The position numbers were made by a program, and so were the translations under genes. The notes beneath the pieces were generated by a model. It was not told where the DNA came from, did no database searches, and was given only the letters and a program-made list of their open reading frames with translations. A stretch of DNA of 54,465 nucleotides from a virus, in IMG/VR virus record IMGVR_UViG_3300027741_000084, positions 1 to 54,465 of that record; one strand, 5' to 3'. How positions within the stretch are numbered: position 1 is the first letter of the stretch; each line of letters opens with the position of its first letter. This document shows positions 1 through 54,465 of the stretch, piece after piece.

Positions 1-1444
1 TTGAAACAATAAGTTCGCAGTTATGTTTTTTTCTAAACTCTTCGCAGTAAGGAATCCAAGCCAAAGTATCACCCAACGATTTTGATCCAAATGAAATATA
101 AACTCTTTTGTTTTTCAAATTTAATATATCATTATAAATCAACTCACCATTTTCATAAACTTCGGTTCTCCATTTTGTATAATATTCTCTGTTTAATTTA
201 ACCCAACTATTAATTGGCAAATTATTTTCATATATCAAATTATTTTGGTCAAATAACTTTATGTTAAATAAACTATCACTTTCTCCCAAAATTTCAAAAA
301 ATGGATTGACAACAAAGTGTTGTTTGAAAGTATAATCGTTTTTAATCGGTTCATTATAAATTATTGGTGTATCCATAATTTTTTTATAAAAATTCAATAA
401 CTCGTCCCCAAAATCTGTTTGATATTCAATTTCATAATTTTGGTTTGAATTAATTAGATCCAACAAATCATTTGAAATTTTAGTTATGTCTCCTTCTATT
501 GGTTTAATAAATGAGTCAAACATTCCCATATATTGTGGAAGGTTTCTTGTTAAAATTTTCATTTTATAATTGATCGCTTCTCTAACAACCAAAGGATTAC
601 ATTCGAAAATTGAGTTAAACATCAAAACATCACAAGACTCCATAAACAAATCAACATCATCTCTTTCGCCCCATATTGTAACATTTTTTGGTAGGTCTTC
701 CATTATTGGTTTCCAATAACTTTCAAAGTTTGGAGCTTGATTTCCAATAAAATGAAAATGTAAATTCGGATTTGTGTCTTGTAATAATCTTGCTATTTCA
801 ATTCCTTCTTTTTGATTTTTCCCTTCCGTCCATAAACCAACATTTAATATATGGGTTTTTGTTTCATCAATTTTTAATTGTTGTCTTGATTCAAATTTTT
901 TTAAAAGTGAAACTTGTTTTTCTTCGTAAGGGAACGTCAATAATTTTTTTGGTGATGGTGTAGTATTAAATTGTGAAACTTGATGATAAGGTGTTATTAA
1001 AGAATAATAATCGGGATGTAATTTTTTTAATGTGTTGGCATCATACCAAACATTATGACAGGTCTCAACAATTTTCCAAGTTCTTTTGTTTGAATATAAT
1101 TGGTTTAATATGTCTTTTGGTATTTTATTAAAACTTTCAAACGCTTCTGGTATTTCTTCTGCGTGAACAATATCAATTTTATTTTCATTAATGATTTTTA
1201 TTAAATCATATTTTTTATCTTTTTCTGTGGATAACCCTAACGTAAAAAAATGATTTTCATCTAATAACTCAATTATTTTATTTCTTTGAACAACATATGT
1301 GTCACTGAATTGTGAATACTCAACTAAAAATATTTCAATTTGATCTTTGTATTTTTGAAGGGATTCAATTCTTTTTAATGTGAATTGTGGCATTCCTCCT
1401 GTTGAAAGGTGGGGTGTGAGATATAAAAGTTTGATTTTATCCAT
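1..1444 (-). CDS. Two-domain glycosyltransferase (GT4-like plus TibC/BAHT-like heptosyltransferase domain), 3' end outside window
   Basis: An open minus-strand frame starts with ATG at 1444 and runs 481 codons off the left edge without a stop. The N-terminus (MDKIKLLYLTPHLSTGGMPQ) is a typical GT-B/GT4 start. Further on are a donor-site motif (LNVGLWTEGKNQKEGIEIA) and the E-x7-E region ECNPLVVREAI. The last ~100 visible residues change family: a beta-module (WVKLNREYYTKWR) leads into YISFGSKSLGDTLAWIPYCE and EEFRKKHNCELIVS, which is characteristic of the bacterial autotransporter O-heptosyltransferase (TibC/BAHT) family. The predicted role is sugar transfer to a protein or glycan. It is divergent from the LamG virion gene at 1499. 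The family calls come from motif recognition, and the acceptor is unknown. Confidence 0.8.
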   Translation of the reverse strand, partial: MDKIKLLYLTPHLSTGGMPQFTLKRIESLQKYKDQIEIFLVEYSQFSDTYVVQRNKIIELLDENHFFTLGLSTEKDKKYDLIKIINENKIDIVHAEEIPEAFESFNKIPKDILNQLYSNKRTWKIVETCHNVWYDANTLKKLHPDYYSLITPYHQVSQFNTTPSPKKLLTFPYEEKQVSLLKKFESRQQLKIDETKTHILNVGLWTEGKNQKEGIEIARLLQDTNPNLHFHFIGNQAPNFESYWKPIMEDLPKNVTIWGERDDVDLFMESCDVLMFNSIFECNPLVVREAINYKMKILTRNLPQYMGMFDSFIKPIEGDITKISNDLLDLINSNQNYEIEYQTDFGDELLNFYKKIMDTPIIYNEPIKNDYTFKQHFVVNPFFEILGESDSLFNIKLFDQNNLIYENNLPINSWVKLNREYYTKWRTEVYENGELIYNDILNLKNKRVYISFGSKSLGDTLAWIPYCEEFRKKHNCELIVS

Positions 1445-1479
1445 ATTAAAAAATAATAGTAAAATACTGATAAATGAAG

Positions 1480-1486
1480 TATTTAT
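1480..1486 (+). promoter_or_regulatory. TATTTAT element before the LamG gene
   Basis: GTATTTAT ends 12 nt before ATG 1499. No Shine-Dalgarno follows. Confidence 0.5.
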
Positions 1487-1498
1487 GAAAAAAGAATT

Positions 1499-2491
1499 AT
1501 GTCATCTGCAAGACCATTTGCTTTTAATACGGGATCAACAATTTCAGGAACAATACAAGTTGGTAATTTGGCCGTAGGTTACCCAACTTCGGGTTTTGAT
1601 GCCACGGGACTACAATGGTGGAATGGTCCTGATGAAGAATTGGGTTATGTAATCGCACAACCTGTACCCGATAATAGTCAACCAACACCTGTTTTTGGAC
1701 AAACAGCTTCAGTTGGATTTTTTAAAACAAATGGTTTTAATGATAGTGAATTTATTAGTATTACAAATAAATTACTAAATACAACATATACTAACGCCAA
1801 AGATGCGTCTGCGGCACTAACATCAAATGGATATTGGAACTCATACATATCACCTGTTTTATATTTAGATGCGGGTGATCCGACAAGTTATCCTGGAACA
1901 GGAAGTGTTTGGACTGATACTGTAGGTGGAAAAATATTTAATTTAATTAATGGGCCTAACTATGGTGGTGGGTTTGGTGGGTTTTTAGATTTCCAAACTT
2001 CTTCATCGCAATATGCACAATGTAATACAAGTTTACCATCTTTAAATACTTGGTCAATTAGCGTTTGGCAGAATTATAATGGAACAAATATTGGTGGGTC
2101 ACCATGTATTGTTTCAGAAGTATTTCCGACCGCCATCAATTATATGTTAGGAAACGGAAGTGATACAAGTCCTAATTTACAAACAGGGTTTTTTAATGGT
2201 TCTTGGAATCTTACACCGGTAGGTTATATATTAACACCTGGTTGGCATTTTATTGTTGGTACTTATGATGGATCAAATCTTAATTTATATGTTGATAACT
2301 CATTAATTTTTAGTGTTAATATTGTTAGTACACCAACTTCTGGCAATTCGGGAATAGTATTAATGAGAAGATGGGACTTAAATGAATATTGGGGTGGATT
2401 TTTATCAATTGTTGGTATATATGATAAGTCTTTAGATTCACAACAAATTAGTTCTTTGTGGAATGCCAATAAATCAAGATTTGGTCTTTAA
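1499..2491 (+). CDS. LamG/concanavalin-like virion or fibre protein
   Basis: 330 residues. The first ~110 are a beta-rich virion-like head (QPVPDNSQPTPVFGQTASVG). From ~115 the protein matches the LamG/concanavalin A-like jelly-roll seen in phage fibres: SPVLYLDAGDPTSYPGTGSV, then GWHFIVGTYDGSNLNLYVDN near 250-270, and a C-terminal LSIVGIYDKSLDSQQI segment, the usual final strand of LamG_3 domains. It probably displays a carbohydrate-binding module on the virion for host recognition. No signal peptide or membrane segment is visible. The ATG at 1499 lies 12 nt downstream of a TATTTAT element. The neighbouring genes are glycosyltransferases and fibre proteins, which supports an adhesin role. 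Confidence 0.7.
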   Translation: MSSARPFAFNTGSTISGTIQVGNLAVGYPTSGFDATGLQWWNGPDEELGYVIAQPVPDNSQPTPVFGQTASVGFFKTNGFNDSEFISITNKLLNTTYTNAKDASAALTSNGYWNSYISPVLYLDAGDPTSYPGTGSVWTDTVGGKIFNLINGPNYGGGFGGFLDFQTSSSQYAQCNTSLPSLNTWSISVWQNYNGTNIGGSPCIVSEVFPTAINYMLGNGSDTSPNLQTGFFNGSWNLTPVGYILTPGWHFIVGTYDGSNLNLYVDNSLIFSVNIVSTPTSGNSGIVLMRRWDLNEYWGGFLSIVGIYDKSLDSQQISSLWNANKSRFGL

Positions 2492-2525
2492 TTAATTTAT
2501 AGATTTTAGAAATATTTTAATTTGG

Positions 2526-2532
2526 TATTTAT
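2526..2532 (+). promoter_or_regulatory. TATTTAT element before the 2538 gene
   Basis: The element ends only 5 nt before ATG 2538, so a transcript started from a -10-like site would be nearly leaderless. Confidence 0.5.
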
Positions 2533-2537
2533 GTTAT

Positions 2538-2840
2538 ATGTCAAATATAATTCAAATTACTTCAATATCAGGAACACCCCCATATGATATATACGTTTGT
2601 GATCAAACAATCACATATTGTTATTTGGTATCGGGTTCTACCTTCATTACACCTCCAGTAACTTTTATTGTTCCACCACCATTGGACACATCAACACCGA
2701 TAATATTAAAAATTATTGACTCGTTGGGTTGTGAAAAAATATTTCTTCTTACTTGTGGTGAAATTTATGGAAAATTATTTGAAGGGTTTGAAGTATTCTT
2801 ATTCCAAGATGCCTCAATTTATTTATACGAAGGACCTTAA
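2538..2840 (+). CDS. Small virion-like protein of unknown function
   Basis: 100 residues, not recognised as a named family. The sequence is beta-rich, with a proline patch (PPVTFIVPPPLDTSTP) and four cysteines in the first three quarters. The C-terminus (EGFEVFLFQDASIYLYEGP) is two alternating hydrophobic/acidic strands, similar in style to the C-terminal repeats of the fibre genes ending at 8729 and 11103. The start is only 5 nt after a TATTTAT element. A small structural or fibre-associated protein is the best inference from the context. Confidence 0.55.
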   Translation: MSNIIQITSISGTPPYDIYVCDQTITYCYLVSGSTFITPPVTFIVPPPLDTSTPIILKIIDSLGCEKIFLLTCGEIYGKLFEGFEVFLFQDASIYLYEGP

Positions 2841-2868
2841 TTTAATAAATTTTTTAACAATATGTTTT

Positions 2869-3453
2869 ATGATTTCTAAAAAATGTACAAAATGTTATGA
2901 AGAAAAACCACTAACAGAATATCACAAAGGAGGTGATAAATACGGGCGTCAATATGTTTGTAAAGCTTGTAAAAAAAAATACGCTATTCAAAACAAAGAT
3001 AGGGAAAACGAACGTAAGTTGAATTGGAAATTAAATAATATGGAAAAAATTATCATAAGTAAAAAAAAGTATTATGAGTTGAACAAAGATAAGGAAATAA
3101 AAAGAAATACAAAATATGCTAACATAAAGAAAAAAAATGATATAAATTTCAAACTTTCTTGTATTATGAGATCAAGATTAGTAAATTTTGTAAAACTAAA
3201 AAATTACACAAAAACTAATAAAACATTTGATATTGTTGGTTGTTCTCCAGAAAATTTAAAAAAATATCTTGAAAATCTATTTGTGGAAGGTATGTCTTGG
3301 GAAAACCACGGCATTGATGGGTGGCACATAGATCACAGAATTCCACTATCATCTGCAAAAACCAAAGAAGAAGTATATAAATTATCTCACTATACTAATT
3401 TACAACCTATGTGGGCCACAGAAAATTTAAAAAAAAGTTCTAAAATACTTTAG
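2869..3453 (+). CDS. HNH endonuclease with N-terminal zinc-ribbon
   Basis: The ATG at 2869 (MISKKCTKCYEEKPL) is chosen because upstream in-frame codons overlap the previous gene and have no domain character. Cys6, Cys9, Cys31 and Cys34 form a zinc-finger pair. The middle is a basic, Lys/Asn-rich helical linker. The C-terminus carries the HNH core: GWHIDHRIPLSSAK followed by HYTNLQPMWATENLKKSSK. These are the hallmarks of free-standing phage homing-type HNH nucleases. No TATTTAT element precedes it, unlike most neighbours, and it sits between a virion gene and a glycosyltransferase cassette, as expected for a mobile insertion. Confidence 0.85.
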   Translation: MISKKCTKCYEEKPLTEYHKGGDKYGRQYVCKACKKKYAIQNKDRENERKLNWKLNNMEKIIISKKKYYELNKDKEIKRNTKYANIKKKNDINFKLSCIMRSRLVNFVKLKNYTKTNKTFDIVGCSPENLKKYLENLFVEGMSWENHGIDGWHIDHRIPLSSAKTKEEVYKLSHYTNLQPMWATENLKKSSKIL

Positions 3454-3511
3454 TGTTTATTCGGTTTATATTTTTTTTATTACTACTATATTTTTTAAAA
3501 AATAAAATAAA

Positions 3512-4756
3512 ATGAATACTATATTTGTTCAAATAGCATCGTTTAGAGATCCTCAATTAGTACCAACTATTAATGATCTTTTAAATAACGCCAAATATCC
3601 AAATAATCTAAGAATTGGAATTTGTAATCAGTTTAATTCCGAAGATGAATTTAACATAGACGAGTTCAGAAATGACAAAAGATTTAAAATTATTGATGTC
3701 TTAGATGTTGAATCAAAAGGTGTTTGTTGGGCAAGACATCAAGTTCAACAATTGTATGGTAATGAAAAATATACATTACAAATTGATTCCCATATGAGAT
3801 TTGAAAAAGATTGGGATGATACTCTTATTAAGATGATTAAACAACTCCAAAAGAAAGGACATAAAAAACCTTTGTTAACAGGATATGTTTCATCTTTTGA
3901 TCCGGAAAACGACCCACAAGGAAGAGTTACCGAGCCGTGGAGAATGGCTTTTGATAGATTTACACCTGAAGGTGTTGTATTCTTTTTACCTGAAGTTATT
4001 CCTGGATGGAAAGAACTTAAAGAACCTGTGACAGCAAGATTTTATTCTGCTCACTTTTGTTTTACATTAGGACAATTTTCAACTGAAGTTCAACACGATC
4101 CTGAATTTTATTTTCACGGAGAAGAAATTTCAATCACTGTGAGGGCATATACTCACGGATACGATTTATTTCACCCACATAAAGTTGTTATTTGGCATGA
4201 ATACACAAGAAAAGGAAGAATTAAACAATGGGACATAGATAAAGAATGGCATAAGAAAAACACCGCATGTCATATTAAAAACAGACAATTACTTGGTGTT
4301 GATGGTGAAAAATATAATGGAGATTACTCAGAATGGTTTGGAACAGAAAGAACCATAAGAGATTATGAAAAATATGCTGGCGTATTGTTTGAGACAAGAG
4401 GTATTCAACAAGAAACAATAGATAAAAAATACCCACCAAACACATACGATTATAAAACCGAAGAAGAATGGAGAAATTCATTTTCAACCATATTCAAACA
4501 TTGTATTGATTTAGATCTAAATCGTGTTCCTGAAACTGATTATGATTTTTGGGTTGTTGCATTTCACGATAAAGAACATAAAACACTATTTAGACAAGAC
4601 GCAGACGCCAACGAAATTTTAAGAATTAAAAATGATCCTGATGGTTACGGAAAAATATGGAGAGAGTTTAATACAACAGAAATTCCTTCGTATTGGGTGG
4701 TTTGGCCACATTCCGTTTCGAAAGATTGGTGTGAAAGAATTATTGGAAATTTATGA
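3512..4756 (+). CDS. GlcNAc-transferase-type glycosyltransferase (PF11397-like)
   Basis: 414 residues. It begins with IFVQIASFRDPQLVPTI, followed by SKGVCWARHQVQQLY and LQIDSHMRFEKDWDD. This is the signature of the polypeptide/Skp1-type N-acetylglucosaminyltransferase family, with Asp92-Ser93-His94 as the DxD-like metal site. Later segments (SAHFCFTLGQFSTEV, FYFHGEEISITVRAYTHGY) also fit. The C-terminal ~110 residues are an extra domain (DYDFWVVAFHDKEHKTLFRQ). The predicted activity is sugar transfer from a nucleotide sugar to a protein hydroxyl or glycan. The stop overlaps the next start by 4 nt (ATGA), so translation is probably coupled. Whether the acceptor is a virion fibre or a host glycan cannot be told. 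Confidence 0.78.
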   Translation: MNTIFVQIASFRDPQLVPTINDLLNNAKYPNNLRIGICNQFNSEDEFNIDEFRNDKRFKIIDVLDVESKGVCWARHQVQQLYGNEKYTLQIDSHMRFEKDWDDTLIKMIKQLQKKGHKKPLLTGYVSSFDPENDPQGRVTEPWRMAFDRFTPEGVVFFLPEVIPGWKELKEPVTARFYSAHFCFTLGQFSTEVQHDPEFYFHGEEISITVRAYTHGYDLFHPHKVVIWHEYTRKGRIKQWDIDKEWHKKNTACHIKNRQLLGVDGEKYNGDYSEWFGTERTIRDYEKYAGVLFETRGIQQETIDKKYPPNTYDYKTEEEWRNSFSTIFKHCIDLDLNRVPETDYDFWVVAFHDKEHKTLFRQDADANEILRIKNDPDGYGKIWREFNTTEIPSYWVVWPHSVSKDWCERIIGNL

Positions 4757-5628
4757 TAAAAATTGTCACAGCAATATACTCAAACTTATACAACACTAAA
4801 TTAGGGGGTAGAGATAGTCGTCAAGGACATTATTTAAATTCACTTCGAAGCTTATTAAAAATGTCTAACGCGACTTTTGTTTGTTATACAAGTATTAGTG
4901 AAATAGATATTCTGAAAGATTTTTTTTATGTTCAAAATAACTTTAATGAAAATCAAATAATATTTAAAACATTTGATTTACAAAGATGTGATTTTCACAA
5001 ACACATCCAAAGAATAAAAGATGTGTCAAGTAAAGTATTAAAAGATAGATGCTATGAAATTCAATACTCAAAGTTTATTTGGTGTTTGAATGAATTAACT
5101 GATGATGTAAAACATTTATATTGGTTTGATGCAGGACTTTCACATACAGGTTTAATACCTTTCAAATATTTAGACCAAACAAAAGGATATTGGGAAAAAT
5201 ATTTTGAGTCTTCACTTTTTAATAACAACTTTTTAAATAATCTAATAGATTTTACAGAGGATAAAATTGTTGTTTGTGCTAAAGACAACAAAAGAAATTA
5301 TTGGTCTACAACATTACCAAAAAAATATTATTCTAAATATAATAGTGATCGACATATAATTGGCGGTTTTTTTGGTGGTAAAAAAGATATAATGAAAACA
5401 TTTTGTGATTTATTTACTGAAAAAATAAATGAAGTGTTGGTAAATGAAAACGAACTTTATTTAGAAGAAAATATTATGTCACTTTTATATTACAATAATC
5501 AAGACTTATTCACTTCTTTATATTTTGATATTTGGTGGCACGAAGAAGATATTATACCTGGTGTCGATCTTTTAGAATTAACAAAAACAGAAAAAAGTTT
5601 TTATAAAATTTTAGAAAACTTAAATTAA
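4753..5628 (+). CDS. HtrL/YibB-family putative glycosyltransferase
   Basis: 291 residues. It resembles the HtrL_YibB (PF09612) family and is homologous to the N-terminal half of the next gene: IVTAIYSNLYNTKLGGRDSR at the start, LYWFDAGLSHTG with Asp126, and IIGGFFGGKKDIM further on. In the family the (F/I)DAG and GGFFGG motifs are the conserved core and a GT-A-like fold is suspected. The start overlaps the preceding stop by 4 nt, and the next gene begins 3 nt after this one ends, so the three genes form one translational unit. The exact chemistry is unproven. Confidence 0.65.
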   Translation: MIKIVTAIYSNLYNTKLGGRDSRQGHYLNSLRSLLKMSNATFVCYTSISEIDILKDFFYVQNNFNENQIIFKTFDLQRCDFHKHIQRIKDVSSKVLKDRCYEIQYSKFIWCLNELTDDVKHLYWFDAGLSHTGLIPFKYLDQTKGYWEKYFESSLFNNNFLNNLIDFTEDKIVVCAKDNKRNYWSTTLPKKYYSKYNSDRHIIGGFFGGKKDIMKTFCDLFTEKINEVLVNENELYLEENIMSLLYYNNQDLFTSLYFDIWWHEEDIIPGVDLLELTKTEKSFYKILENLN

Positions 5629-5631
5629 AAA

Positions 5632-7299
5632 ATGATAACATTAGTAACTGGTTTATGGGATATTGGAAGAGGGAATCTTTCTGAAGGATGGTCGAGGTCT
5701 TTTGATCATTACTTAAATAAATTTGAACAACTATTACAAGTTGATTGTAATATGATAATTTTCGGAGACAAAGAACTAGAAAAATTTGTTTCAGAAAGAA
5801 GAAATGAAGAAAACACACAATTTATTTTAAGAGACCTAAGTTGGTTTAGAAATAATGAATTTTTCGATCAAATCCAAAACATTAGAAATAATCCAAAATG
5901 GTATAATTTGGCCGGTTGGTTAAAAGATTCAACACAAGCAAAATTAGAAATGTATAACTCACTGGTTATGTCAAAAATGTTTATCTTACACGATGCGGTT
6001 CTTTTGGATAAATTTGATTCAGAAAAACTTTATTGGATTGATGCTGGTTTAGCAAACACCGTTCATATGGGTTATTTAACTCACGACAAGGTTTTAGGTA
6101 AGATAGATAAATTATCTGATAACTTTTTATTTATTTGTTTTCCATATCAAGCGGATCGTGAAATACATGGGTTCAACATCGATAAGATGACCGAAATAAC
6201 GGGAACAAGAGTTGACAAAGTTTGTCGTGGTGGTTTTTTTGGTGGAACAAAAGAACTTATTCGTCAGATGAATACTCTGTATTACAATCTTATTAAATCA
6301 ACATTACAAAAAGGTTTAATGGGAACGGAAGAAAGTTTGTTTTCAATTCTACTTTATAACAATCCAACAATTACCGATTATGTTGAAATTGAATCAAATG
6401 GTTTGGTTTATAAGTTTTTTGAAGATGTTAAGAACGATACTGCAGAGGTTAAAACTTTAAAGAAAAATTATAAAGTCAAAAAAAATAAAACAGGTGATGT
6501 TGGTTTATATGTTATTACATTTAATAGTCCAAAACAATTTGAAACATTAATAACTTCTATGTTAGAATATGATTCAGATTTTATCAATAAAACAAAAAAG
6601 TTTTTGTTAGATAATTCTACAGATCTTTCAACTACTCCGAGATATAAAGAATTGTGTGAACAATATGGTTTTGAACACATTAAAAAGGATAATATTGGAA
6701 TTACAGGAGGAAGAGTTTTTGTTGCAGAACACTTCCACGAATCTGATATGGATTACTATTATTTTTATGAAGACGATATGTTTTTCTATAATGGTTCAGA
6801 CGACACTTGTAAAAATGGTTTTAATAGAAAAACAAAAAATTTATATAGAAAAGTTTTTCAAATATTCAAAAAAGAAGATTTTGACTTTTTAAAATTAAAC
6901 TTTACAGAATTTTATGGTAGTCACGAAAAACAATGGTCTTGGTATAATGTGGATCAAGAGTTTAGAAAAACACATTGGCCTATGAATCAAAATCTACCAC
7001 GAAATGGTCAAGATCCTGATTCACCAAGTTTAGAGTTTAAAAACATAAAATCCTACGAAGGTATACCTTATGCCACAGGAGAAATATATCTATCTAACTG
7101 GCCAATTCTTCTATCAAAAGAAGGAAATTACAAATGTTATATAGAAACAAAATTTCAATTTCCTTACGAACAGACTCTTATGTCTCATTGTTATAAAGAA
7201 ACAATTAAGGGACGAATTCATGCTGGTGTTCTACTTATGACACCAACTGAACATAATCGATTTGACTTTTACGAAGGTAGTTTAAGAAAAGAATTTTAA
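5632..7299 (+). CDS. Fusion: HtrL/YibB-like domain plus GT2-like glycosyltransferase domain
   Basis: 555 residues. Residues 1-~275 repeat the fold of the preceding gene (ITLVTGLWDIGRGNLSEGW; LYWIDAGLANT with Asp137; GGFFGGTKEL). From ~285 a second module starts (GDVGLYVITFNSPKQFETLI), which looks like a GT2 nucleotide-sugar site, with IGITGGRVFVAEHF and a DxD-like YYFYEDDMFFYNG near 375-385. A bifunctional enzyme adding two sugars in succession is a reasonable inference. It is the last gene of the glycosyltransferase cassette. The tail fibre block follows 26 nt downstream with its own TATTTAT element. Confidence 0.68.
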   Translation: MITLVTGLWDIGRGNLSEGWSRSFDHYLNKFEQLLQVDCNMIIFGDKELEKFVSERRNEENTQFILRDLSWFRNNEFFDQIQNIRNNPKWYNLAGWLKDSTQAKLEMYNSLVMSKMFILHDAVLLDKFDSEKLYWIDAGLANTVHMGYLTHDKVLGKIDKLSDNFLFICFPYQADREIHGFNIDKMTEITGTRVDKVCRGGFFGGTKELIRQMNTLYYNLIKSTLQKGLMGTEESLFSILLYNNPTITDYVEIESNGLVYKFFEDVKNDTAEVKTLKKNYKVKKNKTGDVGLYVITFNSPKQFETLITSMLEYDSDFINKTKKFLLDNSTDLSTTPRYKELCEQYGFEHIKKDNIGITGGRVFVAEHFHESDMDYYYFYEDDMFFYNGSDDTCKNGFNRKTKNLYRKVFQIFKKEDFDFLKLNFTEFYGSHEKQWSWYNVDQEFRKTHWPMNQNLPRNGQDPDSPSLEFKNIKSYEGIPYATGEIYLSNWPILLSKEGNYKCYIETKFQFPYEQTLMSHCYKETIKGRIHAGVLLMTPTEHNRFDFYEGSLRKEF

Positions 7300-7305
7300 T
7301 TCAAG

Positions 7306-7312
7306 TATTTAT
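7306..7312 (+). promoter_or_regulatory. TATTTAT element before the 7326 fibre gene
   Basis: It ends 13 nt before ATG 7326 and directly follows the glycosyltransferase operon, marking a new unit. Confidence 0.5.
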
Positions 7313-7325
7313 TAATAAAGATTAA

Positions 7326-7826
7326 ATGGAGTTCTTTATTAAGAAAAATTCTACTCTTCCAATATTAAAAATTAATGTAATTAAAGATGGAAGATCTGAC
7401 TACGATAGATCTATGCGGTTTTTAGAAGAAACCGATATATTTTTTTCTATGGTAAATACCGAAACAGGTATTCCAAAAATCACAACAAGACCGGCTGGCA
7501 TAATGAAAAAAGAAAAATTAAATGCCAACGAAGAAGACCAATATTATGTTTATTATCAGTTTACACCATTTGACACAAAACAAACCGCAAGATATAAAGG
7601 TCAATTTTTATTTAGAAATGATACTGGAGTTTTGGTTTTACCTTTAAATCAAGAAATTTATATAAATGTAACGGATAGTTTTGTAATTGATGATTTTGAT
7701 TTTCAAAGTTGTTATATTGTGGATTATCCTTGTTGTAAATCACAACCAATACCTCCACCACCAATTCCTCCTGTTACAACAACTTCAACAATATCTCCAA
7801 CAACAACATCAACAACAAGTATATGA
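7326..7826 (+). CDS. Fibre/virion head-domain protein, Thr-rich C-terminus (possible frameshifted tail)
   Basis: 166 residues. The first ~140 are clearly paralogous to the next gene: MEFFIKKNSTLPILKI versus [16 protein letters not shown], both with FFSMV(N/D)T(E/Q)TGIPKI and a YYVYY(Q/R)FTP core. This looks like the N-terminal attachment domain of a baseplate or fibre protein. After a Pro-rich stretch the frame ends in a Thr/Ser repeat (SPTTTSTTSI). The +1 frame stays open 55 nt further, to a TAA at 7881, and would add YDYISVTGGNNNCVGGVCP. Either the short form is real, or an indel or frameshift lies in the repeat. The function itself is inferred from location. Confidence 0.6.
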   Translation: MEFFIKKNSTLPILKINVIKDGRSDYDRSMRFLEETDIFFSMVNTETGIPKITTRPAGIMKKEKLNANEEDQYYVYYQFTPFDTKQTARYKGQFLFRNDTGVLVLPLNQEIYINVTDSFVIDDFDFQSCYIVDYPCCKSQPIPPPPIPPVTTTSTISPTTTSTTSI

Positions 7827-7899
7827 TTATATATCTGTAACTGGCGGAAATAACAACTGTGTTGGTGGTGTTTGTCCTTAACTAAAATCACAACTAAGG

Positions 7900-7906
7900 T
7901 ATTTAT
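7900..7906 (+). promoter_or_regulatory. TATTTAT element before the 7920 fibre gene
   Basis: It ends 13 nt before ATG 7920. Spacing and context are the same as at 7306, fitting the paralogous duplication. Confidence 0.5.
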
Positions 7907-7919
7907 AAAGAAAGTATAG

Positions 7920-8729
7920 ATGGAATTTACTATAGGTCAAAACTCAACACTTCCTCTTTTAAAATTACAGGTTGTAAAAGATGGTATAGAAGACTATCAG
8001 TCAATGATGTCTTTTATTGAGACTTCTTCCATTTTTTTTTCTATGGTAGATACCCAAACAGGTATTCCAAAAATATATACACATGTCGCAAGTTTTGTTG
8101 AAAAAACAGAAGTTAACCCAAACGCATCTCCTGAATACTATGTTTATTACCGATTCACACCACAAGACACAAGTAGAGTTGGTAGGTATGAAGGACAATT
8201 TTTATTTATAAATGAAACGGGAACATTGGTTTTACCAATTAGAGAACAATTGTTTATCAATATTACTGAAAGTTATTTGTCGGACACTTTACCTTACAAT
8301 AATTGTTATGTGTTAAATTATAATTGTTGTACCACACCATTTCCGACTAATACACCAACACCAACCCCTTACCCTGTTTTAAGTCAAACACCAACAAATA
8401 CTCCTACTAACACACCAACACCAACACCAACAGTAACACCAACAGTAACACCAACAGTAACACCAACACCAACACCAACAAATACACCAATACCGACAAG
8501 TAGTGCAACACCAACTCCAACTCCAACACCAACTCAAACACCGGCTGTTGATGTATTAATTGATCCAATAATAACCGAAAATGATGAATATATTAATGTT
8601 GGTGAAAATGAATATTTAATGTTTGTTGATCCACCACCTCAAGAGTTAATAAACCCGTTAATTGTTGGTAATGATGAATATTTAATTATTGGTGACGAAG
8701 AATATTTAGAATTTGTAGATCCAATATAA
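7920..8729 (+). CDS. Fibre/virion protein with Pro-Thr stalk and C-terminal tandem repeats
   Basis: 269 residues. An N-terminal head of ~140 residues is paralogous to the preceding gene, which indicates a local duplication. Residues ~142-208 are a low-complexity stalk of Pro-Thr repeats ([16 protein letters not shown]). The C-terminus is two copies of a ~28-residue unit: [19 protein letters not shown] followed by MFVDPP, then [19 protein letters not shown] followed by EFVDPI. The architecture suggests a head, flexible spacer and tip on the virion surface. The ATG at 7920 is 13 nt after TATTTAT. Pro-Thr linkers also occur in the sheath gene. The binding target is unknown. Confidence 0.62.
8343..8543 (+). 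repeat. Pro-Thr codon repeat (stalk of the 7920 fibre gene)
   Basis: The tract is built of near-repeats of ACACCAACACCAACA with variants (ACAGTAACACC three times in a row). Such low-complexity tracts change length easily by slippage. Confidence 0.8.
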
Positions 8730-8739
8730 AACTTTAAAC

Positions 8740-8746
8740 TATTTAT
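8740..8746 (+). promoter_or_regulatory. TATTTAT element before the solenoid fibre gene
   Basis: It ends 17 nt before ATG 8764. Confidence 0.45.
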
Positions 8747-8763
8747 ATAATAAAAAACAAATT

Positions 8764-11103
8764 ATGGCATTAACAGGAAAAACAATTGGGGAATTATCAT
8801 ACCTACAATTCCCAACAAACGATACTTTAATTCCGGTACAATATATTGGGAGTACTTATCATATTACATTTTCTTCGATCACTTATAACGAAGGAACATA
8901 TTCACAGTTTGTTGCGGAAGCGGGTGCCGGTGTATTAACACCTGGTAGGTTTTACTTGATGACTGATTATCAAACTTGTTATGACCAACCAAACTATGAT
9001 AATTTAAAAAATCCTATCACAACGGGTAACTATAAAACAGGAACAACAGAACCTATATTATTATTGGCAATATCTACAAACAGGTTTTCACCTACGGTAT
9101 ATTCTACATTATACCCTCAAGATAAAATAACATACGATATAACTTGGAATACCACTGAAATCACGAGTAGCCCTGCAAAAGGTAGAATCACTGAAAGAAT
9201 TGATAACTTTAATAATAGAACTGATTATGATAACAGAAGTATTTTATTTAAAAGATATAATGGATATTACTATAATGAAGGACCTGGATCTGTTTTAGAT
9301 GGTCTTGTTGGGATAAGTGGTATAACAGGAACAACAGGTGTGTTATATGGTAATACGGGTACAACATTTAACTTAAGTTTATTTACTGGAGCAATTGTTT
9401 CAGTACGAAATTTAAATCCTTCATTTTTTGAAGTTGTGTCTATTGTGAGTGCTTCTTTAGCGATTATATCAGGTGTAACAATAAGTGAAACTACCAACTC
9501 AAATTATTCTTTTGGAATTAATGATGGTAAAATGACTTATTACCAACCTAATGTAAGACAAGACCAAGTTTTTGAATATACAACATTTGGTGATGCTATT
9601 GATGAAAGTGGGGCGGTTAATAACTATATTGGTAACTATTCTAACCTACATTTAGAATTTGGTACTGGGGATTTTTTACTCGCAAACAATGTTTTTATTA
9701 CAGGGGAATACACAAATAATACTATTGGTAACGGTTCTTATAATAACACATTCAATGATGATTGTGATAGCAATCAAATTGGAGATGGATTTTATAATAA
9801 CTCAACAAATGATGATTTTGACGGTAATATAATTGGGGAAAATTTTAATAACAATTTTATTACATCAAATTTCAATAATAATAGAATTGGTAGTGATTTT
9901 TATAATAATACTTTAGTGGGTGGTTCTTTTTATAGAAACAATATTGGAAATGATTTTAGGAATAATGTTTGGGAGAATTTCCTTTGGGATTTTCAAAATA
10001 ATGAAATAGGAAATCAGTTTAATAATAATAAAATTTATGATCAGTTTTATAATAATGATATTGGTAATGGGTATAATGGTAATCAAAGTTATTCACGATT
10101 TTATCGTAATTTAATTGATAATGGATATAATGGTAATACGGTATATTCAGAGTTCTACGAAAATAATATTGGATTCAATTTTTATAATAATACTATTGGA
10201 GAAAACGGAAATATTGGGGGTACTGCTTTTAGGGGTAATATAATTGGGACCTATTTTGAAAGTAATACAATTAAATTTAATTTTTTAAGTAACAATATTT
10301 TAAACGATTTTTACAATAATGACATATATTGTGCTTTTATAAAAAATTCAATATTAAATGGTTTTAACACAAACACAATTGGTGGAGTTAACAACTTAGG
10401 TCTTACTTTTGAGAACAACCAAATTATGAATAATTTTAAGGGTAACGATATTCAAGGTAATTTTTGGAGTAACCAACTTAAAACAAATTTTAAAGCTAAT
10501 GAGATATTAGGTGAGTTTGGATATAATAATATAGGATTTGAGTGTTCACCTAATATTTTTAGTGGTATAACGACACATAACAATATCGGTGATGATTTTT
10601 CATTTAATACTTGTTACGGATCATTTTCTTACAACACAATAGGGACTTATTTCAATTCTAATGAGGTACAAGATGGATTTGGTTTTGGTGGGGCCTCACC
10701 TCAAGGAAATAGAATCGGAAATAATTTTATAGATAATACCATCGGTGAATATTTCTACAATAATACTATTTCCGATAACTTTTACAATAACACAATTGGT
10801 GATTCATTCCAATGGAATATTGTTAATACCCAAGTTAATAATGTTTGTTTAAGTACAGGTATGTTATATGATATCACAACAGTTAATGTATTCAAAAATA
10901 AAAATGGAGATAACAGATTATCATATTACGATGAATTAGATGTTTTAACAATAGAAACATTAACTGAGGCTCCTTGTCTAGGTGGGTTAAATGCGTTAGA
11001 CATACCAGAAAATGATTTGAATTATGGACTAATAGTTTATATTAACGATATTGTTGTTTTAGATATACCTGAAGACGATTTAAATTATGGGTTAGTAATA
11101 TAA
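8764..11103 (+). CDS. Long Asn-rich solenoid tail fibre/adhesin
   Basis: 779 residues. The N-terminus (GKTIGELSYLQFPTNDTLIP) is a virion-attachment type domain. Residues ~315-690 are dozens of degenerate ~11-12-residue units built on N-x-I-G-x-x-F-x-x-N (for example NTIGNGSYNN, NRIGSDFYNN, NNIGNDFRNN, NTIGDSFQWN). This regular spacing of Ile, Phe and Asn is expected of a parallel beta-solenoid with Asn ladders. The C-terminus has two copies of a short unit (LDIPENDLNYGLIVYI and LDIPEDDLNYGLVI). It is probably a fibre that contacts the host surface. The gene has its own TATTTAT 17 nt upstream. The fold is inferred from periodicity only. Confidence 0.68.
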   Translation: MALTGKTIGELSYLQFPTNDTLIPVQYIGSTYHITFSSITYNEGTYSQFVAEAGAGVLTPGRFYLMTDYQTCYDQPNYDNLKNPITTGNYKTGTTEPILLLAISTNRFSPTVYSTLYPQDKITYDITWNTTEITSSPAKGRITERIDNFNNRTDYDNRSILFKRYNGYYYNEGPGSVLDGLVGISGITGTTGVLYGNTGTTFNLSLFTGAIVSVRNLNPSFFEVVSIVSASLAIISGVTISETTNSNYSFGINDGKMTYYQPNVRQDQVFEYTTFGDAIDESGAVNNYIGNYSNLHLEFGTGDFLLANNVFITGEYTNNTIGNGSYNNTFNDDCDSNQIGDGFYNNSTNDDFDGNIIGENFNNNFITSNFNNNRIGSDFYNNTLVGGSFYRNNIGNDFRNNVWENFLWDFQNNEIGNQFNNNKIYDQFYNNDIGNGYNGNQSYSRFYRNLIDNGYNGNTVYSEFYENNIGFNFYNNTIGENGNIGGTAFRGNIIGTYFESNTIKFNFLSNNILNDFYNNDIYCAFIKNSILNGFNTNTIGGVNNLGLTFENNQIMNNFKGNDIQGNFWSNQLKTNFKANEILGEFGYNNIGFECSPNIFSGITTHNNIGDDFSFNTCYGSFSYNTIGTYFNSNEVQDGFGFGGASPQGNRIGNNFIDNTIGEYFYNNTISDNFYNNTIGDSFQWNIVNTQVNNVCLSTGMLYDITTVNVFKNKNGDNRLSYYDELDVLTIETLTEAPCLGGLNALDIPENDLNYGLIVYINDIVVLDIPEDDLNYGLVI
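9709..10837 (+). repeat. Degenerate ~36-nt coding repeats of the Asn-rich solenoid
   Basis: Each unit encodes about 11-12 residues around N-x-I-G-x-x-F-x-x-N. The DNA is diverged, so only the protein pattern is regular. Confidence 0.7.
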
Positions 11104-11119
11104 AAAATAAATAACACAA

Positions 11120-11126
11120 TATTTAT
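11120..11126 (+). promoter_or_regulatory. TATTTAT element before the LCIB-like gene
   Basis: It ends 30 nt before ATG 11157, the longest leader in the fibre block, with an A-rich stretch between. Confidence 0.4.
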
Positions 11127-11156
11127 TATAAATAATAAACAAAAAAACAAAAAAAA

Positions 11157-12233
11157 ATGATACAAGGAATTAGAATAACAAGTACAAATTTATCAGGACT
11201 AACGGCAAACGTTACTTTTTTACCCACAACTGGTGGAACTATTAATTTAGGATCTGAAGTAATACCATTTAATAATATTTCGGTTTATCCTTACGGAACA
11301 TACGAATTAGACGTTCAATTATATGATAGAATATACGAAATAGTTGTACCAGCACCGTTAACAGGTCAGAGCGCATATACTCAAACAGTAAGAGCGGTTA
11401 CCGTTGACGGAGGAGCCCAACCATTTTCAGGAGCCGTATTATCTGAAGTGTGGGGAACATATACAACAGAATATATTACAAATGAAGGAATATCATCAAC
11501 TGATATTGTTTTAGCTGAAGGTATTTGTTCTGATGATGTTGATGCTGCATATTTACCCGGAAATATCGGTGGATGGCCAACAAGTATTAATTCTTTCTTA
11601 GGACCATTTCAATCAGGAGGACTAGCAGGTTATCCGTTTGTTGGTAGTGTTGGATTTGGAGCATTTGCAAGTCACGTAGCAACAACTCTTGGTGGAACTT
11701 TGTTTGTTACAAGTATGCCACACATTGGTGTTACTGAAGATGGTCGTTCAGGTAGAATGTTAAGAAGAGGTAAAGCAAATAGTTTAACCGATAATACCTG
11801 TGGTGCCGTTGCGGGAGCAATTGACCAAGTTGTAAATCAACTAAGCTCACCTCCAGATCAAAATAACGCACCTTTTAATAATGAAAATTATTCTTTTTGG
11901 AAATTGACTGATATTTTATGGCCGTATAAAAATGTATTATCAGGTTTTACAGGTACTTCTGAAGAGATTTATAATAATCAAATGATATTTGCCACAGAAA
12001 CTATTAGGGATTCAGCGTATGATTATATAATCGCAAATTTACCAGCAGCAACAACTGGAAACACCACAAATGATGTGTATTTTTTAAGTGGTATTTTTAT
12101 TAATTCTGATGTTAGTTCCGGTACAACACAATTTGAGTCGTATGTCGTTGTTGATAAAGTCATGAAATATGAATATGGTATTGGGTGGAACAATATTACT
12201 GTTAATTATATGTCCGGATTACCAATTGACTAA
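11157..12233 (+). CDS. LCIB-type beta-carbonic anhydrase-like domain behind a virion beta-module
   Basis: 358 residues. Residues 1-~75 look like a small virion beta-domain (ISVYPYGTYELDVQLYDRIY). The rest resembles the limiting-CO2-inducible LCIB/LCIC beta-carbonic anhydrase family (PF18599-like): GICSDDVD (Cys124, Asp126, Asp127), the block GGLAGYPFVGSVGFGAF with His173, PHIGVTEDGRSGRMLRRG (His189, Arg200) and NTCGAVAGAI (Cys215). Cys124, His189 and Cys215 would be the zinc ligands, with an Asp/Arg pair nearby as in beta-CAs. If active it would interconvert CO2 and bicarbonate. No catalytic residue of the pattern is obviously missing. It lies inside the fibre block. Family recognition is from memory of motifs and has not been tested by search. 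Confidence 0.62.
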   Translation: MIQGIRITSTNLSGLTANVTFLPTTGGTINLGSEVIPFNNISVYPYGTYELDVQLYDRIYEIVVPAPLTGQSAYTQTVRAVTVDGGAQPFSGAVLSEVWGTYTTEYITNEGISSTDIVLAEGICSDDVDAAYLPGNIGGWPTSINSFLGPFQSGGLAGYPFVGSVGFGAFASHVATTLGGTLFVTSMPHIGVTEDGRSGRMLRRGKANSLTDNTCGAVAGAIDQVVNQLSSPPDQNNAPFNNENYSFWKLTDILWPYKNVLSGFTGTSEEIYNNQMIFATETIRDSAYDYIIANLPAATTGNTTNDVYFLSGIFINSDVSSGTTQFESYVVVDKVMKYEYGIGWNNITVNYMSGLPID

Positions 12234-12251
12234 ATAAATTAAAAAAATAAA

Positions 12252-13535
12252 ATGGCAACAAAATATATTGTAAATAACGTATCGGGACAAACCATAAATG
12301 GTGATTTAACCACGAATACTATATCGGCAACAACATATTATAATGTTTCGTCAAATTTTCAATCTGAGATACACGTAAGTCAAATAGATGGAAACGACAC
12401 TACAGGCGATGGTAGTTTGCTTAATCCTGTTGCAACTATTACTTACGCATTGACTTTATTGACAGGGTCTCGTAAAACAATTATTGTTCATCCAGGCGGT
12501 TATAATGAAAATGTTACGGTTGCAAGTGGTAATACCACAATAGCTACAACCGAGTTAACGGGTGCAAATACTCTTTTATCGGGAACTTTAACTATTGGTT
12601 CATTAGGTTCAGGTTCTCGTATTTCGGGTTTGAGGATGTCTAAGCTTGTCATTAGTGGAACCGCACAGGCTTATATAAGCAATTGTACTGTTGATACTCA
12701 AGTTACTAAATCTTCTAGTGGTTATGTAGAGATTATTAATACAGAAATGCAATGTACTTCAGGTATTCAAATTTATGGTGCAGGTATCACTATTATCAAC
12801 GGTAATAAAAATGTTGCTGTATCAGTAAGTAACGATTCAGCACAAGTCATTGTAAAAGGATGTAATAGTGTTGTTACACCTTCCGCTAGCGCGGGTAATC
12901 TAGCTATAGTTGATTGTATTGTAACAGCTTTAGGTGGAAATGCTATAACTATTACTAATTCCGCAACAACTTTAACTTTGCTTAATAGTCAAGTTCTTGT
13001 TCAGGCAGGTAATAATGTTGCACCCATTAGCGTTGCGGGTATTTATTCAATTATTAATACCATCTATGATAAACCAAATTCATCTCTTACGGGGACTAAT
13101 ACTAACTCTATTGATTATTTTCAATTTATAAATGCAGATAGATTAACTATAACAGGATCAATATATTCTCCAAACATAACAGGAGCGATAACAAATTTAC
13201 CATCACCATCTGGTACTGTAAATTATGATTGTTCTATTGGAACAACATTTGTTCATTTTGGGGTTGATGCAACATCGGATTGGATAGTTAATTTAACAAA
13301 TTTTGATTTACCTGATGGTTGTTCGACATCTATAAAGATAATTGCGTCAAATGCTGATATATCGGGAAATACTTGGAAAATAACAGGGTTTAAAATAGAT
13401 GGAGTTCCTCAAATATGGACTAAATCATGGACTAATGGTGCTAGAAATACATTGTATATTTATAAGTTTACAATTGTAAATACAGTATCGGGTATAGTTG
13501 CGTATGGGGAAAGAACAACAACAACACCAGCATAA
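12252..13535 (+). CDS. Parallel beta-helix (pectin lyase-like) tail fibre/spike protein
   Basis: 427 residues. After a short fibre-type N-terminus (TINGDLTTNTISATTYYNV) comes IDGNDTTGDGSLLNPVATI, the conserved entry motif of DUF1565/pectin-lyase-like right-handed beta-helices, and then IIVHPGGYNENVTV. Residues ~110-270 run as short strands of I/V/T/S pairs typical of helix rungs. The last ~110 residues (WIVNLTNFDLPDGCSTSIKI) form a separate beta C-domain. No catalytic acid cluster is obvious, so adhesion is more likely than hydrolysis. It starts 18 nt after the LCIB-like gene with no TATTTAT of its own, so the two genes are probably co-transcribed. Confidence 0.68.
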   Translation: MATKYIVNNVSGQTINGDLTTNTISATTYYNVSSNFQSEIHVSQIDGNDTTGDGSLLNPVATITYALTLLTGSRKTIIVHPGGYNENVTVASGNTTIATTELTGANTLLSGTLTIGSLGSGSRISGLRMSKLVISGTAQAYISNCTVDTQVTKSSSGYVEIINTEMQCTSGIQIYGAGITIINGNKNVAVSVSNDSAQVIVKGCNSVVTPSASAGNLAIVDCIVTALGGNAITITNSATTLTLLNSQVLVQAGNNVAPISVAGIYSIINTIYDKPNSSLTGTNTNSIDYFQFINADRLTITGSIYSPNITGAITNLPSPSGTVNYDCSIGTTFVHFGVDATSDWIVNLTNFDLPDGCSTSIKIIASNADISGNTWKITGFKIDGVPQIWTKSWTNGARNTLYIYKFTIVNTVSGIVAYGERTTTTPA

Positions 13536-13561
13536 ATTAAAATGACTAAAAAATAAATAAT

Positions 13562-13810
13562 ATGAGAATTTGTATTTTAACAGAAAACGATAAGGTAGAA
13601 CAAGTAAGAGAAGGTTGGATAAATAAAAATGTTATGAAAATACCTTGTTCATCAACAGGTGTAGAACCTGCAACACATTGGTTTTGTACCATGGCAGGAT
13701 CTGAAGAAAAAATGAACTCTATTTACGCAAAGAAAAACTTATCTATTATGGAATTAGAAATTGGTCCAAAAGAATTTCTTAATAAATGGGGTCTGAAAAT
13801 CATAAAATAG
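13562..13810 (+). CDS. Small conserved-looking phage protein, function unknown
   Basis: 82 residues beginning MRICILTENDKVEQVREGWI. Notable elements are IPCSSTGVEPATHWFCTM (two Cys and a His) and a helical end, IGPKEFLNKWGLKIIK. It has no clear catalytic motif. Its last 25 nt overlap the start of the oxygenase gene at 13786 in another frame, so the two are probably translated together. A fibre-assembly or accessory role is only a guess from position. Confidence 0.6.
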   Translation: MRICILTENDKVEQVREGWINKNVMKIPCSSTGVEPATHWFCTMAGSEEKMNSIYAKKNLSIMELEIGPKEFLNKWGLKIIK

Positions 13811-14418
13811 TAAAAAATTTCATCAGTGATGATGAAGTTAATCTAATTGTTGATTGGGTTGAATCTATTAACCATACCGGAAATGATAGTAATCACCACT
13901 TAACAGAATTATCCAAAGACCTAAACGGTAAATCGTATATGTTTGATATATCAAATACCCCACTAACTAATTACATCACAAAATTCCAATCAATATCTGA
14001 CGTATCTAAAGACATATTACCAAGTTTTATTTATAAAATTATAGACAGGATCTCAGAAGAATTTAATTACCCAAAAGATAATATCTTTATTCAGGCGGTA
14101 GATATGAATAAGGGTGGTAAAATACAACCCCATTATGATGCATCAATTGATGGTTACATAAACTACAAATGCAACATTAGTGTGTTATCGGAAGATTATA
14201 AAATTTTTATAGATGATTCTTCACCTGTAATAGAACAAAAAGACCTATACTGTTTTGAAGCTTCGTTATATAAACATTGGACCGAAGAGTTTAATTCAAG
14301 AAGGGTGTTTTTAAGTTTTGGTTTTATATTACCTTATGGCGTTTTAGGTAGAAATGAAAGTGACCCAAGAGTTAGATTAAGTCAACGAATATCAAAATAT
14401 TTTCAAAAACATAGTTGA
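13786..14418 (+). CDS. 2-oxoglutarate/Fe(II)-dependent oxygenase, prolyl-4-hydroxylase-like
   Basis: 210 residues. The double-stranded beta-helix iron site is visible as QPHYDAS (His116, Asp118) and a distal YKHW (His164), with Arg172 or Arg173 (NSRRVFLSFGF) as the 2-oxoglutarate anchor. The length and the segment VFLSFGFILPYG fit phage P4H-type hydroxylases. Such enzymes hydroxylate protein or other side chains using O2, 2-oxoglutarate and Fe(II). The substrate is unknown, but the gene directly follows the fibre block, so fibre modification is possible. The start ATG lies inside the previous gene and gives MGSENHKIVKNF, the usual start of these proteins. Confidence 0.78.
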   Translation: MGSENHKIVKNFISDDEVNLIVDWVESINHTGNDSNHHLTELSKDLNGKSYMFDISNTPLTNYITKFQSISDVSKDILPSFIYKIIDRISEEFNYPKDNIFIQAVDMNKGGKIQPHYDASIDGYINYKCNISVLSEDYKIFIDDSSPVIEQKDLYCFEASLYKHWTEEFNSRRVFLSFGFILPYGVLGRNESDPRVRLSQRISKYFQKHS

Positions 14419-14439
14419 TATAAAACAAAACAAAAACTA

Positions 14440-14446
14440 TATTTAT
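14440..14446 (+). promoter_or_regulatory. 43: TATTTAT element before the DNA polymerase
   Basis: It lies 56 nt before ATG 14503, upstream of the hairpin at 14460. Confidence 0.4.
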
Positions 14447-14459
14447 TTACGAAGGTAAA

Positions 14460-14477
14460 TGCCGACCTAATTCGGTA
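14460..14477 (+). promoter_or_regulatory. Leader hairpin upstream of DNA polymerase (possible operator)
   Basis: TGCCGA pairs with TCGGTA around the loop CCTAAT, giving a 6-bp stem including one G-T pair, 25 nt before ATG 14503. T4 gp43 represses its own translation by binding a hairpin near its ribosome site, and a comparable position and loop make an autoregulatory operator possible. The stem is short, and folding has not been computed. Confidence 0.35.
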
Positions 14478-14502
14478 GCTAATACACCAAAAGTAAATAA
14501 TT

Positions 14503-17469
14503 ATGATATCACAAGAAGAAATAAAAAATTTCCTAGAAGGAAATGATCCAGAAAAATATATCGTTTCGGTCGAATACGATTACGTCACAGACAAAATATT
14601 CAAAATAAAAGAAGTTCCTGGTAAAGGAAAAGAAATTCAAAAGGACACCTTAATTTCATTCGCTTGGGTTGGTGATCTTCGTGGTCTAAACTTTTATTCA
14701 TCATCAAAAGGATTACAAAAAGAGGCCATGACAAAACATGGTATTATTATAGAAAAATTAAAAACCGAAAATAATGATCGTTTAAAACGAGGACTTACAT
14801 TTATGGTTAAATCTGTTAAAGGTTATAGAAACCTTATTCAGTTTTTTAGAGAAGGCGGAGTTGATCCTTGGGGTGAAAATGTTAAAGATTTGTTAATGAT
14901 ATTACCTCCAGTCGAACAATATCTAATTTCAAAAGAAAAAAGATTATTCAAAGGGTTTGAAGAATATAATGATATTCTTAGAATGGTATTTGACCTTGAG
15001 ACCACATCTTTAGAACCAAAAGATGGTAGGATCTTTATGATCGGAATTAAAACAAATAAAGGGTTTAAAAAAGTAATTGAATGCACAAATGCCGATGAAG
15101 AAAGAAGGGGATTAACAGAGTTTTTTCAAATAATTGACGACATAAAACCATCAATTATCTCGGGATATAACTCATTTAACTTTGACTGGCATTGGATATA
15201 TGAAAGATGTAAGATTTTAAATCTTGATATTAAAAAAATTGCCAAGTCTTTAAACCCAAACAAATCAATCTCACAAAAAGATTCTATGTTGAAATTGGCA
15301 AATGAGGTTGAAAAGTTTAATCAAACTCAAATGTGGGGTTATAACATTATTGATATCTTACATTCAGTTCGTAGAGCACAAGCAATTAATTCAAACATTA
15401 AAGAAGCGGGTCTTAAATATATCACAAAATATATCGAAGCAGAAGCTCCCGATCGTGTATATGTTGATCACGACAAAATTGGATCAATGTATCGAGATAA
15501 AGAAGATTACTGGTTGAATATTGAAAATGGAAAATATAAAAAAGTTGGCACAGACTCCAAAGTTGATGATGTGTGTGAACGACATTCAAACATTTATATT
15601 AAAACAACGGGAGATAATATTATTGAGCGTTACTTGGACGATGACTTGGAAGAAACCCTTTTGGTTGACGAAGAATTCAATCAAGGATCATTTTTGTTGG
15701 CGTCCCTTCTTCCAACAACATATGAAAGGGTTTCAACAATGGGAACGGCAACATTATGGAAAATGTTAATGTTGGCTTGGTCTTATAAACATAATCTTGC
15801 AATACCAGCCAAAAACGATAAGGGGAACTTCGTGGGAGGACTTTCTCGTTTGATTAGAACAGGATACTCAAAGAATGTATTAAAACTCGACTACTCGTCT
15901 CTATACCCCTCCATTCAGTTGGTTCACGATGTGTTTCCTGATTGTGATGTGACAGGTGCAATGAAAGGTCTTTTAACTTATTTTAGAAATAGTCGTATCA
16001 AATACAAACAACTCGCCGAAGAATATGCCTCTATTGATAAAAAGAAATCAACATCTTATGACCGTAAACAATTACCGATTAAGATCTTCATTAACTCGAT
16101 GTTCGGTGCCCTTTCAGCCCCACAGGTATTTCATTGGGGTGATATGGATAAGGGTGAAATGATTACTTGCACAGGTCGTCAGTATCTTCGAATGATGATT
16201 AACTTTTTTATGGATCGTGGATATACACCTCTTGTGATGGACACGGATGGTATTAACTTTTCGGTTCCTGAAGGTGTGGAAGAAAGACGTTATGTTGGTA
16301 AAGGTCTGAATTGGAAAGTTGTTGATGGTAAAGAATATATTGGTGAAGAGGCTGATGTAATGGAGTTTAACGATCTTGCGATGAGAGGTGAGATGGCTCT
16401 TGATACTGACGGACAATGGCCTGCGTGTATTAACTTGGCTCGTAAGAATTACGCTTTGATTACGGCAAAAGGTAAAATCAAACTTACAGGTAACTCAATC
16501 AAATCTAAAAAAATGCCAATCTATATTGAGAAGTTTTTGGATAAAGGAATTAAATTACTTCTTGATGGTAAAGGACAAGAGTTTGTCGAGTGGTATTATG
16601 AATACGTCCAACAGATATTTGACCTTCAAATTCCTTTGATGGATATTGCAAACAAAGCAAAAGTAAAACAAACCATCGATGATTATATAATTCGTAGTAA
16701 GCAAACAACAAAGGCGGGAAGTTTAATGTCTAGACAAGCACACATGGAATTGGCAATCAAAGAGGGGTTAAATGTAAATCTTGGTGATGTAATATTTTAT
16801 GTTAATAATGGATCGAAAGCATCACACGGAGACGTTCAAAAAGTTAATAAACCAAAGAAAGGTTGGTCACAAGAACAAATTGATTTGTTTTTTTCGGATA
16901 GTTTAAAAAGTAATTTAGATTACAAACAGAAAGAAAAATTTTTACTTAACAATGGTTGGGAAAAATCTTGGTCGGAAGATAACTGGGTACGTAGTGATGC
17001 TAAAAACAAGGAGGCAAATACCGGAATACCAACAGATTTCGCCTATCGACTTAGTAGTACCGATTCAGTTATCCAACTAAATTGTTACCGAATTGAGCCA
17101 TCTGATTTAGAAAATAACCCGACAATGAAAGGTCAATATAATATTCAAAGAGCAATTGCGACTTTTAATAAACGTGTAGAACCATTACTTGTTGTGTTTA
17201 AACAAGAAGTAAGAAATGGATTGTTGGTTAAGAATCCAGAAGACCGACCATTCTTCACAAAAGATCAATGTGAATTAATTAACGGACAACCATTTGATGA
17301 AGGCGACCAAGACAAATTAGAAGACGTTATGGAAATTTCAGATGAGGAAATGTTATTTTGGAATCGTGTTGGTGAGACACCATATCACATGTATAAAAAT
17401 GCTGATGATGTCATGTGGAAATATGTACCAAAAGAAGATTTAATCAAGTTTGAGACCATCGGAGGATAG
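14503..17469 (+). CDS. 43: Family B DNA polymerase with 3'-5' proofreading (T4 gp43-like)
   Basis: 988 residues. Exonuclease motif I is VFDLETTSLEP (Asp164, Glu166), and motif II is SGYNSFNFDW (Asp228). Polymerase motif A is LDYSSLYPSIQL (Asp463), motif B is KIFINSMFGAL (Lys527, Asn531), and motif C is VMDTDGINF (Asp580, Asp582). Together these define a replicative family B enzyme with proofreading, somewhat longer than T4 gp43. It would be the replicase at the phage fork with the gp32-like, gp41-like and RNase H-like proteins encoded at 46504-51381. Upstream lie a TATTTAT (14440) and a small hairpin (14460-14477). Its last 30 nt overlap convergently with the minus-strand gene ending at 17440. 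Confidence 0.96.
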   Translation: MISQEEIKNFLEGNDPEKYIVSVEYDYVTDKIFKIKEVPGKGKEIQKDTLISFAWVGDLRGLNFYSSSKGLQKEAMTKHGIIIEKLKTENNDRLKRGLTFMVKSVKGYRNLIQFFREGGVDPWGENVKDLLMILPPVEQYLISKEKRLFKGFEEYNDILRMVFDLETTSLEPKDGRIFMIGIKTNKGFKKVIECTNADEERRGLTEFFQIIDDIKPSIISGYNSFNFDWHWIYERCKILNLDIKKIAKSLNPNKSISQKDSMLKLANEVEKFNQTQMWGYNIIDILHSVRRAQAINSNIKEAGLKYITKYIEAEAPDRVYVDHDKIGSMYRDKEDYWLNIENGKYKKVGTDSKVDDVCERHSNIYIKTTGDNIIERYLDDDLEETLLVDEEFNQGSFLLASLLPTTYERVSTMGTATLWKMLMLAWSYKHNLAIPAKNDKGNFVGGLSRLIRTGYSKNVLKLDYSSLYPSIQLVHDVFPDCDVTGAMKGLLTYFRNSRIKYKQLAEEYASIDKKKSTSYDRKQLPIKIFINSMFGALSAPQVFHWGDMDKGEMITCTGRQYLRMMINFFMDRGYTPLVMDTDGINFSVPEGVEERRYVGKGLNWKVVDGKEYIGEEADVMEFNDLAMRGEMALDTDGQWPACINLARKNYALITAKGKIKLTGNSIKSKKMPIYIEKFLDKGIKLLLDGKGQEFVEWYYEYVQQIFDLQIPLMDIANKAKVKQTIDDYIIRSKQTTKAGSLMSRQAHMELAIKEGLNVNLGDVIFYVNNGSKASHGDVQKVNKPKKGWSQEQIDLFFSDSLKSNLDYKQKEKFLLNNGWEKSWSEDNWVRSDAKNKEANTGIPTDFAYRLSSTDSVIQLNCYRIEPSDLENNPTMKGQYNIQRAIATFNKRVEPLLVVFKQEVRNGLLVKNPEDRPFFTKDQCELINGQPFDEGDQDKLEDVMEISDEEMLFWNRVGETPYHMYKNADDVMWKYVPKEDLIKFETIGG

Positions 17470-17787
17470 TATATACCATACTCCCTGAACATTTTGTAAC
17501 TCTATACAAGCACCTTTACTAATTTCTAATTCGTCCCAATCTTCATCAATTCTGTTGAGATCAGGAATAATAGTACAATTTGTTAATGATTTAATAGTGA
17601 TTTTATCTGTTGTTGTTGAATTAAGTTTTAATTTACAGTGTGAGACATCTTTAACAATAATTAAAATTTCACCATTTGTGGAATATGTAGGCTCACTTAA
17701 AATTATGGTTTCGAAGGTGTTTAAATTAACTGATCGACCTCCCCTAAATACTGTTTTTCTTGTTGGTGATTCTCTATGTATTGGCAT
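17440..17787 (-). CDS. Small beta-rich virion-like protein
   Basis: 115 residues, family not recognised. The start (MPIHRESPTRKTVFRGGRSV) is basic. The remainder is short strands with regularly spaced hydrophobics (IKSLTNCTIIPDLN, IELQNVQGVWYILSSD), as in small capsid or fibre accessory domains. It begins 5 nt downstream of the stop of the neck-like gene at 17793, so the pair is probably one operon. Its 3' end overlaps the polymerase 3' end on the other strand by 30 nt. Function is unknown. Confidence 0.55.
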   Translation of the reverse strand: MPIHRESPTRKTVFRGGRSVNLNTFETIILSEPTYSTNGEILIIVKDVSHCKLKLNSTTTDKITIKSLTNCTIIPDLNRIDEDWDELEISKGACIELQNVQGVWYILSSDGLKLD

Positions 17788-17792
17788 AAAAA

Positions 17793-18920
17793 TTAAATTA
17801 CATATATTTGACGAGGCATTGCTCTAAACTTTAATTGTTTGTTAAGGTTTTCTGCCAACAATGCTTCTCTCTCCATTATTTTTTCAGGACGTAATCTTGT
17901 GAGTCTACCATCTGCCCCAATAAGTTCATCAATTAATTTAGTTTTTTCGTCTTTAGCCTCGGTTGATAAAGACGCATAATCCATTTGTAAATCACCATCA
18001 GGTGCTTTTAAATTTCCACTGAATTTACCTCTAACTCTTGCCAACGTTTCTTTACAATATGCTGTAAACCATCTTCTAACCCAAATTTGTGCCGGATTGT
18101 TTAACTTTTCCCAAGACATTTTATTAAATGGAACATCTGAAGGTAATAAAATGATATCAGGATTATCCGCCAAACATTTATCTCTGTCACCTTGTGAAGT
18201 GTCATAATACCAATACCAAACTTGACCCTTTGATAATTCTGCGTTACCAAAGTCAAATTTACCTCCAGGTGTATTTAAAAGGTGTAATGCTTTTTTACCT
18301 TCAGGAAGTGCGGTTATATAATATGTTAAATCACCAGCATATATTCTTCTTTGTATGTTAACCTCTTGCATTCTTAGTAACGTATCAAAAGCCGGTGTTA
18401 AATAATAACTTCCTGCCATATTACCAATTTGTGCAAGTCCACCACCACCACCAAGGCCAGTTCCAATACCAACACCAGCAAAACCTCCTAAACCAAACAT
18501 AAGATTGTTAAGTGTTGATGGGGTAAACCATAATACTTCATTTATTTCACGACCTGCAGGTATTTCATAGATTTGTTGGTTAGGAACTAATTGTATATAA
18601 TCTTTTTTAATTTCCCAATCACCACCAGCTTGTAGACCAACAATTTTAGAATATGCGTAAGTATAACGAGTTTCAAAATCTAAACTTTTAGTAATGAAGG
18701 CTCTTGATAAAGATTGTGTGTCTAAATTTAAATTATATAGTGATGTCCATTGAGATTCGGTTAACCAATCCTGTACGTATTGTGAATAATCATCAATAGA
18801 ATACTCTAAAAGAGTGTCCATCATTTCATCCTCTAATTCTACTGATCTTAAAGGTGCTCCAAGTAAATGTCTAACTTTTTGATAGAATTTACTTCTTTCT
18901 GGTTCGTTGATAATTGCCAT
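17793..18920 (-). CDS. Putative neck/head-completion protein (T4 gp13-like)
   Basis: 375 residues. An N-terminal helical region (KFYQKVRHLLGAPLRSVELE, then EYSIDDYSQYVQDWL) is the usual layout of T4-like neck proteins, where an "xLxDE...LDxAL..Y" helix contacts the portal. A Gly-rich loop (~142-166) interrupts the middle. The C-terminus (RPEKIMEREALLAENLN) is helical. The start is 13 nt downstream of a correctly oriented TATTTAT (18934-18940). The assignment to gp13 is tentative and rests on overall pattern, on the abundance of related proteins in T4-like phages, and on the neck/sheath genes nearby. A different connector protein is possible. Confidence 0.5.
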   Translation of the reverse strand: MAIINEPERSKFYQKVRHLLGAPLRSVELEDEMMDTLLEYSIDDYSQYVQDWLTESQWTSLYNLNLDTQSLSRAFITKSLDFETRYTYAYSKIVGLQAGGDWEIKKDYIQLVPNQQIYEIPAGREINEVLWFTPSTLNNLMFGLGGFAGVGIGTGLGGGGGLAQIGNMAGSYYLTPAFDTLLRMQEVNIQRRIYAGDLTYYITALPEGKKALHLLNTPGGKFDFGNAELSKGQVWYWYYDTSQGDRDKCLADNPDIILLPSDVPFNKMSWEKLNNPAQIWVRRWFTAYCKETLARVRGKFSGNLKAPDGDLQMDYASLSTEAKDEKTKLIDELIGADGRLTRLRPEKIMEREALLAENLNKQLKFRAMPRQIYVI

Positions 18921-18933
18921 AATAGTTTTTTAT

Positions 18934-18940
18934 ATAAATA
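18934..18940 (-). promoter_or_regulatory. TATTTAT element (minus strand) before the neck-like gene
   Basis: It reads TATTTAT on the minus strand and ends 13 nt before the start at 18920, so orientation follows the gene. Confidence 0.5.
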
Positions 18941-18948
18941 TCTTTTAA

Positions 18949-21093
18949 TTAGATAAATATTTTACCCAACTCATTTTTATAAAAACTTATCATTTCAAAA
19001 ATTTCAGAATTTTCACCTTCTAACTCTTTTACCTTATCTGTGAAATATTGAATTCTTTCTTTATAAAATTCAATTTGTTTGTTAACATCTTTTGAAATTG
19101 ATTGTTTTACCGGTGTTTTTGGAGTTTCTTTTTGTGTTGGAACTTTAAAATTACTTTGTAATGGCATTTCATAATAATAGATAAAATATGGGGGTTGTTT
19201 TTTTGGATTACTTACCGTTAACATTTTATTGTGGTCATTTCTAAACATAATGTATTTTTGTTCTGATCTATCAACATACAACATTACATCAACATTTTCA
19301 CCTTTATATTTATTTTGACTATTCCACGAAGCCACTTTAAAATAATATCCCCTATCTCCACCATCAAAAAATTTAATATCGTTATTTTGATTTAGAAATG
19401 GTTTAACTTGAAAATAAATTGTTTCTTTTCCTTTTATTTTCAAAACTATGTCTTGTCCTTTTTTTCGATCGTTGATGTCTCCTGAACAATGTTCATACAG
19501 TTCATAAGTTATTCCTTCTTCGTCAGGATTTAAGTTATATATTTGACGAATAATATTTTTAGCATAACTTTCATTTTCCTTACCAATCTCGATTGTTCCT
19601 ATATTTGGTTCTGATAATCTATCTAAATACATTCCTTCGTTTGAAAACAAATCAAATGCTCGATCTTTAATCCATGTTTTAAAGTCGGACAAACCTTCAG
19701 TTTCTTCTAACCAAATATTATATATTTCTTTTTTAACTTTACTGTTTGTATCAAAACGATTAATTATAGACCACTGACTTGTTCCACCAAATTTTTTCTC
19801 AGCGTATTCACCTCCTAAAACTCCAACTTCTGTGTTACATTTTTTGGTTTCAATTTTACCTAAACAACCGTTTTTATATTGCTTCCCATAACAACCAACA
19901 TATTGGGAATGAATTAATTCTCTTAACTTTTTTGGTGTATATGGGAACGCAAAAGTTGTGCTAATTTCATTTATATTTTCTTTTTTATCAACACTTTCTT
20001 TAATATTTTTCTTTTTTGTATGAAGGTTATATAGTTCTTCAACAAACTCCCAGTTTACCACATTCCAAAAATTGTTAATATATTCGTCTCTTTTGTTTTG
20101 GTATTTTAAATAATAAGCATGTTCCCAAACATCTAATCCTAAAATTGGAAAACCACCTTTTTTAACAATGTTCATCAAAGGGTTATCTTGATTTGGTGTT
20201 GACATTATTTTTAATTTCCCATCTTTCGCAATATACAACCAAGCCCAACCTGATCCAAAACGATCTTTAGCCGCTTCGTTAAATTCGTCCTTCATTTTTT
20301 TAATATTCCCAAAATCTTCTTTGATTTTTTTTAGAATTTCCCCTTTTGGTATTTGTTTTTTTGGTGATAACATTTTCCAAAATAGAGCATGATTAAAAGA
20401 ACCTCCAGCATTATTTCTGACCTTGTTATCAAATTTTGATATTGAACGAACAATTTCTTCTAAGTCCATATCTCCATCAATATTTTTTAATGATTTATTA
20501 AGTTTGTCAACATACCCTTTGTAGTGTTTGTTGTAGTGGACATTCATTGTTTTTGAATCGATAAATCTTGACAAGGAAGAATAAGAATATGGTAATTTTT
20601 CAATACCAATTTTTTTCATTTCAATCAACAAATTTTCTTCAATGGTTTTTTTCTCATTAATTATTATCTGTTCATTAACTAAATTTATTTTACCCTGTAT
20701 TCCTTTTTGTTCATACATCAATTCTTCCATTTCAGGATTTTCTTTTTCAAACATTTTAATAAGTCTTCCCGCAAACGCATTTGCTTCGTCTTCGTTTTGA
20801 CCCCCAATGTCAGGACCTTTTTTTCTTTTTAACACATCCATTTGGTATTCGTGAACCCATTCGTGAGCTAATGTTCTCATAATGTCTCGATTCATTCGAT
20901 CACCAACCAATACTTTTATTATATTATCTGACATTCTACTACCTGTTGACATTTCACCTTTTTGTTGATCTAAAAAAAATATTTTTACATCGTTTTTTAA
21001 AGGAAATTCTTTTTGCAGAAGTTTTGTAAACTTATTAACAAAGTCTGTGTATTTTTTAAAATCTTTATTTTCATAATTAAATGATACTTTCAT
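18949..21093 (-). CDS. Multidomain protein: zincin protease-like, Mn-type superoxide dismutase, PD-(D/E)XK-like
   Basis: 714 residues in one frame. (1) Residues ~1-125: TLAHEWVHEYQ gives His77-Glu78-x-x-His81, with Glu103 in DEANAFAGRL as a likely third ligand, which is zincin/M78-like. (2) Residues ~166-357: a complete Fe/Mn superoxide dismutase. It has MNVHYNKHY (His186), NNAGGSFNHALFW (His235), RFGSGWAWL, TPNQDNP (Gln302) and GLDVWEHAYYLKYQNKR (Asp321, His325). All four metal ligands are present, and Gly-Gly plus Gln302 favours the Mn/cambialistic type. (3) Residues ~375-714: GQDIVLKI (Asp548) then YFQVKP (Gln562, Lys564), like a PD-(D/E)XK nuclease core, and a helical tail. The start follows the upstream stop directly, so it is operonic with the gene at 21095-21520. 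Packaging in the virion is inference. Confidence 0.85.
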   Translation of the reverse strand: MKVSFNYENKDFKKYTDFVNKFTKLLQKEFPLKNDVKIFFLDQQKGEMSTGSRMSDNIIKVLVGDRMNRDIMRTLAHEWVHEYQMDVLKRKKGPDIGGQNEDEANAFAGRLIKMFEKENPEMEELMYEQKGIQGKINLVNEQIIINEKKTIEENLLIEMKKIGIEKLPYSYSSLSRFIDSKTMNVHYNKHYKGYVDKLNKSLKNIDGDMDLEEIVRSISKFDNKVRNNAGGSFNHALFWKMLSPKKQIPKGEILKKIKEDFGNIKKMKDEFNEAAKDRFGSGWAWLYIAKDGKLKIMSTPNQDNPLMNIVKKGGFPILGLDVWEHAYYLKYQNKRDEYINNFWNVVNWEFVEELYNLHTKKKNIKESVDKKENINEISTTFAFPYTPKKLRELIHSQYVGCYGKQYKNGCLGKIETKKCNTEVGVLGGEYAEKKFGGTSQWSIINRFDTNSKVKKEIYNIWLEETEGLSDFKTWIKDRAFDLFSNEGMYLDRLSEPNIGTIEIGKENESYAKNIIRQIYNLNPDEEGITYELYEHCSGDINDRKKGQDIVLKIKGKETIYFQVKPFLNQNNDIKFFDGGDRGYYFKVASWNSQNKYKGENVDVMLYVDRSEQKYIMFRNDHNKMLTVSNPKKQPPYFIYYYEMPLQSNFKVPTQKETPKTPVKQSISKDVNKQIEFYKERIQYFTDKVKELEGENSEIFEMISFYKNELGKIFI

Positions 21094-21094
21094 G

Positions 21095-21520
21095 TTATCT
21101 TGGAGTGAAGAAAATTGGATATGACTCCATTACTTTTATACCTAATTGAGTGGTATATGTAACTTTAGCTTTATAATAACCCTCAACTGTTGCTGTGTAA
21201 CTACTGTAAATTGCTTCAGAAATAACTTCAGATTCCAAATACCATTCCCAAACTGTAGACGTAACCATAATTGGAAATTGGGTTGGAGTCATTGCATAAA
21301 AAGTGTCATGGTCTAAATTCACATATAATGAATTTCCAAAAACCAAACTTAATACTGTTGATTTTAAATCATCTATTTGTCCTTGTAGATTTATATCTAC
21401 TTGATCGTTTTGAGAATCTTCTGAAGAAATTTTAGCTTCTAAAGATACGTCTATTAAATCCAGTGATTGTATTTCTTCTGGTAATCCATCAATTTGACTT
21501 TGATCTAATTTTGTTGGCAT
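21095..21520 (-). CDS. Virion-like protein with N-terminal coiled coil
   Basis: 141 residues. Residues ~1-55 are polar with heptad-like hydrophobics (KLDQSQIDGLPEEIQSL, then VDINLQGQIDDLKSTVLSL), suggesting a trimeric coiled coil. Residues ~60-141 are an Ig-like beta domain (YTATVEGYYKAKVTYTTQLG, ending SYPIFFTPR). The gene lies 13 nt downstream of a TATTTAT (21534-21540) and directly in front of the protease-SOD gene. Short fibre or whisker-like proteins have this layout. No named family was recognised. Confidence 0.55.
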   Translation of the reverse strand: MPTKLDQSQIDGLPEEIQSLDLIDVSLEAKISSEDSQNDQVDINLQGQIDDLKSTVLSLVFGNSLYVNLDHDTFYAMTPTQFPIMVTSTVWEWYLESEVISEAIYSSYTATVEGYYKAKVTYTTQLGIKVMESYPIFFTPR

Positions 21521-21533
21521 AATTTATTTTTAA

Positions 21534-21540
21534 ATAAATA
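21534..21540 (-). promoter_or_regulatory. TATTTAT element (minus strand) before the 21520 gene
   Basis: It reads GATATTTAT on the minus strand, ends 13 nt before the start at 21520, and would also drive the protease-SOD gene. Confidence 0.5.
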
Positions 21541-23307
21541 TCACCTTCTATTGATTAGTTTTAATATTTCTTCAGCAATATCACCACCACTTTCTTGAAT
21601 TTCATCACCCATCACGGTTCTGATTATTTGTTTTTTCTTATTTAGAATGTCGTAAATTGCTCCCTCGATTGTATTTTCAAACAAAGGATAATAAACAAGG
21701 ACATTTGATTTTTGACCATAACGATATGCTCTATCCTCGGCTTGTGCGTGTTCTGCAGGAACAAAAGATAGGTCGTTCATAATAACTGCTTCTGCGGATG
21801 TCAATGTTAAACCAACACCTGCCGCCTTCAAATTTCCAACAAAAACTTTAATTTTTTCATCATTTTGAAAAGAGTCAACTGCTTGCTGTCTAAATGAATT
21901 AGAACAACTACCATCAAGATAAACCGCATGTTTTCCAAAGTGATGATATATTGTTTGGAGTGTATCCGTAAAGTTTGTGAATATAATAACTTTTTTTCCT
22001 TGATCTATAATGTTTTCAGCAAACTCTATTGTTTGTCTTGTTTTTTCATTTGCAATTACTTTTCTAACTTTCATCAACTTTGAAAACTGAACCGTAAGTG
22101 ATGAAGACTCATCGGGGTTTTTATCATACCAATCATAATAATCACCCATAAGTTCCTCATATTCTTTTGATTTTAATCTCAAATAAACGGGAGTAATAAT
22201 TTTATCAGGTAAATCTAAAACGTCTTCTTTTAATCTTCTAAGAATTTGTTTTGATGTTCGGTCTCTTAATTCCTCCAAGTTTGACGCTCCCGACACATTC
22301 CAAACTTTTCTTTTTCCTGCCGTAAATTGAAATCCCTGACAATAACGAATCGCATATGCTTTCCAATTTTGAGCAACAGGACTTTCAATAATATTTAATA
22401 AGTTATAATAGTTCATAGGACGAGATGTCATTGGTGTTCCCGTTAATAACCAAACTTTATCTATGTTTTTAACAAAACTATTTATGATTTTAGTTCTTTG
22501 AGCCTGTGCGTTAGAAATCATATGTGCTTCGTCCAATATTACCAAATCAAAATTGCTTTGAATTAATAAAGACTCTTCTTTCTTTTTGGGATCTGAGTCG
22601 TGGAAATTTTTTAAAATATCATAATTAACAATAACAAAATCAGATTCTGTTGAAAATTTCTTGCCTTCCGCAATAAAAATGGATCTATTAGAATAATTTT
22701 CAATTTCACGTTGCCAATTAATCTTTAATGATGCTGGACAAATAATTAAGATTTTTTTAGATCCCGTTTCTAAAGCCGCAATGATAGTAGAAGTTGTCTT
22801 GCCTAAGCCCATGTCGTCCGCCAATATAAATCTTTTTGACCCTGTTAGTTTTTCAATTGCAATTTTCTGATGTTCAAGCGGAGGACGATGTGAATACTTC
22901 GAATAATCAATAGTGACTGATTGAACATTGTGTGTTTTTATTAATGATGATTTTGGAATCCAAAATTCAGATAGTTTATCGTTTTCAAAAAACTTAGCCC
23001 AAACATGATATGATTTTTCTTTTTCTACCAATAATTTTTCAATATAAATTTGATCAGGTGTTTTTAACAAACATTTTTCTTCTGAAAACTTTTTAGCAAA
23101 ATAAGTGTCCAACTCAACCCATTTTCGAGCAACTTTTGGTACTGAATCAAAATAATTTATAATATAATCTGCTTGAGTTCTTGTAGGATAAAATTTTGAA
23201 GAGGATTCTTTCTTATTTTTTAGGTATAAGATATAGTTATTCGAACCACTATATGTGTCTAGTAGTTCAAGGGCCTTATGTTCAACAAGAGACTTTTTGT
23301 TTTCCAA
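21541..23307 (-). CDS. SNF2-family DNA helicase/translocase
   Basis: The frame is open up to a TTG at 23352, and an in-frame TTG at 23307 (LENKKSLVEHKALELL) is preferred here; there is no ATG near the start, so the true start is uncertain. The helicase motifs are ILADDMGLGKTTST (Walker A), VILDEAHMISN (DEAH), WLLTGTPMTSR (motif III), and motifs V/VI GVGLTLTSAEAVI and QAEDRAYRYGQKS. These are diagnostic of SNF2-type double-stranded DNA translocases such as SMARCAL1-like proteins. It may do the recombination and fork-remodelling work of T4 UvsW. Its 3' end touches the promoter motif of the next minus-strand gene. Confidence 0.88.
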   Translation of the reverse strand: MENKKSLVEHKALELLDTYSGSNNYILYLKNKKESSSKFYPTRTQADYIINYFDSVPKVARKWVELDTYFAKKFSEEKCLLKTPDQIYIEKLLVEKEKSYHVWAKFFENDKLSEFWIPKSSLIKTHNVQSVTIDYSKYSHRPPLEHQKIAIEKLTGSKRFILADDMGLGKTTSTIIAALETGSKKILIICPASLKINWQREIENYSNRSIFIAEGKKFSTESDFVIVNYDILKNFHDSDPKKKEESLLIQSNFDLVILDEAHMISNAQAQRTKIINSFVKNIDKVWLLTGTPMTSRPMNYYNLLNIIESPVAQNWKAYAIRYCQGFQFTAGKRKVWNVSGASNLEELRDRTSKQILRRLKEDVLDLPDKIITPVYLRLKSKEYEELMGDYYDWYDKNPDESSSLTVQFSKLMKVRKVIANEKTRQTIEFAENIIDQGKKVIIFTNFTDTLQTIYHHFGKHAVYLDGSCSNSFRQQAVDSFQNDEKIKVFVGNLKAAGVGLTLTSAEAVIMNDLSFVPAEHAQAEDRAYRYGQKSNVLVYYPLFENTIEGAIYDILNKKKQIIRTVMGDEIQESGGDIAEEILKLINRR

Positions 23308-23342
23308 ACTTAATCTTTTATAAAAGATAATCAATAATTGTA

Positions 23343-23349
23343 TATTTAT
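23343..23349 (+). promoter_or_regulatory. TATTTAT element before the gp14-like gene
   Basis: It ends 18 nt before ATG 23368 and supports that start over the upstream TTG. Confidence 0.45.
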
Positions 23350-23367
23350 CAAGAAAAACCATTTCGT

Positions 23368-23880
23368 ATGAAGAATAATGTGCCAATAACAAGATTAGGA
23401 AAATTTTTTGGGGATCGTGATTTTGAGTTGGAAATTGAAATGGGTCAAGAATGGTTAATTGGTGATATGAACTATACTTGTGTATTGTATAGAATTGATA
23501 GAAATAAAATTAAAACTGATGATGTTTACGGTGAAGTGGTTGAAGATGGTATTAAATTTTTACCCCCCGTTGAGTTTAATGCTTATGTAGGGATTGCTGG
23601 ACCTGAAAATAAATTACTTGGGGCAACAAAATTGGATCAAGTAGAACCAGGAAATATTACAATGTCAGTTTACTTAAAAACTTTAAATGATCTTAATATC
23701 GATATAGATTTTGGGGATTATGTAGGATACTATGATAGTGAAAACTTTGTTAGATATTATACCGTAGTAAATGATGGTCGTGTTATTTCAGATATAAAAC
23801 ATACTTACAAAGGTTTCAAACCCTTTTACCGTAGTATTATTGGGGCTCCTGTTGGACCAAATGAATTTAGGGGATTATAA
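23368..23880 (+). CDS. Putative neck protein (T4 gp14-like)
   Basis: 170 residues from the ATG at 23368; an upstream in-frame TTG at 23338 is rejected because it lies before the TATTTAT element (23343-23349). Distinctive parts are MKNNVPITRLGKFFGDRDFE, DDVYGEVVEDGIKFLPPVEF and YVGYYDSENFVRYYTVVNDG. The xYGE segment and length are reminiscent of gp14-type neck proteins, and the genomic order (this gene, then a gp15-like, then sheath and tube) agrees with T4. Homology is not certain; another connector or tail-completion protein is possible. Confidence 0.45.
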   Translation: MKNNVPITRLGKFFGDRDFELEIEMGQEWLIGDMNYTCVLYRIDRNKIKTDDVYGEVVEDGIKFLPPVEFNAYVGIAGPENKLLGATKLDQVEPGNITMSVYLKTLNDLNIDIDFGDYVGYYDSENFVRYYTVVNDGRVISDIKHTYKGFKPFYRSIIGAPVGPNEFRGL

Positions 23881-23896
23881 ATTAATAAAATTAATA

Positions 23897-24934
23897 ATGG
23901 CATTACCAAAACAAGTTAAACCGACATTACCTTTAACGTACCCCAAGACTCTTTTACCGAGAAGGGAACAAATAAAGGACATGATTACTAAGGATGGGAC
24001 TTACCTACCTAAGTCATTACTTCATGCGGATCTTGATGGTGGATTTTTGGATTTTGTGAAGGAAAAATTTAATATTGTTTCTGAAGGAAAAAAAATACCC
24101 GTAGTTGATATTTTAATAACAACACAAAATTGGTCTCAATTTGTTGAAACGTGGGATTTTCAAAACATTGATAAAAATATTGAGCCACCATTTTTAGCAA
24201 TTATAAGAAATCCGGAAGTTAAATATGGAAATAACCCTGCGGTTATGTATAACATACCTGTTAGAAGAATGTATTATTACATGGAAATTCCAACTTGGGA
24301 TGGAAATAGAAAAGGTGCCGACATTTATAAAATACCACAACCAGTTCCGATTGATTTAAAGTATACGGTAGCAATTGTATGTAATAGAATGAGAGAAGCA
24401 AATACCTTAAATCAAAGAGTTATGGAAACATTTGCATCAAGACAAGCATACCAAACAATTAACGGACATTACATTCCAATAATTAATGACTCGTTTTCTG
24501 ATGAATCTGTTTTGGATTTAGAAAAAAGAAAATACTATATTCAAAAATATGATTTTACTATGATGGGGTTTTTGATTGATGAAGAACAATTCGAAGTGTC
24601 TCCTGCCATTAATAGAACTTTTCAAATGTTTGAAGTAGATACTCGTCCTGTTAAAAGACCACAGAAAAAACAAGATCCAGTTCAGTTAGGTTCAGTTACT
24701 TTAGAATATCCAAATAGTGCAACAACAATGGAATATTATTTTGATTATGTGTGTAATTTATTTTTTGAAAACAGCACAAACATTCAAGACTATTCTGTTT
24801 ACATCAATGATAATTATTATGGTGATAATGTTGATTTTATTCAAATAAATAATGGTGATACTTTAAGAATTGAAATTTCAATTGGGTTAACAAATGAAAC
24901 ACCAATGTTGGTATACACAAGAAAACTTATTTAA
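23897..24934 (+). CDS. Putative tail terminator / sheath stabiliser (T4 gp15-like)
   Basis: 345 residues from the ATG at 23897; the frame extends upstream but would overlap the previous gene. There is an N-terminal MITKDGTYLPKSLLHADLDG. The central block (PTWDGNRKGADIYKIPQPVP, then DLKYTVAIVCNRMREANTLN) is a conserved arrangement in tail-terminator type proteins of T4-like phages. A C-terminal beta-domain (~255-345: YSVYINDNYYGDNVDFIQIN) is an addition. It directly precedes the sheath gene, as gp15 precedes gp18 in T4 order. The assignment is moderate. Its stop overlaps the minus-strand small gene by 4 nt. Confidence 0.45.
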   Translation: MALPKQVKPTLPLTYPKTLLPRREQIKDMITKDGTYLPKSLLHADLDGGFLDFVKEKFNIVSEGKKIPVVDILITTQNWSQFVETWDFQNIDKNIEPPFLAIIRNPEVKYGNNPAVMYNIPVRRMYYYMEIPTWDGNRKGADIYKIPQPVPIDLKYTVAIVCNRMREANTLNQRVMETFASRQAYQTINGHYIPIINDSFSDESVLDLEKRKYYIQKYDFTMMGFLIDEEQFEVSPAINRTFQMFEVDTRPVKRPQKKQDPVQLGSVTLEYPNSATTMEYYFDYVCNLFFENSTNIQDYSVYINDNYYGDNVDFIQINNGDTLRIEISIGLTNETPMLVYTRKLI

Positions 24935-25095
24935 ATTTCTCCGTATATATCTTTCTTATCTTTACACTTTTCCATTATTAGATTTTCTAAAAATTTATAC
25001 ATTTTAATACCCCTCTTATCACAATACTTTTTTAAGACATCATGAACTTTGGCGTCTATTTTTAGATTTTTTATTGTTTTAACATCTTTATCCAT
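24931..25095 (-). CDS. Small ribbon-helix-helix-like protein
   Basis: 54 residues from the ATG at 25095; an in-frame ATG at 25125 would add a hydrophobic MILFCLFSTT that does not fit the family, yet the TATTTAT at 25134-25140 stands nearer to that upstream start. The pattern (VKTIKNLKIDAKVHDVLKKY, then a KMYKFLENLI helix) resembles RHH/Arc-type DNA-binding domains: one strand followed by two helices. It could be a small repressor acting on a nearby promoter. It is convergent with the gp15-like gene and divergent from the sheath gene. Function is unproven. Confidence 0.5.
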   Translation of the reverse strand: MDKDVKTIKNLKIDAKVHDVLKKYCDKRGIKMYKFLENLIMEKCKDKKDIYGEI

Positions 25096-25133
25096 AGTGG
25101 TAGAAAAAAGGCAGAATAAAATCATACCAACAT

Positions 25134-25140
25134 ATAAATA
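25134..25140 (-). promoter_or_regulatory. TATTTAT element (minus strand) before the RHH-like gene
   Basis: GTATTTAT on the minus strand, 8 nt before an ATG at 25125 and 38 nt before the preferred start at 25095. Confidence 0.35.
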
Positions 25141-25176
25141 CTTTTTATTATGTAAAGTTTTTGATAAAAACCAAAG

Positions 25177-25183
25177 TATTTAT
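25177..25183 (+). promoter_or_regulatory. 18: TATTTAT element before the sheath gene
   Basis: It reads AGTATTTATAG and lies 33 nt before ATG 25217, in a 90-nt gap otherwise without features. Confidence 0.5.
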
Positions 25184-25216
25184 AGTAAAAATAAATAATT
25201 AAAAGTATTTTACAAT

Positions 25217-28200
25217 ATGGCAACTAACAGTAAGGTTTTTGTTTCGCCCGGTGTGTATACTTCTGAAGTTGACTTAAGCTTTGTAGCCCAAAGTGTCGGT
25301 GTAACTACATTAGGTATAGTTGGTGAAACTTTATTAGGTCCAGCTTTTGAACCTATTTTCATTACAAATTTCACAGAATTTGAAAGCGTATTTGGACCAA
25401 CGTCCCCAGAAAAATTCGTAAACACTCAAATTCCAAAATACGAAGCATCGTATATCGCTAAAGCTTATTTACAACAATCTAACCAATTGTTTGTTACAAG
25501 AATTCTTGGTTTATCAGGATATGATGCAGGACCATCTTGGTCTGTAACAACTGTGGCTAACGTAGATCCATCAACAATTGGTGTTTGGTGTTTAAGTTCA
25601 GTTACGGATTATACAACTTGTGAAACTACTTGTGTTACTCCTAAAGAATTAACATTTACAGTTCCTTTTACCGCATGTACAAACTCTGTAACAACAATCG
25701 GATATAACGCTAATTTCCCTGATGAAATTCAAGATATTCTTTTCACTCAATTTGAACAATTCAATGGATCAACGTCCACATTAGATTCACAAATCAGAAA
25801 CTTAATTTTTGATGTAATAACTGATTCTAATCCATATATGGCGGAAGATGAATACATTTCATATTTTGGTTCAATAGACACTCAAGATTATAATACCTTA
25901 GAAGGTGCGGGATGGACAGCGGCAACTAATGTGTTTAATGTTCCTTCAGTTTCACTTGATGATACAAGTTTAACATCGCCATTAAATGATGCTTGGTATT
26001 ACGCTTTATTTACAAACACAGGAAATACTCACTACAGTGGTTATTCATTCTTTACTTATGTTTCAGGTTTGACTGCTTATTATCCTAACCCTACACCAAC
26101 ACCACAAGCAACAGCGTCTCCAACGCCAACTCCTTCATTTGTAAATCCTTGTATTACACCTTCACCATTTACATCACCAACACCAACTCCTACACCTGTT
26201 AATATCGATTGTTATTCAGGAACTATTGTTGGTAAAATTTATTACTATACAGGTACTTCATATGTTAATTATGATAATGTAGTTGTTGGAACATTAAGAT
26301 CAAGAGGTATTTCAACTTATACAAACGCAACTAACCCAACATATTCAGTAACAGGAACATCTGACGTAACACTTAATATGACTGGACAATATTCGGCAGT
26401 ATTGAAAAATCCTTATTCTACATTTGGTGTAAATGTAATTGATAAGTTTGGAACAAGTTATTCATTTGAAACTTCTTTTACACAAAATGATCCGGAATAT
26501 TGGTCAAAAGTATTTGGTGTTTCCAATTTCCAAAAACCAAGAATTGAAGTTCCAGTATTTGCTGAAGAAAACTTCCAGTCATGGTTAAATTACTCTTGGA
26601 AAAAAGGTTACATTAGAGGTTTAAATCCTAATTTAATTGCTCTTGACTCAGCTCAAAGTGGTGATCCAAATTCAATTGGTTGGTATTTAGATAAATGGCA
26701 AACACCAGTTTCACCTTTTGTTGTTTCAGAATTAAGAGGTAATAAAGTTTATGACCTATTTAGATTCTATACAGTTTCTGACGGTGACGCAGCAAACACA
26801 TTGATTAAAATTTCAATTATTAATCAATCATATAATAACTTAACGTTTGATGTATTGATTCGTAGCTATTTTGATACAGATGCAAATCCTGTTGTTCTTG
26901 AGAAATTTACTAATTGTGCTATGGATCCGGGACAAAATAACTTTATCGGAAATAAAATTGGTACATTAGACGGAGAATACGCACTTAACTCAAGATATGT
27001 AATGGTTGAGATGAGTGAAGATGCTCCAATCGACACACTACCTTGTGGATTCAACGGATTTAACTTTAGAAATTACGCAGGAGCTAATTCACCATTCCCA
27101 ATTATCAAAGGAAAATATGATTTCCCTGGTGAAGTTATTTATAACCCACCATTTGGTTTATCTTCAGGAAATGATGATGCACTTACAAGTCCAGGTGATA
27201 ATGTAAGAAGAACTTATTTAGGTATTTCAAATTCTTATGGATGGGATCCAGCGTTCTTTGAATATGTCGGTAAAAGAAACCCAATTAATTCTTGTGATAT
27301 TGATGGTCTTCCATTTAATTATAGATCTGAAGGTTTCCACATGGACGTAAACGCAAGTGGTTTAACGATCGGACCTGAGTTTTCTACAAGTGGTGAACCA
27401 AGATTTGTTTGTGGTAATTCATCATTCCTTACAGAACCTGAATCACCTACAAATGCTTATTACAGATTATTCGCACGTAAATTCACATTCTTAGTTCAAG
27501 GTGGATTTGATGGATGGGATATTTACAGAGAATGGAGAACAAATACTGACGAATATCAAATTGGTAGAAGAGGATTCCTTAACGGAGCTTGTCCATCATC
27601 AAGATATCCTACCGCAGTTGGTTGGGGAGCATTTAAAGAAATTTCTTTGGGTGACGGTACACAAAATTTTGCTAACACCGACTACTACGCATACTTGTTA
27701 GGACAACAAACATTCGCTAACCCTGAAGCAACAAACATTAACGTTTTTGTTACACCTGGTATTGATTATGTAAATAACAGTAATTTGGTTGAGGATGCGG
27801 TTCAAATGATTGAATTCAACAGAGCAGATTCACTTTATGTTTGTACAACTCCTGACTACGACTTATATTTACCAACAACAACCGGTATTGATGGGTTTAT
27901 CTACCCTACAGAAGCGGTTAATAATTTGGAAACCACAGGAATTGACTCAAACTATACGGCTACTTACTATCCGTGGGTATTGACAAGAGATAGTGTAAAT
28001 AACACTCAAATCTACATTCCACCTACGGCTGAGGTAACAAGAAACTTAGCCTTGACAGATAACATCGCGTTCCCTTGGTTCGCAGCGGCGGGTTACACTC
28101 GTGGTATTGTTAATTGTATCAAAGCTCGTAAGAAACTAACACAAGAAGATAGAGATACTCTTTATGTTGGTAGAATTAACCCAATTGCGACTTTCTCTGA

Positions 28201-28567
28201 TGTTGGTACTGTAATTTGGGGTAATAAAACTCTACAAGTTAGAGAATCCGCTCTTGATAGAATTAACGTAAGAAGATTATTATTACAAGCACGTAAGTTG
28301 ATTTCAGCAGTATCTATTAGATTGTTGTTTGAACAAAACGACGCACAAGTTAGACAAGACTTCTTAAACGCTGTTAATCCAATCTTAGATGCCATTAGAA
28401 GAGACCGTGGTTTATATGACTTCCGTGTAACCGTTTCGTCTTCTCCTGAAGATTTAGATAGAAACCAATTAACAGGAAAAATCTATATCAAACCTACAAG
28501 AGCTCTTGAATTTATTGATATTACTTTCTACATCACTCCAACAGGAGCGTCGTTTGAAAATATCTAA
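25217..28567 (+). CDS. 18: Contractile tail sheath protein (T4 gp18-like), enlarged by a surface insertion
   Basis: 1116 residues, much longer than T4 gp18. The N-terminus SPGVYTSEVDLSFVAQSVGV and ETLLGPAFEPIFI are sheath hallmarks. The C-terminal core (PWFAAAGYTRGIVNCIKARK, then VWGNKTLQV-like VIWGNKTLQVRESALDRINV, and LTGKIYIKPTRALEFIDITF) is the conserved contractile domain. Residues ~290-330 are a Pro-Thr/Ser low-complexity linker (TPTPQATASPTPTPSF), and the sequence around it looks like an inserted outer domain exposed on the sheath surface. A TATTTAT at 25177 and a strong terminator at 28590 frame the gene, making it a monocistronic unit, as expected for the most abundant tail protein. 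Confidence 0.93.
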   Translation: MATNSKVFVSPGVYTSEVDLSFVAQSVGVTTLGIVGETLLGPAFEPIFITNFTEFESVFGPTSPEKFVNTQIPKYEASYIAKAYLQQSNQLFVTRILGLSGYDAGPSWSVTTVANVDPSTIGVWCLSSVTDYTTCETTCVTPKELTFTVPFTACTNSVTTIGYNANFPDEIQDILFTQFEQFNGSTSTLDSQIRNLIFDVITDSNPYMAEDEYISYFGSIDTQDYNTLEGAGWTAATNVFNVPSVSLDDTSLTSPLNDAWYYALFTNTGNTHYSGYSFFTYVSGLTAYYPNPTPTPQATASPTPTPSFVNPCITPSPFTSPTPTPTPVNIDCYSGTIVGKIYYYTGTSYVNYDNVVVGTLRSRGISTYTNATNPTYSVTGTSDVTLNMTGQYSAVLKNPYSTFGVNVIDKFGTSYSFETSFTQNDPEYWSKVFGVSNFQKPRIEVPVFAEENFQSWLNYSWKKGYIRGLNPNLIALDSAQSGDPNSIGWYLDKWQTPVSPFVVSELRGNKVYDLFRFYTVSDGDAANTLIKISIINQSYNNLTFDVLIRSYFDTDANPVVLEKFTNCAMDPGQNNFIGNKIGTLDGEYALNSRYVMVEMSEDAPIDTLPCGFNGFNFRNYAGANSPFPIIKGKYDFPGEVIYNPPFGLSSGNDDALTSPGDNVRRTYLGISNSYGWDPAFFEYVGKRNPINSCDIDGLPFNYRSEGFHMDVNASGLTIGPEFSTSGEPRFVCGNSSFLTEPESPTNAYYRLFARKFTFLVQGGFDGWDIYREWRTNTDEYQIGRRGFLNGACPSSRYPTAVGWGAFKEISLGDGTQNFANTDYYAYLLGQQTFANPEATNINVFVTPGIDYVNNSNLVEDAVQMIEFNRADSLYVCTTPDYDLYLPTTTGIDGFIYPTEAVNNLETTGIDSNYTATYYPWVLTRDSVNNTQIYIPPTAEVTRNLALTDNIAFPWFAAAGYTRGIVNCIKARKKLTQEDRDTLYVGRINPIATFSDVGTVIWGNKTLQVRESALDRINVRRLLLQARKLISAVSIRLLFEQNDAQVRQDFLNAVNPILDAIRRDRGLYDFRVTVSSSPEDLDRNQLTGKIYIKPTRALEFIDITFYITPTGASFENI
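26091..26203 (+). repeat. Pro-Thr/Ser coding tract in the sheath gene
   Basis: It encodes two short runs (TPTPQATASPTPTPSF and SPFTSPTPTPTP) at residues ~292-329 and probably marks the edge of an inserted outer domain. Confidence 0.65.
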
Positions 28568-28589
28568 ATTTATCAGATCATAAATAAGG

Positions 28590-28615
28590 GGGGAACATTA
28601 GTTCCCCTTTTTTTT
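28590..28615 (+). terminator. Rho-independent terminator after the sheath gene
   Basis: GGGGAAC, loop ATTA, GTTCCCC, followed by eight T. It is a strong stem in an A+T-rich region, 23 nt after the sheath stop. Confidence 0.9.
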
Positions 28616-28624
28616 AATTTAAGA

Positions 28625-28631
28625 TATTTAT
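28625..28631 (+). promoter_or_regulatory. TATTTAT element before the HAD gene
   Basis: It ends 4 nt before ATG 28636 and directly follows the sheath terminator, so it starts a separate unit. Confidence 0.5.
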
Positions 28632-28635
28632 TGTT

Positions 28636-29466
28636 ATGAATTACAAAAATTTTGTAAAAGATATAATTACAGAAATTATTAGTGATCAATTAAAACCAAC
28701 AATGAAGTATTATGCTTTTGATTGGGATGATAATCTAATGTATATGCCGACCAAAATTTATTTGAAAGACGATAAAGGAAAAAGTGTTGGTATGTCAACT
28801 GAAGATTTTGCAGAATACAGAACTGAAATTGGTAAAGAACCTTTTAATTACAAAGGACACAAGATTGTTGGTTTTGACGACGAAGCTTTTAGAGATTTTA
28901 GAGTTCATGGTGATAAAGAATTTGTTAAAGACTCTATAAAATCTCCAACAGGACCTTCTTGGAATGATTTTGTTGAGGCGGTCAATGATGGGTCTATATT
29001 TTCGATTATCACAGCAAGAGGTCACACCCCTAGTGTTTTAAAAAATGCTGTTTATAATTTAATTAAAAAGAATAAACACGGGTTAAACGAAAAAACTATT
29101 GTTAAAAATCTTAAAAAATATAGAGATCTTGCAGATGAAGACGAATTATCTGATGATGATATTATTAGATATTACTTAGATATGTGTAAATTTTATCCTG
29201 TAACGTTTGGTCAGGGTTCTGCTGCTAATCCCGAACAATTAAAGGTGGATGCAATGAGAGAGTTTATGTCTTATGTTCAAAAACTTTCTAGACAACTGCA
29301 AGAAAAGGCATTTATGAAAAACAAAATCAGTAATTATTTTATACCTTATATTGGTTTTTCTGATGATGATTTAAGAAATGTTCAAATTATGAGAAAGAAT
29401 TTTGATGATGAAGATGAATTAAAAATTTATCATACTAGTAAGGAAGGTAAAACTAAATATGAATAA
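28636..29466 (+). CDS. HAD-superfamily phosphatase-like protein
   Basis: 276 residues. HAD motif I is YAFDWDDNLMYMPT (nucleophile Asp29, acid Asp31), motif II is SIITARGHTP (Thr126), a Lys (QLKVDAMREF) is in the motif III position, and motif IV is IGFSDDDLRNV (Asp243-245). The catalytic set looks intact. The likely activity is a phosphate hydrolase on a nucleotide or nucleic-acid end, but the substrate is not visible. The first ~20 residues (MNYKNFVKDIITEIISDQ) are a separate amphipathic helix with the sequence I-T-E. The gene lies between sheath and tube genes, an odd place for an enzyme, and is led by TATTTAT 4 nt upstream. Confidence 0.75.
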   Translation: MNYKNFVKDIITEIISDQLKPTMKYYAFDWDDNLMYMPTKIYLKDDKGKSVGMSTEDFAEYRTEIGKEPFNYKGHKIVGFDDEAFRDFRVHGDKEFVKDSIKSPTGPSWNDFVEAVNDGSIFSIITARGHTPSVLKNAVYNLIKKNKHGLNEKTIVKNLKKYRDLADEDELSDDDIIRYYLDMCKFYPVTFGQGSAANPEQLKVDAMREFMSYVQKLSRQLQEKAFMKNKISNYFIPYIGFSDDDLRNVQIMRKNFDDEDELKIYHTSKEGKTKYE

Positions 29467-29531
29467 CTGGTCTAGTTAATAGATTATTTAAAAAAAAACA
29501 GAAGTAAATAGAAAAATTTTTAATAAGATAC

Positions 29532-29538
29532 TATTTAT
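29532..29538 (+). promoter_or_regulatory. 19: TATTTAT element before the tail tube gene
   Basis: It ends 35 nt before ATG 29574. Confidence 0.45.
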
Positions 29539-29573
29539 AATAAAAATAAAACAAAAAACTAAAAAAAAACAAT

Positions 29574-30062
29574 ATGGCTGATTTATTAATGAAAATGCCA
29601 ATCCCTTATGAACCGAAAAGGGAGAACCGATGGATACTTAGATTTCCGTCGTCACTTGGGATCAATGAGTGGTATGTTGAAACAACGTCAAGACCAAAAC
29701 TTACAATTGCTTCGACAGAGATTCAGTTTTTGAATACTTCAACTTATGTTGCTGGTCGTTTCACTTGGGGAGAGTTACCTGTAACATTTAGAGATCCAAT
29801 TGGACCTTCTGCGTCTCAAGCGGTTATGGAATGGATTCGTTTATGTGCTGAGTCAGTAACAGGACGTATGGGTTATGCTGCGGGATACAAGAAAAATGTT
29901 GATCTTGAAATGTTAGACCCAACAGGTGTTGTTGTTGAAAAATGGATTTTAGAAGGAACTTTCCTTTTAGGATATGATGGGGGATCATTAACATATTCAT
30001 CAGATGGTGTAGCAAAAATAAGTTGTCAGATGAGAATGGACCGTTGTATATTGGTTTATTAA
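29574..30062 (+). CDS. 19: Tail tube protein (T4 gp19-like)
   Basis: 162 residues, the standard gp19 length. Typical features are ENRWILRFPSSLGINEWYVE near the start, WGELPVTFRDPIGPSASQAV, EWIRLCAESVTGRMGYAAGY and SLTYSSDGVAKISCQMRMD near the end. It polymerises around the tape measure to form the inner tube, inside the sheath encoded at 25217-28567. It has its own TATTTAT 35 nt upstream. The order sheath, HAD insert, tube is like T4 18-19 with one insertion. Confidence 0.9.
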   Translation: MADLLMKMPIPYEPKRENRWILRFPSSLGINEWYVETTSRPKLTIASTEIQFLNTSTYVAGRFTWGELPVTFRDPIGPSASQAVMEWIRLCAESVTGRMGYAAGYKKNVDLEMLDPTGVVVEKWILEGTFLLGYDGGSLTYSSDGVAKISCQMRMDRCILVY

Positions 30063-30139
30063 TCACATATATTTTTTTTATTTAAGAATTAAATGTTTAC
30101 TAACAATAACATATTCTTATTTTTATTATAAAAAATAAT

Positions 30140-30910
30140 ATGGAACAAGATGTTTATCAAGCAGGACAAGCTGAATTCAATTTACCTCATGATGTGATAC
30201 AACTACCTAGTCAAGGTAAATTTTACAAATCAAAAAAGAAATCTGTAAAGGTTGGTTATTTAACCGCAGTTGATGAGAATATCATTGCTGAAGCGGATTA
30301 TAAAAAAAGTATAACAGAAAGTATTATATTTCCTTTATTAAGAAATAAACTTTATGAAAAAGATTTAAGACCCGAAGAACTTGTTGATGGTGATGTTGAA
30401 GCAATCCTTTTATTTTTACGAAATACATCATTTGGACCTGAATACACTGTTAGTTCTATTGATCCAGAAACTGATAAAAGGTTTCAAACGACAATTAGTT
30501 TAGACGAATTAAATTACAAAAAAATTAATTATGAACCAAATGAAGATGGATATTTTGAAACCAAACTTCCTGTGTCAGGATCAAGAGTAAAATTAAAAAT
30601 CTTGAATATGGGTGAAAAATTTGAAATTGAAAATATCTTAAAATCATATCCAGCAGGAAGAGTGACTCCAACTATTACTACAAGATTATTAAAACAAATT
30701 GTTGAAATTGACGGAGATTCTGACAAAGGTAATATTGCAATCTTTATTGAAAAGATGCCAATTGCTGATTCCAAATATATTAGAAAGTTTTTATCTGAAA
30801 ATGAACCGAGATTAGATCTATCAAAAGAAGTAATAGCCCCGTCAGGAGAAAGAGTAGTGATCGACATTACTTTTGGGGTGGAGTTTTTTCGGCCTTTCTT
30901 ATCAATATAA
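30140..30910 (+). CDS. Tail assembly chaperone / baseplate hub protein (T4 gp26-like, PF12322 type), short form
   Basis: 256 residues when read in frame to the TAA at 30910. The PF12322-like signature is visible: FNLPHDVIQLPSQGKFYKSK, VGYLTAVDENIIAEADYKKS and the acidic C-terminal block IDITFGVEFF. T4 proteins of this type include gp26. The position directly before a tape measure is also where long-tailed phages encode the tail assembly chaperone. The final frame-0 segment (RPFLSI) is short, and the +1 frame encodes a conserved-looking 50-residue extension (see the following entry), so this is probably the non-shifted product of a frameshifting gene. Confidence 0.75.
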   Translation: MEQDVYQAGQAEFNLPHDVIQLPSQGKFYKSKKKSVKVGYLTAVDENIIAEADYKKSITESIIFPLLRNKLYEKDLRPEELVDGDVEAILLFLRNTSFGPEYTVSSIDPETDKRFQTTISLDELNYKKINYEPNEDGYFETKLPVSGSRVKLKILNMGEKFEIENILKSYPAGRVTPTITTRLLKQIVEIDGDSDKGNIAIFIEKMPIADSKYIRKFLSENEPRLDLSKEVIAPSGERVVIDITFGVEFFRPFLSI

Positions 30911-31043
30911 AACAACAATTTTAGACGAATTTTATTATTTCTCAAAAATATTTAGAACACAATATTCTGAATTTTTGAATATGCCAACGTATGTAAGGAA
31001 GTATCTTATAAATAAATTTGTTTCTGAAAGCGAAAAGAAATAA
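30861..31043 (+). CDS. +1-frame extension of the tail chaperone (probable programmed frameshift product)
   Basis: The +1 frame is open from 30861 (after TAG and TGA stops at 30855-30860) to the TAA at 31041-31043 and has no usable ATG before the last 20 residues. It encodes GLSYQYKTTILDEFYYFSKI followed by ...EFLNMPTYVRKYLINKFVSE, a recurring tail-chaperone-like pattern (MPxxxRKYLI). At 30884-30891 the sequence reads TTT-TTT-C-GG: after UUU in the P site, the tRNA can slip to UUC, while the A site holds CGG, a codon seldom used in this A+T-rich phage. Skipping base 30890 joins residues 1-250 to the 50-residue extension, giving a 300-residue protein. A sequencing indel is the alternative. Confidence 0.68.
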   Translation, partial: STLLLGWSFFGLSYQYKTTILDEFYYFSKIFRTQYSEFLNMPTYVRKYLINKFVSESEKK

Positions 31044-31048
31044 AACAA

Positions 31049-31055
31049 TATTTAT
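31049..31055 (+). promoter_or_regulatory. TATTTAT element before the tape measure gene
   Basis: It lies 16 nt before ATG 31072, just downstream of the chaperone frameshift ORF stop. Confidence 0.45.
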
Positions 31056-31071
31056 TTAAAAATAAGTTTAA

Positions 31072-32925
31072 ATGCCTAGTTACGAAAATTTAAGTACTGA
31101 AAAGTTAATTAGAGAACTTAAAGACCGAGATGCGACTATAGATTATCAAGATGGTAAAATTAGAAATCTTCAACGAGCTCAATCTTCAACTCAATCTTCA
31201 TCATTTGAAGAAAGTGCAGACTCTTATAATGTATGGGTGGCAAATCTAGACGGAATTACAAATAAATTACTTTCAACAGCAAAAGAATATAGTGAAGCCA
31301 TAAATCCATTGAATTCAGATGCTTTTGCAAAACTAGACGAATACGGAACAGGACTTCAAGCAACTTTTGGTTTAGGAAAGGAAAGGATGGAAGAGTTCAA
31401 AAAAACCATCGCAGACGTTGCTCCTGAATTAGCTAAGATGGGGATTGACGAAGCCAAAATAGCCGAAAAAGTTGGTGACATAATGAGAGGATTGGGAACT
31501 ACCGCAAGTTTAAGTACAAAAGCTATTACTGAATTAGCGGCGGTGTCAAAAGTTACTGGAGAACAAGAGGAAACTTTAGCTGCCAATTTTAAAGAAGTCG
31601 GAGTATCAATTAATGATGTTGGTTCAGAAATGAAAACAGTAATTGATTACGCTAAAAATGTCGGAGTTTCTGTTAAAGGAGTTTCAAGTGATGTTGTTTC
31701 AAACTTAAACAAAATGAATTTGTATAACTTTGATAACGGTATCAAAGGTTTAGCAACTATGGCGGCAACATCACAAAGAATTGGTCTTAAAATGAGTGAA
31801 GTCTTTTCGTTTTCTGAAAAAATATATAATCCTGAAGGAGCAATAGAAATGGCAGCGGGATTACAAAGACTTGGTGTAACCGCCAGTGGATTGTTAGATC
31901 CTTTAAAGGCAATGGATTTGGCAGCGAATGATCCTGAAGGATTACAAAAAGAAATGATAAATATTACCAAAGAGTTTACAACATTTAATGAAAAAAATGG
32001 TAAATTCGAAATACTTCCAGGTTCTAAAAGAAGGTTAAGAGAAATTGCGAAAGAAATGGAAATACCTGTGGAACAATTGGCAAAAATGTCAATTAACGCA
32101 GCAGACTTTGATATGAAAATGAAACAAATTAAATTTCCTTCATTAGCCGAAGGTGATGAAGAAACAAAACAACTCATTGCCTCAATGGCACAATTAGAAG
32201 GTGGTGTCGCAAAAATACAAGTTAAACAAGAGAGTGGTGAGGTTGTTACAAAGGCTGTTGAAGAATTAACACCACAAGACATTGCCGAATTAAAAAAGGC
32301 AAACGAAGACTCATCTAAAAGTTTGGAAGAGTTGGCGGTAGAACAATTATCAGTTCAAGAACAAACTTTAGCATATTTTAAAAGTGGTGAATTAGCACTT
32401 AAAATGGGAAAAGCGACATCACCTAGTTTAAGTAGATTTTATGGAGCAGTTGCTAAAACCAATCTTGCGGTTGCTAAAAACGTAAGTAAAGCCGTAGGAG
32501 GTACAGAGGGTGTTAGAAATGAAATGCAAAACCTAGCAGGTCCTGCTGAAGGATTAATTAAATCCTTAATGGATGGTAATAAGGCAAATGTTGCAATTTA
32601 TAGTGAACAATTACAAAAAAATACTCAAGATATATTTGATAAATTAGTACCAAAAGGTTCGGCTTTAGTAACAGATATTGCTAAAGACGTTTCTACAACT
32701 TTTGCTGAAACATATAAAAATGTGGGAAATCCTGAAAATAAAGAAACAAAAACAGTAACTCATAAACACGAAGGTACTCTTATTTTGAAGGGAGAAGGTA
32801 ATGTAAACGGTGTGACACAAAGGAACATTAACGATTTATTATCTGACCCGAGTAATGCAAGTCAAACTAATTTCTTGTTGAATGGTGGGTCTGAACCAAG
32901 CGCAGCGACAGGTAAGAAAAATTAG
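31072..32925 (+). CDS. Tape measure protein
   Basis: 617 residues, mainly alpha-helical and Ala/Lys/Glu rich. The N-terminus (LIRELKDRDATIDYQDGKIR) is coiled coil. Long helical repeats follow (SLSTKAITELAAVSKVTGEQ; GVSINDVGSEMKTVIDYAKN; LATMAATSQRIGLKMSEVFS; EMAAGLQRLGVTASGLLDPL), typical of phage tape measures that set the tail length and occupy the tube lumen. The C-terminus (LILKGEGNVNGVTQRNINDL) is a distinct beta-containing end. It directly follows the chaperone and its frameshift extension and has a TATTTAT at 31049. It is shorter than most tape measures of long-tailed phages, which suggests a fairly short tail. Confidence 0.8.
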   Translation: MPSYENLSTEKLIRELKDRDATIDYQDGKIRNLQRAQSSTQSSSFEESADSYNVWVANLDGITNKLLSTAKEYSEAINPLNSDAFAKLDEYGTGLQATFGLGKERMEEFKKTIADVAPELAKMGIDEAKIAEKVGDIMRGLGTTASLSTKAITELAAVSKVTGEQEETLAANFKEVGVSINDVGSEMKTVIDYAKNVGVSVKGVSSDVVSNLNKMNLYNFDNGIKGLATMAATSQRIGLKMSEVFSFSEKIYNPEGAIEMAAGLQRLGVTASGLLDPLKAMDLAANDPEGLQKEMINITKEFTTFNEKNGKFEILPGSKRRLREIAKEMEIPVEQLAKMSINAADFDMKMKQIKFPSLAEGDEETKQLIASMAQLEGGVAKIQVKQESGEVVTKAVEELTPQDIAELKKANEDSSKSLEELAVEQLSVQEQTLAYFKSGELALKMGKATSPSLSRFYGAVAKTNLAVAKNVSKAVGGTEGVRNEMQNLAGPAEGLIKSLMDGNKANVAIYSEQLQKNTQDIFDKLVPKGSALVTDIAKDVSTTFAETYKNVGNPENKETKTVTHKHEGTLILKGEGNVNGVTQRNINDLLSDPSNASQTNFLLNGGSEPSAATGKKN

Positions 32926-32960
32926 TAGGTATATACTCCTTCAAAAAAATACATAATATC

Positions 32961-32967
32961 TATTTAT
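32961..32967 (+). promoter_or_regulatory. TATTTAT element before the 1697-residue gene
   Basis: It ends 13 nt before ATG 32981 and would drive the three-gene baseplate operon. Confidence 0.5.
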
Positions 32968-32980
32968 AGAATAAAGTAGT

Positions 32981-35900
32981 ATGGCCGAAAGTTTTTTATC
33001 GTTTGGTAATTCAGAATCATTTAGGAAACAGTTATTAGTTAGAAACCTAGTACCATATGGTGTGCCCGGAGCTTACACATCACCGTCAAACCCAATTAAT
33101 TACGAAACCAATTTAACCGTAACTAACGTAATTGATTCACCAAATAACTATGTGTCAACGAATTTATTTGCAAAAGATTTATATCCTTTAAATGAATATG
33201 GACCTGAAGGAGGATTTGGTAATCCTATTGGGATTAATAGTATAGCATCAACTAACAATCCCGAAGGAACAAATCAAGGTCCTTATCAACCAAATGACAC
33301 TGTACTAGATGTTGTTAATGAGTTTTATATTGAAACTGCTTACGTCACTAACAAGTGGGGTCCTAGTGGTGGTTATAAAGATTTAGTAATTATCACTGAT
33401 CTACAAAATAATGGAAACATATATCAACCGTATTGGGATCCAGGATATTATAGTTATTCATCATATCCCACTTTTAATATAGTATTCCAAAATGATCCTG
33501 TAGGATCAAATGGTCCTTTATCTTCAGATAGTTTTATTGCACAAATAGGTGCTTCACAATTAAAATTTGCTTTTGATGAAAGAGTTGCTCAAGAACTACA
33601 ACAAGCGACCGTAGGTGTTATTAACTTGGATACAATAAGCGATCCTTTTTCAGCAAGTTTATTAGCGACAGGACAACAACCATTTTTCATAAGAGATTGG
33701 AAAATCACTGTTCCCGAAAATCCTGTTTTAGCTGCCGTTTCATTGGCAAATAGATTAACAGGAACTTATTTTCCTGTTTCATTTATTCCTGGTGATTATT
33801 TTAGTAATGACAACCCAATCAACAAACCACAAACAGAAGCGGCTCTTGGTGTTGCAAATAGTTTGACAGGTGGATTGTTAGCACCAATAATGAACAAATA
33901 CAGAAATCCATCTGAAGTATTTGTTGCAAACACAGGAAACGGACAAAGATCCGCATTATTTTCGGCTTTAGATTATAACTTATATAGACCAGCATATAAC
34001 AGAGGAGTAATTGGAGGGCTTATCGCCAATGCATCTGCTGCTGTTAATAGATTATTCGATCAAGATAAAGCTCAGTCGTCGGGATATTATGTTGGAAGTG
34101 AAAACGCCGAACCATCACAAATAGATGGACCACCAAACCAACTTCCCGTTAATCAATTTGGAGTTCAACAACAGAGTATTGTTTATGGACCTCAAGAATT
34201 GGGTATATTATATGAAGGAAATGAAGAAAAAATAAAATTTGGATTTAAAGGAAAATCATATACTGATGGTGGTGGAACTTCAGGACAATTAGTATGGACT
34301 TCACCAAAATACAAACCAAATGCCGGATTTAGAGCGACAGAAGGAGGAGGTGCCGGAAGTTTAGACGATGAGTTTAATCAAATATCTGCAGATTATTTAC
34401 AATATCAATCAACAGATATTGAGTTCAAACCTGGATCTATTTTATATGAAACACAACAATTAGTAAATTCTGCCGATCAGGTTCAGGGTCAAGCAAGATT
34501 AAAACATGTCGGAACAGCAATTAATCAAGTTTCAAAAGTTTTTAACGATGGATATAAAGAATTAACAAAAGGTTCAAGAGTATTATCATATGTTAATCAA
34601 GCGGATGGAACACAAGCAGGTTTAGAATACTGTAGAGTATTTCAAAAAGATACACCATATTATACTTATGCTGATTTACAAAAAACAGATGGTATTACAA
34701 CCGCAGGAAGAAGAGCGGATTATTCAATATTTGATAACACTTATAATTTGAATATTGCCCCTATCAAAAACCCTGGTTCAACTAATATCGTCGATGGAAA
34801 AGTTAAAAAATATATGTTTTCAATTGAAAACTTGGCATGGAGAACTTCTGACAGACCGGGATATACCTACGATGACCTTCCTGTTTGTGAAAAAGGACCG
34901 AATGGTGGTAGAATTATGTGGTTTCCACCTTATAACTTAAAGTTTTCAGATGATGCAAAACCAGATTTTAATCAAACATCTTTTTTAGGAAGATCAGAAC
35001 CAATTTACACATACAAAAATACAAGTAGATCAGGTCAATTAAGTTGGACAATACTTGTCGATAATCCATCTATGTTGAATACTATTGTAGAAAAACAAAT
35101 GAAAGGTGTTGCAAGAGAAAGAATTCAAAGTGTAATTGATTCGTTTTTTGCTGGATGTACAAAATATGATATGTATGAATTGGGTATAAAATTTAACACA
35201 ATACCAACCAAAGATTTATACACATATCAACAAATATTAAATAATCCTAGACTTACTTCAGAAGAACAAGTCCAAGTTTTACAAAGTTTACCTGTTAATC
35301 AAAATAATACTAACTCGAATAGTTCATCAGGTGCTGACACAAACTCAAACACAACAGGGGAGGGAAATCAAACACAAGATAATACACCTCCAGATTACAA
35401 TTGGAGTTCATATGAAGGACTTGGGTTCTATTTCGAAAACGATGTCCCTGGTGGACCTAATGGAACTAAACCGGGTGAAAACAAAACGCTAGGAACATCG
35501 GCAAGTAATTTTGATGTTTATTACAATCAATATATTGGATTAAAAGGTACATATAATGCCAAAGCACCTCAATATGTAAATTCAAACGGAGAAATATTTA
35601 ATAAGGCGGCAATTCCAAACTTTTTTAGTGAAGTTATTGAAGGAAACTTTAATACAGTTCAAAATGACCTAATGAAAAAAATTGATGATGTTTTGGTAAA
35701 ACGAAATGGAAGTATTACTTTAGAAATGTTAGGATCGGCATCAGCACCACAAGAAAAAGCGTATAACGTTAAATTATCAGAAAGAAGAAATGATTCAGTT
35801 AAAAAATGGTTTTTGAATTACAAATTATCTGACAATCAAACAATACAACAATACGGGGACAAATTCAAAATAATTTTGAATTCACAAGGAGAGGAAACCG

Positions 35901-38074
35901 TTATACCTCAAACAAGAGCAATTGCTTCAGGAACTCCAGAAACAAATGATATTAGTGTTACAAACTCTAAAGGGGGTGACATTTTATCGGCAAGTATTAA
36001 TTGTACTGTTAATAGTTTTGCGGTAACCGACAAAGGAGTAAAAATACCCGATCAAACAACACCAACTGAAGCACAATGGTATAGTGTTCCTGCGATGGCT
36101 TGTAGACGAGTTGTAATTCAAAAAATAACGGCAGTTATAAAACCAAATCCTGTAACACCAAAAGAACCTGTACCAAAAAAGGATGAAAAAGTTAATAATC
36201 CACAAAATCCTTTAACCGCAACAACACAAAGTATTAAACCTGAACCTCAAATTACTGTAGAACAAAAAATTAAGGAAGGAATATCAAAAAAGATATTAAG
36301 AAATCTTTTTACCGAGTGTGATTATTTTGAAATAATTAAAGAAACAAATCCAATGGTGTATGAAACAATAAAAGATAGTATTAAATATTTTAGTCCTACT
36401 TTTCACTCAATGACACCAGAAGGTTTGAATTCAAGATTAACATTTTTACAACAATGTACGAGACCTGGTCAAACCATACCAATCATAGGACCTGATGGAA
36501 GACCAAAATATAACGATGCGTTAAACACATCATTCGGTGCACCACCAATTTTAGTATTGAGAGTTGGTGATTTTTATCATACTAAAATTGTCCCAACATC
36601 ATTAGGTATAGCATATGAGCCAATATTATTGGATATGAACCCTGAAGGTATCGGAGTTCAACCAATGTTAGCAAACATAAGCTTAAGTTTTAATATTATT
36701 GGAGGAATGGGACTAAAAGAACCAGTTCAGGAGCTTCAAAATGCGTTGTCGTTTAATTATTATGCGAACACTGAAATTTTTGATGAAAGAGCTGTGTCGA
36801 CTTATGATACAAGTAAATTGGATAAATACGTGGTTGATAAAATAACAGGAGGACTTCCACCGGTGACACAACAACAACAGGCGGTAATTAACAGCGTTCA
36901 ACCAAAAAAAGGAGGTAGTACTGTAGGTACTATTGTCGACACGACTACTATGGATTATGCTGGATTATATGATTCTTTACAAACTAAACTACAAGAATAT
37001 TTCAAAGCGTATTATGATTCGATAAATAAAACCACTACGGATTATTCTTATGGGGCAACACTTATATCGTTAAAAAATAAAAATTATACTGAAGGTGAAT
37101 TATCCCCATATACAAGCCAAAAAACAAAAACAATCCTCTATGGTAAATCAAATGAGTATCAAGGATTTATAGACAATCTTGTAAAAGAAGTTCAAAAAGA
37201 TATTAATCAAGGAGATAATCCAATACTTAAAGTTGTGAGCGATAGATCAGGTGGTATTACAGGAAAACAAAAAAGAGAACTACAAGAAAAGTTAAAATCA
37301 CAAGTATCAAAAGGTCAAATTGATATTTCAAATACAATAACAAACAATAATACAAATATTGTTCAAGTAGAAACTGATCTTAATTATATTTTTAGACAAC
37401 TCGATGTTGTTGCCTCAAAACTGGACGGAAGTTTATTACAATCCAATGAACCAGTATTGTATGACTTAAGCGGCAACACATTTTTTGATCCTACGGAAAA
37501 TAGTGGATCTATTTTTGATGTTTTTACAAATAAAGTTCCCAAAACAATTGAAGATTTCAATAAATTAATTCTAAGTTTCGATTTTAATCCAGACTTCTTT
37601 AAAAAATCTAATTCAACGTTAGACAACGGAAACGGGTGTAGTTTTGTTGAAGGAAATAGTCAAGGATATTTAGTAAACTGCCCTACTAATAGATATTATA
37701 GTTTGATGTGTCCATACTTTACAAACTCTGAAAAATTTCAAAATATGGTCAATGAATTAATTAGTGGTCCTGAAGTTAAAGGAGATACTAAAGGACTGAC
37801 CGATCAGATAAAAGATGCATGTAATGACTTGAAAAAGGAATATGAAAGTTTTCAAAAATTTTGGACAGATCAATTAAAAAAGATTATTGACGATCAGGTA
37901 TATAAAACAGTAACAACTTGGAAAATACCTGATAACACAATTAAAACGTGTTCATATGTAACACCTGCTGAAGGGGATATAAAACAAAAAACTAAAAGGA
38001 TAAAGGACCTTTACTCAAACATTAATTTAAATGATGATAAAAAATCATTCAACGGAAAAGTAACATTTAACTAA
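32981..38074 (+). CDS. Giant tail-tube-cap/baseplate protein with an OmpA-like domain
   Basis: 1697 residues. The N-terminal third (SFLSFGNSESFRKQLLVRNL) is virion-like but unplaced. Near 625-700, WFPPYNLKFSDD, FLGRSEPIYTYKNTSRSGQL and SWTILVDNPSML resemble the beta-core of tube-cap proteins (gp48/gp54 type). A second related segment near 1195-1260 is YEPILLDMNPEGIGVQPMLA and SFNIIGGMGLKEPVQELQNA. Between them, at ~900-1000, GSITLEMLGSASAPQEKAYN and KLSERRNDSVKKWFLNY match the OmpA/MotB peptidoglycan-binding fold (NxxLSxRRxxxV). A Ser/Asn-rich linker lies at ~780-805. The protein probably caps the tube or lies in the baseplate, with a module that may touch the cell wall. Homology of the long N-terminal part was not recognised. 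Confidence 0.62.
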   Translation: MAESFLSFGNSESFRKQLLVRNLVPYGVPGAYTSPSNPINYETNLTVTNVIDSPNNYVSTNLFAKDLYPLNEYGPEGGFGNPIGINSIASTNNPEGTNQGPYQPNDTVLDVVNEFYIETAYVTNKWGPSGGYKDLVIITDLQNNGNIYQPYWDPGYYSYSSYPTFNIVFQNDPVGSNGPLSSDSFIAQIGASQLKFAFDERVAQELQQATVGVINLDTISDPFSASLLATGQQPFFIRDWKITVPENPVLAAVSLANRLTGTYFPVSFIPGDYFSNDNPINKPQTEAALGVANSLTGGLLAPIMNKYRNPSEVFVANTGNGQRSALFSALDYNLYRPAYNRGVIGGLIANASAAVNRLFDQDKAQSSGYYVGSENAEPSQIDGPPNQLPVNQFGVQQQSIVYGPQELGILYEGNEEKIKFGFKGKSYTDGGGTSGQLVWTSPKYKPNAGFRATEGGGAGSLDDEFNQISADYLQYQSTDIEFKPGSILYETQQLVNSADQVQGQARLKHVGTAINQVSKVFNDGYKELTKGSRVLSYVNQADGTQAGLEYCRVFQKDTPYYTYADLQKTDGITTAGRRADYSIFDNTYNLNIAPIKNPGSTNIVDGKVKKYMFSIENLAWRTSDRPGYTYDDLPVCEKGPNGGRIMWFPPYNLKFSDDAKPDFNQTSFLGRSEPIYTYKNTSRSGQLSWTILVDNPSMLNTIVEKQMKGVARERIQSVIDSFFAGCTKYDMYELGIKFNTIPTKDLYTYQQILNNPRLTSEEQVQVLQSLPVNQNNTNSNSSSGADTNSNTTGEGNQTQDNTPPDYNWSSYEGLGFYFENDVPGGPNGTKPGENKTLGTSASNFDVYYNQYIGLKGTYNAKAPQYVNSNGEIFNKAAIPNFFSEVIEGNFNTVQNDLMKKIDDVLVKRNGSITLEMLGSASAPQEKAYNVKLSERRNDSVKKWFLNYKLSDNQTIQQYGDKFKIILNSQGEETVIPQTRAIASGTPETNDISVTNSKGGDILSASINCTVNSFAVTDKGVKIPDQTTPTEAQWYSVPAMACRRVVIQKITAVIKPNPVTPKEPVPKKDEKVNNPQNPLTATTQSIKPEPQITVEQKIKEGISKKILRNLFTECDYFEIIKETNPMVYETIKDSIKYFSPTFHSMTPEGLNSRLTFLQQCTRPGQTIPIIGPDGRPKYNDALNTSFGAPPILVLRVGDFYHTKIVPTSLGIAYEPILLDMNPEGIGVQPMLANISLSFNIIGGMGLKEPVQELQNALSFNYYANTEIFDERAVSTYDTSKLDKYVVDKITGGLPPVTQQQQAVINSVQPKKGGSTVGTIVDTTTMDYAGLYDSLQTKLQEYFKAYYDSINKTTTDYSYGATLISLKNKNYTEGELSPYTSQKTKTILYGKSNEYQGFIDNLVKEVQKDINQGDNPILKVVSDRSGGITGKQKRELQEKLKSQVSKGQIDISNTITNNNTNIVQVETDLNYIFRQLDVVASKLDGSLLQSNEPVLYDLSGNTFFDPTENSGSIFDVFTNKVPKTIEDFNKLILSFDFNPDFFKKSNSTLDNGNGCSFVEGNSQGYLVNCPTNRYYSLMCPYFTNSEKFQNMVNELISGPEVKGDTKGLTDQIKDACNDLKKEYESFQKFWTDQLKKIIDDQVYKTVTTWKIPDNTIKTCSYVTPAEGDIKQKTKRIKDLYSNINLNDDKKSFNGKVTFN

Positions 38075-38076
38075 AC

Positions 38077-38400
38077 ATGGGATTACAATATTGGAATAGA
38101 TATACAGATTTTTTAATAAATGGACAACAAACTGTTGTTCCGTATGTTCAGTTGCCTTCAAAGACTTCAGACAAAAATTATATATATATTATTGGTCAGT
38201 CTAGGTTGGACAAAATTTCACAACAATTTTATGGATCTCCGTATTTTGGATGGTTGATCCAAGCGGCAAATCCGCAATATTCAGGAAACGAATATGCAAT
38301 ACCTGATGGTGCGGTATTGACAATTCCATTTCCTTTAGTAGCTTCATTACAAGATTATAAAAACTCTTACGAAAACTATTTCTTCTATTATGGTAGATAA
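38077..38400 (+). CDS. 53: Baseplate wedge protein, T4 gp53-like with LysM-type fold
   Basis: 107 residues, about half the length of T4 gp53. The core IYIIGQSRLDKISQQFYGSP, then YFGWLIQAANPQ and AIPDGAVLTIPFP reads as a LysM/tail-X-like domain (I-x-x-G-D-x-L-x-x-I-x-x-x-x-Y-G-S), which is also how gp53 is built. The first ~30 residues (MGLQYWNRYTDFLINGQQTV) are an N-terminal clamp. The start is 2 nt after the preceding stop, and the stop overlaps the start of the 2351-residue gene by 11 nt, so the three genes form one operon. Confidence 0.7.
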   Translation: MGLQYWNRYTDFLINGQQTVVPYVQLPSKTSDKNYIYIIGQSRLDKISQQFYGSPYFGWLIQAANPQYSGNEYAIPDGAVLTIPFPLVASLQDYKNSYENYFFYYGR

Positions 38401-41400
38401 TCAAGAAAATATATTAGTAGAACTTGACTATGATAACATAAGCCTTATTGATCCTAACAAAGTTATTGACGAACAAGGTAATGTTAAAGATAGGTTAGTT
38501 AAACAAGAAGATTTGGTGTATTACGCAAATTTGGAGTGTAATGTTTTGCCAAGGACAAAACTAGCGGTTGGTTCTGCGATGAACGATTCACAAAGAACTA
38601 TATCTGTTGCTAAAATTAATTTTTTGAATCCTGGAAATAAAACATTCATGGACACCGCTTGGTCAGATGAACTAACAGGTAAAGGAACTTTACAAGGTAA
38701 GGGGGTTAATCAACCAAGACAAACGGCAGTAAAAAATCCCAATCAAACTAACGATTATTATATAACTCAAAACTTATGGTCAAACGGAACACCTGGAGCA
38801 GTTGATAATGGATTTTTGGGTATGAAATCAATAAAAATGTCAATTGGAACTGACTTCTTACCCCAAATTGATGTTGAATTAGAAGACATTAAAGGAAGAG
38901 CTCTTTTTGAAAGTGGAAATAATTCCCCATATGCGGCATTTTTCCAACTACCATACCCCCAATTTACTTTAACTCTAAAAGGGTATTACGGAAAGGCAAT
39001 AAAATTTCCAATAATGCTTCAATCGTTCACATCAACGTTTGATCCTGGAACACACAATTTTCAAATAAGATTAAAATTTTACGGGTATAAATATACCCTT
39101 CTATCATACGTTAATTTTGGAGCTCTTATGGCAGTTCCACAAATGTATAGAAACAATGTAACACAAACACCAGTATCTAAAACACAAGGAAATCAACAAT
39201 CAAGTTCTGATACGTTAGCAACAACTTTAAGTGTTAGTCGAGGGTATCAGAAAATGAGAGAAGTTTATTCTGATTATAAATCAAAAGGATTAATACCTGA
39301 TGATTTTCCTGAAATCACATTAAATCAATTAAAATATCGCTTACAGAAATTTATTGATGACGTTCTGAGTCAATTTGAGAAAGAAAATATGGGAGTTTTA
39401 TCCGATATGACTTTGTACACAAATAATTTATTAGCATACCAACAAAAAATATTTTTATACGCAAATGCTTCTTGGTATGGAACTTTTATGGATAGAGATA
39501 ATCCCATTGTCTTAAAAGAAAATTCACAAAATGTTTACATCTTTAAAAAAGAATTAGATGCGAATAAAAGATCTGAAGGTGTAACAAAATTAAAAGGAGA
39601 CATTGAACAATACAATGACGTATTAAATCAAAATGGAGTTTTCGGTATAAACGGAAAATATACAGTTGGTGGAATTACAACAAAATCAAACATTGACGTT
39701 CCAATTAGTTTGAAAACACTACAAAAAAAAATCACAATATCCGACATTGATTTTGTAAAAACATATACCGCACAAAAAAACGCACCAAAAGGAAATTACA
39801 AAGAATCAGATGATGTAATTGTACAATTTAAACAAACGTTACAATCACAATTACTTGTTAATGATAACACCACTTACTTTTTTGAAGGACCGAACTCATT
39901 TATGAGTATAACCGATAACATTGCAAAAACCGCATCTGAAACAAGAAAAAAAGTTGAAACAGAAATAACAGCAAGTTTATCGTCAAAATTCAATTCACAA
40001 GGAAATGGTGGTTTGGGATTTATTCCATCTATAAGAAATGTTTTGGCAGTTTTTTATTGTCAAGGCGAAACGTTTTTGAGACTATTAGACGAGGTTCACA
40101 AAAAGGCTTGGGATCAAAGAGAAAATCAATATAGAAGAGCGGCAATTTTTGGTAACTCATCAACAGCACCAAGTGTTGATTTAAAGACATCAACACAAAA
40201 CAATGAACCAATTTATCCTTGGCCACAAGTGTTAAAGGAATCTGTTGGTGAAGATAATAAAGAAAAATTTGAAATCATCTATCCTGGAGACCAAACGGTT
40301 GCCAACACATATAGAGCATATAGTCCTGAAGTTTGGCCAGAAGTTGAGTTTGTAGAACAATTTATAAAAGGGTATACAGAAAGGCAGTTAAACAACAACG
40401 ACTCAAAAGTGTTTGAAACTAACTTTAAACCATTAAGAATTTCTTTAAATGCGATTGATTTCCCAACAACAAATCAAATATTCCAAAACAAAGAAGAGTC
40501 AAAATATTTTTATGAAATATATGAAAGGTTATTACTAAACTCCTTTTATAGTAATTTTAATAGAAAAAGCGGATATCCTTTGGCAATGTATGAAGTTGAA
40601 TCGGAAGACGAAGCTATAAACATTCTTCAAAGTTTGGGAAGCGACAATCCATTTTTAAGTAAAATATTAAAAGAATACCTTTTGGATTCAAATAATTATG
40701 TTTCATTTTTGAAACATATATCAAACGAAGGACAAGGTGAAAGTTGGCAAACATATATAAGAGGTGAATTTGTTACACCATATATCAAAAACGAGGTTAT
40801 CAATCCAAACCGAATAATTAATAATGAAATATTTAACTCATTAAAATCACAACCCGATGTTTCTTTATCAAGCCCAAAAAATTTAGCAAATATTGATAAA
40901 TATTTAACGGGTAGTTCGGCATCAAATGAGTTTGACTTTATTGACACTTACCCATTGGTTGATTTAAATTGGGATAAAAATAATTTGGCAGATGGTAAAA
41001 GTTTAAATAATGCTAAAGAAGCTTTTGACACAAAACAAGTTATACAATATAACAACATACATAAAACAATAACAAATTTTGGATTATCAACTACAGTAAA
41101 TGACATTAGACCATTTACGTATTTTAATTTTCAAAACTTAAATGTAACACCTGACACAACAAATTTAAAAACTTTTTATAACACAAGAACTTATTTTAAC
41201 CAACTTATAACGGAGGGTAACCTATATTATAGTAATTATTCTAACTATCTCGATGCTAGTCAGACAACATCTATGTTAAACACACCATATTTTATTAACG
41301 CAATTCAAAAAGGGGTTTTTAACTTTAGATATAAACAAACTGATTTAGCACCATATAAGTTAGGTGCTTATTTGTTTTTGAATAGTTTACCTTTGGCAAC

Positions 41401-44400
41401 GTTGAGAGAAAAATACAAAACCAGTTCAGGTCAAGCAACCACAGATTTGGATTATATTTTATCTACAATGAAAAAATTTGGTGCGGTTCATAAATTACCA
41501 TATTCTTGGATTTTAAAATATGGATCAATATGGCATCGTTACAAAATTTACAAAGAAACTGGTGTGGATATTTTAGATGAAGTTTGGCAAGATTTTAATT
41601 ATAAAAAAAATTGGGATCCAGCAAATTCAGCAACAACATATACCTATAATCTTACAATAGATGGAACACCAAGAAATTTAGTTTTAGATAACACGACAGG
41701 AACACCTCCATTTACAGATATAAACACAGGATTTTATCCACAATTAATCGATGATTTTAATGTTTTTTTACAAGGATTAAAATTATTTAGTGGTCAAACA
41801 CAAGTGAGCGGATCTTGTGTTAGTCAAAATATTACAGGAACTTGTGAAACTTTTCAAGTTACAGGAACATGTTCTACAAATGGTACAGGAATTACAATTA
41901 ATTCTATATCTAAAAATTATATCAAAGTTCCACACACAATATATTTACCCTCATTGAACGCTAACATACAACTTGTTTCACAAGTAAGTGGAACAACAGG
42001 GGGAACAGGTTATTATACAACACCATTAAACTTTAATGCGGCATTTACCGGATTAGACTTCGTCTTGGGGACATTTGCTGATATAACAAACACATCACCT
42101 TACCCATTACAAATCGGACAAATTTTAAGTGGTAGTTCATCTATATCTGCAACCACCATACAAAGTGTTTTTAGTGCGTCAACAGGAACAACCTCAATTT
42201 ATGAAGTTAGTAAAATTTCCGCAGAGACATTCAATTATACGGTATTGAATCCACCACTACAAATTACATCAATAGATTTAAATGTTATTTCAGGTGGAAC
42301 AATACTTAATGGGCCATATTTGAATGGTAATGTTATTATATCGTCACAAATCTCAGGAACAACGGGAGGTGTAGGACTTTATTCGACATCAACAATACAA
42401 CCACCCACAACATCATCATTTGTTGTTCAAGGGGCATTTATTCAAGGAATTGGATCACCACAAATACAAAATCTCATTAATAATGAAAAATTGGTTTTAT
42501 TAAACACAACTAACTCAACCATTTTTGAATTACCAGGTTTTGATCCAAATAGTATCACTAGATCTATGAGAGTTAGTCCTTGGTCAGTAATTGTTAGTTC
42601 ATCAACTCAACCTGATTTTTATTATGTTTTACCATCTTTTGGTTCTAATGTTAATCAGGCCAAAGAGGAAGCTTTTAAAAACGGAACTATGAAAGTTGAA
42701 CTTTCTAATAATCCTGCGATGTTTAATGGTACGGTTAGGTTATTTTGGAATGTTCCTCAATATGGTTGGTTTGATAATTCAAAACTAAAAAAAAATAATC
42801 CAGAAACATATCTTAAAAAGATATTAAACGAACAAAAAGATCAACAAAACTTTTTAATAACAGGTGATGACACTGAATACACAAGTATAGAAGAACTATT
42901 TACAACTTTTGACATTTCTGTTTTAGATAATTTTGAATCAGAATTTTTAAATTTTAGTCGGTCATTATATGATTATGTGGATACATTACCAAACCCAATT
43001 TCCCAACAAGAAAAAACAAAAACTTCTCAAGGTGAAATTACTTCAGATTCAAATACTGAAAAAGGATATAAAAACTTTCATTACTTGATGAGACAATTAC
43101 TTGTCATAAATAAACCATCAGGAGATTCACCCGAAACAAGACTTGAAAATATAATTTCAAACCAAAACGACACTTTCCAACAAATTTTAGGTGGATTTAT
43201 AAATTATGACGTTTGTTTTAAGTTTGGAAATCCTTCAAATTTTGATAGAAGATTATTTTATACTTTTTCTACAAGATATATTGAAGACCCAATAATATAC
43301 GGTCCTTATGAACAAGGAAATTTACCACCTCAAGTAAGTTTATCACAATCTAAACAACAAAATCCTAAAACATGGGAGGCTTTAGAATATTATGTTGGCA
43401 ATTCATCGATACCAAAATTGAAATATTCAAATAATGGATCATATATAACAGATTTTTTCATTGACCTGAATGTTTTATTTAATGAAAAAAATGTTCAAGA
43501 CTTTGCTCCAATAATTAAAATATATGCAACTCAAAAACTGGCAAATAATAATTTGAATCTAAATAGTTTTTATAAACTTATGGATGCCTATATTGATGAC
43601 TCAAACAAATATGTAGGAAACGTTTTAAACACGATGTTACCTGCGGTTAGAAAACAATTACCAAACATTTTTATAAGTGAAGACGGATCTGCAAATAGAG
43701 CAGATTTAGAAGCTGGTTTTACAGAACAAACAAGAACAGAACTATGGGAAACATTTAAGGCGTTAAACGATACATGGATTGCAGGATTTGATTTTCAAAA
43801 TAAAACTTTATTTGAAGATGTTATGTTGGTGGATAGAGCTAGTAGAAATGTGGGTGATAAAGTATTAGTTGATATTTACGGAATTATTAATTTATTGGAA
43901 GATGGATCAACAGAAAAAAATAAAGGAAGTAGTTCATATAAAAATACTTTATTAGATATGGTTACGACCATTTTAGTTGAAAACAATTTTCAGCACTTTA
44001 TGTTACCGGCATATGTTAATTTCTATAATGTACAAGACGCACAAAAAAACCCAACACCAAGACCTGATGGGACAATGGAATTTGGTAATATGTTATTTGG
44101 TACTTTTTTAAATGTTGATTATAGACAAAGTTCTCCAAAATTTTTGTGTTACTATGTTAGTAAGCCAAGTGAACATTTAAATATGAATAACAATATTGAT
44201 TATAGATTTAGAGATGATGCTTTTGATTTAAGAAGGGCAAGTGATAATCCTTTAATTGAAAATCAAGCAACCAAAATAGATTGGGACAAATCAAATAAAG
44301 TTGTTGGTTTTAATGTTGATCCAACAAAAGAAAATCAACAAATATTTAAATCTTTTAGCGTTTCACAAGATCCGGGAAAACCAACAAGTGAATCTTTACA

Positions 44401-45445
44401 GATTTTGGATCAAATGGCCAATGTTGAAAAAAACAGACGATCATCTACACAAAGTGTTTCATTATTTAATTTATATAAGAATAGAAGTTATAGTTGTTCT
44501 GTTGATATGATGGGATGTGCTTTGATACAACCAATGATGTATTTTAATATTAGAAATATACCTATGTTTTCTGGACCATATATGATTACAAAAGTAAGTC
44601 ACGATGTTTCTGAAAATGGATTTAATACGGTTTTTGAAGGAATAAGACAACCCTTTTATAGTTTACCAACAGTAGATAATTTTTTACAAACCTTAAATGT
44701 TAAAATTCTTTCACAATTACAAAGTAAAATACAAGAAAATGAATCAAAACAAAAACAAGATTCTGCAAATGTATTGTTTCAAGCACAAAATACAATTGCG
44801 AATTTACAATCTCAAGACACTTTAACTAAAAATCAAGATTGTGCAAATCAATTAAATAGTAGGTATAATAATTTTACAGGAGTAGATACTCCACAACCAA
44901 CATCTATTTCAGTAAAAACATTTTTAAATGAATTAAGAAACATTTTAATTGAATTAAAATATGATATGACAGGAGATACTACATATCAAACAGCGGCGTC
45001 AGTTTTTACATTTGTGTTTGTTGACTCAGGAAATAATAATGGAACAGAACTAAGTGCTTATGAAAATAATTACAGCACAATAAATTTACAAGAAGTTTAT
45101 GGTGACACTTTCTTTGAATTTATAAATAGAAAGTATTTTTGTGTTTCAAGAGGAACGGATAAAAATTTACCAATTGTTGCTTTTAGATCTTTAAAAGATT
45201 TTATAAAGTTTGTTTTACTTAAAGTTGGAAATATCCCAACGTTCTTGAATCAAGACGAAAGTAAGTTTTCACAATATGGTGATAACTCTCCACCATATAA
45301 TTTGGCTAAACAATATGTGTTACATTATCCGATCAATCAAAACGCCGATGTTTATACTAAAATTGAGGCGGACAACAATCAAATTGAATCATTAAGGTCA
45401 GAATTTTTAAAAGCTTATCAAATTTTTAAATCATTGTGGTCCTAA
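38390..45445 (+). CDS. Giant baseplate/hub protein (2351 residues)
   Basis: One unbroken frame of 2351 codons. Residues ~135-240 hold a conserved-looking structural core (SIKMSIGTDFLPQIDVELED, then YPQFTLTLKGYYGKAIKFPI and RLKFYGYKYTLLSYVNFGAL). Residues ~1135-1390 are a Ser/Thr/Gly-rich beta-module that looks inserted and contains a repeated element (LVSQVSGTTGGTGYY and IISSQISGTTGGVGLY). At ~2035-2085, MGCALIQPMMYFNIRNIPMF and YMITKVSHDVSENGFNTVFE recall the last domain of hub proteins of the gp27/late-control D type. The last ~170 residues (SVKTFLNELRNILIELKYDM) are unplaced. Position after gp53 fits a wedge or hub protein. The size is extreme for a baseplate protein. Confidence 0.6.
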   Translation: MVDNQENILVELDYDNISLIDPNKVIDEQGNVKDRLVKQEDLVYYANLECNVLPRTKLAVGSAMNDSQRTISVAKINFLNPGNKTFMDTAWSDELTGKGTLQGKGVNQPRQTAVKNPNQTNDYYITQNLWSNGTPGAVDNGFLGMKSIKMSIGTDFLPQIDVELEDIKGRALFESGNNSPYAAFFQLPYPQFTLTLKGYYGKAIKFPIMLQSFTSTFDPGTHNFQIRLKFYGYKYTLLSYVNFGALMAVPQMYRNNVTQTPVSKTQGNQQSSSDTLATTLSVSRGYQKMREVYSDYKSKGLIPDDFPEITLNQLKYRLQKFIDDVLSQFEKENMGVLSDMTLYTNNLLAYQQKIFLYANASWYGTFMDRDNPIVLKENSQNVYIFKKELDANKRSEGVTKLKGDIEQYNDVLNQNGVFGINGKYTVGGITTKSNIDVPISLKTLQKKITISDIDFVKTYTAQKNAPKGNYKESDDVIVQFKQTLQSQLLVNDNTTYFFEGPNSFMSITDNIAKTASETRKKVETEITASLSSKFNSQGNGGLGFIPSIRNVLAVFYCQGETFLRLLDEVHKKAWDQRENQYRRAAIFGNSSTAPSVDLKTSTQNNEPIYPWPQVLKESVGEDNKEKFEIIYPGDQTVANTYRAYSPEVWPEVEFVEQFIKGYTERQLNNNDSKVFETNFKPLRISLNAIDFPTTNQIFQNKEESKYFYEIYERLLLNSFYSNFNRKSGYPLAMYEVESEDEAINILQSLGSDNPFLSKILKEYLLDSNNYVSFLKHISNEGQGESWQTYIRGEFVTPYIKNEVINPNRIINNEIFNSLKSQPDVSLSSPKNLANIDKYLTGSSASNEFDFIDTYPLVDLNWDKNNLADGKSLNNAKEAFDTKQVIQYNNIHKTITNFGLSTTVNDIRPFTYFNFQNLNVTPDTTNLKTFYNTRTYFNQLITEGNLYYSNYSNYLDASQTTSMLNTPYFINAIQKGVFNFRYKQTDLAPYKLGAYLFLNSLPLATLREKYKTSSGQATTDLDYILSTMKKFGAVHKLPYSWILKYGSIWHRYKIYKETGVDILDEVWQDFNYKKNWDPANSATTYTYNLTIDGTPRNLVLDNTTGTPPFTDINTGFYPQLIDDFNVFLQGLKLFSGQTQVSGSCVSQNITGTCETFQVTGTCSTNGTGITINSISKNYIKVPHTIYLPSLNANIQLVSQVSGTTGGTGYYTTPLNFNAAFTGLDFVLGTFADITNTSPYPLQIGQILSGSSSISATTIQSVFSASTGTTSIYEVSKISAETFNYTVLNPPLQITSIDLNVISGGTILNGPYLNGNVIISSQISGTTGGVGLYSTSTIQPPTTSSFVVQGAFIQGIGSPQIQNLINNEKLVLLNTTNSTIFELPGFDPNSITRSMRVSPWSVIVSSSTQPDFYYVLPSFGSNVNQAKEEAFKNGTMKVELSNNPAMFNGTVRLFWNVPQYGWFDNSKLKKNNPETYLKKILNEQKDQQNFLITGDDTEYTSIEELFTTFDISVLDNFESEFLNFSRSLYDYVDTLPNPISQQEKTKTSQGEITSDSNTEKGYKNFHYLMRQLLVINKPSGDSPETRLENIISNQNDTFQQILGGFINYDVCFKFGNPSNFDRRLFYTFSTRYIEDPIIYGPYEQGNLPPQVSLSQSKQQNPKTWEALEYYVGNSSIPKLKYSNNGSYITDFFIDLNVLFNEKNVQDFAPIIKIYATQKLANNNLNLNSFYKLMDAYIDDSNKYVGNVLNTMLPAVRKQLPNIFISEDGSANRADLEAGFTEQTRTELWETFKALNDTWIAGFDFQNKTLFEDVMLVDRASRNVGDKVLVDIYGIINLLEDGSTEKNKGSSSYKNTLLDMVTTILVENNFQHFMLPAYVNFYNVQDAQKNPTPRPDGTMEFGNMLFGTFLNVDYRQSSPKFLCYYVSKPSEHLNMNNNIDYRFRDDAFDLRRASDNPLIENQATKIDWDKSNKVVGFNVDPTKENQQIFKSFSVSQDPGKPTSESLQILDQMANVEKNRRSSTQSVSLFNLYKNRSYSCSVDMMGCALIQPMMYFNIRNIPMFSGPYMITKVSHDVSENGFNTVFEGIRQPFYSLPTVDNFLQTLNVKILSQLQSKIQENESKQKQDSANVLFQAQNTIANLQSQDTLTKNQDCANQLNSRYNNFTGVDTPQPTSISVKTFLNELRNILIELKYDMTGDTTYQTAASVFTFVFVDSGNNNGTELSAYENNYSTINLQEVYGDTFFEFINRKYFCVSRGTDKNLPIVAFRSLKDFIKFVLLKVGNIPTFLNQDESKFSQYGDNSPPYNLAKQYVLHYPINQNADVYTKIEADNNQIESLRSEFLKAYQIFKSLWS

Positions 45446-45460
45446 ATAAAATAATACAGA

Positions 45461-45467
45461 TATTTAT
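45461..45467 (+). promoter_or_regulatory. TATTTAT element before the 45482 gene
   Basis: It ends 14 nt before ATG 45482. Confidence 0.45.
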
Positions 45468-45481
45468 AATAAAAATTATAT

Positions 45482-45706
45482 ATGAATACAAAACTTATAT
45501 TAGATAACTACTTGGGTAAAAACACAAGAGTTTCAGAGAAGGATAAAGGTAATGGTTACAAAGAAGTTTGTGATTTAGATACTGGAGACTGCTACACAGT
45601 AAGAATGAAAGATGGTTTAATTGAAAGAGTTGACAACACTAAAAATTCTTTTAAAAAAATCCAAGTTGAGACCAAGAATGGTATAAAAACATTATTAAAC
45701 GGATAG
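45482..45706 (+). CDS. Small phage protein, function unknown
   Basis: 74 residues. The sequence is polar and beta-leaning with two cysteines in YKEVCDLDTGDCYTVRMKDG. No family was recognised. It is separated by 1 nt from the following gene, and a TATTTAT stands 14 nt upstream. It is bicistronic with the scaffold-like or linker protein at 45708 and probably belongs to morphogenesis, but this is inference from location. Confidence 0.5.
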   Translation: MNTKLILDNYLGKNTRVSEKDKGNGYKEVCDLDTGDCYTVRMKDGLIERVDNTKNSFKKIQVETKNGIKTLLNG

Positions 45707-45707
45707 T

Positions 45708-46394
45708 ATGAAATTAGATGAAAAAATATTAGAAGAAATCGCAAGATATAGATCAATCAACAACTATATTACAGAGCAAGAAGTTCCACCACCACCTGGA
45801 GACGTTCCACCACCACCTGTTGATCCGGCAGCGGCCCCATCACCTGATGCAGGAGCATCCCCAGCACCTGACGCAGGAGCAGCCCCAACACCACCAGCAG
45901 CTCCTGAAGGAGAACCAATTGATGTTGGTGCAGATCCTGACGTTGAAGAGGTTGGAGCAGAAGGAGAAGAAGGTGAAGGAGAAACTGAAGAGTTGGACAT
46001 CACTGATTTGGTTGATTCTCAAAAAACAATGGCAGACAAACAAGAAGAATATTTTGAAAATCTTTTTGGTCAAATAAAGAAAATGGAAGAAAAATTGTCA
46101 GAAATGGATAGTTTAGTTCAAAAAATAGATTCGTTAGATTCTAAAGTTGAAAAATATAGACCAAAAACGGCACAAGAAAAACTACAATTAAGAAGTTTAG
46201 ATTCAGGACCATTCAAACAAAATTTGGCAGACTTCTTTAAAGACAAAGAAGAGGAAATGGAAAAAACAGGAAAAAACGAATACGTTTTAACCCAAGACGA
46301 AGTTGAAAATTTTAGCCCATCAGAAATTGAAAAATCATTTAATGAACCAATGGAAGATGAAGACGACATATTATTGAATAGATATAATTCGTAA
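45708..46394 (+). CDS. Acidic Pro/Ala-rich coiled-coil protein (possible scaffold or internal protein)
   Basis: 228 residues. Residues 1-25 (MKLDEKILEEIARYRSINNY followed by ITEQE) are a basic/acidic helix with an I-T-E site. Residues ~26-70 are a Pro/Ala linker (PPPPGDVPPPPVDPAAAPSP). Residues ~75-100 are very acidic (VGAEGEEGEGETEE). Residues ~110-160 are a coiled coil (QIKKMEEKLSEMDSLVQKID). The C-terminus is acidic. Helical acidic proteins with a capsid-targeting-like head occur among prohead scaffold and internal proteins of T4-like phages. No homologue was recognised, so this is only a suggestion. A strong terminator follows at 46398-46431. Confidence 0.45.
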   Translation: MKLDEKILEEIARYRSINNYITEQEVPPPPGDVPPPPVDPAAAPSPDAGASPAPDAGAAPTPPAAPEGEPIDVGADPDVEEVGAEGEEGEGETEELDITDLVDSQKTMADKQEEYFENLFGQIKKMEEKLSEMDSLVQKIDSLDSKVEKYRPKTAQEKLQLRSLDSGPFKQNLADFFKDKEEEMEKTGKNEYVLTQDEVENFSPSEIEKSFNEPMEDEDDILLNRYNS

Positions 46395-46397
46395 GGT

Positions 46398-46431
46398 ATA
46401 AGGTCACAAATTGTGACCTTATATTTTTTTT
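46398..46431 (+). terminator. Rho-independent terminator after the 45708 gene
   Basis: ATAAGGTCAC, loop AAATT, GTGACCTTAT, then a T run. The stem is a perfect 10 bp and separates the morphogenesis genes from the gp32-like gene. Confidence 0.88.
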
Positions 46432-46441
46432 AAGAATACCA

Positions 46442-46475
46442 TTTGACTATAACTTTTTATACCCTTATACTTTTT
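46442..46475 (+). promoter_or_regulatory. Bacteroidota-like promoter before the gp32-like gene
   Basis: TTTG (46442-46445) and TACTTTTT (46468-46475) are separated by 22 nt. This approximates the Bacteroidota vegetative consensus TTTG...TAnnTTTG, with one mismatch and slightly long spacing. It lies after the terminator and in front of the gp32-like gene, which lacks TATTTAT. Confidence 0.35.
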
Positions 46476-46503
46476 ACATATAAACTTTTAATTTTAATTT
46501 TAC

Positions 46504-47367
46504 ATGGCGACAAATGTTTTAGACGCGGTTTTGGCTCAATATGAAAGTTCAAAACAAAGTGGTTCTTCTTCCACTTCAAAAATGTCACAAGAAGAAAGAA
46601 TGAAAAAATATTTCGCAGCTCTTTTGAAAGAGAACGAAAAACAAGGACAAAAACGTGTTCGAATTTTACCAACAACAGACGGATCTTCACCCTTCAAAGA
46701 AGTATGGTTTCACGAAATTTCATTGGATGGAAAATGGCAAAAATTCTATGATCCAGGAAAAAATGACAATGAAAGATCACCTTTGAATGAGGTATATGAA
46801 GAACTTATGTCAACAGGAAAAGATTCTGATAAAGAATTGGCAAAACAATATAAGGCTCGCAAATTCTATATCGTTAAAGTTATTGACCGAGATAACGAAC
46901 AAGATGGAGTTAAATTTTGGAGATTCAAACATAACTACAAACAAGAAGGAATCTTAGACAAAGTTATTCCAATTTGGAAAGCAAAAGGAGATATCACAGA
47001 CCCAACAACAGGACGAGATCTAATTTTGGAACTAACCAAAGCCAAAACACCAAAAGGAGCATTTTACACAGTTATTCAAACTGTAATGTATGATGACCCA
47101 TCACCAATTTCTAAAGATGAAGATCAATTAACAGAATGGGTTTCAGATGAAATGACATGGGAAGATGTTTATTCAAAAAAACCTGTTGAATATCTTGAAG
47201 CAATCGCAAGAGGAGAAACTCCACGTTGGGATTCTGAAAAAGGTGGATATGTTTATGCAAACGATGAAACCGCAGAATTTTCTATGGGAGGATCAAAATC
47301 CAAATCAATTAACGAAGTTGAAGATCCACAAGCAAACGATCAGGTTGACGAAGAATTACCATTCTAA
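46504..47367 (+). CDS. 32: Single-stranded DNA-binding protein (T4 gp32-like)
   Basis: 287 residues. The basic N-terminal region (RMKKYFAALLKENEKQGQKR, then VRILPTTDGSSPFKEVWFHE) is the OB-fold start of gp32-like proteins. The C-terminus is acidic and ends in DQVDEELPF, the typical SSB protein-interaction tail. T4 gp32 has a zinc site, but I see no cysteine in this protein, so that ligand set is absent. It would coat template DNA and recruit UvsX and the helicase. It lies between two terminators (46398 and 47387) and has a Bacteroidota-like promoter upstream (46442-46475), so it is a separate, probably early, transcript. Confidence 0.85.
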   Translation: MATNVLDAVLAQYESSKQSGSSSTSKMSQEERMKKYFAALLKENEKQGQKRVRILPTTDGSSPFKEVWFHEISLDGKWQKFYDPGKNDNERSPLNEVYEELMSTGKDSDKELAKQYKARKFYIVKVIDRDNEQDGVKFWRFKHNYKQEGILDKVIPIWKAKGDITDPTTGRDLILELTKAKTPKGAFYTVIQTVMYDDPSPISKDEDQLTEWVSDEMTWEDVYSKKPVEYLEAIARGETPRWDSEKGGYVYANDETAEFSMGGSKSKSINEVEDPQANDQVDEELPF

Positions 47368-47386
47368 AAAAAACCAAAGTATTATC

Positions 47387-47420
47387 AAAACACCGATTTA
47401 CAATGTCGGTGTTTTTTTTT
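47387..47420 (+). terminator. Rho-independent terminator after the gp32-like gene
   Basis: AAAACACCGA pairs with TCGGTGTTTT around a 9-nt loop, followed by further T residues. It lies between gp32-like and uvsX, so uvsX needs its own promoter or read-through. Confidence 0.85.
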
Positions 47421-47443
47421 ATCATTAAATTAAATAGAAAATT

Positions 47444-48451
47444 ATGGCAATTAAGAAAAATGATTTTAGTTCATTAAAAAAGAAATTTTCCACATCAGCA
47501 AAATATAAACCACAAAGATTTTTTGATTTGGGTCAACCTTTTTTGGATGCTGTGGGACTTCCTGGTCCTGCTATGGGACATATAAATATGTTTTTGGGAC
47601 ATTCAGATACAGGAAAAACAACAGCACTTGTTAAAACTGCGGTTGACGCTCAAAAGAAAGGTATTCTTCCTGTGTTTATTATTACAGAACAAAAATGGAG
47701 TTTTGATCACGCAAAACTTATGGGTTTTGACTGTGAAGAAGTTGTCGACACCGAAACAGGTGAGTTAGAATGGGACGGGTTTTACATATTTAACAATAAC
47801 TTCAATTACATCGAACAAATTACAGATTACATTAATGAATTATTAGATGCTCAAGAAAAAGGGGATTTGGATTATTCTTTATGTATTATGTGGGATTCAG
47901 TTGGATCTGTTCCTTGTAAAATGACTTACGAAGGTAAAGGAGGAAAGCAACATAATGCTAGCGTTTTAGCAGACAAAATCGGTATGGGAATCAATCAAAG
48001 AATTTCAGGATCACGTAAGTCTGACTCTAAATACGAAAATACTTTAATTATCGTAAATCAGCCTTGGGTGGAGTTGCCGGATAATCCTTTTGGACAACCC
48101 AAGATTAAAGCAAAGGGCGGTGAGGCAATTTGGTTAAACTCTTCATTGGTATTTTTATTTGGTAATCAAAAGGGTGCAGGAACAACAAAAATTACAGCAA
48201 CAAAAGACAAAAGAACTGTAAAGTTCGCATCAAGAACAAAAGTGTCAGTTATGAAAAATCACATCAATGGACTTGGTTTTGAAGATGGGAAAATAATTGT
48301 AACACCACACGGTTTTTTACCTGGCAAGGAAGCGTCTGAAGAAAAAGCATCAATCGAACAATACAAGAAAGATTATGCTGAATATTGGAAAGAAATAATT
48401 GGAGTCGATGGTGACTTTGATTTGAAAGCAGAAAAAGAAGAAGTAGAGTAG
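47444..48451 (+). CDS. uvsX: RecA-like recombinase (T4 UvsX)
   Basis: 335 residues, close to T4 UvsX. Walker A is GHSDTGKT (residues 52-59) and Walker B ends at Asp151 in LCIMWDSVGS. The ISGSRKSDSKYENTLIIVNQ and SRTKVSVMKNHINGLGF segments fit the DNA-binding loop and C-domain. It catalyses strand exchange on gp32-coated DNA and drives recombination-dependent replication. Its ATG follows the hairpin terminator of the gp32-like gene by 24 nt. The next gene starts 22 nt downstream on GTG. Confidence 0.9.
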   Translation: MAIKKNDFSSLKKKFSTSAKYKPQRFFDLGQPFLDAVGLPGPAMGHINMFLGHSDTGKTTALVKTAVDAQKKGILPVFIITEQKWSFDHAKLMGFDCEEVVDTETGELEWDGFYIFNNNFNYIEQITDYINELLDAQEKGDLDYSLCIMWDSVGSVPCKMTYEGKGGKQHNASVLADKIGMGINQRISGSRKSDSKYENTLIIVNQPWVELPDNPFGQPKIKAKGGEAIWLNSSLVFLFGNQKGAGTTKITATKDKRTVKFASRTKVSVMKNHINGLGFEDGKIIVTPHGFLPGKEASEEKASIEQYKKDYAEYWKEIIGVDGDFDLKAEKEEVE

Positions 48452-48472
48452 TAATAATTTAAAAGACAAGAA

Positions 48473-49483
48473 GTGTCAAAAACGTTATTGGTTGACGGAA
48501 ACAACCTATTAAAAATCGGATTTCACGGAGTAAGAGATTTCTTTAATAAAGGAGAACACGTTGGGGGTATTTGGCACTTTCTAAATACCCTAAAACGTTT
48601 CCTTGACGAGAATAACTATAACAAAGTAGTTGTGTTTTGGGATGGAGAAACAAGTTCATCACAAAGAAGATTATTATATCCAAAATACAAACTTAATCGT
48701 AAAACTAGTAACCCCGAAGATTTTAAAGAAGAATCGTTTTTAAAACAAAAACAAAGGGTTAAAGAATACCTTGAGGAAATGTTTGTTAGACAATTGGACG
48801 TTGAAAATTCAGAAGCCGATGATCTGATTGCTTATTATTGTCAGATTTCTGAAGACGAAAGTAAAACAATATTTTCGACAGATAGAGACCTTACACAACT
48901 TATTTCTAAAGATGTGACAATCTATTCACCAATAACAAAAAGGTATTATAAGAATGGAGATACGATTAAAATTGATCAAATAGAGATTCCCCACTATAAT
49001 GTTAAAACATATAAAATATTAACTGGTGATAGTTCAGATAATATTGATGGTATTTTTTATCTTGGTGAAAAAACTTTTGTAAAATTATTTCCTGAAATAC
49101 TTGAAAAGGAAATTAGTATTACTGATATTTTAACAAAAGGTGAAGAATTATTAAAAGAACAGAAAGAAAATGTGGTTTTAAAAAATCTTTTAAGTGGAAA
49201 AACAAAAGAGGGAATATTTGGGGACGAGTTTTTTGTTATTAACGAAAAATTAGTTGACTTATCAAAGCCTTTGATTTCCGAAGAAGGAAAAGAGTTAGTT
49301 CGATCGTATTACTCTGAGTCGTTGGATCCAGACGGAAGGGGACACAGGAATTTAATTCGTATGATGATGGACGACGGATTCTTTAAATACTTACCAAAGG
49401 GTGACGACTCGTGGGTAAATTTTTTAAAACCATTTTTAAAACTATCAAGAAAAGAAAAAAGTAAGTTTAGAAACAAAAAGTAG
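48473..49483 (+). CDS. rnh: 5'-3' exonuclease/flap endonuclease (T4 RNase H-like)
   Basis: 336 residues from a GTG start at 48473. The FEN active-site acids are in place: LLVDGNNLLK (Asp8), VVFWDGE (Asp57), NSEADDLIAYY (Glu114, Asp116, Asp117), FSTDRDLTQL (Asp137, Asp139), and the helix-hairpin-helix neighbour TGDSSDNIDGI (Asp186, Asp189). This is the T4 RNase H type: it removes RNA primers and flaps on the lagging strand. There is no ATG near the start, and GTG fits the motif-start distance. It sits in a co-directional replication operon with UvsX, an unknown gene and the helicase. Confidence 0.85.
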   Translation: MSKTLLVDGNNLLKIGFHGVRDFFNKGEHVGGIWHFLNTLKRFLDENNYNKVVVFWDGETSSSQRRLLYPKYKLNRKTSNPEDFKEESFLKQKQRVKEYLEEMFVRQLDVENSEADDLIAYYCQISEDESKTIFSTDRDLTQLISKDVTIYSPITKRYYKNGDTIKIDQIEIPHYNVKTYKILTGDSSDNIDGIFYLGEKTFVKLFPEILEKEISITDILTKGEELLKEQKENVVLKNLLSGKTKEGIFGDEFFVINEKLVDLSKPLISEEGKELVRSYYSESLDPDGRGHRNLIRMMMDDGFFKYLPKGDDSWVNFLKPFLKLSRKEKSKFRNKK

Positions 49484-49497
49484 AAACCAAAAAAACT

Positions 49498-49947
49498 ATG
49501 AAAGAACAAGAAATAACAAAAGTAGAATTTTTGTTAATGTGTAATGAAAACATTGTTGTCCAAAGATTTTTTAATGTTAGAGGATTCAATAAAAACGCTC
49601 ACAAATCAGAAAATTTTTATGATCATATTAATTCGTTGTGTAACGAACTACAATATGATTTGAAGATGAGATCTGTAAGTTATTTATTGACTAATCAATA
49701 CGAGATTTTTGAAAATCCCGAAATCTTAAACACATCAATTACGGATGGTCCAGAAAAATTTAATTTAATTATTAAGGTTGGAGACCTGACAATTTGTCAT
49801 AGGCAGTTTGATGCCAAAGTATACCCTCCGAAGGTAAGATACACCGTAGACCTACGCCCAAAGTTAAAAACGATAATGGCTGGTCTTACTGACATTTTTT
49901 CAGGTAAGAAATTTAATTATTTTTATCCCGAACTTATCAAAAATTAA
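49498..49947 (+). CDS. Conserved-looking replication-region protein, function unknown
   Basis: 149 residues. Visible features are EFLLMCNENIVVQRFFNVRG at the start and ICHRQFDAKVYPPKVRYTVD near 109-128, with a C-terminal KFNYFYPELIKN. It has no catalytic motif that I recognise. It is flanked by the RNase H-like gene (14 nt away) and the helicase gene (33 nt away) on the same strand, so it is likely to serve replication or recombination. A loader role is only speculation. Confidence 0.55.
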   Translation: MKEQEITKVEFLLMCNENIVVQRFFNVRGFNKNAHKSENFYDHINSLCNELQYDLKMRSVSYLLTNQYEIFENPEILNTSITDGPEKFNLIIKVGDLTICHRQFDAKVYPPKVRYTVDLRPKLKTIMAGLTDIFSGKKFNYFYPELIKN

Positions 49948-49950
49948 TAG

Positions 49951-49957
49951 TATTTAT
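49951..49957 (+). promoter_or_regulatory. 41: TATTTAT element before the helicase gene
   Basis: It lies 23 nt before ATG 49981, upstream of the only clear Shine-Dalgarno in the window. Confidence 0.4.
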
Positions 49958-49963
49958 CATACG

Positions 49964-49970
49964 AAAGGAG
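49964..49970 (+). promoter_or_regulatory. 41: Shine-Dalgarno of the helicase gene
   Basis: AAAGGAG lies 10 nt before ATG 49981. It is unusual here because nearly all other starts show no such site. Confidence 0.5.
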
Positions 49971-49980
49971 AAACAAGACA

Positions 49981-51381
49981 ATGGCAACGAGTAAAAATTT
50001 TGAGTATTTAGGAAATACATTTCAATTACAACTTTTAAATCAAATTATAGTAGACAAAGATTTTTCACATTCTATTATTGATGTAATTGAGAACAACTAT
50101 TTTGAAAACAAATACTTCAAAATAATCATTCAAATGGTGAGGGAATATTATTTAAAATATGATCACACACCATCATTTGAAACCCTTGAACAAATAACTA
50201 AATCTGAACTTCAGCAGGAATTAGCATCCAAGATTGTAATGGACACAATCAAGAAAATTAAGGATGCACCTATTGATGGCGTAGGTTTCGTTCAAGAAAA
50301 GGCTTTAAAATTCTGTAAACAACAAGAACTTCAAAAGGTAATGGGTCAGGCCCAAAAGATCATTGACGGAGGTGAGTTTGAAAACTACGACACTTTAGAG
50401 GAGTTGGTTAAGACAGCACTTCAAGTAGGAGCAAAAGACACATCAATGACGGATATATTTTCGAACCTTGATCAAGTGTTAGAAGAAGATTACAGACACC
50501 CAATTCCTATGGGAATCCCTGGTATTGACAGACTACTTAAAGGTGGTTTGGCTAAAGGAGAAATCGGTGTAATCTTAGCACCAACTGGTGTGGGTAAATC
50601 AACAATTTTAACAAAGATTGCTAATCACTCATTTAATCTTGGGTTTAACGTCCTTCAAGTCTTTTTTGAGGACAATCCAAAGGTTATTCAAAGAAAGCAT
50701 ATCACGTTGTGGACAAAGATTCACCCTGACGATTTGTCAGGAAAAAAAGACGAGGTAATGAAAAAAGTCAAAGAAGTTGAAGAGTCGATGCCAAATAAGT
50801 TGATAATGAAAAAGTTACCTTCAGATACAATGACTATGTTACAAATCAAAAATCAAATTAGAAAAATTATTTCTGATGGGATTAAAATTGACATGGTGGT
50901 TTTAGATTATATTGATTGTGTTGTTCCAGACAAAAACTTGGGTGATGAATGGAAAAGTGAAGGTTCGGTAATGAGAGCATTTGAGGCAATGTGTCACGAA
51001 ATGGATCTTGTTGGGTGGACTGCAACACAAGGAAATAGGGCATCAATTTCATCAGAAGTTGTTACAACAGACCAAATGGGTGGGTCAATTAAAAAGGCAC
51101 AAGTTGGTCACGTAATCATATCGGTAGCAAAAACATTACAACAAAAAGAACTTAAACTGGCAACAATCGCGATAACCAAGTCAAGAATTGGGGATGACGG
51201 AATTGTGTTTGAAAATTGTAAATTTGATAACGCAATGATTGAAATCGACACAGAAAGTTCAATGACGTTCTTGGGAATTGAAGAACAAAAAGAAGAAAGA
51301 CAAAGAGAAAGGGTAAAAGAACTTATTAAAAAACGACAAGAAAAGGAGTCACAAAAGCCACAATCTCCGGTAAATAATTAA
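49981..51381 (+). CDS. 41: Replicative DnaB-family helicase (T4 gp41-like)
   Basis: 466 residues. An N-terminal helical domain (1-~150) is followed by a RecA-type motor: APTGVGKST (Walker A, residues 200-208), VFFEDNPKVIQRK, MVVLDYIDCV (Walker B) and GWTATQGNRASISS (Gln/Asn sensor). KSRIGDDGIVF ends the core. It unwinds DNA ahead of the family B polymerase as a hexamer. No primase was identified in this window. Unlike other genes here it has a clear Shine-Dalgarno (AAAGGAG at 49964-49970), plus a TATTTAT at 49951. Confidence 0.9.
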   Translation: MATSKNFEYLGNTFQLQLLNQIIVDKDFSHSIIDVIENNYFENKYFKIIIQMVREYYLKYDHTPSFETLEQITKSELQQELASKIVMDTIKKIKDAPIDGVGFVQEKALKFCKQQELQKVMGQAQKIIDGGEFENYDTLEELVKTALQVGAKDTSMTDIFSNLDQVLEEDYRHPIPMGIPGIDRLLKGGLAKGEIGVILAPTGVGKSTILTKIANHSFNLGFNVLQVFFEDNPKVIQRKHITLWTKIHPDDLSGKKDEVMKKVKEVEESMPNKLIMKKLPSDTMTMLQIKNQIRKIISDGIKIDMVVLDYIDCVVPDKNLGDEWKSEGSVMRAFEAMCHEMDLVGWTATQGNRASISSEVVTTDQMGGSIKKAQVGHVIISVAKTLQQKELKLATIAITKSRIGDDGIVFENCKFDNAMIEIDTESSMTFLGIEEQKEERQRERVKELIKKRQEKESQKPQSPVNN

Positions 51382-51407
51382 ATCACAATTTTAAAAATTA
51401 AAAAAAA

Positions 51408-53267
51408 ATGGATATTTCACAAAGAATATTAAGCGACATTACGGTGTATATGAAATACGCAAAATTTGTCCCTGACTTAAACAGAAGAGAAACTTGGGAA
51501 GAGTTGGTGACAAGAAACAAAGAAATGCACCAAAAAAAATACCCCCAAATCAAAGAAGAGATTGAGGAAGTATATCAAATGGTATATGACAAAAAAATTC
51601 TTCCATCTATGAGATCTTTACAATTTGGTGGAAAACCAATTGAGATTTCACCAAACAGAGTTTACAATTGTGCTTATTTACCAATTGATCATGCTGATGC
51701 TTTTTCAGAAACAATGTTTTTGCTTTTAGGTGGAACAGGAGTTGGTTTTTCGGTTCAAAAACATCACGTTGATAAACTACCCGAAATTAAAAGACCAAAC
51801 CCAAATAGAACAAGAAGATATTTGATTGGAGATTCTATCGAAGGATGGGCTGACGCAATTAAAGTATTAATTGAATCTTATTTAGGATTAAAATCATCAA
51901 CACCAATTTTTGATTTTTCTGACATCAGACAAAAAGGAGCATTGTTGGTAACATCAGGGGGAAAGGCACCTGGACCACAACCACTTAAAGATTGTATTCA
52001 TAATATCACAAAAGTATTTGAATCAAAACAAGATAGTGAAAAATTAACACCAATCGAAACTCACGATATTGTATGTCATATTGCTGACGCAGTTTTAGCT
52101 GGAGGTATTAGAAGAGCAGCACTTATCAGTTTGTTTTCTGCTGATGATGAAGAAATGATTTCTTGTAAATCAGGAAATTGGTGGGAACAAAACCCACAAA
52201 GAGGAAGAGCAAACAATTCAGCAGTTTTACTTCGTCACAAAATAACCAAAGAATATTTTATGGATTTGTGGAAAAGAATTGAATTATCAGGAGCAGGTGA
52301 ACCAGGAATTTATTTATCAAATGATAAAGATTGGGGAACAAACCCTTGTTGTGAAATCGGTCTTCGTCCTTACCAATTCTGTAATTTATGTGAAGTAAAC
52401 GCATCTGATATTGAATCACAGGAAGACTTTGAAAAAAGAGTAAAAGGGGCGGCGTTCATTGGAACATTACAAGCAGGATATACAGACTTCCATTATCTTC
52501 GTGATGTATGGAAAAGAACCACAGAAAAAGATGCTCTTATTGGTGTTGGAATGACTGGTATTGGATCAGGAGTTGTTTTAGGTTATGATATGGAAGCGGC
52601 CGCACAGGCAGTTAAAGATGAAAACGAAAGAGTCGCTGAACTTATTGGAATTAATAAGGCTGCAAGAACAACCACAGTTAAACCATCAGGAACATCATCT
52701 TTGGTATTGGGAACTTCATCAGGAATTCACGCTTGGCATAATGACTATTATTTAAGAAGAATCCGTGTTGGAAAAAATGAAGCAATTTATTCTTATCTTG
52801 CAATTAATCACCCCGAACTTGTTGAAGATGAATACTTCCGTCCACACGACACTGCGGTAATTACAATTCCACAGATGGCACCTGAAGGATCAATTTTACG
52901 ATATGAGTCCGTATTTGAGATGTTAGAAAGAGTTAAAAAAGTTTCAAAAGAGTGGATTAAAACAGGGCATAGATCAGGACAAAATAGTCATAACGTATCT
53001 GCAACAGTTTCAATCAAAGAAAATGAGTGGGAATTAGTTGGAGAATGGATGTGGAAATCAAGAAAATTTTACAACGGCTTATCAGTATTACCTTATTCAA
53101 ACCATACTTATACCCAGGCACCTTTTGAAGATTGTAACAAAGAAGATTTTGAAAGATTGTTAAAATCACTAAAAAATGTTGATTTAACAAAAGTAATTGA
53201 ATTACAAGACAATACAAATCTTAGTGGTGAAGCGGCTTGTGCTGGTGGAGCCTGTGAAATAGTATAG
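51408..53267 (+). CDS. nrdJ: Adenosylcobalamin-dependent (class II) ribonucleotide reductase, monomeric type
   Basis: 619 residues. VYNCAYLPID places Cys88 as one redox cysteine. TNPCCEIGL holds the active-site N-x-C-x-E triad (Asn312, Cys314, Glu316), with a partner Cys325 in PYQFCNLCEVN. The loop VKPSGTSSLVLGTSSG is the phosphate-binding region. The C-terminus has a Cys-x4-Cys pair (Cys611, Cys616) for re-reduction. There is no separate radical-subunit gene next to it, which fits the B12-dependent class. It supplies deoxynucleotides for replication. Class II enzymes do not need O2 but need cobalamin from the host. The start follows the helicase stop by 26 nt. Confidence 0.93.
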   Translation: MDISQRILSDITVYMKYAKFVPDLNRRETWEELVTRNKEMHQKKYPQIKEEIEEVYQMVYDKKILPSMRSLQFGGKPIEISPNRVYNCAYLPIDHADAFSETMFLLLGGTGVGFSVQKHHVDKLPEIKRPNPNRTRRYLIGDSIEGWADAIKVLIESYLGLKSSTPIFDFSDIRQKGALLVTSGGKAPGPQPLKDCIHNITKVFESKQDSEKLTPIETHDIVCHIADAVLAGGIRRAALISLFSADDEEMISCKSGNWWEQNPQRGRANNSAVLLRHKITKEYFMDLWKRIELSGAGEPGIYLSNDKDWGTNPCCEIGLRPYQFCNLCEVNASDIESQEDFEKRVKGAAFIGTLQAGYTDFHYLRDVWKRTTEKDALIGVGMTGIGSGVVLGYDMEAAAQAVKDENERVAELIGINKAARTTTVKPSGTSSLVLGTSSGIHAWHNDYYLRRIRVGKNEAIYSYLAINHPELVEDEYFRPHDTAVITIPQMAPEGSILRYESVFEMLERVKKVSKEWIKTGHRSGQNSHNVSATVSIKENEWELVGEWMWKSRKFYNGLSVLPYSNHTYTQAPFEDCNKEDFERLLKSLKNVDLTKVIELQDNTNLSGEAACAGGACEIV

Positions 53268-53269
53268 TT

Positions 53270-53497
53270 ATGACTGTAAATGCATCAAACGATTGGATAC
53301 AACAATTATATGTTCAGGAGACATCAAAAAAATCTCCTGAACCTGATTTTTATGAAAATGAAAACGGAAAAATTGTTATGACCAAATCTTACCATATTAA
53401 GAGGGGTTCTTGTTGTGGATCAAAATGTTTAAATTGTCCCTACGAACCGAAATATGTCAAAGGAAATAAAATCGTAGAAAAATCACTAAGAAATTAG
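53270..53497 (+). CDS. Cysteine-cluster protein of the DUF5522 type
   Basis: 75 residues. The core HIKRGSCCGSKCLNCPYEPK is characteristic of the short DUF5522 family seen in Bacteroidota genomes (YHLKRGxCCxxxCxxCPY). The family has no established role; a metal site is plausible from the cysteines. The start is 2 nt after the reductase stop, so it is co-translated, and the TAG stop at 53495 lies in the stem of the terminator (53478-53505). Its presence suggests host-derived acquisition, which is inference. Confidence 0.7.
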   Translation: MTVNASNDWIQQLYVQETSKKSPEPDFYENENGKIVMTKSYHIKRGSCCGSKCLNCPYEPKYVKGNKIVEKSLRN

Positions 53498-53508
53498 TGA
53501 TTTTTTTT
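53478..53508 (+). terminator. Rho-independent terminator overlapping the DUF5522 gene stop
   Basis: AAATCACTAA, loop GAAA, TTAGTGATTT, then T residues. The TAG stop at 53495-53497 is inside the stem. It ends the reductase transcript. Confidence 0.88.
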
Positions 53509-53520
53509 ATATATCTAAAC

Positions 53521-53527
53521 TATTTAT
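53521..53527 (+). promoter_or_regulatory. TATTTAT element before the flavodoxin-like gene
   Basis: It ends 4 nt before ATG 53532, directly after the terminator of the reductase operon. Confidence 0.5.
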
Positions 53528-53531
53528 TTGT

Positions 53532-54299
53532 ATGTCGAATATTATTTCAGAAGAAATTCAAAAGATTAGAAAAATGATGCTCTTGGAAGAACTAGTCCAA
53601 GAAGACGGAGCCAAGAAATTAAAACAAACTTTAGATATTCTACAAAAAAAAGATAAAGTTTTACTTTTGAGTTGTTCAAACAGATTTAACTGGGACCCTA
53701 AAAACATAGACGTTCCAAAATCAAAGATACTTGCAATGTATTTGAATGAGGAACTTGGAAAAAAATCTGTATTTATGGATGTGTCAGAACTTAAAATATT
53801 TCCTTGTGAGGGTAATGTTTCAAGGGAAGAAGGGAATAGTTGTGGTGTATTAAAATCATTATTAAAAGATAATAAAAAAAATCCTTCAGGTCATCATAGG
53901 TGTTGGGCAAGTTTAAATAATAAAACTGATGAATTATGGAAGATCAGTAAAGAATTATTTGAATCAGACGCTGTGGTATTCTTTAGTTCAGTAAGGTGGG
54001 GACAAGCCAATATGTTTTATCAAAATCTAATAGAAAGATTAAATTGGATTGAAAACATGCATACCACTTTAGGTGAAAAAAATATTGTTAAAGATATTGA
54101 AACAGGTTTTATTTGTGTTGGTCAAAATTGGAATGGTGAAAATGTCACAGAAACCCAAATGGAGGTTCATAAATTCTATGGATTCAAACCCAATAAAAAA
54201 CTATATTGGAATTGGCAATATACAACCGATGCGTATGACGAAAGTAAATCTTCTTACAAAAAATCCCACAAAAAATTCATTGATGATATGGGTTTATAA
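53532..54299 (+). CDS. Flavodoxin-like NAD(P)H-dependent oxidoreductase
   Basis: 255 residues. After a separate N-terminal helix (EIQKIRKMMLLEELVQED, ~residues 8-25) comes a flavodoxin-like Rossmann fold: VLLLSCSNRFNWDPKN (phosphate loop region), SKILAMYLNEELGKKSVFMD, FPCEGNVSREEGNSCGVLKS and ELFESDAVVFFSSVRWGQAN (flavin contact). FLINERLN-like YQNLIERLNWIENM matches the NADPH-dependent FMN reductase family. It would reduce flavin or a quinone-type substrate. The N-terminal helix contains L-L-E (17-19) and could be a cleaved signal. TATTTAT lies 4 nt upstream of the start. Confidence 0.68.
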   Translation: MSNIISEEIQKIRKMMLLEELVQEDGAKKLKQTLDILQKKDKVLLLSCSNRFNWDPKNIDVPKSKILAMYLNEELGKKSVFMDVSELKIFPCEGNVSREEGNSCGVLKSLLKDNKKNPSGHHRCWASLNNKTDELWKISKELFESDAVVFFSSVRWGQANMFYQNLIERLNWIENMHTTLGEKNIVKDIETGFICVGQNWNGENVTETQMEVHKFYGFKPNKKLYWNWQYTTDAYDESKSSYKKSHKKFIDDMGL

Positions 54300-54345
54300 A
54301 ATCGGTTATTATAAATATAAATCATCGTCATAGGACAAAAAAAAT

Positions 54346-54382
54346 ATCCGATGTGTTTTTTCAAGATAGGTCGGGATTTTTT
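54346..54382 (+). terminator. Possible weak terminator after the flavodoxin-like gene
   Basis: ATCCGA can pair with TCGGGAT (one bulged G) around a 19-nt loop, followed by TTTTTT. The loop is large, so this is uncertain. The stretch 54300-54433 holds no gene. Confidence 0.3.
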
Positions 54383-54419
54383 ATTTAATGTAATTTTTAC
54401 TTAAAAAAAACCTAACCTA

Positions 54420-54426
54420 TATTTAT
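54420..54426 (+). promoter_or_regulatory. TATTTAT element before the last, partial gene
   Basis: It ends 7 nt before ATG 54434. Confidence 0.45.
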
Positions 54427-54433
54427 ATGTGAT

Positions 54434-54465
54434 ATGGCAAATGGTATTACTTATGGAATTTCTTT
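54434..54465 (+). CDS. Start of a virion gene (5' end only), possibly gp25-like
   Basis: Only ten complete codons are visible (MANGITYGIS). The ATG follows TATTTAT (54420-54426) by 7 nt. T4-like gp25 proteins of Bacteroidota phages often begin MANGI(T/S)YG, which is the reason for the suggestion. The rest lies outside the window, so the identity cannot be confirmed. Confidence 0.35.
   Translation, partial: MANGITYGIS

Follow-up and report, generated by a model that had tools for sequence, protein, structure and literature searches.

A probable programmed +1 frameshift in a T4-type tail assembly chaperone gene

The chaperone gene and its neighbours

The window analysed here is a stretch of 54,465 nucleotides, the whole of positions 1 to 54,465 of IMG/VR virus record IMGVR_UViG_3300027741_000084. 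At 30140–30910 (+) it encodes in frame 0 a protein of 256 amino acids that matches Pfam family PF12322 (E=1.8e-7; 31.5 bits against a curated cut-off of 24.5) and phrog_150 of PHROG (E=2.8e-12), and that is taken to be the short form of the tail assembly chaperone, TAC-N. An earlier reading made from the letters alone (the sequence-only reading) had assigned it to PF12322; the profile score agrees, and the modelled fold is shared with gp26/gp51-like proteins. The ORF ends in FGVEFF-RPFLSI* (ITFGVEFFRPFLSI* with more of the upstream residues), in agreement with that reading, with codons GAG TTT TTT CGG CCT TTC TTA TCA ATA TAA at the junction and the stop TAA at 30908–30910.

The candidate shift site, TTT_TTT_CGG, covers codons 249–251 (30884–30892, +), where the junction described earlier as UUU-UUU-C-GG is indeed found; UUU at 30887–30889 would lie in the ribosomal P site and CGG at 30890–30892 in the A site. 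In the +1 frame, 50 codons run without interruption from GGC at 30891 to 31040, followed by a stop at 31041–31043; they include MPTYVRKYLI, which bears out the open frame of the sequence-only reading. This extension (30891–31043, +) is assigned, by selection, profile match and predicted fold, as the C-terminal domain of a 300-amino-acid fusion, TAC-NC. The same reading gave the +1 frame no start codon, which needs amending: ATG 30980 and TTG 30873 both exist in it. The TTG lies before the junction and never varies in the window family; the ATG is not conserved, as L026, L042 and L044 have IPTYV.

Upstream are genes for the tail sheath protein (25217–28567, +; 1116 amino acids; phrog_23, E=2.1e-54) and the tail tube protein (29574–30062, +; phrog_4542, E=3.4e-21). 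Downstream, a protein of 617 amino acids (31072–32925, +) is placed by its position as the candidate tape measure; it matched no Pfam or PHROG family, and T4 gp29 in locus L086 is of similar length. The sheath protein is very long, with Thr-Pro-rich stretches (TPTPTPQATASPTPTP), and matches sheath families in its C-terminal part only. Between the sheath and tube genes lies a 276-amino-acid protein (28636–29466, +) with no Pfam match, the start of which (YYAFDWDDNLMYMPT) resembles a HAD-type phosphatase motif. Elsewhere in the window, a +1-frame ORF at 2710–3453 (+) overlaps the end of a 100-amino-acid ORF (2538–2840) by 43 codons; its product is HNH-endonuclease-like (CTKCYEEK...WHIDHRIPLS) and it is probably an inserted homing-type gene and not a frameshift.

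Conservation of the site and of both frames in close relatives

Searching IMG/VR with the protein gave 80 loci with 70–100% protein identity, 54 of the sequences being unique when the window is included. All 80 have the same 256-codon frame 0, the same final codon and the same TAA, with no in-frame fusion, and in all of them the +1 frame runs 43–45 codons past the TAA, save in two contigs that end inside it. Conservation of TTTTTTC and of the +1 ORF in related phages had been suggested as a check, and site, stop and open frame are kept in 80/80 loci. The −1 frame closes within a few codons of the site in nearly all family loci, which does not fit a lambda-type −1 shift. Three family contigs of 273, 149 and 130 kb, possibly incomplete, carry one PF12322 gene each with an extension only beside it, and therefore no second or separate long-form chaperone gene was found in them.

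The TTTGGGGTKGARTTTTTTCGGCCTTTC site is almost unvarying in all 80 close relatives, and TTT_TTT_CGG is unchanged in 34/34 nonredundant family members. Around it lies a nearly invariant block, GGGGTKGARTTTTTTCGGCCTTTCNTATCARTA (30875–30907, +), marked by synonymous-site conservation. Across the 34 nonredundant sequences, codons 249–257, from slip to stop, form the top synonymous-conservation window of the gene, with a codon identity of 0.968 in same-residue pairs against a gene mean of ~0.63 (0.626), and the codons TTT TTT CGG CCT TTC, TCA and TAA show zero variation. In the family alignment this conservation sets in exactly at the frame junction, which is also the sole in-frame TTT_CGN of the window. 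The 9-mer TTTTTTCGG by itself is not rare there (2 occurrences against 1.4 expected), so the evidence is conservation and not the motif; as the 44-codon opening past the frame-0 stop also has p ~0.016 in composition-matched random sequence, the case rests on the relatives.

The extension varies mostly at third codon positions of the +1 frame, and its pN/pS among family sequences is 0.14 (0.098/0.68) in that frame and >1.3 in both others, indicating strong purifying selection on its +1 reading. A profile built from 70 distant +1 extensions and searched against all 994 window ORFs of at least 25 codons found its best match in the +1 ORF at 30861–31040 (E=2.1e-4), the only one of the 994 below 0.1, which makes the extension homologous to those of distant relatives. 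A tblastn search of the extension against phage records gave no credible match. The Pfam family BrxL_N (E=0.009) was under the cut-off and was dismissed as a chance hit, and a joint alignment of extension fragments with full proteins misplaced the fragments and was left out of the results.

AlphaFold prediction of the fused protein from a deeper alignment reached pLDDT 82, superseding a prediction from family rows only (pLDDT 55). The predicted fusion has a PF12322 domain, a low-confidence linker at ~253–258 and helices at 255–271, 275–279 and 283–299, the extension being predicted to form a helical hairpin. Foldseek matches in BFVD included a hub subunit of SP-15 (TM 0.67/0.80), gp26 of Aeromonas phage 25 and a T4 gp51-like protein; the Foldseek search found no solved structural homologues of the predicted fusion.

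The A-site codon CGG occurs 3 times in the 14,172 codons of the window, in line with its earlier description as seldom used. In the long ORFs of the stretches fetched for 33 relatives (45,306 codons) there are 36 in-frame uses of CGG, 33 of them at the shift site, against 1,342 uses of AGA, the usual Arg codon. The window lineage shuns CGG and retains it at the shift site.

No downstream RNA structure that could act as a stimulator was found (z −1.15, −1.04 and −0.56), and comparison of distant +1 loci gave no Shine–Dalgarno-like stimulator common to the +1 group; 13/34 family relatives have GGAG and 21/34 GGAA, and the A-site codon is CGG, not a stop. As a separate observation, GGG at codon 246 (30875–30878 of the window) is invariant in the 34 relatives, though the common Gly codons are GGA and GGT, and the GGGG upstream of the site is kept within the window family beyond its coding requirement.

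Distant PF12322 relatives and known systems

Among 199 unique PF12322 loci, classed by site sequence, 146 have a +1 site only, 45 a −1 site only, 5 fit both rules and 3 neither, which puts the −1 loci at about 45–50; an automatic classifier had mislabelled the +1 loci L118, L134 and L153 as −1. The usual +1 site is (T/C)TT_(T/C)NN followed by CCT, most commonly TTT TTT TGG CCT (54) and the TTT TTT CGG CCT of the window family (44), then TTT TTT TAC CCT (27) and TTC TTT TGG CCT (10). A slip-prone P-site codon able to re-pair in +1 is conserved: TTT_C is invariant in the family and (T/C)TT_(T/C) occurs in nearly all +1 relatives. The −1 loci carry the classical U_UUU_UUY at the homologous Phe-Phe. 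Four PF12322 proteins of named phages, 25–30% identical, also have a +1 frame open across the stop, with sites TTT_CTA in LR756508, TTC_TTT_CGT in Streptococcus phage GXN1, TTT_CTT_TGG in Flavobacterium phage immuto and TTT_TTT_CAC in Bacillus phage SP-15, and the +1 frame is likewise open in Listeria phage LIS04 and Microcystis phage Mel-JY01. In PA5oct, Atu_ph07, RAS14 and LR756511 the −1 frame, with U_UUU_UUY, is found at the same place. The +1 arrangement also occurs in seven PF12322 loci from bacterial MAG contigs, which are probably binned phage.

Relatives whose two genes are separate and start in the ordinary way would have counted against the sequence-only reading; only L104 and L109 are of this kind, two of the three loci fitting neither rule, where the C-domain is an ORF with its own ATG that overlaps the end of the short gene. 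This stop-start variant is a small derived pair, in a clade nested among +1 shifters. A quick tree was built from 72 N-terminal regions, each trimmed by its final ten residues; not all of its deep branches are supported. On it the three shift labels require 2 changes, which is the fewest possible, and the window family forms a clade on a long branch within the +1 group.

The T4 chaperone genes are reportedly 26 and 51, and frameshifting is said to be retained in several T4-like groups. T4-type chaperones are described as one short and one long gene (Vladimirov, Gautam and Davidson, 2022, Virology 566:9–15, as cited in PMC10885494 and PMC12846349), and −1 poly-T sites are mentioned for T4-like TAC-N genes (PMC12846349). 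T4 gp26/gp51 and the window gene share the PF12322 family and the same short and long forms, and gp26 ends just past ..KEFFELL, the shift position of the window gene; T4, however, has two genes where the window phage has one gene and a frameshift. For groups related to T4, the summaries in PMC10885494 and PMC12846349 give −1 poly-T sites and leave +1 unmentioned, whereas the window shift would be +1. T4 gp26 matched the fused profile better (91% probability) than did gp51 (5%), and because the gp51 comparison is weak the correspondence with T4 rests on architecture and the cited literature.

G–T frameshifting is conserved in long-tailed phages except T4, and in lambda gpG and gpGT have two chaperone roles, tape measure binding and tube recruitment (PMC5009743). 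As in the window gene, the lambda site lies towards the 3' end of the chaperone gene, ahead of the tape measure, and yields a minor extended form, but it is a −1 slippery heptamer in another protein family (PMC5009743). A +1 shift at TTT-CGC has been proposed for the tail chaperone of HF1-group haloviruses (PMC7230728); these share with the window the TTT_CGN motif, the direction and the place upstream of the tape measure, and differ in their archaeal host, the frameshift there being likewise a proposal (PMC7230728). The HF2 chaperone was considered as a PF12322 homologue and rejected, its match to the profile not being significant. The UCC_UUU_CGU of influenza A PA-X resembles the window site in its P-site slip on UUU_C, rare CGN A site and lack of an obvious stimulator, and differs in its eukaryotic ribosome, unrelated gene and E-site codon (UCC against UUU in the window) (PMC3498833). 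Actinophage chaperones from SEA-PHAGES, which contributed 350 forward sites to training data, also shift +1 in the tail assembly chaperone, and according to the same 2024 tool paper a general forward motif has yet to be identified (PMC10885494).

Proposed mechanism, alternatives and meaning

What the sequence-only reading suggested, that a PF12322 chaperone gene directly before the tape-measure position undergoes a programmed +1 frameshift, is the best-supported interpretation, given the 80/80 family loci and the distant +1 sites at the homologous Phe-Phe. We propose that one gene very probably makes both TAC-N (256 amino acids) and a minority of TAC-NC (300 amino acids) by +1 slippage at UUU_C with the rare CGG in the A site. 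Most ribosomes would halt at the TAA at 30908 and release TAC-N. A minority would pause while the P site holds Phe-tRNA on UUU 30887–30889 and the A site holds the very rare CGG; the Phe-tRNA would move one base forward onto UUC, cognate for its anticodon GAA, GGC would then enter the A site and 50 more codons would give TAC-NC. Such a pause would be consistent with the rarity of CGG, as argued for CGU in PA-X. The A site of most +1 relatives is UGG or UAC, and the window uses UGG 172 times, which is not rare, so a slow-codon component need not be general. By analogy with lambda gpG/gpGT, TAC-N may bind the tape measure protein, and TAC-NC may recruit tail tube subunits through its helical C-terminal domain.

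Another explanation is that no fusion is made: the +1 ORF would give a small protein of its own, initiated at TTG 30873 or at ATG 30980, or would be reached by re-initiation after the TAA. The invariance of TTG 30873 in the family leaves it a small opening, and in L104 and L109 the C-domain is indeed encoded apart, with its own ATG. Against this, in 26/96 distant +1 loci neither ATG, GTG nor TTG occurs in the +1 frame between the upstream stop and the 12th codon after the slip; moreover, ATG 30980 is not kept in the family and conservation begins directly at the junction. We consider it improbable. A −2 slip of the ribosome, known from phage Mu, would also lead into the +1 frame and insert an additional Phe, as the P-site tRNA can re-pair on UUU in TTT_TTT_C. 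Alternatively, RNA polymerase might slip on the run of T (T6 in the window, T7 in many relatives) and so produce a mixed mRNA population. Each has very little chance of being right, because the architecture persists in relatives whose sites are TTC_TTT_TGG, TTC_TTT_CGT, TTT_CTT_TGG and AAC_TTT_CTA. The first (10 unique loci), second and last of these sites allow +1 re-pairing only; 16 loci, including the CTT sites, have the architecture with T runs of 3 or 4, and transcriptional slippage would give CGG no need of conservation. An assembly or sequencing indel in one long gene, for which the homopolymer of six T might speak and which the earlier reading had placed at 30884–30890 as its possible undoing, has a negligible probability and is excluded by the site, stop and +1 ORF conserved in the 80 family contigs (54 different sequences including the window), with both frames under purifying selection.

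Returning to the +1 ribosomal slip, the sequence-only reading held that such a case in PF12322 would be notable. That calls for moderation: the direction is common in the family (about 146/199), the two T4-type forms are published, and T4's division between genes 26 and 51, tail chaperones that shift +1 and shifts at UUU_CGN had all been described before. What appears to be new is a conserved +1 motif in this T4-type family, a direction that follows phylogeny and the retention of CGG for the site in one lineage. A broader proposal, which we put at even chances, is that PF12322 chaperones shift in a direction set by phylogeny, a large group by +1 at (U/C)UU_(U/C) and another by −1 at U_UUU_UUY, the Phe-Phe being the same in both, and that the two genes of T4 and the stop-start form are derived; in the window lineage CGG would be kept for the signal, and the supply of its decoding tRNA would set the chaperone ratio.

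Many such genes in databases would then be incompletely annotated, the extension being absent or listed as a tiny hypothetical gene, as it is beside the chaperone in SP-15, immuto and Atu_ph07. Set against the statement that no general forward motif is known (PMC10885494), the family offers a conserved +1 slip motif in bacterial viruses, and its natural replicates with UGG, UAC, CGG, CGU, CAC and CUA in the A site provide tests of what drives +1 slippage. Within one protein family, the same two-protein output would be reached by a +1 shift, a −1 shift or split genes.
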